Shown here in pieces: positions 1-58,265 of a stretch of 58,265 nucleotides of DNA. Under the pieces are notes generated by a model that was given only the letters and a program-made list of their open reading frames with translations, had not been told where the DNA came from and did not search any database. The stretch spans positions 1-58,265 of the forward strand of contig JAABQB010000015.1 of assembly GCA_011391695.1 (NCBI GenBank), written 5' to 3'. This DNA is from Desulfobacteraceae bacterium. GTDB lineage: Bacteria > Desulfobacterota > Desulfobacteria > Desulfobacterales > RPRI01. A program made the translations under genes and the position numbers. The first letter of the stretch is position 1. Every line of letters starts with the position of its first letter.

Positions 1-368
1 ATTCTTAGAGATTTTATCGCATATTTTAATGGTAATCGATAAATTTTAACTGTACTGATTCTGTTTAGTAGTAGGTGACAGCAATAACCGGCACATTTCT
101 TTTTTCTTTATTCACTCCGGCACATTGCGGAAGGAAATCTGCCACATAGGCGTAGCAGCCGAAATTCTCGCCCACAATAAAGATGCTTTATGCCAGGGTG
201 TGTCGCGTTAAGAAGAATTGAAATATCAAAGACAGGGCTTGATTTTTCAAGGCATATCGCGGAATCGGAGCCAAATAAACGATTAAATCCCTTGCATTCG
301 ACATAAAACTTGACAAACAAACCCATATTACAGTATAAATTTGGCTAAAAAAGAGGCGTGTTTTAGCC
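1..368. other. Spacer with no supported gene
   Basis: AT-rich DNA upstream of the first ATPase gene. The short minus-strand frames here show no recognisable domain and partly lie antisense to the following gene, so none is called. No clear promoter or repeat could be defended. Confidence 0.5.
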
Positions 369-1748
369 ATGCTTGAGCGCAACGCTGAAAAATATTTAAA
401 TTCCTGGCACCAAAAGAGCCGAAGAAAACCTCTGGTGTTAAGAGGGGTCCGCCAGATTGGTAAATCGACACTGGTGCGCCAATATGCCCGAAACAACGGT
501 CTTGTTTTAAATGAAATTAACCTGGAACAGAATCTATATCTGGACAACATTTTTAAAACCCTTGATATAGATTTAATCACAAAGGAACTGGATGCCCTTG
601 TCGGAAGAAATATCCAGGCCGCGGGTTCTCTTCTTTTTCTGGATGAAATTCAGGCAACTCCGCATGCTATACATGCTCTCAGGTATTTTTATGAAAACAG
701 ACCGGAGATTCCCGTAATCTCGGCAGGCTCACTGCTGGAATTTGCACTTGCCGACCACTGCTTTTCAATGCCTGTCGGTCGAATCGAATACTACCATCTG
801 GGTCCCATGACCTTCAGTGAGTTTTTATCCGCTGTTGAACCGGATCTAAACCAATATCTTTCCGATTTTCATATCGATAAAAGCATACCTGTGACAGCTC
901 ATCAAAAACTTGTCAAACGGCAGCGGGAATATTTGTTCGTGGGCGGGATGCCTGAAGCCGTGAGCGTTTTTTCCGTAGAAAGCTCTTTAACGGAAGTTAC
1001 TGCCGTCCACCGCTCCATTGCCGGAACATACCAGGATGATTTTTCCAGATACGCAAAGCATAAAGACCTGGCCTTGATGCAGAAGGTTTTCCGGCAGATA
1101 CCAAGGATAATCGGACAGAAGGTTAAATACAGCAATATATCAAAAGAAGACAAATCGAGGGATGTTAAGAACGCTATCGATCTTTTGGTCAAGGCTCGCG
1201 TTTGCCATCAGGTTTTTCACAGTCATTGTTCCGGGGTGCCGCTGACAGCCGATATCAATGAAAATGTATATAAAATGCTCTTCATGGATGTGGGAATGGC
1301 AGCTTATCTTACAGGACTCGACTGGATTGCATTGCAGGCGCTCGACGGACAGTCCCTCGTAAACGAAGGCAAGCTGGCGGAGCAGTTTGTGGGTCAGCAT
1401 CTTTTGAATCCGTTTGAACCGCCCCGGTTGACCTATTGGCTGCGGGAGGTAAAATCAGCAAATGCGGAAGTCGATTATGTAACGGCAAACGGTAATCAGG
1501 TGATCCCCATAGAAGTCAAGGCCGGTAAGAGCGGGACGCTCAAATCCCTGCAACAGTTTGCTCTTATAAAAGAGGCGGCTCTCTGCGTTCGTTTTGATCT
1601 AAACCCTCCGGAGACAGGACGGATCACACATTCAGCAAGGGCTAACAGCGGCATTGTTCCCGTATCTTACACTCTTTTGTCACTTCCATTGTATCTGGTG
1701 GAAGAACTGCCGCGGATTTTAAATGAGATTCGATCTTCTGTTTCTTAA
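369..1748 (+). CDS. AAA ATPase with C-terminal DUF4143 domain
   Basis: A 459-residue protein of the AAA_14/DUF4143 family, which is widespread in anaerobes and archaea and has no settled physiological role. The P-loop GVRQIGKS is at residues 26-33 and the Walker B stretch LLFLDEIQ at 88-95. The C-terminal third contains an acidic-then-EVKAGK arrangement (EVDYV, then PIEVKAGK) resembling a PD-(D/E)xK nuclease-like core, as usual for DUF4143. Length is normal for the family. The chosen ATG has only a weak purine stretch (AGAGG) about 11 bases upstream. It appears to be a single-gene unit: the next gene is almost 400 bp away and functionally unrelated. These proteins are often mobile between genomes, which would fit its isolation, but no transfer marks are seen here. 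Confidence 0.9.
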   Translation: MLERNAEKYLNSWHQKSRRKPLVLRGVRQIGKSTLVRQYARNNGLVLNEINLEQNLYLDNIFKTLDIDLITKELDALVGRNIQAAGSLLFLDEIQATPHAIHALRYFYENRPEIPVISAGSLLEFALADHCFSMPVGRIEYYHLGPMTFSEFLSAVEPDLNQYLSDFHIDKSIPVTAHQKLVKRQREYLFVGGMPEAVSVFSVESSLTEVTAVHRSIAGTYQDDFSRYAKHKDLALMQKVFRQIPRIIGQKVKYSNISKEDKSRDVKNAIDLLVKARVCHQVFHSHCSGVPLTADINENVYKMLFMDVGMAAYLTGLDWIALQALDGQSLVNEGKLAEQFVGQHLLNPFEPPRLTYWLREVKSANAEVDYVTANGNQVIPIEVKAGKSGTLKSLQQFALIKEAALCVRFDLNPPETGRITHSARANSGIVPVSYTLLSLPLYLVEELPRILNEIRSSVS

Positions 1749-1974
1749 GCGGGGTTGCCCGATTGTCTGAATAGTCTATCTTCGAAGATCTCAACTTACT
1801 ATAATCATTGATAATATAATCATTGAAATCATAATTTTGTTGCTTATCAGGATATTGTCGAATATATTTTACGCAGAGTGGAATAACTGATAACCGGTTT
1901 ACTCCTGCTGTCCGCAAATCGTCACCCAAGATAAACATTCAGGATTTCAACTCTTAGTCATTGATTCCGTTTCC

Positions 1975-2002
1975 TTGACAATAAAATAACCAGACTTAGT
2001 AT
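1975..2002 (+). promoter_or_regulatory. Candidate sigma-70 promoter of the Rieske/cyt b operon
   Basis: TTGACA at 1975-1980 and TAGTAT at 1997-2002, separated by 16 bp, about 140 bp before the Rieske start codon. The -35 box is perfect and the -10 box is fair. Prediction by eye only. Confidence 0.35.
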
Positions 2003-2021
2003 ATCTTAAAGTATATCTTAA
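1998..2021 (+). repeat. 12-bp tandem duplication at the promoter
   Basis: AGTATATCTTAA occurs twice in direct, perfect succession, beginning inside the candidate -10 box. Its position would suit a regulator binding site, but AT-rich duplication by chance cannot be excluded. Confidence 0.45.
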
Positions 2022-2144
2022 TATTGAAGCGTTCCACGCAGCAAACCACGGGGTGAGCGCTTGCCAATGCGGTTCATTACCGGACTAAAGAAAACTGTAT
2101 AAAAAAGAATTTCATACCAATAATTCTATCCCTGTGGAAGGAAC

Positions 2145-2618
2145 ATGAATAAAATACATATTTCTGACAGAAGAGGATTTCTAAAAATGGCGGCCTTAAC
2201 CGGGGCTGCCGCAATTGTAACCGGCATCCCCATTTCAAAATATGTCATTGCGCCTTCGCTTGGCAAAGGTGACGGCAAATGGATTGATCTCGGTGAAATA
2301 GGCGGTTTAGCCGCCGGCAAAGTGCAGATGGTCGCGTATGAATTTATGGTCAAGGACGGCTGGCTTGTGCTGCCGCAAAAAGGATTCGTCTGGGTTAAAT
2401 CTGATGGAGATGGCAAATTGACCGTATTTTCATCCATATGCACTCACCTTGCATGCAATGTAATCTGGCGGGAAGATGCCGGCATCTTCGAATGTCCCTG
2501 TCACTCGGGCCGATTTAACCTGGAGGGCAAACCGGTCGCAGGCCCTCCGACCCGCCCCTTAACAGTTCTGGAGCATAAAATTGAGGAAGGAAAAGTAAAG
2601 GTTTTATTAACTGTCTGA
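2145..2618 (+). CDS. Rieske 2Fe-2S protein, Tat-exported
   Basis: A 157-residue Rieske iron-sulfur protein, the electron-accepting partner of a cytochrome b in quinol oxidation. The two cluster boxes are complete: CTHLAC (C99, H101, with C104) and CPCHSG (C117, H120, with C119). C104 and C119 are placed to form the usual disulfide. The N-terminus has a twin-arginine-like signal (DRRGFLK) followed by a hydrophobic segment at about residues 16-36 that can anchor it in the membrane with the Rieske domain in the periplasm. The start is supported by GGAAGG just upstream. It is first in an operon with two haem proteins and a cytochrome b. Ligands and length match b6f/bc-type Rieske proteins. Confidence 0.96.
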   Translation: MNKIHISDRRGFLKMAALTGAAAIVTGIPISKYVIAPSLGKGDGKWIDLGEIGGLAAGKVQMVAYEFMVKDGWLVLPQKGFVWVKSDGDGKLTVFSSICTHLACNVIWREDAGIFECPCHSGRFNLEGKPVAGPPTRPLTVLEHKIEEGKVKVLLTV

Positions 2619-2651
2619 TTCATGCAAAACTCAAATTGAAGGAGGGTATCA

Positions 2652-3635
2652 ATGAAAAAGCAACTAATTACAGGCCTGGCATTATGTGTTGCAGCCATAT
2701 TCTTCGTTATCCTGGTTTCATCTATAAGTACCGCTGATGCAGCAGAACTGACACTGACTGCGAACATGGTTAAGGAAATCCCGGCAGGTCCGGACGCACC
2801 GGCCTGGCAAAAAGCCAAAGCAATTCAGATTCCCTTTGTGGGTAAAGAACAGTTCGCCGGGAAAAAAGCAGATGTGACGGCAAAGGCGCTTTATACCGCA
2901 GACACCGTCTATTTCCTTTTTAAATGGAAGGATGCCACTCAGAGTACCGTCAAAGGGGCATGGGAGTTCGACGGACAAAAGTGGTTCCATCGAAAAGGGA
3001 ATGAAGATCGTATATCTCTGTTGTTTGAGATAAACCGCATCAATAATTTTGCAACCAAAGGCTGCGCTGTGACCTGCCATGGCCCTGCCGGAAAACCTGC
3101 CAAAGAATTTAAGTTTGCCACTGCCAGCGCCGCTGAAAAAGGAGATCTATGGCAATGGAAAGCCGCCAGGTCAGCTCCGTATAATGCTGTTGATGACGGT
3201 TGGCTTACGGTTGCCGGTGAGAAGACCGGACGTCAGAACGATGCAGGCGGCGGCGGGGACGTTAAAAACGAAGTTACGGACAAATCCAAACCCCTCTACA
3301 TGCAGGATCCCGGCAAGAAACCATCTGCCCCAGGCTTTCTCCTGATGGAAGAGGCTGTAGAAATCAAGGATTACTCCGGTTTTAAAGCCGGAGATGTGAT
3401 CACCTATCAGATGCCGAAAAAACCTGACGGATCCCGTGCCGATGTCAAAGCCATCAGCAGCTACGGCGCCGGCGGCTGGACTGTCATGTTATCCCGCAAA
3501 CTGGATACCGGTCATGATGATGATGTGGTTTTCAATGCCCGGAAAAAATATCCGTTTGCGCTCGCCCTGTTCGATGATTCGGGAGATGAGAATTCCTACG
3601 ACTCGGAAGTGATCACCCTCGAATTTGGCCGTTAA
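2652..3635 (+). CDS. Ethylbenzene-dehydrogenase-gamma-like haem protein, paralog 1
   Basis: A 327-residue exported protein matching the haem-binding domain family of the gamma subunits of ethylbenzene dehydrogenase and dimethyl sulfide dehydrogenase. A Sec-type signal covers roughly residues 1-30 (cleavage near ADA-AEL). Family features are the N-terminal beta-rich start (TANMVKEIPAGPDAPAW), FKWKDATQS, and the C-terminal GHDDDVVFN segment. Within the domain is GCAVTCHG: C138, C142, H143, a CX3CH arrangement that could attach haem c covalently but departs from CXXCH. A strong GGAGGG precedes the ATG. It lies 33 bp after the Rieske gene and is followed by a paralog. In this position it may replace cytochrome c1/f as electron exit from the complex, which is inference. 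Confidence 0.88.
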   Translation: MKKQLITGLALCVAAIFFVILVSSISTADAAELTLTANMVKEIPAGPDAPAWQKAKAIQIPFVGKEQFAGKKADVTAKALYTADTVYFLFKWKDATQSTVKGAWEFDGQKWFHRKGNEDRISLLFEINRINNFATKGCAVTCHGPAGKPAKEFKFATASAAEKGDLWQWKAARSAPYNAVDDGWLTVAGEKTGRQNDAGGGGDVKNEVTDKSKPLYMQDPGKKPSAPGFLLMEEAVEIKDYSGFKAGDVITYQMPKKPDGSRADVKAISSYGAGGWTVMLSRKLDTGHDDDVVFNARKKYPFALALFDDSGDENSYDSEVITLEFGR

Positions 3636-3660
3636 AGTGAGGGCAAGGTTTTTATTGATC

Positions 3661-3701
3661 TGCCGCGGCAGAACAGTCTGTGGAGATGTTCTGCCACGGT
3701 A
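3661..3701 (+). other. Stem-loop between the two haem-protein genes
   Basis: TGCCGCGGCAGAACA (3661-3675) pairs with TGTTCTGCCACGGTA (3687-3701) with two mismatches and an 11-base loop. No run of T follows, so it is not a classical terminator. It may act in mRNA stability or partial attenuation between the paralogous genes. Confidence 0.55.
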
Positions 3702-3722
3702 AAAACTGCGGGAGCGTCAATT

Positions 3723-4739
3723 ATGAACAGGCGGTTGCTGTCATTCGGAATGATGTTTTTAGTTATCGGATGCATGAGCTTCGGGATGTATCGCATAGCA
3801 CAGGCGGCACAGTTGACCGTTAAGGTTGCCCATATTAAGTCAGCTCCGGCGGGTTTGGATGACCCTGTCTGGAAAAATATACAGGCAGTCTCTATTTCCA
3901 TGGAGGGACGGGATGCTCTGTCCGGCAGGAAAGAAACAATGGCTGCAAAGGCGGCGTACACAGACACGGACATATTTCTTCTGTTTAAGTGGAAAGATCC
4001 AACCCGAAGCGTAACCAAACAGTCCTGGATCTTCAACGGCATCAACTGGAAACACCTTCCGGGCGATGAAGACCGTCTGGCGATCCTTTTTGAAATTACC
4101 CGCATCAGTAAATTTGCCACCCGGGGGTGTGCGGTAACCTGTCATAGTCCACCCGAACTGTCAAAAGATCAGTGGGTGCTGGCAACAAAAAATGCACCTG
4201 AAATGGGTGATTTATGGCACTGGAAAGCCGCCCGGTCAGATCCGTATAAGTATGCGGACGATTCCTGGCTGACGATTCCCGGATTGCTGGGCGAATACGA
4301 CCCCAACAAACAATCGGGACGCCGTTCGGACGCGGGCAGCGGCGGTGATATCAAAAATGAGGTCGCGGATAAATCGAAGCCCCGGTACATGCCCGGACCA
4401 ACGCGCAGTGGGGGCGATTCCGGAGTTTTGCCGGCTGAAGATGCGGTTGAAATTACAGATTACACCATTTTCAAGCCCGGGGATGTTCTAACTTACCGGA
4501 TGCCCAGAAAGCCTGCCGGCTCCCGTGCAGACATCAGTGCGGTTTCCCGGTATCAGGATGGCGGCTGGATTCTTATGCTGTACCGCAAGCTGAATACCGG
4601 TCATGATGATGACGTCATCTTCGATCCCAAAAAACAATACAGTTTTGCCATGGGACTGTTTGATGATGCAGGTGACGATCACTCCAAAGCAACTGAACCG
4701 CTGACCCTGAAATTCCTGAAGTCAGACCGAAATTACTGA
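3723..4739 (+). CDS. Ethylbenzene-dehydrogenase-gamma-like haem protein, paralog 2
   Basis: A 338-residue paralog of the preceding gene, colinear throughout: signal peptide about residues 1-29, matching APAGLDDPVW, FKWKDPTRS and a closing GHDDDVIFD segment. The unusual CX3CH motif is conserved (GCAVTCHS; C136, C140, H141), so it is not a chance mutation in one copy. The middle linker (about 185-235) is longer than in paralog 1 and rich in Gly/Ser/Asp. GGGAG lies upstream of the ATG, and the cytochrome b gene begins 8 bp after the stop, indicating co-translation. Presence of two diverged copies suggests a heterodimer or two consecutive haem carriers in the same complex, which is inference. Confidence 0.88.
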   Translation: MNRRLLSFGMMFLVIGCMSFGMYRIAQAAQLTVKVAHIKSAPAGLDDPVWKNIQAVSISMEGRDALSGRKETMAAKAAYTDTDIFLLFKWKDPTRSVTKQSWIFNGINWKHLPGDEDRLAILFEITRISKFATRGCAVTCHSPPELSKDQWVLATKNAPEMGDLWHWKAARSDPYKYADDSWLTIPGLLGEYDPNKQSGRRSDAGSGGDIKNEVADKSKPRYMPGPTRSGGDSGVLPAEDAVEITDYTIFKPGDVLTYRMPRKPAGSRADISAVSRYQDGGWILMLYRKLNTGHDDDVIFDPKKQYSFAMGLFDDAGDDHSKATEPLTLKFLKSDRNY

Positions 4740-4747
4740 GGCAGTGT

Positions 4748-5827
4748 ATGAAAAATTCTGAAAACATGTCACAAGGATTGCTGAAACTGCTCGCTTTGGA
4801 TCATGCGGTAGACTTTCTGAAAAACACGACTATTTCAAGTGATGCACTTACATGGAAGCGGGTCTGCGGGTCGATAGCCACGGTTCTGGTTATCCTGCTT
4901 TTTCTCAGCGGAGCATTCATGGCGCTCTATTACTCCCCTTACCCGGGAGCAGCGTATGACAGTGTTCAATATGCTGAGTTTGATCTCCCGTTTGGAGATG
5001 TGATCCGGGGTATCCATCACTGGTCCTGGAACCTCTTGCTGGTAGTCATGCTCCTGCACATGACCCGGACATTTTTTACCGGTGCTTATAAACCGCCCAG
5101 AGAAATGGTCTGGGTTTCCGGTGTGCTGCTGCTGCTGGTTGTTCCGCTGGCCATAATCACAGGAGACCTGCTCCCATGGACGCAGGCAGGTTATTGGACA
5201 ACCCGGGTACGGGTCAGCATAATCTCTTCGGTTCCGGTGATCGGGCCGTTTATGGTTGATCTGCTGCAGGGCGGTCCACGTACCGGCATTGTGGCGCTGA
5301 CCCGGTTTTATGTGCTGCACGTGATTTTTTTGCCCGCGGGCATTATATCCCTGCTGGCTTTGCATTTTTATTTTTTGAGACTAAAAGGACTTGCCGATCC
5401 GATCATGCCTTCCCGACTCCCAAAACGGAATATTGCATTGCTTCCGGATATGATCAATCGATGGCTGATTCTGTTTATTGTGGTAACGCTGGCCATCGGT
5501 ATCGCAACCCGGTTCTGGTTCGCTGTTCCGTATGGCGATCCGGCCGATCCGTCAGACTCCCGCTTCGTTCCAAAACCGGAATGGTGGGTGTTGTTTCTCA
5601 ATCAACTGGTAAGCATCTTCAAAGGTCCTTTCACCATTGTGGGTTCAGCCGTCATCCCTGGCGCACTGGCTGGGCTGCTGCTTGTGCTGCCGTTTATCAG
5701 CCGGTCGCCTGAAAGGCGTCCTGTGCGCCGTTGGAAAGAGATACTCGTCGCAATGCTGATCGCTGCAGCCATTCTGGGTCTTTCCGTAATGTCATGGATC
5801 GAGCACTTTACATCAACGGTGGCTTAG
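4748..5827 (+). CDS. Cytochrome b, b6-type haem spacing, fused N- and C-terminal parts
   Basis: A 359-residue integral membrane cytochrome b with about eight transmembrane helices, equal in length to cytochrome b6 plus subunit IV fused. Candidate haem ligands are H90/H104 (13 residues between) and H191/H206 (14 between). The 13/14 pattern is that of cytochrome b6 rather than bc1. GDLLPW is at 139-144. The quinol-site motif is PEWW (277-280) in place of the usual PEWY, keeping the glutamate. A cysteine (C40) lies beside, but one residue off, the position of the haem c-n cysteine of b6. It is the last gene of the Rieske/haem-protein operon, so the unit encodes a quinol-oxidising complex without a recognisable cytochrome c1 or f. 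Confidence 0.94.
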   Translation: MKNSENMSQGLLKLLALDHAVDFLKNTTISSDALTWKRVCGSIATVLVILLFLSGAFMALYYSPYPGAAYDSVQYAEFDLPFGDVIRGIHHWSWNLLLVVMLLHMTRTFFTGAYKPPREMVWVSGVLLLLVVPLAIITGDLLPWTQAGYWTTRVRVSIISSVPVIGPFMVDLLQGGPRTGIVALTRFYVLHVIFLPAGIISLLALHFYFLRLKGLADPIMPSRLPKRNIALLPDMINRWLILFIVVTLAIGIATRFWFAVPYGDPADPSDSRFVPKPEWWVLFLNQLVSIFKGPFTIVGSAVIPGALAGLLLVLPFISRSPERRPVRRWKEILVAMLIAAAILGLSVMSWIEHFTSTVA

Positions 5828-6364
5828 CAGGGAAAACATCCGGATATTGACATTATCTTCCTCCTACCATCAATATTTCTTTCCATCCCCGAGAATATGA
5901 ATTAAAGGATTATTATCCGCATTCCGAGAGATGAAACAAAGCAGCAGAAAAAACATATGAGCCTTCGCAGAATCATCATACATGCCTTTTTTTATGGTCT
6001 GTACTTTTTTCACAAGATCACGGAATCAGGCTCATTCGGGCGTTGGGCAGAGTTGGGGACGTTCATCAAAATATAAGTATAGCATAAAAATGATTGAAAT
6101 ATTTGCATATTATTTAATAGCGAAGTGCGCTTTCGATTCAAAATAATTGACTATCGAAGAAAAGTTATCGAATTAAATGAGCTTCGGGGGGATATGTGCC
6201 CTTTTGATAACGATTCCGCTGACGCCAACTGTTGAATAACGAGCATCATGGATCAGATAAGATCAGTGGGGCATCCTGTTCTATCTGTCAATTAGAAATA
6301 GTAAAATTCCATTATCCAATTAATTAAAGAGATTAAAAGTTAAACTCCGGTTCTTGAATCTTCT
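5828..6364. other. Spacer between cytochrome b and Fic genes
   Basis: 537 bp of AT-rich DNA without a supported ORF, RNA or terminator. It contains GTTCATCAAAATATAA at 6061-6076, which recurs with one mismatch at 7704-7719 on the other side of the Fic gene, and a small inverted repeat around CGAAGTGCGCTTTCG (6121-6135). Confidence 0.5.
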
Positions 6365-7537
6365 TTATATCTTCAATTTTGTTTTCCGCATCGGCATATA
6401 ACCGCGCATGATTTCTATGTTCCCCTTGTATTTGTCCTTATCTTTGACAATCAAACCGAGTCTTTCAAGTTCTGCAAAGTCCCGCATAAGTGATGTCGGG
6501 GAGAGCCTGGCGTATTCCTTCGCCAGAATACCTGAACTCACTACAAGATCCCCGGGAGTATTCCATTTGTCCACAGGGAAATGAAGAGCAAGTGTTCGCT
6601 GCCGTTTTACAATGGCGCGGGTTTTGCCTGTAGCCTTTTTGCTGTCAAGAATATCATAGATGAGTTTATGCCATGACATTTCCAGAAGATTCATCTGAAC
6701 AATATCCAGAACACCCTTTAGCCCGTCCCGGAATCCAAGAACAGCATACTTGATAAAACCGGACATGTCTCTTGTCCGGACACATAGATCGAGCTGGCGG
6801 TAATATTCCTGCCGGGTATCGTTATAATGATTCGACAGGATGTGCGAAGCCATATCCGGCAAACCAGCCCGCAGTAGAATATAGAATTCGATCAGCCGGG
6901 CAGTTCGTCCGTTACCGTCTCCGAAGGGATGAATCATGGCGATGTACACATGAGCAACAATCGCCTGAAGAACCTGATCCGAAAACGATTGTTTTCCCTC
7001 TTCATAGCGGAATAAATCCCTCATCCATTCACAGAATTGGGTCATCAAGGAAGTTATTTGTTCCCCCCGGGGCGGCCTGTAAGTTCCCACAACAACGTTA
7101 TGTCCGGACACCCTGAACTTGCCGGGCATTCCCTGAAATTGATCTCCAAGATTCTTGCCTACGAAATAATTGAACCGCTCAATCAGTTCGATGGACAAAA
7201 TAAAGGCTTTCTCTTCAGAAATTACCTCGGAACGGATCTGATTAAGGGCGTAAAGTACATTCTTTACCTCTATTTGAAGATACTCCTTACTGGGTGGAAG
7301 ATTTTCTCCTTCATCAATACAAGCTACTTCCTCTTCGGAGAGTGTGTTTCCTTCGATAGCTGTTGTCGCTCTGGCTCCTTTCCGTAAAGAGACCGAAAGC
7401 AGCTGTTTTCTGTATTCCGGCTTTATCGGCGAAGAGGATATAGCTTGAACAATGGATTCGCTCTGCCCCAGCATGAAAATTGTTCCTTCATCAAGATGCC
7501 AGTTCTTTTGGAATGAAATGTGCGCGTATTCTTGCAT
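6365..7537 (-). CDS. Fic family protein with N-terminal inhibitory helix
   Basis: A 390-residue Fic-domain protein, a family that usually transfers AMP from ATP to hydroxyl side chains of target proteins. The full catalytic motif HPFGDGNGRTAR is at residues 203-214. The N-terminal helix has the inhibitory signature TTAIEGN with E62, which in class II Fic proteins blocks ATP gamma-phosphate binding, so the enzyme is probably self-inhibited. The C-terminal ~100 residues (about 290-375, with SSGILAKEYARLSPTSLMRDFAEL) look like a winged helix, as in the common Fic/DUF4172-type layout. No antitoxin-like gene is adjacent, consistent with intramolecular inhibition. A good promoter lies 49 bp upstream. 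Monocistronic. Confidence 0.93.
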   Translation of the reverse strand: MQEYAHISFQKNWHLDEGTIFMLGQSESIVQAISSSPIKPEYRKQLLSVSLRKGARATTAIEGNTLSEEEVACIDEGENLPPSKEYLQIEVKNVLYALNQIRSEVISEEKAFILSIELIERFNYFVGKNLGDQFQGMPGKFRVSGHNVVVGTYRPPRGEQITSLMTQFCEWMRDLFRYEEGKQSFSDQVLQAIVAHVYIAMIHPFGDGNGRTARLIEFYILLRAGLPDMASHILSNHYNDTRQEYYRQLDLCVRTRDMSGFIKYAVLGFRDGLKGVLDIVQMNLLEMSWHKLIYDILDSKKATGKTRAIVKRQRTLALHFPVDKWNTPGDLVVSSGILAKEYARLSPTSLMRDFAELERLGLIVKDKDKYKGNIEIMRGYMPMRKTKLKI

Positions 7538-7585
7538 AAAATATAGCCATATATTATTTTGATATTATTTATATAAAGCATATTC

Positions 7586-7614
7586 TATATACTATTTGAA
7601 GAAATATATGTCAA
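7586..7614 (-). promoter_or_regulatory. Promoter of the Fic gene
   Basis: On the minus strand TTGACA (complement of 7609-7614) and TATATA (complement of 7586-7591) are separated by exactly 17 bp, ending about 49 bp before the Fic start codon. Boxes and spacing are near consensus for sigma-70. Confidence 0.6.
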
Positions 7615-7720
7615 ATAAAAATAAGATAAATTGAAAGTCTTTTAAAACTAAGTTCCGGGCAGGATATTGGGGTCTTATTTCGCATAGGGGGCATTTTGGG
7701 TATGTTCATCAGAATATAAA

Positions 7721-7872
7721 AGCCAATTGTAAAAGTCCTAAAAAGAGAAGAATTTGTCATTCCAACGAAAGTGGGGCACGCAGTGAAGCACAGCGCTATC
7801 CAGTCTTTTCAATATGTTGTAAAAATTACTGGATTCCCGTTTGCACGGGAATGACGACTTTTGCAATTGGCT
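7721..7872. repeat. Palindromic intergenic repeat, copy A (short form)
   Basis: A 152-bp element bounded by the inverted ends AGCCAATTG(T/C)AAAAGT and ACTTTTGCAATTGGCT. Inside are an ATTTGTCATTCC segment, a GCGCTATCCAGTCTTTTCAA segment and the hairpin TTCCCGTTTGCACGGGAA. It is colinear with copies at 8980, 10741 and 29943 but lacks a 24-bp internal segment found in B and C. It has no coding capacity, so it is MITE- or REP-like. Confidence 0.85.
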
Positions 7873-8073
7873 CGAATGAATAGTATATTTTGCAGTAACA
7901 AAATGCTATTTCGGTTAAATCTGATCCAGAGCCTCTAACCGTCGCAATATACGCGAATGCAACTACAATCGAATTTTACGAGAGTTCCCTTTTTCGAAAA
8001 GCTCAGCAAGTCCTTAAAGATTTTTTTCAGAATATGAAAGCCATAAGAGAAAGGCTGGGGAAAAACATAAGAT

Positions 8074-8883
8074 TTATAACTTATCCGGCTTTCCGGTTTT
8101 TCCTGTCCAGCGCTTGCCTAAATCAGGATGAGGTGTACGAAAATATTCCTTGGCGCATTCCTCGCAGATACTGTTGCTTATCTCCGCATCAGAGTGATCC
8201 AGAATATAAGACTCAATCTGATTCCAATAGCCTTTGTCATCGCGGATTTTCTTGCAATGTGAGCAGATCGGGAGCAATCCGCTTAAGGTTTTAACTTTGG
8301 CCAGGGCATTTTTCAATTCAGCGATCAGGTTTTCACATTTCTCTTCAGACTCCATCTCTTTAGAAACGATGGTAAGGCATCCGATTGAAAGGCATACATT
8401 GTCTTTAGCGTAAGTTTCAACCTTGGCCCGGTCTTTCAGCCAGCAGTAAATGTTTTCACCAATGGAAATTTTGTAAACGGCTTCAACATTACCATGCTCC
8501 TTACTGTTTTCACGAAGCTGCTTTCTGGCTTCTTCCAGCCCGTTCCGGCCTAAAACCTCTTTTAGAATGCCAGGCTCGACTCCCGAATATTTGTAAATGC
8601 GCCGGTCAAGAATGCTGTCCCGAAACACCACGGCAAGGCTGGCTGTATCGCATCCCATCAAATCCGTGAAACTTCCGGCTGCAAATTCGTACCAGATGAC
8701 ATTTTCATTCTCATGCCACGCCGAAATGTAAGGTATCGACAGATCCCCGATTTTTTCGAAAGTTCGGAAGGCCGCTATGCATTCCGACACACGTTTCTTC
8801 AGCGCCTTGCTGTATTTCCCGGTGAGGATTCGCCCGCAATACTCAGGTTTTTTAAAGCAGTGTGATGGTGAATTGTGCTTCAT
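8074..8883 (-). CDS. Putative sensor protein with C-terminal two-CxxC module
   Basis: A 269-residue soluble protein. The C-terminal ~60 residues contain the block GLLPICSHCKKIRDDKGYWNQ, with C207/C210, and a second pair C240/C243 (SICEECAKEYF). I know this arrangement from the ends of many deltaproteobacterial PAS, GAF and response-regulator signalling proteins; it probably binds a metal. A coiled stretch at about 178-200 (ELKNALAKVKTL) links it to the front part. Residues 1-175 do not show a PAS, GAF or kinase motif that I can name. They contain scattered Cys and Trp, and ligand sensing is a guess. No kinase or output domain is present, so it probably relays by protein contact. It stands alone between repeats. 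Confidence 0.75.
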   Translation of the reverse strand: MKHNSPSHCFKKPEYCGRILTGKYSKALKKRVSECIAAFRTFEKIGDLSIPYISAWHENENVIWYEFAAGSFTDLMGCDTASLAVVFRDSILDRRIYKYSGVEPGILKEVLGRNGLEEARKQLRENSKEHGNVEAVYKISIGENIYCWLKDRAKVETYAKDNVCLSIGCLTIVSKEMESEEKCENLIAELKNALAKVKTLSGLLPICSHCKKIRDDKGYWNQIESYILDHSDAEISNSICEECAKEYFRTPHPDLGKRWTGKTGKPDKL

Positions 8884-9203
8884 GACAAAGAACCCCCCAG
8901 TTTTTTAAAAATTCAGGAGTATTTGCAAAAGCCACTATGATTCCTTTACACACAAATTTTATGAAAATCAAATATATAAGAGCCAATTGCAAAAGTCTCA
9001 AAGAGAGAAGAATTTGTCATTCCCACCCCCATTTTCATGAGGGTAAACTCCAGTGGGGCACGTAGTGAAGCACAGCGCTATCCAGTCTTTTCAAGATATT
9101 GCAAAAAATTCTGGATTCCCGTTTTCACGGGAATGACGACTTTTGAAATTGGCTCATAAGGATATTTGATTTTTGGATTTATACGCCTTATATTCCATTT
9201 TAA
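8884..9203. other. Divergent spacer with a repeat copy
   Basis: 320 bp between divergently transcribed genes, more than half of it taken up by palindromic repeat copy B (8980-9155). Promoters for both flanking genes must lie here, but no clear box could be picked. Confidence 0.5.
8980..9155. repeat. Palindromic intergenic repeat, copy B (long form)
   Basis: A 176-bp element with ends GAGCCAATTGCAAAAGTC and GACTTTTGAAATTGGCTC. Compared with copy A it has an extra 24 bp (CCCCATTTTCATGAGGGTAA region) before GTGGGGCACGTAGTGAAGC. It is nearly identical to copy C. Confidence 0.88.
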
Positions 9204-9215
9204 ATGAAAGGAAGC

Positions 9216-9677
9216 ATGATGCTTATCAGAGATATAATATATTCATGGAAAGGGTGGGGCGGTAAACTTAGCCTCGGAAGCGGCATGTGCAGGCTTCGTA
9301 TATACGATCTTTCAAAGGGAGGTTCGAACGGGATAGCGCATCTGCGGCCGATAATTGTCGTAGTTTCAGATGTTCCGGAAAGCAAAATGTCTATAAGAAG
9401 CTGCGCAGGCCATATAGCCACAATGGTATCAAGGGATTTTCACATTGACGCGCACCGCATGCTGTGGATTGAATATTATCCTGTGAAAACCTATGGTGAA
9501 AAAAACGAGCATGTCATTCCTGAAAGTTTTGAAGCTGTTGAGTTCGAGTGGCATGAAGATAATGCCATTAAGCCAAAATGGAGAACTTTAAAACCGCCGC
9601 TGCTGGATGAAATCTCCAAGATGTATAAATATAAAGGATTCAAGGGGTCAAGGAGTCAAGGATTCGAGGGGTCATAA
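9216..9677 (+). CDS. Conserved hypothetical protein
   Basis: A protein of about 153 residues with no named domain that I recognise. It is probably cytoplasmic (no signal or membrane segment), with a compact core containing SGMCRLRIYDL, RPIIVVVSD and HRMLWIEYYP. An ATG also exists at 9204, but the Shine-Dalgarno-like AAAGGAAG at 9207-9214 lies after it, so the start is more likely 9216 or 9219. The last 14 or so residues (GFKGSRSQGFEGS) are translated from a short-word repeat block, so the original stop was probably lost or displaced when the repeat arrived. The 3' end overlaps the convergent anti-sigma gene by 22 bp. Confidence 0.7.
   Translation: MMLIRDIIYSWKGWGGKLSLGSGMCRLRIYDLSKGGSNGIAHLRPIIVVVSDVPESKMSIRSCAGHIATMVSRDFHIDAHRMLWIEYYPVKTYGEKNEHVIPESFEAVEFEWHEDNAIKPKWRTLKPPLLDEISKMYKYKGFKGSRSQGFEGS
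9634..9676. repeat. Short-word repeat block (AAGGATTC / AAGGGGTC words)
   Basis: Tandem variants of an 8-9 bp word: AAGGATTC, AAGGGGTC, AAGGAGTC, AAGGATTCGAGGGGTC. The same words recur near 12384, 12487, 12733, 18101 and 29034. Here the block is translated on both strands, as the C-terminus of two convergent genes. Confidence 0.85.
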
Positions 9678-9910
9678 CCCATCAGTTTCAGCCGTTTACT
9701 CAATTTCTGCGGAACCCTCTGCATTTTCATATTCCTGCAAAGATCCACAGTTCTTTTCAGTGTTTCAAGACATACTTTGCACTTTACGCATTCTTTGATG
9801 TGAATCCGCATTTCTTCATAAGTTATTTCATCAAGCTCGCCATCCATATATTCAGAGAGCCTTTTGAATATCAAAATACATCTTTTATGATCGTGACTTT
9901 TTTCTCTCAT
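9656..9910 (-). CDS. Zinc-finger anti-sigma factor (zf-HC2)
   Basis: An 84-residue protein with the HxxxCxxC zinc signature of anti-sigma factors (H37, C41, C44 in HIKECVKCKVC). It carries only the cytoplasmic sigma-binding domain, with no membrane helix, so it is a soluble anti-sigma factor whose zinc site could respond to redox or metal. Its ATG overlaps the stop of the ECF sigma gene by 4 bp (9907-9910), the usual pairing of sigma with its inhibitor. Its final residues (DPSNP) come from the short-word repeat block. It is the last gene of the minus-strand redox operon. Confidence 0.9.
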   Translation of the reverse strand: MREKSHDHKRCILIFKRLSEYMDGELDEITYEEMRIHIKECVKCKVCLETLKRTVDLCRNMKMQRVPQKLSKRLKLMGYDPSNP

Positions 9911-10515
9911 GCAGCAAAATAGTCCTTCAGTTTTTCCTTAAGAAAAAGACGCGCCCTGTGGAGCCTTACTTTTACGCTCGAGGATTTTATATTAAGAATC
10001 TGAGCGGTTTCTTCAGTACTAAACCCTTCAATGTCTCTCAAAACCAGTACGATTCTGTATTTTTCAGGAAGTGATAAAATCGCTTTTTGTATATTGTCGG
10101 ACAGTTCGTCGTTTAATACCTTTTCAAGAGGTTCTGAAGCCCAGGGAGGCAGGCTGTCCGGAATATTCTCTTTATCTTCTGGAATGAAATCTTCGAGGGA
10201 TATTTCCTTTTGAGGCGCGAATTTTGATTTCCGCTTTCTCTTTATACACGTTGAGCTTGCGATCCTGTAGAGCCAGTTTTTAAATTTTGATTCAGATCTG
10301 AAATCAGCCAGATACCTGTAAACATTTAAAAATGTTTCCTGAACCATATCCTCGGCGTCTCTCGTTTCTCCGCACATCCTCAAGCCGAAGTTATAGAGTT
10401 TCTGTTCGTATTTTTTTACAAGATTATAAAATAAGGATCCATGCCCCGAATTTATGGCATTGATCAATTCGGCGTCTTCATCACTTATCTTTTTCCGCTC
10501 CGGGATTTTTTGCAT
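9907..10515 (-). CDS. RNA polymerase sigma factor, ECF (RpoE-like)
   Basis: A 202-residue extracytoplasmic-function sigma factor. Region 2 is clear around DAEDMVQETFLNVYR (about residues 57-71) with the following RIASSTCIKRKRK basic stretch. Region 4 is clear as LPEKYRIVLVLRDIEGFSTEE and the helix-turn-helix VKVRLHRARLFLKEKL near the end. It is co-transcribed with its anti-sigma factor (4-bp overlap) and lies downstream of a 29-residue membrane peptide and a 4Fe-4S/cytochrome pair. Such sigma factors usually drive their own operon, so the upstream redox genes are likely targets, which is inference. No target promoter could be confirmed by eye. Confidence 0.95.
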   Translation of the reverse strand: MQKIPERKKISDEDAELINAINSGHGSLFYNLVKKYEQKLYNFGLRMCGETRDAEDMVQETFLNVYRYLADFRSESKFKNWLYRIASSTCIKRKRKSKFAPQKEISLEDFIPEDKENIPDSLPPWASEPLEKVLNDELSDNIQKAILSLPEKYRIVLVLRDIEGFSTEETAQILNIKSSSVKVRLHRARLFLKEKLKDYFAA

Positions 10516-10552
10516 CGGCTTTATTGCTTGTCACCTGACAAGAATTACGCAT

Positions 10553-10642
10553 TCAGGTTGATATTCCAAATTTCGGCAATATATATGCCTGTAACAGAAC
10601 CCATACTCCGACAACAACAAGTAGTATTACTATTTCCTTCAT
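10553..10642 (-). CDS. Small single-span membrane protein (29 residues)
   Basis: A short frame reading MKEIVILLVVVG then VWVLLQAYILPKFGIST, preceded by a strong AAAGGAG six bases before the ATG. It consists of one transmembrane helix (about residues 3-21) with a short polar tail. It lies 37 bp upstream of the ECF sigma gene in the same direction. The ribosome site, clean hydrophobic helix and operon position make it a likely real gene despite its size. It may be an accessory subunit of the membrane redox module encoded just upstream, or a regulator of the sigma pair. No named family is assigned. Confidence 0.7.
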   Translation of the reverse strand: MKEIVILLVVVGVWVLLQAYILPKFGIST

Positions 10643-10681
10643 TATGTTACTCCTTTTACAATAAAAAGTCGTTAATAAAAG

Positions 10682-10740
10682 TCGATAGTGAATAGTGAAT
10701 AGTAAAAAAAGAACAAACTCTATATTAGCCATTCACTATC
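10682..10740. repeat. GTGAATAGT short-word block, left part
   Basis: ATAGTGAATAGTGAATAGT at 10684-10702, and ATTCACTATC at 10731-10740 in the opposite orientation. The inverted copies sit directly against repeat copy C and continue on its other side. Confidence 0.8.
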
Positions 10741-10916
10741 GAGCCAATTGCAAAAGTCCTGAAGAGAGAAGAATTTGTCATTCCCACCCCCATTTTCATG
10801 AGGGTAAACTCCAGTGGGGCACGTAGTGAAGCACAGCTCTATGCAGTCTTTTCAATATATTGTAAAAATTTCTGGATTCCCGTTTACACGGGAATGACGA
10901 CTTTTGAAATTGGCTC
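10741..10916. repeat. Palindromic intergenic repeat, copy C (long form)
   Basis: A 176-bp copy, ends GAGCCAATTGCAAAAGTC and GACTTTTGAAATTGGCTC, nearly identical to copy B. It is embedded in a GTGAATAGT word block, which appears on both sides, suggesting insertion into or co-evolution with that block. It separates the cytochrome-like gene from the 29-residue peptide gene within one operon. Confidence 0.88.
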
Positions 10917-10946
10917 TATATACTATCTACTATTCACTATTCACTG
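10917..10946. repeat. GTGAATAGT short-word block, right part
   Basis: Inverted words (ACTATTCACTATTCACT) that run up to and slightly into the 3' end of the cytochrome-like gene, whose last codons and stop lie at 10941-10955. Confidence 0.75.
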
Positions 10947-11396
10947 ATTATTCTCCACCGTCCATTTCTTTTTGAAGACCAGGCAGTAAAGGCTTGTAAA
11001 CAGAAACAGCATCACCAGCGTAAGATGGCTCAAATCAAGAAAAATAATGAGATTGTGAGAAAATATGTAGCCTTCGAAATTTCTTATTACAAGCAAAATC
11101 CCAGTGGTTATCAGGCCGATTATCAAAGCGCCCCTTAAATATCCTGTAGCGGATAATTTCAGCCTTTTCCTGTCTGAAAACATGTAATAAGTTGTAATAT
11201 ATGCCAAAAGACCGAGCAGGAGCGCTGCACAAGTGTAATGTATGTAGTGGGTTATATAAAACTTTGCCAGCCATCCCAGCCCTGGAATATCTGCGATGTA
11301 ATACCTTTTGAAAATAGGCATCTGTCCGAAGCCGGAGAGGGTAATAAAAAAAACCGTCAAAAGATACAGATATCGAATATTATTCTTTCGGCTCAT
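10941..11396 (-). CDS. Cytochrome-b-like membrane protein
   Basis: A protein of about 151 residues with four predicted transmembrane segments: LYLLTVFFITLSGF, then THYIHYTCAALLLGLLAYI, GALIIGLITTGILLVI and LTLVMLFLFTSLYCLVF. Histidines in the second and last segments (H-YIH, SHNL, SHL) could bind haem b. An earlier ATG at 11411 exists, but GAGGAAAG lies just before the ATG at 11396, which is preferred. It overlaps the 3' end of the 4Fe-4S gene by 17 bp, so the two are translationally coupled and probably form a ferredoxin-like/quinone membrane module. No catalytic subunit is adjacent. Family name uncertain; it resembles small cytochrome b561-like anchors. Confidence 0.75.
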   Translation of the reverse strand: MSRKNNIRYLYLLTVFFITLSGFGQMPIFKRYYIADIPGLGWLAKFYITHYIHYTCAALLLGLLAYITTYYMFSDRKRLKLSATGYLRGALIIGLITTGILLVIRNFEGYIFSHNLIIFLDLSHLTLVMLFLFTSLYCLVFKKKWTVENNQ

Positions 11397-12360
11397 CTTT
11401 TCTTTCCTCAATATCTTTTTTGGAATGTTTATAAAATGTTCCGACAGCGGCAGCGATACCCGCTATAGGTGCTATCACCATTGCGGCAACCAGATTGTTA
11501 GCCTTTTCCATGGAATCGGCTACGGCTTTAAGGTGAGGTTTCCCCTTGCCTGTTTCAATTGCTTTGTTTAATTCCTCAAAGGGAACGGGAGATACATAAA
11601 TGGTATTTGTTCCGCCGTTTTCATTTTCACCGTATATGTACCCGTTTGTTTCCTTTGCAAGAGCGTGTGCTTTTTTAATGATTTCATCTCTCGGGCCAAT
11701 CTCCTGAACATTTTCAGGACAGACCTCAATGCACGCCGGAAGCTTGCCTTCTGCAATACGATTGTAACAGCGGTCGCACTTGTACATCACGCCGTTTCCC
11801 GCTAAAGCAGGCAGAATATCAAGATAAAGTCCTATTCCGGTCTGCCGCTGGGGTATTTCCCACGGGCATACTTCCTTGCATTTGGCGCCTCCGAGACAAA
11901 GGTTCGGATCTAAACGGGATATGCCGTTTTCGAGCTGTTTTGCCGCTCCCCAGGGGCACAGCTTGACACATGGCGGATTTGTGCAGTGCATGCATCGTCT
12001 TGGTATGGTAATCGTTTTCTGCTCCCCGTTCACCGTTACATCCGCGCTCTGTATATAGAGCCAGTTGTAGGGGGTTAGACGGTCATTGATGTCTCGTTTT
12101 TCCGACCAGTCTTCCGCTTTTACTCTATCCGGGTACATTTTCGGAAAAGGTTTCTTAGGTTCGGGATATTTTCCGGCATTTACCTCGCTGCAGGCTTCGA
12201 CACATGCCCCGCACCCGATGCATTTACCGATATCAAGCAGGGTCGCCAGTTGTTTATCTTTATCGGCTCCGGCTGCCGAAGCCGGAATGCCTGATGCCGC
12301 GACTGCGCACGCGGCAAGGCCGCCCTTTATAAAGGATCTTCGTGAAATATTTCCGGTCAT
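11380..12360 (-). CDS. Tat-exported four-cluster 4Fe-4S protein with C-terminal anchor
   Basis: A 326-residue electron-transfer subunit of the DmsB/FdhB/HybA type. A twin-arginine signal (SRRSFIKGG) opens it and a hydrophobic helix near 292-312 (NNLVAAMVIAPIAGIAAAVG) can anchor it, with a charged cytoplasmic tail. Cluster cysteines: C47/C50/C53/C57; C123/C126/C131/C135; C155/C161/C165 with glycine at 158 where a cysteine is expected; C195/C198/C210/C214. The third box is therefore incomplete and may hold a 3Fe-4S or use another ligand. It is coupled to a small cytochrome-b-like gene and followed by a 29-residue membrane peptide and a sigma/anti-sigma pair. The partner catalytic enzyme is not in this window. 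Confidence 0.92.
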   Translation of the reverse strand: MTGNISRRSFIKGGLAACAVAASGIPASAAGADKDKQLATLLDIGKCIGCGACVEACSEVNAGKYPEPKKPFPKMYPDRVKAEDWSEKRDINDRLTPYNWLYIQSADVTVNGEQKTITIPRRCMHCTNPPCVKLCPWGAAKQLENGISRLDPNLCLGGAKCKEVCPWEIPQRQTGIGLYLDILPALAGNGVMYKCDRCYNRIAEGKLPACIEVCPENVQEIGPRDEIIKKAHALAKETNGYIYGENENGGTNTIYVSPVPFEELNKAIETGKGKPHLKAVADSMEKANNLVAAMVIAPIAGIAAAVGTFYKHSKKDIEERKDEPKE

Positions 12361-12383
12361 ACAGGCTCCTTATTTTATTTAAC

Positions 12384-12417
12384 AGGGTTCAAGGATTCGA
12401 GGGGTCAAGGAGTCAAG
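12384..12417. repeat. Short-word repeat block (GGATTC/GGGGTC words)
   Basis: AGGGTTCAAGGATTCGAGG followed by GGTCAAGGAGTCAAG. It is the inverse of the block at 12487-12514, so the pair could fold into a long stem with a loop of about 70 bases. Confidence 0.8.
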
Positions 12418-12486
12418 TGCTTTTCAGAATTTAAAGCTCCATTCAGCAAGCTGCAAAGAATTCTCTTGCTTTTCCGGTCGCTTGAA

Positions 12487-12514
12487 GCCTCGACCCCTTG
12501 AATCCTTGAACCCT
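12487..12514. repeat. Short-word repeat block, inverted
   Basis: GCCTCGACCCCTTGAATCC then TTGAACCCTC, the reverse-complement form of the words at 12384-12417. Confidence 0.8.
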
Positions 12515-12732
12515 CACTTCTTATATAGACCCATATAAATGAAAACGGTTACAAAACTGTAATAAAAAAATATTAAATTTAACATTTATGTAAATTATTC
12601 AATCGACTGAAGGAAGATAGACTGTATGCTATCTGTAACTTCAGCATCAAGATTTCTCTCCGTTTAACACAAACTATAACTCAAATATTTAAAAATACAA
12701 GGTATCCGGCCAAAATACTATTTTTCTCCACC

Positions 12733-12763
12733 TGAACCTTGAATCTTCGACCCCTCGAACCCT
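12733..12763. repeat. Short-word repeat block, inverted
   Basis: TGAACCTTGAATCTTCGACC followed by CCTCGAACCC, again in the CTTGAATCC orientation. It is about 140 bp before the glutamate synthase operon. Confidence 0.75.
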
Positions 12764-12905
12764 TTTTTCAACATTTTCTGGCACAGGTATTGCTAAATTA
12801 ATTTGCACGTATATAATCTATGCTTGCGCCATAAGCCTGCGATAATTCAGGCGCAGGGTATTAGCAAATAATATCAGATAGTTTTATGGTAAAAGGAGCT
12901 TTTTA

Positions 12906-14036
12906 ATGTGCCGCTTGTTTGCAATAACCAGCAAAGACCCCTTATCTCCCATGAAGGCGATCGAAGCGCTCGATGTTATGAAGGAAGGTCATGACGGTTC
13001 CGGAGTCGGGCTTTTTTTGCGCGACCTCGGAGGGCCTTTTGAAAACATGAAAGACGCTCCAATTCTTTCCGGAATTTTCAGCGAAAGCGGATTAAAGCGT
13101 CTCGACACTTTTATGATGGATATAGGCTTCATGACAAAATACAGGCTCACCATAAGGGTTCCCAAGAAACCGCCTGCCGGAATTCCCAAAAGAGATGTCT
13201 ATCTTATAAGAGCTTATGAATATCCCGAAGGATGGGAAAGCCTTGGAGAAAAGGTGCTTTATGATAGGCTTGTGGATATAAGGCTTAAACTCAGAAAAAT
13301 GGGCGAGGAGAAGGAAGATATGATGGTCTTTTCCTTCTGGCCTGATGTTATCATGATTAAAGAGATCGGTGATCCCATGGAGGTTGCCCATTATCTTAAG
13401 CTCGACCGGAAAGAGCTTGAAGCGCGTGTCATAATGGCCCAGGGAAGGCAGAATACGAATTATGAGATAAATCTTTACGCCTGTCATCCGTTCTTTCTCC
13501 AGGGTTATTCGACCATGACAAACGGTGAAAATACAGCTTTTTTCCCAATAAGGGATTTCCTGATGTCAAGAGGCTTTGACGGATATTCGGGGTATCAGTC
13601 CGATTCTGAAGTCTTTACCCATATTCTTCACTACTGTCAGACGAAACTTAAGCTGGGACTTGAAACATACAAGCATCTCATAACTCCGCTCAAGGATGAG
13701 GATATTGAAAAGCATCCTGATGCTAAACTTCTGAAGCATCTTAAACACTCATGCAGAAAGTTGATAATTGACGGCCCGAACTGCGTAATAGGATGCCTGC
13801 CCGACCATTCACTTTTCATGCTTCAGGACAGGAAAAAATTAAGGCCGGGCGTTTTTGGAGGAAAACCCGGAACATTCGCTTTTTCATCCGAGATATGCGG
13901 GCTTGATGCCGCAATTCCGGATCGGGACAGGAGCAAAGACTTTCAACCAATGTACCTTGATACAGCAATTGTAGGTCCTGATCGTCAGGAGGTAAAGATA
14001 TGTTGTCAGACAGACATATTACCCCTTCCACTTTAA
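12906..14036 (+). CDS. Glutamate synthase, class II glutaminase subunit (GltB1-like)
   Basis: A 376-residue stand-alone glutamine amidotransferase domain that releases ammonia from glutamine for the FMN subunit encoded next. The protein begins Met-Cys, so Cys2 becomes the N-terminal nucleophile after methionine removal, as required for class II amidotransferases. EGHDGSGVGLFL (about 27-38) is the usual RG/DSSG-like loop and MTNGENTAF (about 203-211) corresponds to the HNG-type region. AAGGAG lies before the start. It overlaps the FMN-subunit gene by 37 bp, indicating coupled translation. This is the split, archaeal-like glutamate synthase layout rather than the fused 1500-residue GltB. Confidence 0.92.
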   Translation: MCRLFAITSKDPLSPMKAIEALDVMKEGHDGSGVGLFLRDLGGPFENMKDAPILSGIFSESGLKRLDTFMMDIGFMTKYRLTIRVPKKPPAGIPKRDVYLIRAYEYPEGWESLGEKVLYDRLVDIRLKLRKMGEEKEDMMVFSFWPDVIMIKEIGDPMEVAHYLKLDRKELEARVIMAQGRQNTNYEINLYACHPFFLQGYSTMTNGENTAFFPIRDFLMSRGFDGYSGYQSDSEVFTHILHYCQTKLKLGLETYKHLITPLKDEDIEKHPDAKLLKHLKHSCRKLIIDGPNCVIGCLPDHSLFMLQDRKKLRPGVFGGKPGTFAFSSEICGLDAAIPDRDRSKDFQPMYLDTAIVGPDRQEVKICCQTDILPLPL

Positions 14037-15634
14037 GCAAAAAAGATCTGCCTTGGCAGGTTCTGTGGAACAGGGATAAATGCACTTTATGCGGCCAGTG
14101 TACTGCTGTCTGTCCGGTAAACGCAATTGAACTCGGGGTTTTCCGGAAAAGAATACTTCAAACATCTCTGGATACAGGATCTGTTCCATCCAGCTTAAAT
14201 TCCGTATTCCACGGGATACGCCAGAAGACCGACCCTGCGTACAGTTGCGTGGGATGCGCAATGTGCAATTTGGTCTGTCCCAATGATGCAATTATTCCGG
14301 TTAAAAGCGATGAAGCCGATAAACTGAGATTTCATATAAATCAGGGAGGCCAGCCGCGAAGCCGCGGAGGACGCAGGAATGTCAAGGGAGGCATTCTTGA
14401 CCAGATAAAGTTCATCAGGATTTCCATGCTGACCGACCCCGCACTCGACGCCGGACGCCATGAATTTGAGCTGAGAACTCTCCTCGGCAGAATTCTTCCG
14501 CCGGAAAAGAACCTCGAATTTTATTATGAGAACGGCTGGATACCGCCGGTAAGGGATATATATCCTCTCATAATAGGAGGAATGTCTTTCGGGGCTTTAT
14601 CTCCCAATATGTGGGAAGGTCTTCAGATGGGAGTTGCATATTTAAATGAAGAACTCTCGATGCCGGTCAGAATCTGCACCGGAGAAGGAGGCTGTCCGCC
14701 AAGGCTTCTTCGCAGTCGCTTTCTTAAATATGTGATTCTTCAGATCGCAAGCGGATACTTCGGCTGGGATGAGATCATACATTCAATTCCTCACATGAAA
14801 GAAGATCCGTGCGCAGTTGAGATAAAATACGGTCAGGGCGCCAAGCCGGGGGACGGGGGTCTTCTCATGTGGCACAAGGTTAACAAGCTGATTGCAGCTA
14901 TCCGGGGAGTCCCGGCCGGAGTCAGTCTTCCAAGCCCTCCGACGCATCAGACACAGTATTCCATCGAGGAATCCGTGGCGAAAATGATCCAGTCGATGTG
15001 CATGGCCTGGGGTTTCAGGGTGCCTGTTTATCCCAAAATTTCAGGAACATCTACGGCACTTGCGGTATTGAATAATCTTACCCGCAACCCGTACGCGGGA
15101 GGTCTTGCAATTGACGGAGAAGACGGGGGAACAGGAGCGGCTTACAATGTTTCAATGAATCACATGGGTCATCCGATAGCAAGCAACGTGCGGGACTGCT
15201 ACCTTACCCTTACAAAGACGGGCATGCAGAATGAAATACCTCTTTTTGCCGCAGGGGGCATCGGTAAAAGCGGAAACCTCGCTGCAAACGCTTCCGCCCT
15301 TATCATGCTTGGTGCAAGCGGTGTTCAGGCCGGAAAATATATCATGCAGGCTGCCGCAGGGTGTGTGGGTTCTGAATCAGACAGGTGTAATATATGCAAC
15401 ATAGGGCGCTGTCCGAAAGGAATTACTTCACAGGATTCGCGTCTTTACAGACGCCTTGATGTTGAGGAAGTAGCACAGAGGGTTGTGGATGTTTTTTTGA
15501 GCTTTGACACGGAACTGAAAAAAATCGTCGCGCCTTTGGGACGTTCCACATCGCTTCCGATAGGCATGTCGGATGCGCTGGGAATAAGTGACTATAATGC
15601 TGCCGAAAGGCTGGGTATAAAGTATGTGGTGTAA
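14000..15634 (+). CDS. gltB: Glutamate synthase, FMN catalytic subunit with N-terminal ferredoxin
   Basis: A 544-residue central domain that condenses 2-oxoglutarate with glutamine-derived ammonia on FMN. An N-terminal 2x[4Fe-4S] ferredoxin segment is visible: C28/C31/C34/C38 and C83/C86/C89/C93. The FMN barrel follows, with GGMSFGALSPNMWEGLQ, the EGGCPP segment, KYGQGAKPGDGGLL, and DGEDGGTGAAY, all hallmark glutamate synthase motifs. CNICNIGRCPKGI (about 464-476) supplies the 3Fe-4S ligands. AGGAGG precedes the ATG inside the upstream gene. Electrons could enter from ferredoxin or through the flavoprotein fused in the next gene. Family assignment is secure. Confidence 0.96.
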   Translation: MLSDRHITPSTLSKKDLPWQVLWNRDKCTLCGQCTAVCPVNAIELGVFRKRILQTSLDTGSVPSSLNSVFHGIRQKTDPAYSCVGCAMCNLVCPNDAIIPVKSDEADKLRFHINQGGQPRSRGGRRNVKGGILDQIKFIRISMLTDPALDAGRHEFELRTLLGRILPPEKNLEFYYENGWIPPVRDIYPLIIGGMSFGALSPNMWEGLQMGVAYLNEELSMPVRICTGEGGCPPRLLRSRFLKYVILQIASGYFGWDEIIHSIPHMKEDPCAVEIKYGQGAKPGDGGLLMWHKVNKLIAAIRGVPAGVSLPSPPTHQTQYSIEESVAKMIQSMCMAWGFRVPVYPKISGTSTALAVLNNLTRNPYAGGLAIDGEDGGTGAAYNVSMNHMGHPIASNVRDCYLTLTKTGMQNEIPLFAAGGIGKSGNLAANASALIMLGASGVQAGKYIMQAAAGCVGSESDRCNICNIGRCPKGITSQDSRLYRRLDVEEVAQRVVDVFLSFDTELKKIVAPLGRSTSLPIGMSDALGISDYNAAERLGIKYVV

Positions 15635-15637
15635 AAA

Positions 15638-15705
15638 GTGAGCAGTGAATAGTGAATGGTGAACAGTAGATAGTGGATAGTGGATTGTTAACGACTATTC
15701 ACTAT
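15638..15705. repeat. GTGAATAGT short-word block inside the glutamate synthase operon
   Basis: Successive variants AGTGAGCAGTGAATAGTGAA, TGGTGAACAGTAGATAGTGG and ATAGTGGATTGTTAACGAC, then ACTATTCACTATA in inverse orientation. It fills the whole gap between the second and third glutamate synthase genes and can fold back on itself. GAGGT just after it serves the next start. Confidence 0.85.
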
Positions 15706-15719
15706 AAAAAAGAGGTCTC

Positions 15720-18050
15720 ATGAGCACTAAAGATAACTATATAATTTCCGGCAAAAAAGACGGAAAGCGGGTTGATTCGCGCATTCTGGAAGAGATGATA
15801 CAGGAGGCAGTTGCCGGCGGATATATGAACCTGGAGGTTCAGGCTTTTGGTCAGCACGGAATTGGCGGCCGGCTCTTTAAATCCGATACAAATGGAACAA
15901 ATATAATAATATCGGGCCAGTCCGGACAGCGGGTTGGTGCCATGGGGTTTGCAAATACATATATCGAGCTAATGGGGCCGGCTTCAGATGATGTGGGATG
16001 GCTCAACGCAGGCGCACATATAGTTGTCCATGGAAACGCGGGAAACGGCGCCGCAAACGGCATGGCCCAGGGGAAAATTTACGTTGCCGGAAATATCGGC
16101 TCCCGCGGCATGACAATGACAAAACATAATCCGCGCTTTGAACCTCCTGAACTCTGGGTTCTTGGCTCTGCCGGCGATTATTTCGGGGAATTCATGGCAG
16201 GTGGTGTAGCCGTGATATGCGGAGTCGGTTCTCAAACTCCGGAAAATGTTCTCGGTTACAGGCCGTTTGTCGGGATGGTGGGGGGAAAGGCCTTTTTCAG
16301 GGGGCCTCACGGAGGATTCAGCCAATCCGACTCCGCCATGATACCTATAAACGATGCCGAATGGGACTGGCTGTTAAAAAACATGAAGCTCTTCCTTAAA
16401 GAGATTCACCGTTTAGAACTGTTGAAAACCTTATCCGACCGGAAAACGTGGCAGCTTATTGTGGCACGCTCTCCTGATGAGAGGATCTTGTTTCCCAAAC
16501 GATCAATGGAGTCATTCAAAACCGATGTTTGGGAAAAAGAGCTTGGAAGGGGAGGCCTGATCGGTGATTTGACTCTTACCGACAGAAGCCTTATTCCGGT
16601 TATTACTACGGGTATCCTGCGCCGGTTTGTTCCTGTATGGGAAAACCGGAAATATCTGGCTCCTTGTGAAGCCGGCTGTCCGACAGGTATTCCTGTTCAG
16701 GAAAGATGGAGCCTCATCCGTGCCGGGCACGTTGATGAGGCTGTCGATCTTTCCCTTTCATATACTCCTTTTCCTGCTACGGTCTGCGGTTATCTTTGTC
16801 CTAATCTTTGCATGCAGGCCTGCAGCAGGCAGTCTTCTTTAATGGCGCCTGTCGATATAAAAAAACTCGGGCAGACAAGCATTGATGCCAAGCTCCCGGA
16901 GCTTCCTCCCGAGAGCGGAAAAAAAATTGCGGTATTAGGCGGAGGCCCTGCCGGCATCTCAGTTGCTTGGCAGTTGCGCATGAGCGGCCACAAGGCGACT
17001 GTTTACGACATGGCGAAAAAACTGGGAGGCAAGATTTCATCGGTTATTCCCTCAAGCCGCATTCCTCAAGAAGTAATTACTAAAGAGCTTGAAAGAGTGC
17101 GATCCGTAATACCGCATGTCAACCTTCAGCAGCGCCTCACAAAAAAAGATATTGAACAGTTACTCGCCGACTATGATATCCTTGTTATAGCCGTCGGCGC
17201 CCGGCAGCCAAGAATGTTATCTGTTCCTGGAAAAGAAAAAGCTATACCCGCCCTTGATTTTCTCGCACAGGCGAAGGAAGGTAAGGCCAGGGCAGGCAGG
17301 CGTGTTGTGATAATCGGAGCCGGAAATGTGGGGTGCGACGTTGCAGCAGAAGCCCACAGGTTCGGGGCGCGGGAAATAACCCTTATAGATGTTCAGGAGC
17401 CGGCTTCCTACGGGGCCGAAAGAAAAGCCGCCGAAGAAATCGGCGCTAAATTCATCTGGCCGTGTTTCACCAGGGAGATTACTAATAAAGGCGTAAAACT
17501 GGAGTCAGGAAAAGTTATTCCGGCCGACACGGTTATAATATCGATAGGTGACGTTCCCGATCTCGCATTTTTACCGGAAAGCGTCAAAACAGATCGCGGA
17601 TTTGTGATAGTTAATGATTATTTTCAGACAAGCAATCCCCGGATATTTGCAATCGGAGATGCTGTAAAGCCCGGACTTATTACCGATGCCATAGGAGCCG
17701 GCCGCAGCGCTGCTGATGCCATAATAAAAATCCTGAAGGGAATCCGCCCTTCCGATAATCTTCGCCGGGTGATAGATAAAAAAAGGATCAAACTGGAATA
17801 TCTTGATCCCAGAGTTACCGGATTTGACGGGCTTGAGCATTGCGGGTCGCAATGCTCATCATGCGGGACCTGCCGCGACTGCGCCATTTGCGTTGCGGTT
17901 TGTCCGCAAAGCGCAATAACCCGGGTCACAAAAGGCGGAAACGAATTTGAAATGGTTGTGGACGAAAACAGATGTATCGGATGCGGTTTCTGCGCCGGGG
18001 CCTGTCCTTGCGGTGTATGGGCTATGATTGAAAATGAGCCGATTGAATAG
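15720..18050 (+). CDS. Glutamate synthase GXGXG domain fused to FAD/NAD(P) oxidoreductase and ferredoxin
   Basis: A 776-residue fusion. Residues 1 to about 250 are the GXGXG beta-helix domain (repeated GGRLF, GQSGQRVGAMG, HGNAGNGAANGMAQGKIYVAG), normally the C-terminal part of GltB. From about 305 comes the GltD-like part: a cysteine-rich lead (C316, C320, C356, C360, C364, C368), the FAD Rossmann GGGPAG at 407-412, a second Rossmann for NAD(P)H around IIGAGNVGCDVA, and the FAD-closing IFAIGDAVKPG. It ends in a ferredoxin domain (CSSCGTCRDCAICVAVCP and CIGCGFCAGACP). Thus one chain supplies structural domain, pyridine-nucleotide oxidation and electron relay to the FMN subunit. The fusion order is unusual compared with separate gltB3 and gltD genes. 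Confidence 0.94.
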   Translation: MSTKDNYIISGKKDGKRVDSRILEEMIQEAVAGGYMNLEVQAFGQHGIGGRLFKSDTNGTNIIISGQSGQRVGAMGFANTYIELMGPASDDVGWLNAGAHIVVHGNAGNGAANGMAQGKIYVAGNIGSRGMTMTKHNPRFEPPELWVLGSAGDYFGEFMAGGVAVICGVGSQTPENVLGYRPFVGMVGGKAFFRGPHGGFSQSDSAMIPINDAEWDWLLKNMKLFLKEIHRLELLKTLSDRKTWQLIVARSPDERILFPKRSMESFKTDVWEKELGRGGLIGDLTLTDRSLIPVITTGILRRFVPVWENRKYLAPCEAGCPTGIPVQERWSLIRAGHVDEAVDLSLSYTPFPATVCGYLCPNLCMQACSRQSSLMAPVDIKKLGQTSIDAKLPELPPESGKKIAVLGGGPAGISVAWQLRMSGHKATVYDMAKKLGGKISSVIPSSRIPQEVITKELERVRSVIPHVNLQQRLTKKDIEQLLADYDILVIAVGARQPRMLSVPGKEKAIPALDFLAQAKEGKARAGRRVVIIGAGNVGCDVAAEAHRFGAREITLIDVQEPASYGAERKAAEEIGAKFIWPCFTREITNKGVKLESGKVIPADTVIISIGDVPDLAFLPESVKTDRGFVIVNDYFQTSNPRIFAIGDAVKPGLITDAIGAGRSAADAIIKILKGIRPSDNLRRVIDKKRIKLEYLDPRVTGFDGLEHCGSQCSSCGTCRDCAICVAVCPQSAITRVTKGGNEFEMVVDENRCIGCGFCAGACPCGVWAMIENEPIE

Positions 18051-18100
18051 GGTTGATTTAATGAATATATGTGATAGTAGGGGAAACAAAAATTTTCCAT

Positions 18101-18138
18101 AACCCTTGAATCCTTGACCCCCCGAACCCTTGGATCCT
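18101..18138. repeat. Short-word repeat block before carA
   Basis: AACCCTTGAATCCTTGACCC then CCCGAACCCTTGGATCC. It supplies an in-frame TTG at 18114 upstream of the likely carA start and separates the glutamate synthase operon from carAB. Confidence 0.85.
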
Positions 18139-18146
18139 TTAATAGT

Positions 18147-19301
18147 ATGAAAACAGATAATATGAAAGCGCTGCTTGCCCTTGAGGATGGAAGAACCTTT
18201 GCCTGCCGAAGCTTTACAGGTCATGGAGAAGCCTTTGGGGAAGTTGTTTTCAATACCAGCATGACCGGATATCAGGAAGTTATTACTGATCCTTCTTACA
18301 GCGGCCAGATGGTTGCGATGACATATCCATTGATAGGTAATTACGGCGTCAATTCTGAAGATATTGAATCAGCCAGGATACAGGTGTCAGCCTTTCTTAT
18401 TAAAGAGTATCAGGAGTATCCGAGCAATTTCAGATCAACCGGAACTTTAAGAGGTTATCTGAAACAGGAAGGAATCCTCGGCATAGAAGGGTTTGATACT
18501 CGGGCGCTTACAAGGCATATCAGGGATAAGGGAGCCATGCGCGCCTGCATCTCCACAACCGATATCAATCCTTCCTCATTAGCCGGAAAGGCGAAAATGA
18601 TACCAAGCATGGTAGGACTCGATCTTGCAAAAAGAGTTACGACCGGCAATCCGTATTTCTGGTCCGGAGGAAAAATTGAACCTTGCCCGGAAAGAGTTGA
18701 TGCGTTGAAAAAATCAGTATGGAGAAGGAAAAAAGAGAGATTATCTGTAGTAGCCTTTGATTTCGGGATAAAGTACAATATTTTAAGATGCCTTGAGGCT
18801 GCCGGGTGTGAAATCCTTGTTGTTCCGGCTTCAACCGCTGCCGCAGCTGTTAAGAGAATTGAGCCTGACGGCATCTTTCTTTCAAACGGTCCCGGTGACC
18901 CTGAACCGGTAACCTATGCAATTGATACTATACGGGCGCTCCTGGGTTACAGGCCGATATTTGGTATTTGTTTAGGGCATCAGCTTCTGGGGCTTGCTCT
19001 TGGCGGGAAAACATACAAACTGAAGTTTGGTCACAGGGGCGCAAATCAGCCTGTAAAAAACCTGTTGACGGGCAAAGTGGAAATTACATCCCAGAACCAC
19101 GGTTTTGTTGTGGATACCCAAAGCCTGAATCCTGAAGACATAGAGACAACCCATATAAACCTTAATGACAATACACTGGAGGGTTTCAGGCACAGAAAAC
19201 TTCCTCTTTTTGCCGTACAGTATCATCCGGAAGCATCTCCGGGTCCCCACGATTCGCGTTATCTGTTTAATGAATTTGTCAGGTTGATGAAAAATGCCTA
19301 A
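18147..19301 (+). CDS. carA: Carbamoyl-phosphate synthase small subunit
   Basis: About 384 residues. Hydrolyses glutamine and channels ammonia to CarB for carbamoyl phosphate, feeding arginine and pyrimidine synthesis. The N-terminal CPSase small domain ([12 protein letters not shown]) is followed by a class I amidotransferase with nucleophile C275 in GICLGHQ and the HPE of [10 protein letters not shown]. The frame extends back to a TTG at 18114 but that codon lies in a repeat block. ATG at 18147 or 18162 is more likely, and the 18162 start ([10 protein letters not shown]) aligns best with known CarA. Neither has a strong ribosome site. It overlaps carB by 8 bp. Confidence 0.97.
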
Positions 19302-22300
19302 ACGAACCGACATAAAGAAAATACTTATAATCGGAGCAGGCCCTATAATAATAAGCCAGGGATGCGAGTTTGACTATTCCGGAACCCAGGCATGCAAGGC
19401 CCTGAAAGAAGAGGGATACGAGGTAATACTTGTAAACAGTAATCCTGCCACGATAATGACCGATCCGGACATGGCAGACAGGACATATATCGAGCCGGTC
19501 ACTCCTGAAATTGTTGCGATGATAATTGAAAGGGAGCGACCCGATGCCCTGCTGCCTACGCTTGGAGGACAGACAGGTCTTAACACCGCTATAGAAGTAG
19601 CAGGAATGGGCGTGCTGGAAAAATTCGGTGTTGAGATGATAGGAGCCTCAGTTGAATCGATAAAAAAGGCGGAAGACAGAGACCTTTTCCGAAAAGCAAT
19701 GAATAAAATAGGGCTCAGAATACCGGAAAGCGGTATTGCCGTTAACATGGAGGAGGTAAGAGAGACGGTAAAAAGGATAGGCTTTCCGGTCATAGTCAGG
19801 CCTAGCTTTACCCTCGGAGGCACAGGCGGAGGGGTCGCGTATAATTTTGAAGATCTGGAGATAATCGCAAAGGCAGGTCTAGATGCAAGCCTTATCGGTC
19901 AGATCATGCTCGAAGAATCTGTCCTCGGATGGAAAGAGTATGAGCTTGAGGTTATGCGGGACAAGAACGATAACGTGGTCATTATCTGCTCGATTGAAAA
20001 TATGGATCCGATGGGTATTCACACCGGCGACAGCATTACTGTGGCTCCCGCCCAGACATTGACTGATCCCGAATACCAGAAGATGCGAAACGCCTCCCTT
20101 GCCATTATGAGAGAAATCGGCGTTGACACCGGTGGTTCTAATGTCCAGTTTGCCGTAAATCCCAAAAACGGAGATATGATTGTAGTTGAAATGAATCCAA
20201 GGGTTTCGCGCAGCTCAGCCCTCGCTTCCAAGGCGACCGGATTCCCGATAGCAAAGATTGCGGCAAAGCTTGCCGTGGGCTATACTCTCGATGAAATTCC
20301 TAACGATATCACGGGAGAAACCCTGGCCTCGTTTGAACCCGCCCTTGATTACTGCGTTGTCAAGATTCCAAGATTCACTTTTGAAAAATTTCCCGAAACA
20401 AAAGATTACCTGACAACAGCCATGAAGTCGGTCGGTGAAACGATGGCGATCGGAAGAAACTTCAAGGAGGCGTTTCAGAAAGGATTGAGATCTCTTGAAA
20501 CAGGACGTTTCGGACTCGGCGCGGACGGCAAGGATCCTGTCATTTCTGAAGGAGTCAAATTAACGGAAGCTGAAATCGCTCAGAAGCTCTCCATTCCCAA
20601 TTCACAGAGAATGTTTTATCTGCGACATGCTCTTAATCTTGGAATGTCCCTGCAATCCATATATGAACTGACAGCGATTGACCCGTGGTTCCTTTACCAG
20701 ATAAAACAGATAGTTGATCTCGAACAAGTCATTGCAAAGGCCGGGAAGGATATTTCTGAAGAGCTTTTATACAAGGCAAAATCTTTCGGGTTTTCGGATA
20801 TTCAGATTGCGCATCTTACAGAATCAACAGAAGATAATATTAAACATGTCCGGGAGAAGTCGGGTATCAAGCCTGTTTACAAACTTGTCGACACCTGCGC
20901 CGCCGAATTCAGGGCGGCAACACCTTATTACTATTCCACTTACGAGGAGGAGAACGAAGCGAGGGTTTCGGATAAAAAAAAGGTTATGATTTTAGGCGGA
21001 GGCCCGAACAGGATAGGCCAGGGAATTGAATTTGACTACTGCTGCGTTCAGGCTTCATTCGGCATACGGGAAGAGGGGATTGAGAGCATCATGGTGAACA
21101 GCAACCCTGAAACTGTGAGCACCGACTATGATACTTCTGATAAACTCTACTTCGAGCCTCTGACAAAAGAGGATGTTTTGAATATCGTCGAAACTGAAAA
21201 GCCATTTGGTGTTATCGTTCAGTTCGGGGGGCAGACTCCTCTTAATCTTTCCGCTTCACTTCATAAAGCCGGAGTGAAAATACTCGGAACCCAGCCTGAA
21301 AGCATAGATATGGCGGAGGACAGGGAGCTTTTTCAATCCATGTTGAAGAAACTCAACCTTGTTCAACCTGAAAACGGCACGGCGTTAACCATTGAAGGAG
21401 CAGTTGCTGTTGCCGAATCGATCGGATATCCCGTAATTGTCCGGCCATCCTATGTTCTTGGTGGAAGAGCAATGAAAATAGTTTATAACGAAAAGGATCT
21501 TGAAAATTTTACCAGAATTGCAATCGAGGCATCACCTGAGCATCCCGTGCTGATTGACAGATTTCTGGAAGATGCAATCGAGATAGATGCCGATGCAATT
21601 TCGGACGGGAAATCAACCATCATATGTGGAATAATGGAGCATATAGAAGCGGCAGGAATCCATTCGGGCGATTCGGCATGCGTTCTTCCTCCATACAGTA
21701 TAAGCTCTGCAATAATTGATGAAATTACAGTTGCCACAAAGGCGATGGCATCGGAACTGAAAGTTGTAGGTCTCATGAACGTGCAGTATGCCATCAAGGG
21801 AGACCGGCTCTACGTACTTGAAGTTAATCCCAGGGCATCGAGAACAATCCCGTTTGTCAGCAAGGCAACCGGGATCCCGTTTGCAAAGCTTGCTACTAAG
21901 TTGATGCTGGGACGCACTCTTTCCGAAGTCGGCCTTTTAACCGAAAAAGTTCCGACCCATGTTTCAATAAAAGAGGTTGTTCTCCCGTTTAACAGGTTTC
22001 CTGATGTTGATACACTTCTTGGCCCTGAAATGAAATCAACAGGAGAGGTTATGGGGATAGATTCAACTTTCGGACTTGCCCTTGCAAAAGCTCAGCTTGG
22101 AGCAGGGCAGAAGATGCCCACGGAAGGAGATGTTTTTATAAGCGTGATGGATCCGGACAAGAAATCCGTTATCCCTGTTGCGGCAAAGTTCCGCGAAATG
22201 GGATTCAGGATAACGGCAACAAGGGGAACTTCCGTTTTTCTTGCTGAGCATGGGATTTCCAATGAAATGATAAACAAGGTTTCGATGGGACGCCCCCATG

Positions 22301-22524
22301 TGGTTGACGCAATAAAAAATAAAAGCCTTCATCTTATTATAAACACCGGGACGGGAGCAGAACCGATGCGGGATGGTTATGAAATCCGTCGTGCAGCAAT
22401 AAAATATAATATCCCCTGTATTACAACGATTTCCGGGGCAATGGCAATCTGCAGGGGCATTGAAGCTTTAAAGGAAAAAAGGCTTTCTGTGAAATCGATT
22501 CAGGAGTACAATGGCAGGGTGTAG
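19294..22524 (+). CDS. carB: Carbamoyl-phosphate synthase large subunit
   Basis: A 1076-residue protein with the two homologous ATP-grasp halves of CarB, full length for the family. The first half starts [16 protein letters not shown] and carries the bicarbonate phosphorylation site region ([12 protein letters not shown]). The second half begins [16 protein letters not shown] and carries [15 protein letters not shown]. The C-terminal ~130 residues are the allosteric MGS-like domain ([18 protein letters not shown]). It takes ammonia from CarA through an internal tunnel. The 8-bp overlap with carA indicates translational coupling. Nothing unusual is seen apart from the word-rich spacer that follows. 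Confidence 0.98.
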
Positions 22525-22630
22525 GGGATCAGGGGCCAGCGGTCAGGGATCGGGAAGCGAATATAGAAATTCGTACATCGTAGGACAAATCGCGAAGCAT
22601 TGATAATAAGGGGTCAGGGGTAAGTGAAAC
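22525..22630. repeat. Short-word spacer between carB and purF
   Basis: Contains GGGGATCAGGGGCCAGCGGT and CAGGGATCGGGAAG words, a GTACATCGTA word (22572-22581) and a closing AAGGGGTCAGGGGTAAG. It is the same kind of short-word spacer as elsewhere but with a GGGTCAGG theme. Confidence 0.6.
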
Positions 22631-24061
22631 ATGCAGATTTATGAAGATAAGTTTTTTTCAGATGAAAAGCCTCGGGAATCATGCGGACTAATCGGAATTT
22701 CAGGTCATCCCGAATCTGCGAGAATCTGTTATTTCGGCCTCTATGCTCTCCAGCACAGAGGGCAGGAGAGCGCCGGAATAGCCGTCGTCCGGGATAAAAA
22801 AATAGCAGAGCACAAGGGCATGGGGCTTGTTCCTGAAGTCTTTGATAATGCGAGCCTTGAAAAACTGAATGGATTATCCGCCATAGGGCATGTCAGGTAT
22901 TCCACAACCGGAAGCTCGATTCTTAACAATGCCCAACCTCTGGTTATTTATCACAGGCACAGATCTTTTGCCGTTGCGCATAACGGTAACCTTGTGAATG
23001 CCCACTCCCTGAAAAACGAACTGGAAGAGACAGGCGCAATTTTCCAGACAACCATGGACAGCGAGGTCTTTCTGCATCTTTTTGTCAGAAACCTGAAAAA
23101 CGGACTCGAGCAGGCCCTTGTTGAAACTGTGAAAAGATTAAAGGGAGCTTTCTCTTTTGTTGTCCTGACAAGCGAAGGAGAAGTAATAGGGATCAAGGAT
23201 GCATACGGGTTTCGCCCCCTTTGCCTTGGAAAATTAAACGGGAACTACATCCTGGCGTCCGAAACATGCGCCCTTGATCTTGTTGAGGCAGAGTTTATCA
23301 GGGAGCTTGAGCCCGGCGAAATTGTGATAATAAGCAAGGATGGTGTCAAAAGCATTAAAGCAGAAACAGCCTGCCGGAGAGCATTTTGTATATTTGAATT
23401 TATTTATTTTGCAAGGCCTGACAGCACAATTTACGGACAGAATGTTTATAAGATACGAAAAGCCCACGGCCGCTGCCTTGCAAAGGAAGCTCCTGTTTCA
23501 GCGGACCTGGTAATGCCATTTCCCGATTCGGGGACTTATGCCGCCCTTGGATTCTCAGAAGAATCGGGCATTCCTTTTGAGATGGGAATGATACGGAATC
23601 ACTATATCGGAAGGACTTTCATTCAGCCTTCCCAGAGTATGCGCGATTTCGGAGTAAAAGTTAAATTAAACCCGGTGAAGGAAATACTGAAAGGAAAAGA
23701 GATAATAATTATTGAAGACTCGATAATAAGAGGAACAACAATAAAAACCAGGGTTAAATCACTGCGCGAGATTGGCGTAAAAAAAATTCATATGAGGGTA
23801 AGCGGCCCTCCTCACAGGTTTCCGTGCCATTACGGAATAGATTTTTCCACAAGAGGAGAACTCATTGCCGCAACAAAATCAGTTTCAGAACTGAAAGATA
23901 TTCTTGGCCTTGACTCCCTCCATTACCTGAGTATAGACGGCCTGCTTAAATCAACAGGCATGGAAAATCCCGAAGAGAATTTTTGCAAGGCCTGCTTTGA
24001 CGGATGCTATCCGGTGCAATTCGATGAAAACCTTTCAAAAGACTGCATGGAAAGAGAGTAA
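22631..24061 (+). CDS. purF: Amidophosphoribosyltransferase, iron-sulfur type
   Basis: A 476-residue enzyme for the first committed step of purine synthesis (PRPP plus glutamine to phosphoribosylamine). An N-terminal propeptide of 17 residues ends at C18, the class II nucleophile (ESCGLIGI), implying self-cleavage. The glutaminase domain contains QHRGQESAG and HNGNLVN. The phosphoribosyltransferase loop is IIIIEDSIIRGTT (about 358-370). Cysteines C253, C399, C452 and C455 match the 4Fe-4S ligands of the Bacillus-type enzyme, so it is an oxygen-labile form suited to an anaerobe. It is followed 9 bp later by a cNMP-binding-domain gene and then a radical SAM gene. Confidence 0.97.
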   Translation: MQIYEDKFFSDEKPRESCGLIGISGHPESARICYFGLYALQHRGQESAGIAVVRDKKIAEHKGMGLVPEVFDNASLEKLNGLSAIGHVRYSTTGSSILNNAQPLVIYHRHRSFAVAHNGNLVNAHSLKNELEETGAIFQTTMDSEVFLHLFVRNLKNGLEQALVETVKRLKGAFSFVVLTSEGEVIGIKDAYGFRPLCLGKLNGNYILASETCALDLVEAEFIRELEPGEIVIISKDGVKSIKAETACRRAFCIFEFIYFARPDSTIYGQNVYKIRKAHGRCLAKEAPVSADLVMPFPDSGTYAALGFSEESGIPFEMGMIRNHYIGRTFIQPSQSMRDFGVKVKLNPVKEILKGKEIIIIEDSIIRGTTIKTRVKSLREIGVKKIHMRVSGPPHRFPCHYGIDFSTRGELIAATKSVSELKDILGLDSLHYLSIDGLLKSTGMENPEENFCKACFDGCYPVQFDENLSKDCMERE

Positions 24062-24070
24062 GGAGGAATT

Positions 24071-24577
24071 ATGATTGAATCAAAAAGTCTTCAGAATAAT
24101 ATGCAAAATATTCAAAAGCTTATGAATATTCCCACTCTGAAGCATTTCGAAATAAAAAGCCTCGGCAAGCTGCTCAAGCTCAGCAAGATCAGGGAATATG
24201 AAGCGGGGGAAATTATTATTCAGGAAGGAGCCAGTGACCCATGGCTCTATTTTCTTCTTGCGGGAGGAATATCCGTTAGAAAAGAGAATATAGAAATTGC
24301 TTCTATCGACAAAAAAGGTGAGATCTTCGGGGAGATGAGGATCATTGACAGCTTGAGCAGGTCTGCCTCTGTTTATGCAGTCGGCAAAACCGTATGCCTT
24401 GCCGTGGATACTTCAGCGCAGAGTAATCCTTCAACCGATGGCGGCAGGGAGGAAAAACTCGATTTTCTTCTTCTTTTATACAGAATCTTTGCTGAATACA
24501 TGTCCATAAGATTACGCCTGACAAGTGATGAGCTTGTAAAAGCAAAGAAACAGATAGAACGTTTTAACAAAACTTAA
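24071..24577 (+). CDS. Cyclic-nucleotide-binding-domain protein
   Basis: A 168-residue protein with a single cNMP-binding beta-barrel (GEIIIQEGASDPWLYFLLAG, GEIFGEM, SRSASVYA), including the arginine of the phosphate-binding cassette. No helix-turn-helix or membrane channel part follows, only a short C-terminal helix (SDELVKAKKQIERF), so it is a free-standing sensor domain rather than a Crp-type regulator. AAGGAGG lies just before the ATG. It sits between purF and a radical SAM gene with gaps of 9 and 1 bp, so it is almost certainly co-transcribed with them. Ligand and target are unknown. Confidence 0.88.
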   Translation: MIESKSLQNNMQNIQKLMNIPTLKHFEIKSLGKLLKLSKIREYEAGEIIIQEGASDPWLYFLLAGGISVRKENIEIASIDKKGEIFGEMRIIDSLSRSASVYAVGKTVCLAVDTSAQSNPSTDGGREEKLDFLLLLYRIFAEYMSIRLRLTSDELVKAKKQIERFNKT

Positions 24578-24578
24578 A

Positions 24579-25598
24579 ATGAAAAATAAAAAAACAGTCT
24601 CGTTCTCAAAGAATTCCACCAACATCTTTTTTCATATTCTTACAAACTGCAACCTGAGTTGCAGCCACTGTTACATCAATAAAGAGCAGCATGGAAAAAA
24701 CACTCTTCCCTTAAAAACCATCAATTCATGGCTTGATGCCTTTGCCGGAAAAAAGAATAGCGCAAATGTTATCTTTCTGGGCGGCGAACCCACGTTGCAT
24801 CCCGATCTCTTCCGTGCGGTAAAGCACGCGAGAAAAAAAGAATATAAATCGATAACTATCGACACAAATGGTTATCTTTTTAACGGCATCCTTTCAAAAA
24901 TAGGGCCTGATGAAGTTGACTACATAAGTTTCAGCCTGGATGGGGCAACAATATCTACAAATGACATGATAAGAGGAAAGGGTTCTTATGACAAATGCCT
25001 TTCGGGAATAAAAAAGGCTGTTTCAAAGGGGTTTAGCACGAGCCTGATTTATACTGCAAGCAGCACCAACATACATGAACTTGGATTGATGGCGCCTCTG
25101 CTCGGAAAGCTCGGAATTGAGAGGTTCTTTATCCAGGTGATCGGAATAAGAGGGAAAACAGCAAAAAGGGGTTCGTTGAAAGAGGAGCCGTGTAGTCTCC
25201 AGGTATCACGCAAAAAGTGGCTTGATACCATTCCGGAAATTGCGGAAAAAGTTGCAGAACTTGGAATTACCGTAACATATCCAAAAGTTTATCTTGATAC
25301 TGATGAAAAATTTGAATGTGCCGGCCTTGTTGCGGACAACTATTTCATTTTTCCGAACGGGAGAGTTTACCGGTGCCCTTTATGTGAGGACTATCCTCTT
25401 AACAGCATGGAATTTAAAGGCAGCAGGCTTATTAATACGAAAAAAATAAATGAATTGGACCTGTTCGGACTTTCAGTCCCTGAGGGATGTGTTATGAACA
25501 GGCTCATACAGCCCGGAAACTTAAGCTATAATCAAGACGGAATCCCCGAGTATAAAATAGCTTGTTGCCTTCTCAAGGAAGAGATTGCCGGAATATAG
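24579..25598 (+). CDS. Radical SAM protein with C-terminal cysteine region (SPASM-like)
   Basis: A 339-residue radical SAM enzyme. The SAM-cluster motif CNLSCSHC gives C24, C28 and C31. The GGEPTLHPDL motif (about 67-76) is the usual GGE glycine-rich strand. The C-terminal part has further cysteines (FECAG, CPLC, EGCVMN, ACCLL), suggesting auxiliary cluster binding as in SPASM proteins that modify peptides or proteins. No peptide precursor gene was recognised nearby. The start lies 1 bp after the previous stop with a weak ribosome site, suggesting coupling to the cNMP-domain gene. Substrate unknown; protein or small-molecule modification are both possible. Confidence 0.9.
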   Translation: MKNKKTVSFSKNSTNIFFHILTNCNLSCSHCYINKEQHGKNTLPLKTINSWLDAFAGKKNSANVIFLGGEPTLHPDLFRAVKHARKKEYKSITIDTNGYLFNGILSKIGPDEVDYISFSLDGATISTNDMIRGKGSYDKCLSGIKKAVSKGFSTSLIYTASSTNIHELGLMAPLLGKLGIERFFIQVIGIRGKTAKRGSLKEEPCSLQVSRKKWLDTIPEIAEKVAELGITVTYPKVYLDTDEKFECAGLVADNYFIFPNGRVYRCPLCEDYPLNSMEFKGSRLINTKKINELDLFGLSVPEGCVMNRLIQPGNLSYNQDGIPEYKIACCLLKEEIAGI

Positions 25599-25607
25599 CA
25601 AATGGCA

Positions 25608-25985
25608 TTATTTTTTCTGGTACCATTTTCCCGCATTATCCTGAAGCCATTCGCCAGCGCCTGCATTTTGGGCAATTTGATTCGCCCTGCGTTTGCCGAC
25701 AAGGTCAACATTTGCGCCCTGCTGATTTGCTATTGCCGTATAAACCGCCTTCCTGTCAGTGTTTTCGCTGTTAACAAGCCCCTCCTGTTCTTTGACTGAA
25801 GATACAAACTGAAGGTATCCGAGATTGTTTTCGCCGATAATTCCCTTTGATTTTAAAGCCTGGATAACCGGCAATCTTTCTTTCATCCTTGTTTTTAATT
25901 CATTTGCGTCCTGCGCAAATGCATAACCGCATGTTAAAACCAGCAGCATCAAAACAACTATTTTTGTAATTTTATTGGTCATCAC
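25608..25985 (-). CDS. YdbL-like periplasmic protein (DUF1318)
   Basis: A 125-residue exported protein with a signal peptide ending around AFA-QD (residue 25). The mature part matches DUF1318/YdbL, with conserved segments GIIGENNLGYLQF and DRKAVYTAIANQQGANV. In Enterobacteria YdbL works with the AsmA-like protein YdbH and lipoprotein YnbE, and the same three genes occur here in the order ydbH-ynbE-ydbL. Its 3' end faces that of the radical SAM gene with 9 bp between. Confidence 0.88.
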   Translation of the reverse strand: MMTNKITKIVVLMLLVLTCGYAFAQDANELKTRMKERLPVIQALKSKGIIGENNLGYLQFVSSVKEQEGLVNSENTDRKAVYTAIANQQGANVDLVGKRRANQIAQNAGAGEWLQDNAGKWYQKK

Positions 25986-26058
25986 ATCTTCTCCTTTTCA
26001 CTGGAATCCCTGAACCCTCAAATAATCACCGGCTATCTTGGGGCTGATTCCTTTAACA

Positions 26059-26244
26059 TTATTTTGCCTTATCAATATCTCCGAAGAAATTGTCAAGAGC
26101 CTTATCCACTTTTATATTAACATCAATTATTATATGGATTGGCTTGACTTCAACCGGTGCAACCGCGACTTCATGGCGGGTGCTGCAGGCCAGAATAAAA
26201 AAGAAAGACAACACTCCGGCAAAAACCACCATTTTTCTTATCAT
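26059..26244 (-). CDS. YnbE-like lipoprotein
   Basis: A 61-residue lipoprotein. The signal peptide ends in a lipobox (FILACST, cysteine at residue 20) and the mature part (EVKPIHIIIDVNIKVDKALDNFFGDID) matches YnbE. In E. coli YnbE in the outer membrane multimerises and pairs with the C-terminus of YdbH to form an intermembrane bridge for phospholipid. It lies 17 bp downstream of the ydbH-like gene, preserving the known partnership. Confidence 0.87.
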   Translation of the reverse strand: MIRKMVVFAGVLSFFFILACSTRHEVAVAPVEVKPIHIIIDVNIKVDKALDNFFGDIDKAK

Positions 26245-26261
26245 AATTATAATCCTTTTTA

Positions 26262-28964
26262 TTATCGTGATATGTTTAAAGAATCCCTGTAATGCAGGAT
26301 TTTGTCAAGAGGAATAACAAGGTTTATATCAAGCCGTATGCCCTGGAAGCGTGAGCCCTCCTCGGCTGATTTAACCCTTACAAACCCGCCCAGATCCTTT
26401 TTATATACAAAAGGAAGCGGGTTGGCGGGTTTTCCGTCAAACTGGAGATATAAAAGAAGATCTTCTCCTTCGGTTAAAAGTTTGAGCCTGACCCAGTTGT
26501 AAATGTAATCCTTCAGCGCTTCAATAGTAAGATCTATCTGTGAAAACTGGGTAGTCCCGGGAACCGTTCCTTCCCCGAGAAGTTTGGCGCTGGTTATATG
26601 AATTGTCCCGCCTTCGCCCGGCGTAGAATATAGAAAACCATCTTTAAAACTTAGTTTTCCGCTTTTGTATTCCACGGGTATCTTGCCGTTGACTGTTCCG
26701 TTTCCTTCGGCTGATGCAATTCCAAGCTGGTCAATAATCATTGCAAAATTCAACCGGTCGCAGAATAGAGTCAGGTTTAAATCCTTGCTCGCAGAAGAGA
26801 CTCTGATAGATTGTGTATTTACAGAGCCATTACACCACTTAACGCTGCTTTTTTCAATATAAAATGATTCGACAGATTCAACCTGAAAATCGAGCTTGCC
26901 TTCAGACAGCTGAATCGCACCGATCGAAGCCCTGTCAAACGTGAGGTGCTGACTCGGACCGCTCCTGACAGCCGGAAGATCAGGCATTAAAAGGTTTATG
27001 TTAATTCCTTCGATAATAACATCTTTATCACTATATCTGAATGATCCTTCCTTAATATTTCCCTTTAAAAAACCGGCTGGCTTTTTATCTATAAAGCTTA
27101 TTCTGCCGTTTAATTCCAGAGTCCCTCCGAAAGTCATTCCCTTTGCCTGCGAAAAAAACCGGCCAAGATCTATATCGGAGGCTGTTTTGTATTTCTGCAC
27201 AATAAAATTAATTTCTGTTTCAGGGCTTTTTGTGCCGAATAATTCTGATTTTCCTGAAAAACCAACAACCATTCCTTTTAAAACAGCGCTTTTATATTCA
27301 CCGTCAAAAAGCAGCCCCGATTTATCCTGCCTGGTTGTTCCTGAAAATGCCCCCAAATTCTTACCTTTCCAAAAAACTGCATCAGCAAAAAAGGCGCCCT
27401 TTTTCTCAATAATATTAAAAGGCCACTCAAAAGGTATTGTTCCTCCTATGCCTGATGCGGAAAATTGTAATTTCGAATCTTCAATGCTGATATCTTTTAA
27501 ATTTACGGCTCCGTCAAATTGCAAAGGTGCCCCAGCGTTCTGCTCAAATATTCCTGAAACAGAAAATGCGGGAATATCTATTTTTGCTGAGCCGGATTTT
27601 AAAACGGCATTTCGGGCATTTAAGTTTATTAGGCCTTTAACTTCTGAATTGATAAGGTCTGCTTTGCCGCCAATAGTCAATTCAGGTGTTTTTAAAGACA
27701 TATTATCATTAAAAGCGCTAACGTCTGAAATTGATGCGGCATATTGTAAAAAGCCTGTTTTGCCTTTCCCTTTTCCGAATATGTCAAACTCCAAACCATT
27801 GAATGAAATGTCGAGACCCACTAAATTGAGCCCTGCTTTATCAAGGGCCTGTTCGCTTGACGGGATGTTTACCGCTTTAAAGGACCAGGCTCCTTTATCT
27901 GTCAGGCCGGCAGAATATTTGCCCCGTATCTGAAAAATTTTTTCCTTACCGGGATTAATTGCAAAATATCCTGAAGATTTAAGCGAGTTGTCTTTTGTAG
28001 TAAAGCAGGCTTCAAGGTTGGATATTGTTACCGGTACAGGGGAAACCAGAGATAAGGGAGTTCCGGCAAATATCCATTCGTTCCCATCGTTGTTGCGTAT
28101 ATCAAGGATAAATGGTTTATTGCTGTCCCTTGGATTTTCCAGTTTGATGTCCTTATATGATATTCCAAGGTTGTTTGCAGTTATAACACATGAAGCTGAT
28201 GATATTTTAAAGGGGGAAAACTGAAGACTGGCATTTGCGCTTATATCGGTTTCTCCTGAAAGCGACATTCCAGGAACAAGCGTTGCAAAGTCGGAGAACC
28301 TGTTGAATGGGAGCCCCTTTGAACTTATCGATATAACCGATTCGTTTTTATCAAGGTTAACAACTGATTTAAAAATTAACTCATGATCCCTTGGGTATAA
28401 ACTCAGCCTGCAGTCTATCAGGCTTCTGTTTTGAACACCCGGGACGATTTCAACTTCAGCGGGAATCCTTATTTTTTTATCTTTCCATTTTAATACAAAA
28501 ACCGAGTTGCGGAGTTCGATGCTTCCAAAAGGAAGTGTTTTGGGCCGGTCTGCTGACGGCCGGTTTTTGTCCTGAAAATTTAAAATAAAGCGGTTTAAAT
28601 CAAATCCTCGTATTCTGATTTTTCCGTCGGTAACTTCGCACTCAATTTCAACGCCGCTTATAACCGCTTTTTTAATAAACTTATTGTAAAGTCCTATCGG
28701 ATTGTAATCTATTATAACAGAATCGATTGAAGGAGCGCCCGGTTCTTTTCCGAACCGCAGAGAGGCAATTTCGGCGCCGAATAAACCCGCGCTTCTCACA
28801 TTAATGCGCAAGTCATCTATGCCTGCATTTTTAGCGACCTCGGGAATGACTTTTGATTCGACATAGGAAAGGATGTATTTGTAAAATATGGAAATGGAGA
28901 CATATCCGGCAAAAATAAATAAAATGCACAGAATTATATATAAGGATTTACGGTATCGAGACAT
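26262..28964 (-). CDS. YdbH-like AsmA-family envelope protein
   Basis: A 900-residue protein with one N-terminal transmembrane helix (about residues 8-31) and a long periplasmic part of repeated beta-strands, typical of AsmA-like bridge proteins that move phospholipid between membranes. The C-terminal region (GEGGTIHITSAKLLG, LTIEALKDYIYNWVRLKL, KPANPLPFVYKKDLG) matches the YdbH 'dicarboxylate transport' Pfam family; the Pfam name is historical. Length is similar to E. coli YdbH (879). It is followed by ynbE- and ydbL-like genes. A DUF374 acyltransferase starts divergently about 260 bp upstream, a plausible lipid link but not proof of co-function. Confidence 0.88.
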   Translation of the reverse strand: MSRYRKSLYIILCILFIFAGYVSISIFYKYILSYVESKVIPEVAKNAGIDDLRINVRSAGLFGAEIASLRFGKEPGAPSIDSVIIDYNPIGLYNKFIKKAVISGVEIECEVTDGKIRIRGFDLNRFILNFQDKNRPSADRPKTLPFGSIELRNSVFVLKWKDKKIRIPAEVEIVPGVQNRSLIDCRLSLYPRDHELIFKSVVNLDKNESVISISSKGLPFNRFSDFATLVPGMSLSGETDISANASLQFSPFKISSASCVITANNLGISYKDIKLENPRDSNKPFILDIRNNDGNEWIFAGTPLSLVSPVPVTISNLEACFTTKDNSLKSSGYFAINPGKEKIFQIRGKYSAGLTDKGAWSFKAVNIPSSEQALDKAGLNLVGLDISFNGLEFDIFGKGKGKTGFLQYAASISDVSAFNDNMSLKTPELTIGGKADLINSEVKGLINLNARNAVLKSGSAKIDIPAFSVSGIFEQNAGAPLQFDGAVNLKDISIEDSKLQFSASGIGGTIPFEWPFNIIEKKGAFFADAVFWKGKNLGAFSGTTRQDKSGLLFDGEYKSAVLKGMVVGFSGKSELFGTKSPETEINFIVQKYKTASDIDLGRFFSQAKGMTFGGTLELNGRISFIDKKPAGFLKGNIKEGSFRYSDKDVIIEGININLLMPDLPAVRSGPSQHLTFDRASIGAIQLSEGKLDFQVESVESFYIEKSSVKWCNGSVNTQSIRVSSASKDLNLTLFCDRLNFAMIIDQLGIASAEGNGTVNGKIPVEYKSGKLSFKDGFLYSTPGEGGTIHITSAKLLGEGTVPGTTQFSQIDLTIEALKDYIYNWVRLKLLTEGEDLLLYLQFDGKPANPLPFVYKKDLGGFVRVKSAEEGSRFQGIRLDINLVIPLDKILHYRDSLNISR

Positions 28965-29033
28965 TACAGCAAGTTACTCCATCTTGTTTACCTTGATAAT
29001 ATACCAATTTTTAAAATTAAACCATACGTAATA

Positions 29034-29068
29034 AAGGGGTCAAGGATTCGAGGGTTCGAGGGTTCAAG
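29034..29068. repeat. Short-word repeat block (GGATTCGAGGGTTC words)
   Basis: AAGGGGTCAAGGATTCGAG followed by GGTTCGAGGGTTCAAG, in the divergent spacer between the ydbH-like gene and the acyltransferase. Confidence 0.8.
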
Positions 29069-29228
29069 TTTTTGTTTTTACAAAGTTCTTGCAGGCCTTG
29101 CTGTTACTTCAATCCTGGATCACTAACAAAAAAGGGTTTATTGCCATCAAAATGTGTGATATCTGGTTCTTCGCTTTCCAGTGTGTTACAGAATCGAAAA
29201 GCATGATGAATAATGATGCGGAGAATTA

Positions 29229-29936
29229 ATGGCTGAATTTATAAAAGACCTGGCATTCATGGAGCGGATTAGAATCTCTGTTCTTTCCCGGATTGCATCA
29301 TGGCTCGTCCGCCTGTGGTTCGGAACAGTTCGTGTCGAAATAATAAACAGAAAAGTCTATGATGAATATATTCTCCACAACAAAGATAAGGAGAGTATCG
29401 TTGTGGCCTCCTGGCACAGGCACGCCGTATTTTTCTTTTATTTCTTCCGGAATATTAAAAACGGTGTTGGGATGGTAAGCCGGAGCAAAGACGGAGAGAT
29501 TGTAACCCGTGTCGGAAAGAGCTTCGGATATGACTTTGTTCGCGGATCTTCTTCGAAAGGCGGTGGAGAAGCGCTTCTTGCAATGATAGACTACATGAAT
29601 AAGGGAGGGGCGCCGAAGTTCTGCGGCACCGCTGTGGACGGTCCGAGAGGGCCCGCCCGCATACTGAAGAAGGGAATGCTTGTTCTTGCCAAGGAAACAG
29701 GAGCATATTTTATTCCAATTGCCTGTTCAGGAACTAAGGTTATAACTTTTCACAAGGCGTGGGACAAAACCATAATTCCGTATCCTTTCAGCAAGGTAGT
29801 CATGGAATTTCATGATCCTTTTATCATTCCGAAAGATATTTCTGAGGAAGAGTTTGAAAACCTGCAGGTGAGAACCGAGAAAATCCTCAACGAACTAACC
29901 GACAATGTGGATAAAATAGCCGGTTATAAAGGATAA
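29229..29936 (+). CDS. DUF374 lysophospholipid acyltransferase-like protein
   Basis: A 235-residue protein of the DUF374 family within the lysophospholipid acyltransferase fold. The acceptor motif appears as SWHRH (H63, H65), followed by SRSKDGEIVTRVGKSFGYDFVRGSS and VDGPRGP (about 138-144), a signature of the family. These proteins are thought to acylate lipid A-like or related acceptors, but the reaction is not established. An N-terminal amphipathic/hydrophobic stretch (RIASWLVRLWFG) may associate it with the inner membrane. No strong ribosome site is visible. It is convergent with the YchF-like gene, a palindromic repeat copy lying between. Confidence 0.86.
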   Translation: MAEFIKDLAFMERIRISVLSRIASWLVRLWFGTVRVEIINRKVYDEYILHNKDKESIVVASWHRHAVFFFYFFRNIKNGVGMVSRSKDGEIVTRVGKSFGYDFVRGSSSKGGGEALLAMIDYMNKGGAPKFCGTAVDGPRGPARILKKGMLVLAKETGAYFIPIACSGTKVITFHKAWDKTIIPYPFSKVVMEFHDPFIIPKDISEEEFENLQVRTEKILNELTDNVDKIAGYKG

Positions 29937-29942
29937 ACTGCC

Positions 29943-30076
29943 GAGCCAATTGCAAAAGTCCTAAAAAGAGAAGAATTTGTCATTCCCGCGAAAGCGGGGC
30001 ACATAGTGAAGTACAGCGCTATCCAGGCTTTTCAGCTATTTCTAGACTCCCGTTTTCACGGGAGTGACGGGATTTT
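29943..30076. repeat. Palindromic intergenic repeat, copy D (truncated)
   Basis: It begins GAGCCAATTGCAAAAGTC and follows the short form through ATTCCCGCGAAAGCGGGGCAC and the CCGTTTTCACGGGAGTGACG hairpin, but the right inverted end is lost, giving GGATTTTAGAC instead of GACTTTTGCAATTGGCTC. It lies between two convergent genes, where its hairpins could act as a bidirectional terminator. Confidence 0.82.
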
Positions 30077-30094
30077 AGACTTTATACAAAGCCA

Positions 30095-31129
30095 TCAGAC
30101 GTTGAAACGGAAGTTTATTATATCTCCATCCTGTACGCAGTAGGTTTTTCCTTCAAGCCTAACGGTGCCCTTTTTGCGTGCCTCCGAATATGTTCCGGCA
30201 TCCATCAGGTCTTTGAATGAAACAACTTCCGCTCGGATAAATCCTTTTTTTATGTCGGAATGAATCACCTCGGCGGCATCGAGCGCTTTTGTCTCTTTTT
30301 TTATAGTCCATGCCCTTACTTCATCTTCTCCGACTGTAAAAAACGAGACGAGACCCAGAAGATCATAAGATTTTTTTATTACCCTTTCTCTTGCGGATTC
30401 TTTTATACCGTATTCGGATAGAAAATCGCCTGCTTCTTCAGGAGACATGCGTGAAAGCTCCTGTTCCAGTTTTCCTCGAATAATCATGCACTCTTCTCTT
30501 GTCATAAGATCCTGCGCCTCAGGAAATCCGGCATCATCGTCGTTATTGTTGAACAGAACAAGCGCCGGTTTCGCAGACACGAAAGCAAAACCTCTTAAAA
30601 CCTGAGCGGATGCTATTTCAGAAATTTTTCTTAATGGAACTTCTTTTTCGAGGTTTTCAAGGCAGGATGTAAGAAGTGTGAACTCCTCATGGTCAGTTTT
30701 CTTTCCTCTTTTTTTATCTGTTTCAATGCGCTCCAGTCGTTTTTCAACCGTAACAAGGTCGGCAAGAATAAGTTCCTGGTCAAGGGCAAGAAAGTCCTTA
30801 TAAGGCGTTGGAGACGCAAGACCGTACCCGGAAAAATTCCTTACAACGTGTATCAGGGCATCGCAGTCTCTAACCGGTGTCCAGATATTCTGTTCTTTCT
30901 TTGCTTCGCTTTTCTGCGTGTGAATCGCGGGAAGATAATATTCCACTTTTGCAAATATAGTTTTTACCGGTTTATACATATCCGACAGAACCTCAACACG
31001 GCTGTCGGGCACCTCTATTGTTCCTATGCGGTTTTCAACCTTGTGACCTTCATCCTGGACATTCTGTGTAAGAGCTTCAAATATTGTTGATTTTCCGGAA
31101 CCGGGCAGGCCGGTGATTCCAAGTTTCAT
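30095..31129 (-). CDS. YchF-like OBG-family GTPase/ATPase
   Basis: A 344-residue P-loop protein of the OBG family with a C-terminal TGS-type domain (AGTYSEARKKGTVRLEGKTYCVQDGDIINFRF). G1 is GLPGSGKST (7-15), differing from the usual GLPNVGKST of YchF. The switch region GTIEVPDSRVEVLSDMYKP is typical of YchF (VPDPRLD). A coiled-coil-like helical section lies at about 115-160. YchF proteins bind ribosomes and prefer ATP, and this one is a diverged member, so the symbol is withheld. Its start overlaps the stop of the CBS protein gene by 4 bp (31126-31129). Confidence 0.88.
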   Translation of the reverse strand: MKLGITGLPGSGKSTIFEALTQNVQDEGHKVENRIGTIEVPDSRVEVLSDMYKPVKTIFAKVEYYLPAIHTQKSEAKKEQNIWTPVRDCDALIHVVRNFSGYGLASPTPYKDFLALDQELILADLVTVEKRLERIETDKKRGKKTDHEEFTLLTSCLENLEKEVPLRKISEIASAQVLRGFAFVSAKPALVLFNNNDDDAGFPEAQDLMTREECMIIRGKLEQELSRMSPEEAGDFLSEYGIKESARERVIKKSYDLLGLVSFFTVGEDEVRAWTIKKETKALDAAEVIHSDIKKGFIRAEVVSFKDLMDAGTYSEARKKGTVRLEGKTYCVQDGDIINFRFNV

Positions 31130-31587
31130 GCTCCGTTCCTGGGAACAAGCGTCCTTAAGACATCTTCCTTACCGACAATCCCAACAAGTTTTCCGCCTTC
31201 AACAACCGGAATCGTGTGGTAATTGCTGTCGACCATCAGAGCGGCAACTACTTCAATTACTGTATCTGGCCTCACAGTTACCGGGTTTGGTGTCATGGCT
31301 TGGGAAACGGTAACGGCTGAAATTTTCTTCACCTCTTTTTCGAGGTTTTTCATGGAAGAAAGAGAAATAAAACCATCAAGAAAGGAAAAAAAAGATGGAA
31401 TAGGAAGTTTTTTCTGCTGCGCAATTACGTCGCTCTGGCAGATAATCCCAACAAGTTTTTCGTTTTTGTCAATTACCGGAACACCATTAATGTGGTTTTC
31501 AAGAAGGAGTTTTGTGGCATAGGTAATTTCAGTTTCAGGTGAAACTGAAATTATGTCCGTTTTCATTATGTCTTTAACTGTCAGCAT
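31126..31587 (-). CDS. CBS-domain pair protein
   Basis: A 153-residue protein made of two CBS domains: MLTVKDIMKTDIISVSPETEITYATKLLLEN... with GVPVIDKNEKLVGIICQSDVI in the first, and VSQAMTPNPVTVRPDTVIEVVAALM... with TIPVVEGGKLVGIVGKEDVLRTL in the second. CBS pairs bind adenosine nucleotides and often regulate a partner. Here the gene is translationally coupled (ATGA overlap) to the YchF-like gene, making that ATPase an obvious candidate partner, which is inference. The spacer upstream contains an inverted GTACGA word repeat. Confidence 0.92.
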   Translation of the reverse strand: MLTVKDIMKTDIISVSPETEITYATKLLLENHINGVPVIDKNEKLVGIICQSDVIAQQKKLPIPSFFSFLDGFISLSSMKNLEKEVKKISAVTVSQAMTPNPVTVRPDTVIEVVAALMVDSNYHTIPVVEGGKLVGIVGKEDVLRTLVPRNGA

Positions 31588-31666
31588 GTTCTTTCCTTAA
31601 AACTTTAATATACATATTGAATTTGATAAATATATTCCGTTTGGGCACGATTGCGTACGCAATCCG

Positions 31667-31713
31667 CTGTTCGTACATCGTACTTCGTACTTCGAAGTTC
31701 GATGTACGATATT
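31667..31713. repeat. GTACGA short-word inverted repeat
   Basis: CTGTTCGTACATCGTACTTC and GTACTTCGAAGTTCGATG then TACGATATTC: variants of one word (TTCGTAC, TCGTACTTC, TTCGATGTACGA) arranged as a hairpin upstream of the CBS gene. The same word recurs at 22572 and 56769-56783. Confidence 0.75.
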
Positions 31714-31789
31714 CTAATGAATCGCTCCAATCAGGACACTATTCTGACAACAGCTATAAAGTCAAGAAAGAAGCCGGCATCTTCAATCT

Positions 31790-32308
31790 TTACTGTTGCC
31801 TGGAAAGCCCCAGTTTATCAAGTAAATTGCCTTTGGACCCAAAAGGAATGGATGAAGGCGCATAAAAGGGACTGCTCAGGTTTATTTTCCCGTTTATTTT
31901 ATACTCAATTTTTTTGTTTTCGGTTTTATGGTTTGATTTTAATATGTTAAGCAAAGTGGATATTATGTCAAAAGAGGTCGAATGAACTTCAAAGGGCACT
32001 ATGACTGTACCGCGTGACGGAATGAGTGCTTTTACTTCATAGTTAACGGAAGCAACAGTTTTTCCTTCCATTTCTACTTCACATTCTATGCTTTTTATTT
32101 CAAAAGATGTAAGGTTGGGGTTGTATACTTCAATATCTACACGAAAAAAAGCTTCAAGGTTTCTTATCTTTTTTATATGAACACTGTGTATTTTAAAAAC
32201 GGGCTGTTCAAAAAGCTTACCGCATCCGGCGCAACCCGAAAGAATAAGAAATATTAAAAGGACTGCTGCTGTTCGAACAGATTTTCCCCTTGCGTTATGT
32301 CTTGTCAT
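31790..32308 (-). CDS. LEA14-like (WHy domain) lipoprotein
   Basis: A 172-residue lipoprotein. Signal peptide with lipobox LSGC (cysteine near residue 26), followed by a LEA type 2/WHy beta-sandwich recognisable in FRVDIEVYNPNLTSFEIKSIECEVEMEG and the NKKIEYKINGKINL strand. Such proteins are found in many Gram-negative periplasms with no defined role; binding to envelope partners is a guess. The C-terminus (GNLLDKLGLSRQQ) is short and polar. Monocistronic on the minus strand, next to an IS200 remnant. Confidence 0.85.
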   Translation of the reverse strand: MTRHNARGKSVRTAAVLLIFLILSGCAGCGKLFEQPVFKIHSVHIKKIRNLEAFFRVDIEVYNPNLTSFEIKSIECEVEMEGKTVASVNYEVKALIPSRGTVIVPFEVHSTSFDIISTLLNILKSNHKTENKKIEYKINGKINLSSPFYAPSSIPFGSKGNLLDKLGLSRQQ

Positions 32309-32401
32309 GTCTTTTCTTCTTTCGATTAGTTTTCATCTAAATTCTCCACCTCCTGGAAAGGCTCGAAGAGCAGACAGAAGGAATTACCCGTGCCTGATTG
32401 A

Positions 32402-32545
32402 CCGAATTTATCGCATGTTCGATGGGATTGCAAATATCATGTTGTATTTGTCCCCAAGTATCGGGAGAAGAAACTATACGGGAAATTTACAAAAATTCCG
32501 CGGCAAAGGGTCGGCAAACCCCGTGACCCGGATAAAGATATCTGA
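32402..32545 (+). pseudogene. Remnant of IS200/IS605-type transposase TnpA N-terminus
   Basis: A plus-strand reading frame here translates as LSHVRWDCKYHVVFVPKYRE followed by KKLYGK, the conserved opening of Y1 transposases (SHxRWDxKYHVVFxPKYR). It has no start codon (TGA precedes) and ends after about 47 codons at TGA, so the HUH and catalytic tyrosine parts are gone. The remnant abuts the 3' end of the metallohydrolase gene, whose last codons lie within it on the opposite strand. Confidence 0.8.
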
Positions 32546-33215
32546 TTTCTTTCATTTTGCTGATGCGACGAACAGAATCATCCTGATCCTTTTTCGATGA
32601 GACATATTTGTTGACTAAAACATTTCCGCCGAGAACAAGAAGAAAATCACCCGAGACAAAAACTCCGCTTTCAGGTTCAAGAAAAGATACTGAATCCGGC
32701 CTGTGACCCGGAGTATGTATGGATGTAAACCCTGGTATGAGATCGCTGTTTTCGCGGAAATATTCCGTGCGTCCGGAGGGAAAGCCTTTTTTAAAAGGAG
32801 TCCCGTAAAGAGCGCCGCTAAAGATGTCTTTGAAATTTAAAAAGTAACCGTATTCTTTCATGCAGGGAATCAGCGTGCTTTTAATATCAGAGAATAAAGG
32901 AATCGGCATGCGCTTATTGCCTGTAATATAAGCTCTTGCATTTTCATTGAAGAAAATTGAACAGTCCTTCCAGAGTTCTTTAAGGGTCGCCCACCCGGCA
33001 ACGTGATCAACGTGAAAATGCGTGCATACTATTCTTTTTACCGGAAGATCAGGAGAAAGAGCGTTAATGAGATTTTCGACATCCGACGGCATCCCGCAAT
33101 CAATTAAATATGAGGCTTTCTCCCCGTAATCTTCAATTATGTAAATATTGCTGGTTTTCCCCCTGAATTGTTTTATTGCACGGTTTCCATCCAGATTCTG
33201 TGTATGGGTTATCAT
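32487..33215 (-). CDS. MBL-fold metallohydrolase
   Basis: A 242-residue metallo-beta-lactamase-fold hydrolase. The metal motif HFHVDH gives H66, H68, D70 and H71; later ligands are the H of FTSIHTPGHRPDSVSF, the D of VSGDFLLV and the YPGHG near the C-terminus. Glyoxalase II-like or general thioester/phosphodiester hydrolysis is possible and the substrate is unknown. The last dozen residues after GHG (VCRPFAAEFL) lie in DNA adjoining the IS200 remnant, so the original C-terminus may have been replaced. Its start overlaps the helicase stop by 4 bp. Confidence 0.9.
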   Translation of the reverse strand: MITHTQNLDGNRAIKQFRGKTSNIYIIEDYGEKASYLIDCGMPSDVENLINALSPDLPVKRIVCTHFHVDHVAGWATLKELWKDCSIFFNENARAYITGNKRMPIPLFSDIKSTLIPCMKEYGYFLNFKDIFSGALYGTPFKKGFPSGRTEYFRENSDLIPGFTSIHTPGHRPDSVSFLEPESGVFVSGDFLLVLGGNVLVNKYVSSKKDQDDSVRRISKMKEIRYLYPGHGVCRPFAAEFL

Positions 33216-35368
33216 ACCTTATGCCCTCTCTTAAAAGAGGCTTCTTCATCTTCTTCTTTATCCGGCTGAATAACAGGATAATCAAAAGGCACAACAGGGT
33301 CCCGCAGGATAAGATCAATAGCCTTTGCCGCAGTGCGTGATGCTTCGGGAAAAACTTTGGCAAGAGACCTTATATGTCTTAAGTTGTCCGCAGTTCTCAA
33401 GATAAGCATAGCAAGGTTCCCTTCATCCATTTCAGAAATAAGAACGGCTTTTTCCCATGGCTCACCTGCTGCCCATGCGTAAATAGCGGCGGAAGATCTC
33501 AGGAAGAGAGGTCTTACATCAAACCCGCGGTCGAACATCAGTTTTGCGAAAGGCATCAACTCTTTTTTAACCGAGAGAAAGGCCGAGATAAGTTTTCCGG
33601 GCATAAACCTTTTATCTATCCTGTCATCCGACTCCTTTTCATTGACAAAGGAGGCTATAACAGCGGCAAGGAGAACAGGGTCCGACCGGGGAAAGACGCC
33701 AAGCCTGAAACCTTCCGCAATTATAAGCGGCTGATCAACTCTTAGCTGGGATGCCCATATCCCGTCTCCTGTCAGTTCCCCGCTTTCTTTCACAAATCCG
33801 GTTTCTATCAAAAAGTTAAAATGATTTTTAAAATCCTCCCAGAGAAGCGAACTTCGCTTGCCCGTTTGTTTTTTAGCCTGGTTCTTTTTTCTTAACAGGA
33901 AGGCTGCAAATGATTTTGTAAGCAGGTCCTCTATCTGGGACGGTGAATGAGAAAGGAGAAGATTAAGAGCCATTGAAAAATTTATTCTGATCTGACTCGG
34001 AATGTCAAGGGGAGGCGAATCTATGAGTTTTGCAACCAGCCTCAAATCAAGAAATCTTCCTGGTATTGCAACGGCAAAACCGATGTTATCCATCCCCCTT
34101 CTTCCGGCTCTTCCGGTCATCTGGTGAAATTCAGTAGATGAAAGAGGCAGAAATTCTTTTCCGTTGTAACGGTCGGAATTAAGAAAAACGACGGTCCTTG
34201 CGGGAAAATTGACTCCAGCCGCAACTGTCGAGGTCGCGAATACCGCATCAAGAAGTCCTTCGGTCATGAGTTTTTCAACCAGCAGTTTCCAGGACGGAAG
34301 CTGCCCGCTGTGATGTGAGGCGACAGCAAGGCTTTCTATTTTATCTATCTGCCTGTGAAGATGTATATGGGGAGTGCTTTTTGCGAGCTCGTCAATTCTT
34401 GCCTTCAGTTCAACCCTGTGGAAATCTGAAATTGCATGTCTTGCGCACAGATCGAGGGAAGCATCGCAATCGGCACGGGATTTTAAAAAGAATATTGCCG
34501 GAAGGAGGTCGTACTTTTTTAGGACATTTAATATTTCACCGAAAGGCGGAAGCCTTCTTGAATCAAAAAGAGAGCGTGATTTGCGGCCTTTTACATATTC
34601 CGCTATTTTTTTTGAAAGGCGCGGCCCGTCCCCGTGAGTTGTTTCGGATAAAAGCGGGAGAAGCAAACCCGAAGGGTGAAGAAAAAGCGGAAAAAGCGGA
34701 ACGGGTCTTTTGGTTTCAGCAACTACAATGCATTCCCTCTTTCGTATGGAAGCCAGCCAGGAGGCTATCTGGCCGGCGTTTCCTATAGTGGCCGAAAGCA
34801 TCAAGAGGGGAATTCTTGACGGGAGATATATCATTATCTCTTCCCATACGACGCCTCTTTCCTCATCACCCAGAAAATGAGCTTCATCGAGTATTACGAA
34901 ATCTGTTGAAAGTGTTACTCCAAGGTGCATGGCATCGTAAAGCTGGTTTCTCAATATTTCGGTTGTTCCGACCATTATGCGGGCATCAGGATTTTCTTTT
35001 CTGTCTCCTGTTAATATGCCGACATTTTCCGGGCCGAAAATGGTTAAAAAATCGTGGTATTTTGAATTTGATAATGCTTTCAGAGGGGACGCGTACCAGG
35101 CTTTTCCGCCTTTTTCAAGGATTCCTGCTATAGCCTGTTCGGCAATCCATGTTTTACCGGAACCCGTTGGAGCGGTAACAAGGCAGTCCGCATTTTTAAC
35201 AGCTTCAAGGGCTTTTAGTTGAAAGGAATCGGGTACGAATTCCTTTTTTGCCGGAACACCGATTGAAGCAAAGACTTTTTGTAACATGCCGTCGGCATTG
35301 GGCCTGACCCTGACGACAGGATCTTTTTTCTTCGGATATTGATGGCCCGGAGCATATCTTCTTTTCAT
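33212..35368 (-). CDS. Ski2-like DEAD/DEAH-box helicase
   Basis: A 718-residue superfamily 2 helicase. Walker A APTGSGKT is at 66-73, motif II DEAH in ILDEAHFLGDEERG, motif III LSATIGN, and the C-terminal motif VI reads FHQMTGRAGRRGMDN. The FLGDEERG after DEAH and GRAGRRG are typical of Ski2/Mtr4-like helicases. A helical C-terminal domain follows (about 470-700). Such proteins unwind RNA or DNA; the bacterial members are not well characterised. It is coupled by 4-bp overlaps to CooC upstream and a metallohydrolase downstream, so the three form one tight operon. Confidence 0.92.
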   Translation of the reverse strand: MKRRYAPGHQYPKKKDPVVRVRPNADGMLQKVFASIGVPAKKEFVPDSFQLKALEAVKNADCLVTAPTGSGKTWIAEQAIAGILEKGGKAWYASPLKALSNSKYHDFLTIFGPENVGILTGDRKENPDARIMVGTTEILRNQLYDAMHLGVTLSTDFVILDEAHFLGDEERGVVWEEIMIYLPSRIPLLMLSATIGNAGQIASWLASIRKRECIVVAETKRPVPLFPLFLHPSGLLLPLLSETTHGDGPRLSKKIAEYVKGRKSRSLFDSRRLPPFGEILNVLKKYDLLPAIFFLKSRADCDASLDLCARHAISDFHRVELKARIDELAKSTPHIHLHRQIDKIESLAVASHHSGQLPSWKLLVEKLMTEGLLDAVFATSTVAAGVNFPARTVVFLNSDRYNGKEFLPLSSTEFHQMTGRAGRRGMDNIGFAVAIPGRFLDLRLVAKLIDSPPLDIPSQIRINFSMALNLLLSHSPSQIEDLLTKSFAAFLLRKKNQAKKQTGKRSSLLWEDFKNHFNFLIETGFVKESGELTGDGIWASQLRVDQPLIIAEGFRLGVFPRSDPVLLAAVIASFVNEKESDDRIDKRFMPGKLISAFLSVKKELMPFAKLMFDRGFDVRPLFLRSSAAIYAWAAGEPWEKAVLISEMDEGNLAMLILRTADNLRHIRSLAKVFPEASRTAAKAIDLILRDPVVPFDYPVIQPDKEEDEEASFKRGHKV

Positions 35369-36129
35369 TTTCCAAACAGATCAGCAATTATCTTCTGAAC
35401 CTCCGAAACGGCAGCAGATTTGACATCGAAAGGAGAAATTCCGTTAAGATCGGCTTCAATCAGGGCATCGTCATAGGGGAGAAAACAGACGAACTCGATA
35501 CCCGAAATATTATTTTTTAAAAATTCAATATCCTTCTTTCCACGTATCTTATTTCCAACAAGAAATAATTTTTTCAGCCCTATTTCAGAAGCAAGCTTTT
35601 TTATGTGTTCGGCGGTTTCTATGCTGCGCCTGCCCGGTTCAACAACTATGAAAAGCTTATCAACTGCCTGTGCTGTGGCTCTTCCCAGGTGTTCGATTCC
35701 GGCCTCCATGTCCATGACTACAACTTCGTCCCTTGCAAGCACTATATGAGTTACAAGGGCTTTTAGCAGAGTGCTTTCCGGGCAGATGCAGCCGGAACCT
35801 CCTTTTTTGACTCCTCCAAGCCTCATCAGTTTTATGTTTTCAAATTTTACCGAAAGAGATTCGGGAAGATCATCCACCTTCGGGTTCAGCTTGAAAAAAC
35901 CGCCTATTGTCCCGGGTTTTACCTCTGTTCTTTCAAAAATAAGATCTTTCATTTCTGAAATGGGGATTATTTTATCCGCCCCTGCTATTCCGACGGCTGC
36001 CGCTAAATTTGCGTCAGGATCTGCGTCGATTGCAAGCACATGTTTGCCTTCTTTGCTTAATGCGCGTATCAAAAGCGCCGAAAACGTTGTTTTGCCGACT
36101 CCACCTTTTCCGCTGACCGCTATTTTCAT
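35365..36129 (-). CDS. cooC: CooC-type nickel-insertion ATPase
   Basis: A 254-residue deviant-Walker A ATPase (GKGGVGKTT, 7-15) of the MinD/CooC group. The CxC motif C114/C116 (GSGCICPES) matches the metal-binding cysteines of CooC, which inserts nickel into the C-cluster of carbon monoxide dehydrogenase. DIDADPDANL-like IDADPDANLAAAVGI and VVMDMEAGIEHLGRATAQ are the usual Walker A' and B regions. This implies that the organism has CO dehydrogenase or CODH/acetyl-CoA synthase elsewhere, although no CODH gene is in the window. It is first in an overlapping operon with the helicase. Confidence 0.9.
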   Translation of the reverse strand: MKIAVSGKGGVGKTTFSALLIRALSKEGKHVLAIDADPDANLAAAVGIAGADKIIPISEMKDLIFERTEVKPGTIGGFFKLNPKVDDLPESLSVKFENIKLMRLGGVKKGGSGCICPESTLLKALVTHIVLARDEVVVMDMEAGIEHLGRATAQAVDKLFIVVEPGRRSIETAEHIKKLASEIGLKKLFLVGNKIRGKKDIEFLKNNISGIEFVCFLPYDDALIEADLNGISPFDVKSAAVSEVQKIIADLFGK

Positions 36130-36160
36130 TGATAGTTCCTTTCTCTTTGCTGATCTCTAT

Positions 36161-36306
36161 GCGAGACCTTTGCATAACGCCCTCTTTTGCCCGATTACAG
36201 CGTCAGGCTCAAATTTCAATCCTCAAAATACTCAATGTATTCATGTGGTTGAAATTATCGCCTTCCTTGTACTTGGCCAAAATCGAGCGTTCTTCAAAGG
36301 TCTCTA
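36161..36306. mobile_element. MITE-like element or IS-end remnant
   Basis: A ~146-bp stretch with imperfect terminal inverted repeats: GCGAGACCTTTGCATAACGC at 36161-36180 and GCGTTCTTCAAAGGTCTC at 36287-36304, whose reverse complement reads GAGACCTTTGAAGAACGC. No ORF lies inside. The GAGACCTTTG ends resemble those of known DDE-type insertion sequences, but I cannot name the family. Confidence 0.65.
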
Positions 36307-36405
36307 TGCCCTGAGCGGGCTCAACGAATCCTCTTTTTCTCGCATTTTGTTATCTATATCACCGTGATATTGCACGGGCAAGGTAATAATTGGCAACGTC
36401 CTTCA

Positions 36406-37440
36406 CTACATGGTATCATTCCAGAAAGGGCGGGCGGCTGCAGCGGTCTCTTCGGGGGCGGTAAAGGTTGCCATATCCCCGAGCATTACCTCGAAGCCAG
36501 TGTGGTCGTTGCGCACCCAGGGGGCATAATTGGAACGCACGATTATCACAACCCTCAGTTCGAGCCTGCTGATCCCGTCTTCTATCATAAGAAGTCCGAG
36601 ATTGTAACTGTTGCGGCAGAGGCTGCGGTAGAAACGCTGGGTGTTGAGAACACCGCTGGAAAGGTCTTTCCAATTGTCACACGTGATCTGTGACAGTGAA
36701 GTCACTCCGGGAAGAATTCCCCATATTTCGAAAAATCCTTCCGGCGCGAAGGCTGTCAGCCACTCCCATCTTCCGGTCTTGCCGATGTAACGATCCTCTT
36801 TATTCTTTTCGTGGTACAGATAGTCAGAAAAGAGCAACGAGCCATTTTCAGCGAAGTAACTGTCGGCTTTTCCGCCCAGAAACCGGTGATGATTTGATGC
36901 CACCCGGTCTGCCTGGATCTGCAAGTGCGGATGCAAAAGTGATCCACCGGCTGCGGGAAGATGATTCTGCGTTATGGCCATGTAGAAAGCTTTGCGGTCA
37001 TTGGTAAGCACGCGCTTCAGGTAGTCGGCACAGTTTAAAAAACTGTTGGTATAGGAAACCGGTGAAGCGGTGCCAATATCAACGTAATGGATGTCGTCGA
37101 AGAGGCTCACGGCGGAGTAGGCGCCGTAGGGAAACAGATTCGGAAACAGGACGGAATCACCCCGTATCAGACGTCCCTCGGGCATCAATTCAGGGAGCAG
37201 TCGCGGGGTCTTTGACTGAAGGGAAGGTCGGCAGAACGGGCACAGGGACTTGTCGCCTGCAAACGGAGGCGGCGCGGGAAGGGAATCGGTTCCGGCTTCG
37301 AGCTCCCCGATGCGGCTGAATGCGATACGGCTCGTGCGTCCCGTAACGGGGTTGGTGCGAATTTCTATTGGAGACTGGACGGTCTCGCCGGATGAGGAGA
37401 TAAAGCGGGCGGTTACGGTCTCTTTATTAAAATGGAGCAC
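36406..37440 (-). CDS. GalT-like nucleotidyltransferase (HIT superfamily)
   Basis: A 344-residue protein resembling galactose-1-phosphate uridylyltransferase. The catalytic histidine triad appears as GGSLLHPHLQ (H170, H172), and an N-terminal CPFC (C67/C70) matches a zinc-binding pair. Sequence outside these sites is diverged, so the sugar-phosphate or nucleotide substrate is not certain. Its base composition looks more GC-rich than the neighbours and a MITE-like element lies just after its stop, both consistent with transfer. Gaps on either side are large, so it is probably monocistronic. Confidence 0.85.
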   Translation of the reverse strand: MLHFNKETVTARFISSSGETVQSPIEIRTNPVTGRTSRIAFSRIGELEAGTDSLPAPPPFAGDKSLCPFCRPSLQSKTPRLLPELMPEGRLIRGDSVLFPNLFPYGAYSAVSLFDDIHYVDIGTASPVSYTNSFLNCADYLKRVLTNDRKAFYMAITQNHLPAAGGSLLHPHLQIQADRVASNHHRFLGGKADSYFAENGSLLFSDYLYHEKNKEDRYIGKTGRWEWLTAFAPEGFFEIWGILPGVTSLSQITCDNWKDLSSGVLNTQRFYRSLCRNSYNLGLLMIEDGISRLELRVVIIVRSNYAPWVRNDHTGFEVMLGDMATFTAPEETAAAARPFWNDTM

Positions 37441-37623
37441 AGGCGATCCCCTTTTTGCTTATTCCTCGTGGGCAACATTATGGATTAAACCTTCGGCATC
37501 TATCAAGGATTGTTCCATTATCTGTATTGTTTATCATCCTTCTATGCCTTTGTCGATTAAAAAAAATTGCGTTTCTTATCCCAACAAATTGAAAGAAAAA
37601 CCCAAATATTTTGAGCTAAGTCC

Positions 37624-37652
37624 TTGACGATTTAGATTTGTAAATATAGATT
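37624..37652 (+). promoter_or_regulatory. Candidate promoter of the RND operon
   Basis: TTGACG at 37624-37629 and TAGATT at 37647-37652 with a 17-bp spacer, about 80 bp upstream of the membrane-fusion protein gene. Moderate match to sigma-70, by eye only. Confidence 0.35.
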
Positions 37653-37731
37653 GAGCGATAAATGTTTTGATAGAATTCATATTTTTTCCGATTTAACGGT
37701 TTGTTTTTTAGATCCTATAACGAGGTGATAT

Positions 37732-38841
37732 ATGTTCAAGGTTTATCGCAGATTTTTCTTCCCGGCTGTTTTTACGCTCTTATTGGCTATTATTAATCCG
37801 GGTCTTATTACAACTTCCTTAGCAGGAGCTCCTGGAAATGAAGGCAAAAAACCTGACCAGCCGGCCACTCCGGTGAGGGTTTCAGCGGTAGAAATGAAAA
37901 TGGTTTCCGATCAGATATCCCTGATAGGAACGACCGAAGCGGCAGCCGATAGCACGGTCGCTTCCGAGGTTTCGGGGATTGTGGAAAATTTTCCTGCAAA
38001 AGAAGGCGATTTTGTTAAAAAAGGACAATTGATTGTAAAATTGAGTTCTGAAGAAACGAATCTTCGCGTCAAGGGAGCAATGGCCCAGAAAGAAAAGATC
38101 AGGGAGAGCCTTCTTTTTGCTGAAAAAGAACTCGGGCGTTTTACTAAACTCAAAGAATCAAACAGCATTGCTTCGAGCAAATACGACGAAGCTCTTTATA
38201 ATTATAATTCGCTTACCCAGGAACTCAAAAGAAGCGAAGCCGAGATTGAAAGCCTTTTGTATGAGCTTAAACGGAAACAGGTTTTTGCCCCGATTTCAGG
38301 TTTTGTCGCAAAGGAACATACAGAGGTCGGCGAGTGGGTTAATGCCGGAGGTCCTGTAGTTACAATTGTTGATCTTGAGCGGATAAAAATCAATGTCGAT
38401 GTGCCGGAGGGTTACGCGGTACTGCTTTCAACCAAAAGCGATGTGAAGGTTTCCATAAAAAGCCTTCCCGGAAAGCAGTTTGCCGGAAAAATTCAGGCAG
38501 TTCTTCCAAGCGGCGATAGCGGTTCAAGAACCTATCCGGTCAGAATATTCATCCCTAATCCGGGGATGAAGATAAAAAGCGGGATGGAAGCGGCCGTTCT
38601 TTTTTCCCTTGCCGGCGGCAAAAACGCGCTTCTTGTGCAAAAAGATTCGATAGTTCCGGCCGGTGATAACAGGATTGTTTTTACGGTAAGAGACGGGAAG
38701 GCGATCCCTGTCATGGTGAAGGTTCTCGGATATTATGACGGAAATGCGGCTGTTGAAGGAGACCTGAAACCGGGAGATAAGGTTGTGATCAGGGGAAACG
38801 AGCGGCTGAGACCCGGGCAGCCGGTAATGGTGACTGAATGA
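37732..38841 (+). CDS. RND efflux membrane fusion protein
   Basis: A 369-residue periplasmic adaptor. Signal peptide at about residues 1-31 (cleavage near SLA-GAP). Lipoyl-like halves are seen at GTTEAAADSTVASEVSGIV and KRKQVFAPISGFVAKEHTEVGEWV, with a helical hairpin between (about 118-178) and beta-barrel strands after 200. It links the RND permease to an outer-membrane channel; no channel gene is adjacent. The stop overlaps the permease start as ATGA (38838-38841). Confidence 0.94.
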   Translation: MFKVYRRFFFPAVFTLLLAIINPGLITTSLAGAPGNEGKKPDQPATPVRVSAVEMKMVSDQISLIGTTEAAADSTVASEVSGIVENFPAKEGDFVKKGQLIVKLSSEETNLRVKGAMAQKEKIRESLLFAEKELGRFTKLKESNSIASSKYDEALYNYNSLTQELKRSEAEIESLLYELKRKQVFAPISGFVAKEHTEVGEWVNAGGPVVTIVDLERIKINVDVPEGYAVLLSTKSDVKVSIKSLPGKQFAGKIQAVLPSGDSGSRTYPVRIFIPNPGMKIKSGMEAAVLFSLAGGKNALLVQKDSIVPAGDNRIVFTVRDGKAIPVMVKVLGYYDGNAAVEGDLKPGDKVVIRGNERLRPGQPVMVTE

Positions 38842-41800
38842 AACTGGTAGATGCCTCAATTAAAAAACCCGTTACAGTTACGGTTGGCGTAATACTCGTA
38901 ATATTGTTCGGACTGATTTCACTTTACAGGATACCGATTCAGCTTACTCCCAATGTGGATCTTCCCGAGATTTCAGTTGAGACCAGATGGCGCGGCGCCA
39001 GTCCCCTTGAAATAGAAAGGGAAATAATTGACGTCCAGGAAGAGGAGTTGAAAAATCTTGAAGGTCTTGTTGAGATTACAAGTGAGAGCCAGGACGGGAT
39101 CGCTTATATCAACCTGATGTTCGAGATAGGTACGAAAACCGACGATGCGCTCCTCAGGGTTTCCAACAAGCTTGACCAGGTAAAGAAATATCCGTCTGAC
39201 GTGGAAAAGCCGCTTATTAAATCGGGCGGCAGGCACGAAAGTGCGATTGCATGGATGATAGTAAGTGCGATTGAAGGATATGAAGGAATCCTTTCCCAGG
39301 AATATGATTATTTTGACAAGCATGTTAAGCCCAGGCTTGAAAGAATTCAGGGTGTTGCATCGGTCAATATTTATGGAGGACAGGAGAGGGAGCTTCAGAT
39401 TGTTGTAGATCCGGAGGCTCTTGCTTCACGAAGCATAACTGTCCCCGAACTTATTCATGCCATTGACATTGAAAACAGGAACATAAGCGCCGGAGATTTT
39501 GATGAAGGCAAAAGACGCTATATTGCAAGGACTGTCGGAAAATATATAAGCGAAGAGGACGTCCGCGGGGTTATAATAAAAAGGATAAATGGCGCTCCTG
39601 TTTCTGTCGGTGATGTTGCAAATGTTTCCCTCGGCTACGAGGAGAAAAAAGTCGTTGTAAGACATGAAGGCGTTACCACCATTGTCATGAATGCAGTGAG
39701 AGAGCCAGGAACAAACGTTCTTGTAGTCATGAACAGAATCAGAGAAGCTCTGGCGGAGCTCAACAGCGGCATATTGAAAGACAGAAAACTGAAAGTGGAA
39801 CAGGTTTACGATGAAACAAACTATATTTACAGCGCAATCAAACTTGTAAAAAACAATATATACCTGGGGGGAAGCCTTGCTGTAATAGTTCTTCTGTTAT
39901 TTCTGAGAAACTTTGCCAGTACCCTTATCGTTGCCGTTGCAATACCGATAAGCGCCATAGGCACGTTCATCATCATGACGCTGATGGGGCGTAATATAAA
40001 TGTTGTCAGTCTTGCAGGCATAAGTTTTGCCGTAGGAATGCTTGTTGACAACGCTATAGTGGTTTTTGAGAATATATTTCGCCACAAGGAGATGGGGAAA
40101 GGACGCATTCAGGCGGCCTACGACGGAACTGTCGAAGTCTGGGGGGCGGTTCTTGCGAGTACGCTGACAACTGTCTCGGTATTTTTGCCGATCGTTTTTG
40201 TTGAGGAGGAGGCAGGACAGCTTTTCCGTGATATCGCGATTGCAATAAGCGGCGCCGTTTCCCTGAGCCTGATTGTTTCAATAACCGTTATTCCTTCACT
40301 TTCCGCCCTGATTTTGGGAGATGTTAAGCTCGGTAGTCATTTTAACGAAAAAAAATTGAGCCTTTCTGCTCTTGCCGGCAAAATCATTGATGCTTTTACC
40401 TGGTTTGTCCGGCGGATATGCGGAAGTATCGCGGCTAAAATAATTGTTGTCGCTGTGATGGTTTTTCTGGCCATTGGAATATCGCTTATCCTTCTTCCAA
40501 AGACAGAATATCTTCCTGAAGGAAATCAGGAAATGCTTTTTGGAATTCTTATTCCTCCCCCAGGATACAATCTGGGAGAACTTGAGGGTATAGCTAAAAC
40601 CGTTGAAAAGGATATATTGCCCCTTATTGAACATGATAAAAAGAGTGATACTGCTGAAAAGCTTAACATTCCGCCTGTTAAGAATTTCTTTTATGTGGCA
40701 TGGGGGCAGCAGGTTTTCATGGGAGTTATTTCCAAGTATCAGGAGAGAACAAAGGAACTGCTTCCTTATATCTATGGGGTGCTCAGAAAAATTCCCGGCA
40801 TGATTGCAATCGTCCAGCAGCCGAGTATTTTCTCACGGGGAATCGGTAAAGGGCGTTCAATTGAAGTGGAAATAAAAGGCCCTGATCTTAACAACCTGAT
40901 AAACATTGGAAGGCAGATATTCGGAGCAACCGCACAGATGATTCCGGGAGCCCAGATACGCCCGATTCCGGGCCTTGACCTTGGAAATCCCGAAATGCAG
41001 GTTGTTCCAAACCGCGACCGTTTGACCCGCCTTGGCATGACAACATCAGATCTGGGATTGACTGTCAGTTCGATGGTTGACGGTGTAGTTGCAAGCAATT
41101 ACCAGCTTTACGGGGATGAAATTGATCTTGTAGTGAAAAACCGGCCTGATATGATAGAGCGGATTCAGGATATGAGAGACCTGCCTGTTTTATCGACGTC
41201 CGGGAAAAAAGTTACTTTAGGTTCTGTCGCTGATATAAGTCTTGAAGAGGGGCCGACCCAGATTAACCATATAGATTCCGAGAGGGCGATTACTATTCAG
41301 ATTATACCGCCCCGGGAAATGCCTCTTGAAGCCGCAATGGACATGGTAAGGGAGAAGGTGGTTGAGCCTATTAAGGCATCGGGACAGCTTTCAAATCTTT
41401 ACACAATTAATCTCGGAGGAACAGCTGATGACCTGACACGTACCAGGAAGGCGCTTTTCTTGAACTTCATTCTTGCCATTATTATATGTTACCTGCTTAT
41501 GGCCGCCCTCTTTGAAAATTTTTTCTATCCTCTTATTATTCTGTTTACAGTGCCGCTCGCTGCGGTAGGGGGGTTTTTGGGTCTTTTTATGGTGAATGTT
41601 TTTCTTGTTGCACAACCGCTTGACATAATAACGATGCTCGGTTTTGTGATTCTTGTGGGTGTAGTTGTGAACAATGCCATTTTAATTGTTCATCAGTCCT
41701 TGAATAACATAAGAAATTCAGGAATGTCGGCAACGGATGCCATAGTTGAGTCGGTGAGGACGCGTATTCGACCGATATACATGAGCAGCATAACGACAAT

Positions 41801-42014
41801 ATGCGGGCTGCTCCCGCTTATTTTTGCTCCCGGAGCGGGCTCCGAATTTTACAGAGGGCTTGGAGGAGTTTTTGCCGGAGGCCTGCTTGTTTCAACTGTT
41901 TTTACGATATTTCTGATACCCGCGCTTTTGAGTCTTACATTTGATGTCGCAGAGTTTTTTATAAAGAAGAAGCTGGCGTTCCGCAAACCGCAAAACGGAG
42001 ACCAGAAACCATAG
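38838..42014 (+). CDS. RND family efflux permease
   Basis: A 1058-residue HAE1-type RND transporter with 12 predicted membrane helices and two large periplasmic loops, full length. In TM4 the proton-relay pair reads GMLVDNAIVVFEN: the first aspartate is kept and the second is asparagine. In TM10 the usual lysine region reads VVVNNAILIV, so that lysine is asparagine. This combination occurs in a known subgroup of RND proteins and is not a mutation. Substrates are unknown. The stop codon TAG overlaps a candidate ATA start of the U32 peptidase. Confidence 0.95.
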   Translation: MKLVDASIKKPVTVTVGVILVILFGLISLYRIPIQLTPNVDLPEISVETRWRGASPLEIEREIIDVQEEELKNLEGLVEITSESQDGIAYINLMFEIGTKTDDALLRVSNKLDQVKKYPSDVEKPLIKSGGRHESAIAWMIVSAIEGYEGILSQEYDYFDKHVKPRLERIQGVASVNIYGGQERELQIVVDPEALASRSITVPELIHAIDIENRNISAGDFDEGKRRYIARTVGKYISEEDVRGVIIKRINGAPVSVGDVANVSLGYEEKKVVVRHEGVTTIVMNAVREPGTNVLVVMNRIREALAELNSGILKDRKLKVEQVYDETNYIYSAIKLVKNNIYLGGSLAVIVLLLFLRNFASTLIVAVAIPISAIGTFIIMTLMGRNINVVSLAGISFAVGMLVDNAIVVFENIFRHKEMGKGRIQAAYDGTVEVWGAVLASTLTTVSVFLPIVFVEEEAGQLFRDIAIAISGAVSLSLIVSITVIPSLSALILGDVKLGSHFNEKKLSLSALAGKIIDAFTWFVRRICGSIAAKIIVVAVMVFLAIGISLILLPKTEYLPEGNQEMLFGILIPPPGYNLGELEGIAKTVEKDILPLIEHDKKSDTAEKLNIPPVKNFFYVAWGQQVFMGVISKYQERTKELLPYIYGVLRKIPGMIAIVQQPSIFSRGIGKGRSIEVEIKGPDLNNLINIGRQIFGATAQMIPGAQIRPIPGLDLGNPEMQVVPNRDRLTRLGMTTSDLGLTVSSMVDGVVASNYQLYGDEIDLVVKNRPDMIERIQDMRDLPVLSTSGKKVTLGSVADISLEEGPTQINHIDSERAITIQIIPPREMPLEAAMDMVREKVVEPIKASGQLSNLYTINLGGTADDLTRTRKALFLNFILAIIICYLLMAALFENFFYPLIILFTVPLAAVGGFLGLFMVNVFLVAQPLDIITMLGFVILVGVVVNNAILIVHQSLNNIRNSGMSATDAIVESVRTRIRPIYMSSITTICGLLPLIFAPGAGSEFYRGLGGVFAGGLLVSTVFTIFLIPALLSLTFDVAEFFIKKKLAFRKPQNGDQKP

Positions 42015-43993
42015 ATAATAAACCTGAAGCCAGAAAGCGGCCCCAGATACTTGCTCCTGCTGGAAACAAAGCCTCGTTTCTTGCCGCGATAGCAGCGGGG
42101 GCGGATGCGGTCTATTGCGGCCTCAAGGTTTATTCCGCCCGCATGGAAGCAAAAAATTTTACGGTCGAAGAACTTGCACCTCTTGCAGGACTTGCTCATG
42201 AAAAAGGGGTTAAGGTATATGTAGCCATAAATTCTCTTTTAAAGCATGAAGACCTTTCTCCTGCCGGTAATCTGGTTTCGAAGCTTGAAAAGCTGGTCAA
42301 ACCGGACGGCCTCATAATCCAGGATCTTGCCCTTGTCGATCTTGCCAAGCAAACCGGGTTTTCCGGCGAACTCCATCTCTCCACACTTGCTAACGTATCA
42401 TTTCCTTGTGCATTGAGACTTGTAAAAGAGCGTCTCGGCATAAACAGGGTTGTTATTCCAAGGGAACTTTCGATTGATGAAATAAAAACGCTTGCCGGAG
42501 CATGCCCTGAAGATCTTTCCCTGGAAGTGTTTGTACATGGCGCCCTCTGCTATGGCATTTCCGGAAGGTGTTACTGGAGCAGTTATCTGGGTGGGAAAAG
42601 CGGCCTGCGCGGAAGATGCGTGCAGCCCTGCAGACGAATTTACACCCAGGGCGGCAGAACGGGCAGATTATTTTCATGCATGGATTTGAGCCTCGATGTT
42701 TTATCGAGGGTTTTATTGCCCATTCCCGAAATAAGCGCATGGAAAATAGAAGGACGTAAAAAAGGCCCTCACTATGTTTATTATACCGTTACCGCTTATA
42801 AAATTCTCAGGGATCTTGGTAATGATCCAAAAGAAAAAAAAACGGCCGTTGAGCTCCTTGAAAGAGCCCTTGGAAGGAAGGGCACCCATTATCATTTCCT
42901 GCCGCAGAGGCCATGGAATCCTGTAACTTCTGACGGGCAGACCGGATCGGGACTTCTTATCGGAAAAATTCAGGGACCTAAACATAATCCCTATTTTATG
43001 CCCAGGGAAGAGCTTCTGCCGGGAGATCTTCTGCGCATAGGTTATGAAGATGAAACGTCTCACGGCACACTGCGTGTCGGAAAGTATGTGCCTCAAAAGG
43101 GGCGTCTTTACATAAAACTCTCTTCCGGTAAAACGCCCGCACCGGGAGCTCCTGTATTTCTAACGGACAGGCGCGAAAAAGCCCTTGATGAAATGATGTC
43201 GGAACTTGAGGGTGAAATAAAGAAATCGCCTATTTCAGAGCTGCCGGTGTTGGAGTTTACTGAACAATTGCCAAAAAAATATAATGACAAACCGACTATT
43301 TATGAGGTTTATATCCACAGAGATTCCGGAGAGACGGGTAAGGGCAAAAAGAGCGGTTTGTGGATTGACGCTGAAGCTTTCGATGGGATGAAAAAGATCA
43401 GTGATAATTCCTTCTGGTGGTGGCTGCCGCCGGTGATATGGCCTGATGAAGAGAAGCGGTTCAGAGAATATATCGATATTGCAGTTGAAAAAGGAAGCCG
43501 CAACTTTGTTTTAAATGCCCCCTGGCAGACCGCGCTGTTTGATAGATTAAAGGGACTGAATATATGGGCCGGACCATTTTGCAATATCTCAAATGTTCTT
43601 GCCGTGAGTATCCTGAAATTGCTTGGTTTCTCAGGGGTAATAGCAAGTCCCGAACTGGGTCACGATGATTACGTGCTTTTCGTTAAGAAAAGTCCGCTTC
43701 CACTCGGAATTGTCATTTCAGGAAACTGGCCGTTTACAGTTTCAAGAATTCTTTCAGACCAGGTAAAACAAGTTTGTGCATTTATCAGCCCCAAAGGAGA
43801 GCAGGCATGGGTTAAGGAATACGGTTCCAATTTCTGGGTATATCCCAACTGGAAGATTGATTTGACGGATAAGAAAGAGGAGCTTCAAAATGCGGGGTAC
43901 AGCATGTTCGTCCATCTTGTCGAGACTCTGCCGGAAGGTATAGAGATGAAAACAAGAAAAGGAATATGGAACTGGGAGATAAACCTTATTTAG
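42011..43993 (+). CDS. Peptidase U32 family protein (non-canonical start)
   Basis: A U32-family protein of about 660 residues, similar in size to the E. coli RNA-modification factor RlhA. The first standard start is ATG at 42143, but the conserved family N-terminus (ILAPAGN, then GADAVYCGLKVYSAR) lies upstream of it in the same frame. That frame is open from 41945 and contains no ATG, GTG or TTG before 42143. The best candidate is ATA at 42011, overlapping the RND stop (ATAG) with CGGAG ten bases upstream. The family cysteine-rich region is present (C in HGALCYGISGRCYWSSYLGGKSG, then RGRCVQPCR). Either initiation is non-standard, or the start has mutated or been misread. Confidence 0.9.
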   Translation: MDNKPEARKRPQILAPAGNKASFLAAIAAGADAVYCGLKVYSARMEAKNFTVEELAPLAGLAHEKGVKVYVAINSLLKHEDLSPAGNLVSKLEKLVKPDGLIIQDLALVDLAKQTGFSGELHLSTLANVSFPCALRLVKERLGINRVVIPRELSIDEIKTLAGACPEDLSLEVFVHGALCYGISGRCYWSSYLGGKSGLRGRCVQPCRRIYTQGGRTGRLFSCMDLSLDVLSRVLLPIPEISAWKIEGRKKGPHYVYYTVTAYKILRDLGNDPKEKKTAVELLERALGRKGTHYHFLPQRPWNPVTSDGQTGSGLLIGKIQGPKHNPYFMPREELLPGDLLRIGYEDETSHGTLRVGKYVPQKGRLYIKLSSGKTPAPGAPVFLTDRREKALDEMMSELEGEIKKSPISELPVLEFTEQLPKKYNDKPTIYEVYIHRDSGETGKGKKSGLWIDAEAFDGMKKISDNSFWWWLPPVIWPDEEKRFREYIDIAVEKGSRNFVLNAPWQTALFDRLKGLNIWAGPFCNISNVLAVSILKLLGFSGVIASPELGHDDYVLFVKKSPLPLGIVISGNWPFTVSRILSDQVKQVCAFISPKGEQAWVKEYGSNFWVYPNWKIDLTDKKEELQNAGYSMFVHLVETLPEGIEMKTRKGIWNWEINLI

Positions 43994-43996
43994 CCG

Positions 43997-44404
43997 TCAC
44001 TTTTTATCAAGATGTTTCTTCAGCTGGTTTTCAAGTTCCGTGAAAAGATTCTTCTGTTTTTCAGCCTGTTGCGCCTGAATAGATGCCACCTTTTGGGTTA
44101 ATTCTTTCCTTGAATCCTGAAATTTTTTTAATTCTTCCTCCATGCTGCTTACTTTGGCATCTTTTGGAATTTCCTCTATCGCAAGGTGATTTTTTACAAA
44201 AAGCCTTGTGCCGAAAGCGCCTTCGACAATTTCAATAACTCCGGTTTCACTCAATTTCCGACAGATGTAGTTCCCCTCTTCAAGTGAAAAGGAAACAAAA
44301 TTGCAGACATCATCTATGGAGGGGGGAACGGAGTGTCGACGTTCAAGCACCCTGATAGCTGAAACAACAAGATGCGCATCGTTATAAAGACTTAAATTCA
44401 GCAT
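43997..44404 (-). CDS. Hypothetical protein, winged-helix-like with C-terminal coiled coil
   Basis: A 135-residue soluble protein. Residues about 1-60 look like a small winged helix (PSIDDVCNFVSFSLEEGNYICRKLSETGVIEIV). Residues 85-130 are a charged coiled coil (MEEELKKFQDSRKELTQKVASIQAQQAEKQKNLFTELENQLKK). I do not recognise a named family. It ends 3 bp from the convergent U32 stop and starts divergently from enolase. Confidence 0.75.
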   Translation of the reverse strand: MLNLSLYNDAHLVVSAIRVLERRHSVPPSIDDVCNFVSFSLEEGNYICRKLSETGVIEIVEGAFGTRLFVKNHLAIEEIPKDAKVSSMEEELKKFQDSRKELTQKVASIQAQQAEKQKNLFTELENQLKKHLDKK

Positions 44405-44482
44405 AATTGATAGTCACAATAATCTGTTAAAAACTATAGTTAAGGGTAAATCAGATATTGCCAGGTTATCTGCCAAGTTATC

Positions 44483-44511
44483 TTGACATATTAATGCAAC
44501 CAGAGTAACAT
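44483..44511 (+). promoter_or_regulatory. Promoter of eno
   Basis: TTGACA (44483-44488), exactly 17 bp, then TAACAT (44506-44511), about 80 bp upstream of the enolase start. Perfect -35 box and spacing with a fair -10 box. Confidence 0.6.
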
Positions 44512-44533
44512 TTCCGCCCGGTTTGTCAAGTAG

Positions 44534-45859
<1,326 letters not shown>

Positions 45860-45933
45860 CGGTTTATATTAAAGAAATCAGGAGTCAGAAGACAGAATCC
45901 AGGCTCCTAAGCCGGCTAATATCATAACAAGAG

Positions 45934-46017
45934 AGGTAATTGCAAAAGTCTCAAAAATCCCCTCTCCCCTTGCGGGAGAGGGTTAGGGTGAGGGGAAACA
46001 TACTTTTGCAATTACCT
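45934..46017. repeat. Palindromic element E (same termini, different interior)
   Basis: An 84-bp element with ends AGGTAATTGCAAAAGT and ACTTTTGCAATTACCT, matching the AATTGCAAAAGT ends of copies A-D. The interior is different: a CCCCTCTCCCCTTGCGGGAG then AGGGTTAGGGTGAGGGG hairpin, of a kind common in many proteobacterial intergenic regions. It lies between eno and pyrG. Confidence 0.82.
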
Positions 46018-46030
46018 TAAGAGACTATAA

Positions 46031-47692
<1,662 letters not shown>

Positions 47693-47709
47693 TTCAAAGT
47701 AACTGCTCA

Positions 47710-47860
47710 GGTGGATAGACTGCAGGCTGTTAGGCTGTAGGAGAAAAATGGGTTGGGTGCTCCCGAATGCGGGTCGAAAATGGTAGGGACCGAGAAGGTT
47801 TTGACAGCCTTGATGCGGTCTATGTGTGGCGCGCAGCCTACAGTCTATAGCCTATCATGC
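47710..47860. repeat. Inverted short-word repeat pair between convergent genes
   Basis: GGATAGACTGCAGGCTG then TTAGGCTGTAGG on the left, and CCTACAGTCTATAGCCTATC at the right end (47837-47856), which reverse-complements to the left set. It lies between convergent pyrG and the GlmS-like gene and touches the latter's stop, so it may terminate transcription from both sides. Confidence 0.65.
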
Positions 47861-50800
47861 AAGTTTTGATACAATGAATTCAGCTATCTTCTCGGCGGAT
47901 ACTCCAAAGAGCTCTTCCATCTTTACCAGATCAAGATATTTGTCTTCCCACGCCACACTGTTTTCCTGAACGATATTTTTTATATGATCATACTTTCCGC
48001 CCAAGGCTTTTATCTTTATCGGGAGCGGCACGGTTTCCCTGAAATAGATATGGAGTAAAAGAAGATTGTCAATGATATTGGGGCTGCCGGGAGAAGCAGA
48101 TATTGCGGGTATGATAATTATGCTGCGGTCGTCTTTCCTCCCTTTCCCAATGTACACATTGCCCTGCTTAACGATAATTTTTTTGGTTCCTTTAAGACGA
48201 TGATCGGTTTCAACGCGTGATGGAATTGATTTTAACGTGCCGTCTTTACTGGCTATTTCAATTGTTGTGTCTTCTGTTAGTTCACCCAGAAGGTTCAGTC
48301 CGCTGATCTTGTATAGAATAGACCCCTTGATTTCCGAAACAATATCCTGCAAATTTTTCAAAACCAGAATGTTCATATTTGTAAGTTGAGAGTGGCTGAT
48401 ATTATGGGCAGAGAGAGAATCGAAGAGTATCCCGTAAAGTTTTTCGCTTATGCGGCTTGTTCCGACAGTAACTGTTTTAGCCTGGTGCTTTATGGCATCT
48501 ATCGGTCTGGACAGTTGGTTTATAGATTCACCAAGAGATTTAATCAGGGTGTTAATCATATTAAGGGCGGTTCCCTTTAAACCGAAATCGAGCTCAAAAT
48601 CAGATACCGGCAGCTTGCCGGAAAGATACTTGCAAAGCAAAACAAGATTTGAAGAAGCATCAAGGCTCATGATCGACGGGAAACGGTTCTCGTTCTTCTT
48701 TTGACGGAAGTCGTTGTAAAACCGGGCTATTTTTTCTCTGAATGATTTTTCAAGAATTAATTCATATATATCAACTCCATGTTCGTGCCGGTCATTAATG
48801 GTGTTTTCAATCTCTTCCCTGAAATTATACATGAATCTTGAACCTTCATTGATGGATAATGCCGCATAGTATCCCCAGATATGGCCTGCAAGAGTATTTA
48901 ATATCGGGGCGAGGTGCTGGCTTACAACCGGAACATGGAAAACATCTTCGGCATACCGACCGAATCTCTCTTCACCTTCATCGGCTATAACAATCGGTGT
49001 AGCCTTATGTGCCTTGAATATCGCGGTATCTTTTATGATGTCGCCGATAACATTGTCCCTTGTTCCGGCAGCGCATATGATGATCAGAGGCTCGGATGAG
49101 AGATCTATATGTTTTTTATCTTCAATGTAATCAGAGGAGATTGTCTTGTAACACAGCTCGCTGAGCTTTATCCGGATTTCGTCGGATGATGCCTTGTTGG
49201 GGCCGCTTCCCACAGCCGCCCAATATGTTTTTGTTACCGCAAGTCTTCCGGCAGATGCTTCAATCTTGTCGCGCAGCAAAAGAACTTTTCTCATTTGTGA
49301 AGGAAGCTCAAGGAGGTTTTTTATCTCTTCTGATATGAACTCCCCGTTTCTGCGTTCCAATAATCGGGCAATAAAAAGGCTGAGAATGCTCCCTGCAACA
49401 ATCTGGCAGTAAAAAGCTTTTGTTGATGCAACCGACATTTCGATATCGCGTCCGCTGCTTGTATAAATAACGCCGTCAACCTTGAAAGTAATATCCGAAT
49501 CCCTCCGGTTAACTATGGCAATAGTATGAGCACCTCTTTTTTTAACCATCTCGACTGCGCGGTTTGTATCTGTTGTTGTCCCCGACTGGCTTATTGCAAC
49601 AACAAGGGCATCCGACATGCCGGACGGATTTTCGTTCCGACCAATCTTGAACCCACTTAGTTCAGATGCTTTATGGGAACTGATATTGATAGAAGGATCG
49701 TCCAGATAATAGTTTAGTATGTCGGAGCATACGAGCGCAGCGACTCCTGCCGTCCCCTGGCCGATAAAGTAAATCCGGCGAATTATGTTATCCCTGAGTG
49801 CGATTTTAAGGGATTCCGGGAATTCCTTTTCCGAAAGAAAAACCGAAGGCTTTTTACTTTCATGGTCGATCTTCCATCGGTTTTGAAGGGTTTTTTCAAC
49901 CGAAGAGGGAGATTCGGAGATCTCTTTGAGAAAATAATGGGGATAATTCTGACGGTCAATATCCCTGGAAGTAATATTCGTATATTTTATATCCTTTTCT
50001 TCAAGCGGAACCGGAGTGTTATCGTAAAACATTGCTTTAATACCGTCAATCCCGCCATTCGATTTCTGGTTTAATATGAATATCTGTCCCTGGGTGCTCC
50101 CGTTTTTACCTTCAACTGTTTTTTCTCCTTCCAGTTTCAGGTAATACGGCGTCTCTTCTATTAATCCGTAAACTTCGGAAGCCGGTATATAGTGGTCTTT
50201 CCCTATTCCGATAAAGACCGCCTGACCGCTTCCCTTCTGTGCAAGAAAAAACCTGCCCGGATCGAGGTCGGTATGCATTGATATGGCGTGGGATCCTTCA
50301 AAATCATTTACAGCGAGGCGAAAAGCTTCCTCGACTTCAAATCCCTTGTTTAAGTATTTTTCAATCTGAAGAGGTATTATCTTCGTATCTGTTGTTATCT
50401 CCCCATGGATAAGATTGCCGCTGCTTTCATATTCTTTTTTAAGCTTAAGGTAATTATCGATGTCTCCGTTTAAACATACGTGGATGATGCCCTTTTCTCC
50501 GGCACAGCCTCCTGTCGTACGGCCGTCAACAGGGTGACAGTTTGCCTCTGTAATGGCGCCGACAGAAGCCCATCTCGTGTGGGATGAAACAGTATGATAA
50601 AGGTTCGGAAAAGAGGAAAGTATCCGGAGTATGCGGTCGTTTTTTATCTGGGAACGCAAAAAAGAGATATTGTCTCCAAGGCTTCCTATCTCTGCCGCAA
50701 TCTTATAAACGAAAGCAAGAGTGACAAGCGGATTTCCGTTTTTCTCTTTTATCCGGTTGATTGTTATCCCGCCATTCAGAAGAATATCAGCGCTTGAGCG

Positions 50801-51592
50801 CTCCTTTAAAATACCTGACAAGTTCTCGTTTGTTATAATTTTCTCAAAGCTTGCGTATTCCGAATCATCCATGGCAAACATCAGGGAAATACCCGCTGAA
50901 TCCCGACCTCTTACCTCAAGACGGTCTATGCTGTTTAAAACCGCGTTTATGTTTTTGTATATGGTTACGGTTGTAAAAGAAGGGCTGTTATCCGACGCGC
51001 CCATAAGTTCGTTTATCTTTGATATGTTTTGCCCGATTTCGCTGGAAAGGGTCCATGAAATATCCTTCAGATTTTCAATCCGGTTTGACATTATATCAAC
51101 TGCTGAAGGTTCAAGTTGCCCCATTTTCTCTGAAAGCACTTTTGATTCCGAATCGATTATGTCGTTTATCTGTTTTGACAGGGATGCAAGTTTCCCCTGA
51201 TGTTTTTTACTGGTATATATGCCGAAAAACTGCTCGTCTCTTTTTAATTCCCTGACGTTTTCAAGAAGAGATTCAATGATCTTTTTCCCGCAAAGGTAGT
51301 TGTCATCAATCGAATAATTATTCTTTATGCAAAGATCAAAGGATCGGGCTTCAATTTTTTCTATGCTCTCTTCAATAAAGGCCATGTCGGTTTTAACAGC
51401 CGGTGTTTTCTCCTTTTTGAAAGAGACTATGCCGGCAAGGCCGCAGCATAGAACATTTTGCCGGCATGGGAAAAATATAAAGGAGTTGCAGGGAACGTCG
51501 GCTGGGTATTTTCCGAAATAGAGCTTTGCGGAAAGGTAGAAAAGGAGCTTTGGGATTCCGTTTGCGATAAGTTTTAGAATGTAGTTTGTCAT
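47855..51592 (-). CDS. Very large GlmS-like protein (glutaminase plus SIS domains)
   Basis: A 1245-residue protein, about twice the length of GlmS. The class II amidotransferase part is recognisable: CGLAGIV with C50, RGRDSAGI at 228-235, HTRWASVGAITEANCHP at 338-354 and LNGDIDN at 374-380. An insert of about 170 residues, mostly helical, separates the cysteine strand from RGRDSAG. Two SIS isomerase halves follow (AISQSGTTTDTNRA and SVASTKAF, then VGSGPNKASSDEIRIKLSE), then a C-terminal extension of over 300 residues with no family I can name. The nucleophile is not N-terminal: 49 residues precede C50, so processing would be needed. It probably makes an amino-sugar phosphate, but this is uncertain. 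It follows kdsB by 30 bp. Confidence 0.85.
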   Translation of the reverse strand: MTNYILKLIANGIPKLLFYLSAKLYFGKYPADVPCNSFIFFPCRQNVLCCGLAGIVSFKKEKTPAVKTDMAFIEESIEKIEARSFDLCIKNNYSIDDNYLCGKKIIESLLENVRELKRDEQFFGIYTSKKHQGKLASLSKQINDIIDSESKVLSEKMGQLEPSAVDIMSNRIENLKDISWTLSSEIGQNISKINELMGASDNSPSFTTVTIYKNINAVLNSIDRLEVRGRDSAGISLMFAMDDSEYASFEKIITNENLSGILKERSSADILLNGGITINRIKEKNGNPLVTLAFVYKIAAEIGSLGDNISFLRSQIKNDRILRILSSFPNLYHTVSSHTRWASVGAITEANCHPVDGRTTGGCAGEKGIIHVCLNGDIDNYLKLKKEYESSGNLIHGEITTDTKIIPLQIEKYLNKGFEVEEAFRLAVNDFEGSHAISMHTDLDPGRFFLAQKGSGQAVFIGIGKDHYIPASEVYGLIEETPYYLKLEGEKTVEGKNGSTQGQIFILNQKSNGGIDGIKAMFYDNTPVPLEEKDIKYTNITSRDIDRQNYPHYFLKEISESPSSVEKTLQNRWKIDHESKKPSVFLSEKEFPESLKIALRDNIIRRIYFIGQGTAGVAALVCSDILNYYLDDPSINISSHKASELSGFKIGRNENPSGMSDALVVAISQSGTTTDTNRAVEMVKKRGAHTIAIVNRRDSDITFKVDGVIYTSSGRDIEMSVASTKAFYCQIVAGSILSLFIARLLERRNGEFISEEIKNLLELPSQMRKVLLLRDKIEASAGRLAVTKTYWAAVGSGPNKASSDEIRIKLSELCYKTISSDYIEDKKHIDLSSEPLIIICAAGTRDNVIGDIIKDTAIFKAHKATPIVIADEGEERFGRYAEDVFHVPVVSQHLAPILNTLAGHIWGYYAALSINEGSRFMYNFREEIENTINDRHEHGVDIYELILEKSFREKIARFYNDFRQKKNENRFPSIMSLDASSNLVLLCKYLSGKLPVSDFELDFGLKGTALNMINTLIKSLGESINQLSRPIDAIKHQAKTVTVGTSRISEKLYGILFDSLSAHNISHSQLTNMNILVLKNLQDIVSEIKGSILYKISGLNLLGELTEDTTIEIASKDGTLKSIPSRVETDHRLKGTKKIIVKQGNVYIGKGRKDDRSIIIIPAISASPGSPNIIDNLLLLHIYFRETVPLPIKIKALGGKYDHIKNIVQENSVAWEDKYLDLVKMEELFGVSAEKIAEFIVSKLA

Positions 51593-51622
51593 GGGTAAAA
51601 TATATTTTATTTTAAATTGTTA

Positions 51623-52375
51623 TTAAATATTTTTTTTGTTTCTTCTGCCGAGAATGTCGCATATTGTCAAAACATCTTCCGGCTTGTCAACTCCGATACT
51701 CTTATGTTCCGTTAGAACAACATGTATGGAAATGTCATTTTCAAGCAACCGCAGTTGTTCAAGCTTTTCTGCAATTTCAAGCCGGCTTGGGCCCAAGGCG
51801 ACAAATACTCTTAAAGCATTCATCCTGAAGGCATAAAGACCTATATGTCCGAAAAACAACTCTTCCTTACCGTCCCGGTAACATGGAATCGGCAAACGTG
51901 AAAAATAAAGAGCTTTTCCTGTTTTGGAAAAAACAACCTTTACCTGATTGATGTTCCCGGCTTCACTTTGTCCGATCTTTCTTGCCAAAGTGGTTACTTC
52001 AATTTCAGGTGATACGAAAAGCTGAACCAGTTCGGTGAGCATTGCAGGTTCTAAAAGCGGTTCATCTCCCTGTATGTTCACAATTATGGCGTCATCAGGA
52101 AGATTTAATAATTGTGCAGCCTCCAGAACGCGGTCGGTTCCGCTCGGATGATCTCGGGTCATGATCACCGGCACATTGAGCGCTGTAGCGGCGGATAGTA
52201 TACGCTCGTCATCTGTTGCAAGAAAGACCTGTGAAAGTTCAGGACATTTACTCGCCCGGGTAAAGACGTGCCAGAACATCGGCTTGCCTGATATATCGGC
52301 AAGAGGCTTTCCCGGAAAACGGGTCGATCCATACCGGGCCGGGATTATCCCGTAACATTTTTGCTGTTTTTCCAT
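51623..52375 (-). CDS. kdsB: 3-deoxy-manno-octulosonate cytidylyltransferase
   Basis: A 250-residue enzyme that activates Kdo with CTP for lipopolysaccharide inner core, showing that the cell makes LPS. Motifs: [44 protein letters not shown] and HIGLYAFR. Full length. It is upstream of the GlmS-like gene on the same strand (30 bp), a plausible envelope-sugar pair. CTP synthase, which makes its co-substrate, is encoded beyond that gene. Confidence 0.97.
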
Positions 52376-52901
52376 AGCGGTTAATATTTTTCCGGGATCA
52401 AGATCTCTATTGCCAGATTAACGATTTTAATTTATTGAAGATTCCAGCCGCAAGTCCGCCGTGTCGGACCTTCGGCTGGAATGCGGTCGCTGTTCCGGTT
52501 CAATATTGTGTAAATCCACCCAATTGAATACATCTCTTGTATCAAATACAGTTTTGGATAGAATATTGCAAGATTTTCATTTGAGAAAAAACTATCTCAG
52601 CATAACCGTTTCAATTCGTCGATATCCATATTAATTCTTTGAGAAATCAGCGCGAATTTCTAATAATGACTTAAAATAAAGCCGGTTTCCAGGTTCGTTG
52701 CTTATAGAATGCCGCTATCGGCATCAAATTGCTTTTTACCAAGCAGTCGATATTTACATAGTTTATTTTTTGCTCTATTGTAAACCTTGCAGATTCTTAA
52801 ATAGCCTGGAGTTTTGTTACTCACGTGAAAATGGGAATTATAATTGTCGTTGATCAGGCCGGATTCCATCCATTCGCGGAAATTACGTTAAAGAGCGGTT
52901 A
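52376..52901. other. Divergent spacer with a perfect-ended palindrome
   Basis: 526 bp between divergent kdsB and hrpA. The 42-bp palindrome at 52441-52482 is listed separately. The rest is AT-rich with no supported ORF, and promoters for both genes could not be chosen with confidence. Confidence 0.5.
52441..52482. repeat. REP-like palindrome
   Basis: ATTCCAGCCG at the left end pairs perfectly with CGGCTGGAAT at the right end, with inner GTCCG/CGGAC pairing and a CCGTGT loop. One copy in this window. It resembles repetitive extragenic palindromes. Confidence 0.7.
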
Positions 52902-55900
52902 ATGAAACGATATCAAATAAACATAAGAAAAAAGAATATTCCGGTATTTAGTTTTGATCCGACCCTTCCCATAACGGCCAAAAAAGATGAAATAATCGAA
53001 TCCATCTCAAAAAACCAGGTCGTCATAATTTCAGGAGAGACTGGGTCGGGCAAAACAACGCAGATACCAAAATTATGCCTCGCCGCGGGAAGGGGAATAA
53101 AAGGTAAAATAGGCTGCACCCAGCCGAGGAGAATCGCAGCGATAACCGTTGCCGCACGCATCGCTGAAGAGCTCGGAGAAGAGGCTGGAAAATCGGTCGG
53201 CTACAAAATCCGCTTTACGGACAAAACCCATAAAGATGCATATATAAAGATAATGACCGACGGGATACTCCTTGCCGAGGCTCATAATGACCCGTATCTT
53301 AATGAGTATGACACAATAATTGTTGATGAAGCCCATGAAAGAAGCCTGAACATAGATTTTATTCTCGGACTGCTCAATAATCTTTTAAGAAAAAGACGTA
53401 ACCTGAAGCTTGTTATAACTTCGGCGACAATCGATACCGAAAAATTTTCAAAAGCCTTTGATAATGCTCCTGTAATAGAGGTTTCAGGGAGGATGTTCCC
53501 GGTTGATATTCGTTACATGCGGGTTGATCCGGAGCTTGATGAGAGCGGCGACAAGACACATGTTGATCTTGCGGCGGAAGCTGCTGATAAGCTTATAATG
53601 AAAAGCCGCACCGGTGATATTCTCATCTTTATGCCTACTGAGCAGGACATACGTGAAACATCAGAAATCCTCGAAGGAAGAAGATACGATTCGGTTGCAA
53701 TAATGCCCATATTCGCAAGGCTTCCCGCTTCTGAACAATCAAGAGTTTTTCAGCGCATTCAGGCAAGAAAAATAATCATCGCGACAAACATAGCCGAAAC
53801 ATCTATAACAATACCGGGCATAAAATATGTAATAGATACTGGCCTTGCACGAATATCTCACTATTCCTCAAGATCCCGTTCAACCGCCCTGCCCGTTGTA
53901 AAGATTTCAAGAAGCAGCGCCGACCAGCGTAAAGGAAGATGCGGAAGAGTTGAAAACGGCATATGCATACGCCTTTATCCCAGGGAAGATTACGAATCCC
54001 GTCCTCTTTATACACTTCCGGAAATCTTAAGATCGAATCTCGCCGAGGTTATACTTAGAATGATTGCCCTGAATTTAGGTGATATAGCGGCTTTTCCTTT
54101 TATTGACGGACCTCCCGCCAAAAGCATCAGGGATGGATATGAGATTCTTCTGGAACTCGGAGCCATAGAGCGTGGAAACGGTGATAAATCAGGCTATCTT
54201 TTAACTCTGAACGGCAAACTTATGGCCTCTCTTCCAGTCGATCCGAGGATTTCGAGAATGCTGATTGAAGCCGGTAAGAGGGGATGCCTTGAAGAAATGG
54301 TAGTAATAGCCGCAGCGTTAAGCTGTCAGGATCCGAAAGAGAGGCCGGCCGATAAAATAGATGAGGCCAACCGGGCACACCGGCTGTTCATGGACACCCA
54401 ATCCGATTTTATAACCTTACTTAATATATGGAACAAGTTCAATGAAGCGTTAAAAGGAGTAAAAGTCATAGCCGGTATCAAAAAATTCTGCCGGGCAAAT
54501 TTTCTTTCTTTCAGAAGAATGAAGGAATGGCGTGACATATACATGCAGATCAATGATATCCTGTCAGAGAACGGCATGAAGAGCCGGAAACCTGAAATGG
54601 AAATGGCAAAAAGCGGAGAAATGAAACCCGGTGCATACAGCCCGCTATATACGGCCATTCATAAATCGGTCTTGAGCGGTTTTCTTTCCAATATCGCGAT
54701 AAAAAAAGAAAAGAATATTTTTTCGGCAACAAAGGAAAAATCTGTCATGATCTTTCCCGGATCGGGACTGTTCAAAAATCCGGGAACCTGGATTGTAGCT
54801 GCTGAAATGGTGGAAACTTCAAGGCTCTTTGCAAGAAACGCGGCATCCATAGACAGTTCATGGATTGAAGAGATAGGAAAAAGCCAGTGCAGGTATTCAT
54901 ATTACAATCCTCACTGGGAAAAAAAGAGGGGGGAAGTTGTGGCTTCCGAGCAGGTAAGCCTTTACGGGCTGATAATTTCTTCGGACCGCCCTGCTGCATA
55001 TGGAAGGATAAACCCTGCGGAAGCATCGGATATATTTATAAGAGATGCTCTTGTAAAAGAAGATGTTAAAACATTTTTACCGTTCATGGAGCACAACAGA
55101 AAATTAAAGGAAGAGATAACAGACATTGAAAACAGGATAAGAAGAAGGGATATCCTTGTGGGCGAAGATGTCTTGATCGAATTTTACAGGGAAAAACTTC
55201 CCGGCATTTACGACATCAGAACTCTCGGCAAACATATAAAAGAGATGGGAGGTGACCGGTTTTTACGAATGACAAAAGAAGATTTCCTTCGATACATGCC
55301 CGATGAGAGAGAGATATCCCTTTATCCCGACAAAATCGCGCTTGGAGAGAATGCATTTGAATGTCTTTACAGTTTTGATCCGGGAAAACCTGCAGACGGA
55401 ATAACCGTTAAAATTCCATCTTATATCGCCTCAACGGTTCCGCCCGAAACGACAGACTGGCTCGTTCCTGGATTATTGAGGGAAAAAATCAGCGCGCTCA
55501 TAAAAGGACTCCCCAAGGAATACAGGAAAAGACTGCTTCCCCTGTCAGGGACTATCGAAACCATACTTTCTGAAATGCCGCGGGAAAAGACTTCGCTTAT
55601 AACCGCCCTCTCAGATTTTATTTATCATTCTTTCGGAGTCGATATTCCTTCAAGCGCATGGCCCGGGGAAAAACTTCCCGATCACCTGAAAATGCGCATC
55701 TCAATAACGGGGAAAAAAGGAGAAGAAATATGCTCGGGAAGAGATAAAGATCTGTTAAAAAATACATTATCAGTTCCCGCAGATAACGAAAATTTTAATT
55801 CGGCACGGAAAAAATATGAAATAACCGGCATCACAAAATGGGATTTTGGAGATATTCCCGAAAAAATCATTATAAAAGGGAGTGATAAATACGAGCGGAT

Positions 55901-56705
55901 TTATTTCCCCGGCCTTGAAAAAGATGAAGGATGTGTAAATCTACGGATCTTCGACTCGGAAACAGAATCTGTGAAATCGCACAGGGAAGGAATAATCCAC
56001 CTGTTTTCAATTCTTTTTGAAAAGGATTTAAAGTCTGTAAAAAAACTGATTCTATTGCCCAAAAAGATGAGTGAATATACCGCTTTTTTCGGTGGTGAAA
56101 ACAGGTTTAACAGGCTGCTCTTCAAAAGCACACTAAGAGATCTTTTGAACGTCAATATAAGGACAAAAGAGATTTTTGAGTCGCGCGCTTTGTTTGTGAT
56201 GCAAAACATTTATGAGCAGGGGCAGGAAAAAATTAAAAACATAGCGCCTGTTTTAAAGGCATGCCATGAAACAAGAGAAACCCTTTTGAACCTGAAAACA
56301 AAATGCTTGCCGAACAAAGAGGCGTCCGATCTTCTTTTCAGGCTCGAACAGGATCTTATTATATTAATACCTGAAAGCTTCATGGAGCTGTATGAAGAAA
56401 AACGCCTTTTGGATCTGCCAAGGTACATTCAGGCCGTTTCAGTAAGGGCACAAAAGGGAATAATTGATCCTGACAAGGAGAAGGCCAGATCAGGCGAGCT
56501 TGAAATACATAGAGCCTGTCTGGATAAACTTTTAAAAAGCCTTTCACAGCTTGTTTCCGATGAAAAGAAAAAAGCTCTCGAAGAATATTGCTGGCTCATT
56601 GAAGAATACAAGGTTTCACTTTTTGCACAGGAGCTAAAAACCCCGCTTCCGGTATCCGCAAAAAGGCTCGAAAAAAAGTTCAAAGAGATTGAAAGAATGG
56701 TATAA
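52902..56705 (+). CDS. hrpA: HrpA-type DEAH-box RNA helicase
   Basis: A 1267-residue ATP-dependent helicase of the HrpA family, which acts on mRNA and stalled ribosomes. Walker A GETGSGKT is at 45-52, DEAH at 143-146, SAT in VITSATIDTEKFS, then helicase C with TNIAETSITIPGI and QRKGRCGR. The C-terminal half has the long DUF3418-like region (about 640-1240) seen in full-length HrpA. Length is normal (E. coli 1300). AAGAG lies upstream of the ATG. It is followed within 82 bp by the miaA region. Confidence 0.95.
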   Translation: MKRYQINIRKKNIPVFSFDPTLPITAKKDEIIESISKNQVVIISGETGSGKTTQIPKLCLAAGRGIKGKIGCTQPRRIAAITVAARIAEELGEEAGKSVGYKIRFTDKTHKDAYIKIMTDGILLAEAHNDPYLNEYDTIIVDEAHERSLNIDFILGLLNNLLRKRRNLKLVITSATIDTEKFSKAFDNAPVIEVSGRMFPVDIRYMRVDPELDESGDKTHVDLAAEAADKLIMKSRTGDILIFMPTEQDIRETSEILEGRRYDSVAIMPIFARLPASEQSRVFQRIQARKIIIATNIAETSITIPGIKYVIDTGLARISHYSSRSRSTALPVVKISRSSADQRKGRCGRVENGICIRLYPREDYESRPLYTLPEILRSNLAEVILRMIALNLGDIAAFPFIDGPPAKSIRDGYEILLELGAIERGNGDKSGYLLTLNGKLMASLPVDPRISRMLIEAGKRGCLEEMVVIAAALSCQDPKERPADKIDEANRAHRLFMDTQSDFITLLNIWNKFNEALKGVKVIAGIKKFCRANFLSFRRMKEWRDIYMQINDILSENGMKSRKPEMEMAKSGEMKPGAYSPLYTAIHKSVLSGFLSNIAIKKEKNIFSATKEKSVMIFPGSGLFKNPGTWIVAAEMVETSRLFARNAASIDSSWIEEIGKSQCRYSYYNPHWEKKRGEVVASEQVSLYGLIISSDRPAAYGRINPAEASDIFIRDALVKEDVKTFLPFMEHNRKLKEEITDIENRIRRRDILVGEDVLIEFYREKLPGIYDIRTLGKHIKEMGGDRFLRMTKEDFLRYMPDEREISLYPDKIALGENAFECLYSFDPGKPADGITVKIPSYIASTVPPETTDWLVPGLLREKISALIKGLPKEYRKRLLPLSGTIETILSEMPREKTSLITALSDFIYHSFGVDIPSSAWPGEKLPDHLKMRISITGKKGEEICSGRDKDLLKNTLSVPADNENFNSARKKYEITGITKWDFGDIPEKIIIKGSDKYERIYFPGLEKDEGCVNLRIFDSETESVKSHREGIIHLFSILFEKDLKSVKKLILLPKKMSEYTAFFGGENRFNRLLFKSTLRDLLNVNIRTKEIFESRALFVMQNIYEQGQEKIKNIAPVLKACHETRETLLNLKTKCLPNKEASDLLFRLEQDLIILIPESFMELYEEKRLLDLPRYIQAVSVRAQKGIIDPDKEKARSGELEIHRACLDKLLKSLSQLVSDEKKKALEEYCWLIEEYKVSLFAQELKTPLPVSAKRLEKKFKEIERMV

Positions 56706-56712
56706 TGAGACA

Positions 56713-56785
56713 GTAATCGTGAATCGTAAATCGTGAATCGTAAATCGAACAACGAACCACGATCAACGAAGTACGAGGTACGAGT
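56713..56785. repeat. Short-word spacer between hrpA and miaA
   Basis: Contains CGTGAATCGTAAATCGTG and AATCGTAAATCG words (about 56718-56747), then AACGAACCACGATCAACG and AAGTACGAGGTACGAG (56769-56784). It runs straight into the heptamer tract inside the miaA 5' end. Confidence 0.8.
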
Positions 56786-56786
56786 T

Positions 56787-57745
56787 ATGAACCAGAAACC
56801 GAAACCAGAAACCAGAAACCGGTTGTTATCGTAATCTGCGGACCGACAGGTATAGGAAAAACTTCTGCAGGAATCGAAGCAGCGGAGGATTTTGGTGGTG
56901 AAATCATCAGCGCAGATTCGATGCAGGTGTACAAGTACATGGACATTGGTACCGCAAAGCCGACTCTTCAAGAAAGAGAGCGAATATTTCATCATATGAT
57001 CGACATCATCGAACCGGACGAAGATTTCAGTGCCGCAAAATTTGCATCGACAGCGAATCAAATAGTTGAACACCTGAGAAAACGGGAGATCATTCCATTT
57101 CTGGTGGGAGGAACCGGTTTATATCTCAAGGCTCTGATTAAGGGGTTGTTTAATCCCGGAACATCTCCTGCCGATACGAGAAACAGACTCAAATATGAGG
57201 CCGAAACTTATGGCGCCGAATCTTTATATAAACGCCTTTTAACGTCAGACCGCGAGGCGGCAGATAAGATCCATCCCAATGACACTTTCAGAATCATAAG
57301 AGCCCTGGAAGTTTATGAAACAACAGGCATGACGATTTCCGAGCATCATAAAAAGCATGCTTTTTCCGGAAACAGGTTTAATGTTTTAAAAATAGGGCTT
57401 ACAACCGAAAGAGAAGATTTATATAAACGAATTGAAAAAAGAATCGATTTGATGGTAGAAGCCGGTTTTGCAGAAGAAGTAAAGCGGCTTCTTGACATGA
57501 ATTATCCGGCCGGCCTTAAATCGATGCAATCAATAGGGTACCGCCACATGATTGAATACGTGACGGGACGGATTTCTCTGGATGAAACGGTAAAGACATT
57601 AAAGCAAGATACAAGAAGGTTTGCAAAACGGCAGATGACATGGTTTAATGCCGATCCCGAAATCGTCTGGGTAAAACCGAATCAGGCAGATGATATTAAA
57701 ATGCTTGTCGGAAGCTTTCTCAGGGCGACAGCAGGCAAGTATTGA
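56787..57745 (+). CDS. miaA: tRNA dimethylallyltransferase, 5' reading frame interrupted
   Basis: MiaA transfers dimethylallyl to A37 of tRNAs reading UNN codons. The P-loop GPTGIGKTSAG and ISADSMQVYKYMDIGTAKP are present, as are GGTGLYLKALI and the C-terminal RRFAKRQMTWF. The first standard start in the conserved frame is ATG at 56921, which lies after the P-loop and would give an inactive protein. Upstream the frame is open to a TAA at 56741 but has no ATG, GTG or TTG. The ATG at 56787 is in another frame, ending at TAA 56832. Adding one A to the short unit of the heptamer tract would join them as MNQKPETRNQKPVVIVICGP. So this gene is either phase-variable, broken by one base, or carries a sequence error. 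Confidence 0.85.
56790..56820 (+). repeat. Heptamer tract CCAGAAA at the miaA 5' end
   Basis: Units CCAGAAA, CCGAAA, CCAGAAA and CCAGAAA in succession (56792-56818): three 7-mers and one 6-mer lacking an A. Seven is not a multiple of three, so any change in unit number or the missing base shifts the reading frame between the upstream ATG (56787) and the conserved miaA sequence. Confidence 0.85.
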
Positions 57746-57892
57746 TGGATTCGTAAAAATTTCTTTATCACACAAAGATCACTGAGGACACAAAGAAAAA
57801 TTTGAATGTTTTTAAATAGACCCTACTTTGTGCCTCCGTGTGAAAATTTGATATTTTACGAAGTAATCATGGTTGAAAAAAGGAGATCGGGT

Positions 57893-58265
57893 ATGAAAAA
57901 TGAATTTATCATCCGAAACCTTTCGGATATCGAAGCAATCGAAAAGGTTCCTCTTTCGGAACGGATAAGGGAAAAAAGCACATATGAACTTATCGAAAAA
58001 GGAGCGGGCATAAATCCAGATGCGCTTGCCTTAAGTTTTTTGAAAGACGGGGCAAGTTATGAAACTCCAGTACAGATCACATATAAACAGCTTATATGGA
58101 AAATACGTCAGGCAGCCAACATGTTCAACGATCTTGGAATAGGTCCCGCTGACGTTGTTACGTATATCCTTCCCAATCTGCCTCAGACACATTTTACTCT
58201 GTGGGGAGCTGAAATTGCCGGAATCGCCAATCCTATCAACCCTATGCTGGAAGCCTCCGCGATAC
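57893..58265 (+). CDS. AMP-dependent acyl-CoA synthetase (partial, runs off window)
   Basis: The first 124 codons of an AMP-binding acyl-CoA ligase. DVVTYILPNLPQTHFTLWG then AEIAGIANPINPML is the characteristic N-terminal domain segment of long-chain or aryl acyl-CoA synthetases. AAGGAG lies seven bases before ATG 57893. An in-frame ATG at 57869 is less likely as it lies before that site. The adenylation motif is beyond the window. Activates an acid with ATP and CoA; substrate unknown. Confidence 0.9.
   Translation, partial: MKNEFIIRNLSDIEAIEKVPLSERIREKSTYELIEKGAGINPDALALSFLKDGASYETPVQITYKQLIWKIRQAANMFNDLGIGPADVVTYILPNLPQTHFTLWGAEIAGIANPINPMLEASAI

Follow-up and report, generated by a model that had tools for sequence, protein, structure and literature searches.

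Cytochromes c1 and f are non-homologous proteins that fill one slot of bc complexes. In the Sulfolobales and Thermoproteus, the SoxL-SoxN-CbsA-CbsB system (cytochrome ba complex) combines a Rieske protein and a cytochrome b with another cytochrome in the c1 slot, CbsA, termed a c1 analogue; the cluster contains no molybdenum enzyme (PMC5461723, PMC3189178). In the haloarchaeal nar operon, an EB_dh protein is clustered with a Rieske protein, a cytochrome b and NarGH. There it is a genuine gamma subunit of type II (217 bits against TIGR03477, cut-off 169.85), which keeps the Met/Lys motifs and adjoins the molybdenum enzyme. These known parallels to the operon described below are archaeal, and the archaeal parallel is distant.

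The operon consists of four open reading frames on one strand, in the order Rieske protein, EB-A, EB-B and fused cytochrome b, separated by intergenic gaps of 33, 87 and 8 nt (Table 1). The host is sulfate-reducer-like, and the operon is a bc1/b6f-like respiratory unit in which two proteins of unrelated fold replace c1 or f. No cytochrome c1 or f gene lies within the operon, which sets it apart from a canonical bc1 or b6f complex, and none of the four genes encodes a CXXCH motif. EB-A and EB-B are the only two EB_dh genes of the genome, and no gene for a catalytic or Fe-S subunit of a molybdenum enzyme adjoins the operon in the window (the whole stretch of DNA analysed, 58,265 nt).

Table 1. 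Coordinates of the operon genes and of the motifs within them, numbered from the first nucleotide of the window.
Feature	Position	Strand	Support
Rieske [2Fe-2S] protein, 157 aa, Tat signal	2145..2618	+	PF00355 E 1.5e-10
Tat motif SDRRGFLK	2163..2186	+	sequence
Rieske ligand box I CTHLAC (C99, H101)	2439..2456	+	sequence
Rieske ligand box II CPCH (C117, H120), then SGRF	2493..2504	+	sequence
EB-A, exported EB_dh-fold protein	2652..3635	+	PF09459 E 1e-54
EB-A CX3CH motif (CAVTCH; C138/C142/H143)	3063..3080	+	invariant, 26/26 EB-A
EB-B, exported EB_dh-fold paralogue	3723..4739	+	PF09459 E 1e-49
EB-B CX3CH motif (CAVTCH; C136/C140/H141)	4128..4145	+	invariant, 24/24 readable EB-B
Fused b6/subunit-IV-like cytochrome b, 359 aa	4748..5827	+	PF00033 E 4.8e-41, PF13631 E 1.6e-41
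First haem-ligand pair H90/H104, 13 residues between	5015..5059	+	sequence
Second haem-ligand pair H191/H206, 14 residues between (b6-type)	5318..5365	+	sequence
PEWW, variant of Qo-site PEWY	5576..5587	+	invariant in main cluster

The Rieske protein is exported and carries both ligand boxes, as expected in a bc complex; its Tat signal scored 22.7 bits against TIGR01409 (cut-off 16.7), and the genome gave no other Rieske match. Box I reads CTHLxC or CSHLxC throughout the relatives of the cluster. A Ser/Tyr pair at the second-sphere positions is the mark of high-potential Rieske clusters (PMC12954380); in this protein the two positions are occupied by Gly and Phe. The lack of the pair suggests that the complex is a low-potential, menaquinol-oxidising one.

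The cytochrome b possesses the four haem histidines and a Qo motif of the PEWY type, in which the Glu is kept; a sister form of the operon (L110) has PEWY rather than PEWW. Its resemblance to cytochrome b6f lies in the b6-type histidine spacing and in the best PDB profile match, which is to cytochrome b6 (2zt9_A, E 3.5e-48), and the Rieske protein is nearest to PetC models. Unlike b6f, however, the cytochrome b is fused and has PEWW, and there is no cytochrome f. C40 aligns with b6 Cys35, the haem-cn Cys, yet many relatives have Phe, Ser or Thr there, and we do not claim this haem. Among the other cytochromes b of the phylum, all five of the next-best matches examined have a fused CXXCH domain; such a C-terminal haem-c domain is absent from the operon's cytochrome b and from its family.

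Both EB proteins belong to the EB_dh family, with PF09459 scores of 186.5 and 170.2 bits for EB-A and EB-B (gathering cut-off 33.3). The structure models matched 2ivf_C and 7b04_C with Z of 19.2 and 18.8 for EB-A, and of 20.1 and 19.6 for EB-B. EB-A and EB-B thus share a fold with EbdC, the gamma subunit of ethylbenzene dehydrogenase, and with NXR-C (Z about 19-20, 192-202 residues aligned), but have CX3CH in place of Met/Lys and no adjoining molybdenum enzyme gene. Matches to CBM9 structures (Z about 13-14) were taken to reflect the common beta-sandwich fold only. On these points the operon agrees with its preliminary description, which had listed four tightly ordered genes for a Tat-exported Rieske protein with complete cluster ligands, two exported EB_dh paralogues and a fused cytochrome b with 13/14 histidine spacing.

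The same description had likened the EB_dh haem proteins to the gamma subunit of ethylbenzene dehydrogenase, and this required correction. Against TIGR03477, the "heme b subunit" model for the gamma subunit of type II DMSO reductases, they scored only 44.9 and 40.2 bits. In approximate sequence alignments, the axial Met and Lys ligands of haem b (Met155 and Lys305 in NXR-C) are not conserved in the EB_dh proteins. Both proteins have a signal peptide and, unmentioned in the preliminary description, an invariant CX3CH, that is, the Cys-Xn-Cys-His motif in an exported protein by which c-type cytochromes are recognised; GCAVTCH is common to the two. Because the CX3CH is invariant and the Met/Lys ligands are lost, the likeliest reading of EB-A and EB-B is as c-type cytochromes built on an EB_dh fold, and covalent attachment of haem through CX3CH is predicted for both. 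The absence of c1, f and CXXCH noted earlier stands, but the absence of c-type haem that it implied is not confirmed. A second conserved His in the C-terminal loop is found in EB-B only (His314 in EB-A numbering), where it is a candidate distal haem ligand; EB-A has none. The host encodes two CcsA-family proteins, one of them adjoining ResB, a putative haem-attachment system, as well as multihaem cytochromes of the c3 family. CX3CH is a rare haem-attachment motif.

PF09459 proteins co-occur with the other genes of the operon across the host's order. A cytochrome b gene adjoins EB_dh in all 25 genomes with a close match, and a Rieske gene is present in 23 of them; the other two end at contig edges. 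Where the EB_dh match is more distant, cytochrome b is adjacent in only one of ten genomes. The gene set also occurs in a genome elsewhere in the phylum (L044). Its retention in about 25 genomes excludes a chance association. In L009, a scaffold broken by N gaps roughly every 1.4 kb, the missing Rieske and cytochrome b genes are uninformative. The four proteins have correlated distance matrices (r 0.67-0.91, 0/2000 permutations), a significance that also reflects shared ancestry.

In the main form of the cluster, EB-A is always the first EB_dh gene, directly after Rieske. The EB-B sequences form a clade (support 95/97), and EB-B is absent from one genome (G742). The sister form comprises Rieske, b6, subunit IV and a single EB_dh gene, and this older arrangement shows that the Rieske/b/EB_dh pairing preceded the duplication that gave EB-A and EB-B; the duplication arose inside the proposed complex. 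We also looked for a conventional cytochrome c consistently linked to the cluster; no recurring CXXCH cytochrome gene was found near it among the relatives examined. The seeming CXXCH "cytochromes" near some clusters proved to be isolated motifs, lying on the opposite strand or in open reading frames that resemble regulators or sensors. CX3CH EB_dh proteins also occur singly, some of them beside octahaem cytochromes, and the earlier view that EB_dh is otherwise confined to molybdenum enzymes is too narrow. A weak Bradyrhizobium match was all that the plasmid collection yielded in the way of EB_dh relatives.

Gene content, motifs and conservation give good support to a Rieske/cytochrome b complex that oxidises quinol and has a non-canonical exit; the preliminary description had proposed as much, though the exit is probably c-type rather than haem-b. 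The best explanation, and in our judgement a fairly probable one, is a low-potential, menaquinol-oxidising complex in which EB_dh c-type haem forms the exit. Quinol would be oxidised at the Qo site (PEWW) of the fused cytochrome b. One electron would reach the Qi side across the membrane by way of haems bL and bH, and the other would pass to the Tat-exported Rieske cluster and on to the CX3CH haem c of EB-A, in the place of c1 or f. EB-B would be a second acceptor or an exit shuttle, from which the periplasmic pool of cytochrome c receives electrons. Assembly into one complex, a Q-cycle, the order EB-A then EB-B, and the low potential are what we infer from these data.

Compared with this c-type exit, it is unlikely that the EB_dh proteins bind haem b non-covalently, as EbdC and NXR-C do, with the two Cys serving a disulfide or structural role and the complex being a bacterial twin of SoxLN-CbsAB. 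The fold and the weak TIGR03477 match (44.9 bits) agree with such binding, whereas the invariant His within CX3CH and the lost Met/Lys positions speak against it. In the archaeal system itself, CbsA is described as b-type, whereas the operon has CX3CH, two EB_dh paralogues and no CbsB. CbsA presumably has the EB_dh fold. The CbsA model TIGR03154 matched no window protein at E<=1 and nothing in the genome, and one distant homologue reached 15.3 bits (cut-off 468.4). A PF09459 match was found in S. acidocaldarius, which does not imply identity with the CbsA gene, and the literature searched yielded no paper naming CbsA and EB_dh together. The suggestion of a possibly undescribed bc-type complex is narrowed by the SoxLN-CbsAB precedent, but we found no description of the bacterial, CX3CH, two-paralogue form in the literature searched.

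EB-A and EB-B have signal peptides only, without the C-terminal membrane helix typical of c1 and f, and they may be soluble partners instead of subunits. That they are separate periplasmic cytochromes in the manner of cytochrome c6, accepting electrons from Rieske, would also suit the solitary CX3CH EB_dh proteins, some near octahaem cytochromes; the conserved gene set and order, with EB-A always adjoining Rieske, make this rather improbable. Stoichiometry is its main difference from the favoured complex, and it may well apply to EB-B. Far less credible still is that the two serve an unlinked molybdenum enzyme as its gamma subunits and are neighbours of Rieske and cytochrome b by history only. 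The family name and the haloarchaeal nar operons, which unite all three, point that way, but the genome's only two EB_dh genes are those of this operon, which no molybdenum enzyme gene adjoins, the gamma-subunit ligands are lost, and all scores are far under the TIGR03477 cut-off.

Beyond this operon, we lean slightly towards a bacterial class of Rieske/b complexes in which an independently recruited EB_dh-fold CX3CH cytochrome would take the part of c1 or f; a later duplication would have split it into EB-A, the core electron acceptor, and EB-B, an exit cytochrome, tuned to low-potential anaerobic chains. With only four genes, the operon offers spectroscopy and cryo-EM a compact target. If the proposal is true, the c1/f slot would be filled in bacteria by a third type, a beta-sandwich present as two paralogues and unusual in its haem attachment, and the range of Rieske successors would widen. 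It would link the archaeal CbsA case with a bacterial parallel, and would make clear how a bc complex may serve anaerobes that bear dsrA but have no haem-copper oxidase.

The four same-strand ORFs of the operon, which encode a Rieske protein, two exported paralogues of the EB_dh fold (EB-A and EB-B) standing where cytochrome c1/f would be, and a cytochrome b, are separated by 33, 87, and 8 nt. The coordinates and four-gene reading of the preliminary description were borne out by the ORFs, Pfam matches, Rieske boxes, and cytochrome b ligands. The Rieske protein carries a Tat signal and the ligand boxes CTHLAC and CPCH; the cytochrome b has H90/H104 and H191/H206, which is b6 spacing, and the Qo motif PEWW. 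Its C40 aligns with b6 Cys35 (haem cn) and is a Cys in some relatives and not in others. CXXCH is absent from all four genes, as had been stated; what had been omitted is GCAVTCH, a CX3CH motif, in both EB proteins. The two genes flanking the operon are possibly defence-type.

Features of the window
Feature	Position	Strand	Length (aa)	Match or remark
AAA/DUF4143 ATPase	369-1748	+		PDC-S01, E 4.1e-145; flanks operon
Four-gene operon	2145-5827	same for all four		
Rieske, Tat signal	in operon		157	PF00355, 1.5e-10
EB-A	in operon		327	PF09459, 1e-54
EB-B	in operon		338	PF09459, 1e-49
Cytochrome b	in operon		359	PF00033/PF13631
Cytochrome b C40	4865-4867			
Fic-domain protein	6365-7537	-		PADLOC SoFic, E 1.6e-52; flanks operon
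Tat-exported HybA/HmcB-like 4Fe-4S protein, then small membrane protein	10941-12360	-		no family match for the membrane protein
GlmS-core protein	47855-51592	-	1245	core ~332-912; long N- and C-terminal extensions

The models of EB-A and EB-B share the fold of EbdC and NXR-C, haem-b gamma subunits of molybdenum enzymes (Z 19.2/18.8 for EB-A and 20.1/19.6 for EB-B; 192-202 residues aligned, rmsd 2.8). NXR-C is the closest solved relative by sequence; its haem b ligands, Met155 and Lys305, 'as in EBDH' (PMC8387239), lie within MGDRQKPVNLWHWKA and DRNGQK. In the relatives aligned here, LWHWKA is retained, and the CX3CH loop replaces the Met. CX3CH is kept in 26/26 EB-A and 24/24 readable EB-B sequences. 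Near the Lys position, EB-A has xSYDSE and EB-B has HSKATx; His314 (EB-A numbering) is invariant in EB-B and absent from EB-A, which suggests that haem ligation may differ between the two. The host genome encodes two CcsA-family proteins, one adjoining ResB, and several c3-family multihaem cytochromes; therefore, haem c can be made.

A scan with EB-A over 84,980 species genomes retrieved seven close loci, and each of them comes from an uncultured bacterium of Desulfobacterota type. Rieske, both EB genes, and cytochrome b occur together in six of these; the seventh is a gap-ridden scaffold. Across the phylum, only 3 of 395 genomes hold the four-gene unit (G000, G333, and G352). Within the host's order, 35 of 389 genomes yield a match to EB at E<=1e-30, and 25 of these reach E<=1e-100. 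Cytochrome b adjoins EB in all 25, and Rieske does so in 23, the remaining two ending at contig edges; among the ten weaker matches, cytochrome b is alongside in one only. None of nine congeners of the host has the unit, which is thus patchy in distribution. The window, L007, and L069 share the gene order Rieske, EB-A, EB-B, cytochrome b, and other loci have cytochrome b before EB-B; in both orders, EB-A directly follows Rieske. EB-B is absent from G742.

The check for a linked conventional cytochrome c proposed in the preliminary description found no recurring CXXCH cytochrome family near the relatives' clusters, where response regulator genes (12 loci) and histidine kinase genes (9 loci) are the most frequent neighbours. 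The operon's cytochrome b family ends at most 8 residues past position 352. In the phylum, the five cytochromes b examined that score next best (1.9e-77, versus 7.8e-168 for the last true member) have a C-terminal CXXCH domain.

In the maximum likelihood tree, EB-B forms a single clade (support 95/97), EB-A and EB-B are joined at 100/98, and two solitary homologues (family f16) are nested within EB-A. The EB of G632 and G460 is sister to this group, also at 100/98. The G632 locus runs from Rieske through b6 (217 aa) and subunit IV (138 aa) to a single EB_dh; therefore, the pairing of EB_dh with Rieske/b predates the EB-A/EB-B duplication, which is what one would expect of an EB_dh occupying the c1/f slot. 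For the four proteins, the matrices of pairwise distances correlate with one another (r 0.67-0.91), which is compatible with inheritance as a unit, although shared ancestry alone raises r.

G447 offers a more distant case: at L119 971-8213, the Rieske and cytochrome b genes share one run with genes for an octahaem cytochrome, a second, small cytochrome, and an EB_dh fusion protein of 908 aa. In L115-L118 and L120 (G734, G477, G570, G675, and G753), a solitary CX3CH EB_dh (CAVSCH) directly adjoins an octahaem cytochrome with eight CXXCH, possibly a further EB_dh electron-transfer pair. In L045 and L046, a solitary protein resembling EB-A is encoded ~1 kb away from a ResB-like gene of cytochrome c biogenesis, which carries an unusual CX4CH motif (CKGQDCH/CKGQECH).

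The earlier interpretation, a quinol-oxidising and possibly undescribed complex with gamma-like EB_dh haem proteins at its electron exit, holds in outline; CX3CH makes a c-type haem more probable than haem b, and there is a precedent in archaeal SoxL-SoxN-CbsA(B), with haloarchaeal nar as a further parallel. In Sulfolobales and Thermoproteus, CbsA is described as a b-type cytochrome and termed the c1 analogue (PMC5461723, PMC3189178, PMC11486757). The window proteins show no match to the CbsA model. In haloarchaeal nar operons, Rieske and cytochrome b accompany a molybdenum enzyme and a true gamma subunit. A Rieske/b pair lacking cytochrome c1 occurs in Caldithrix (PMC5317091), and the Rieske/b cluster of Methanoperedens is unusual (PMC4683180). 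We found no description of the bacterial CX3CH EB_dh form in the open literature; subscription papers may mention it.

The host genome has a dsrA match (616 bits). No haem-copper oxidase was found in it, so O2 through such an oxidase is unlikely as the end acceptor. In CPCHSGRF of the window Rieske, Gly and Phe occupy the Ser and Tyr positions of high-potential clusters; loss of Ser and Tyr lowers the yeast Rieske potential by ~130 and 65 mV (reviewed in PMC12954380, which gives one exception to the Tyr rule). A low-potential cluster, as these residues suggest, fits menaquinol. Menaquinol would be oxidised at Qo of cytochrome b, with one electron passing through Rieske, the haem c of EB-A, and EB-B to the periplasmic cytochrome pool, and the second through bL and bH.
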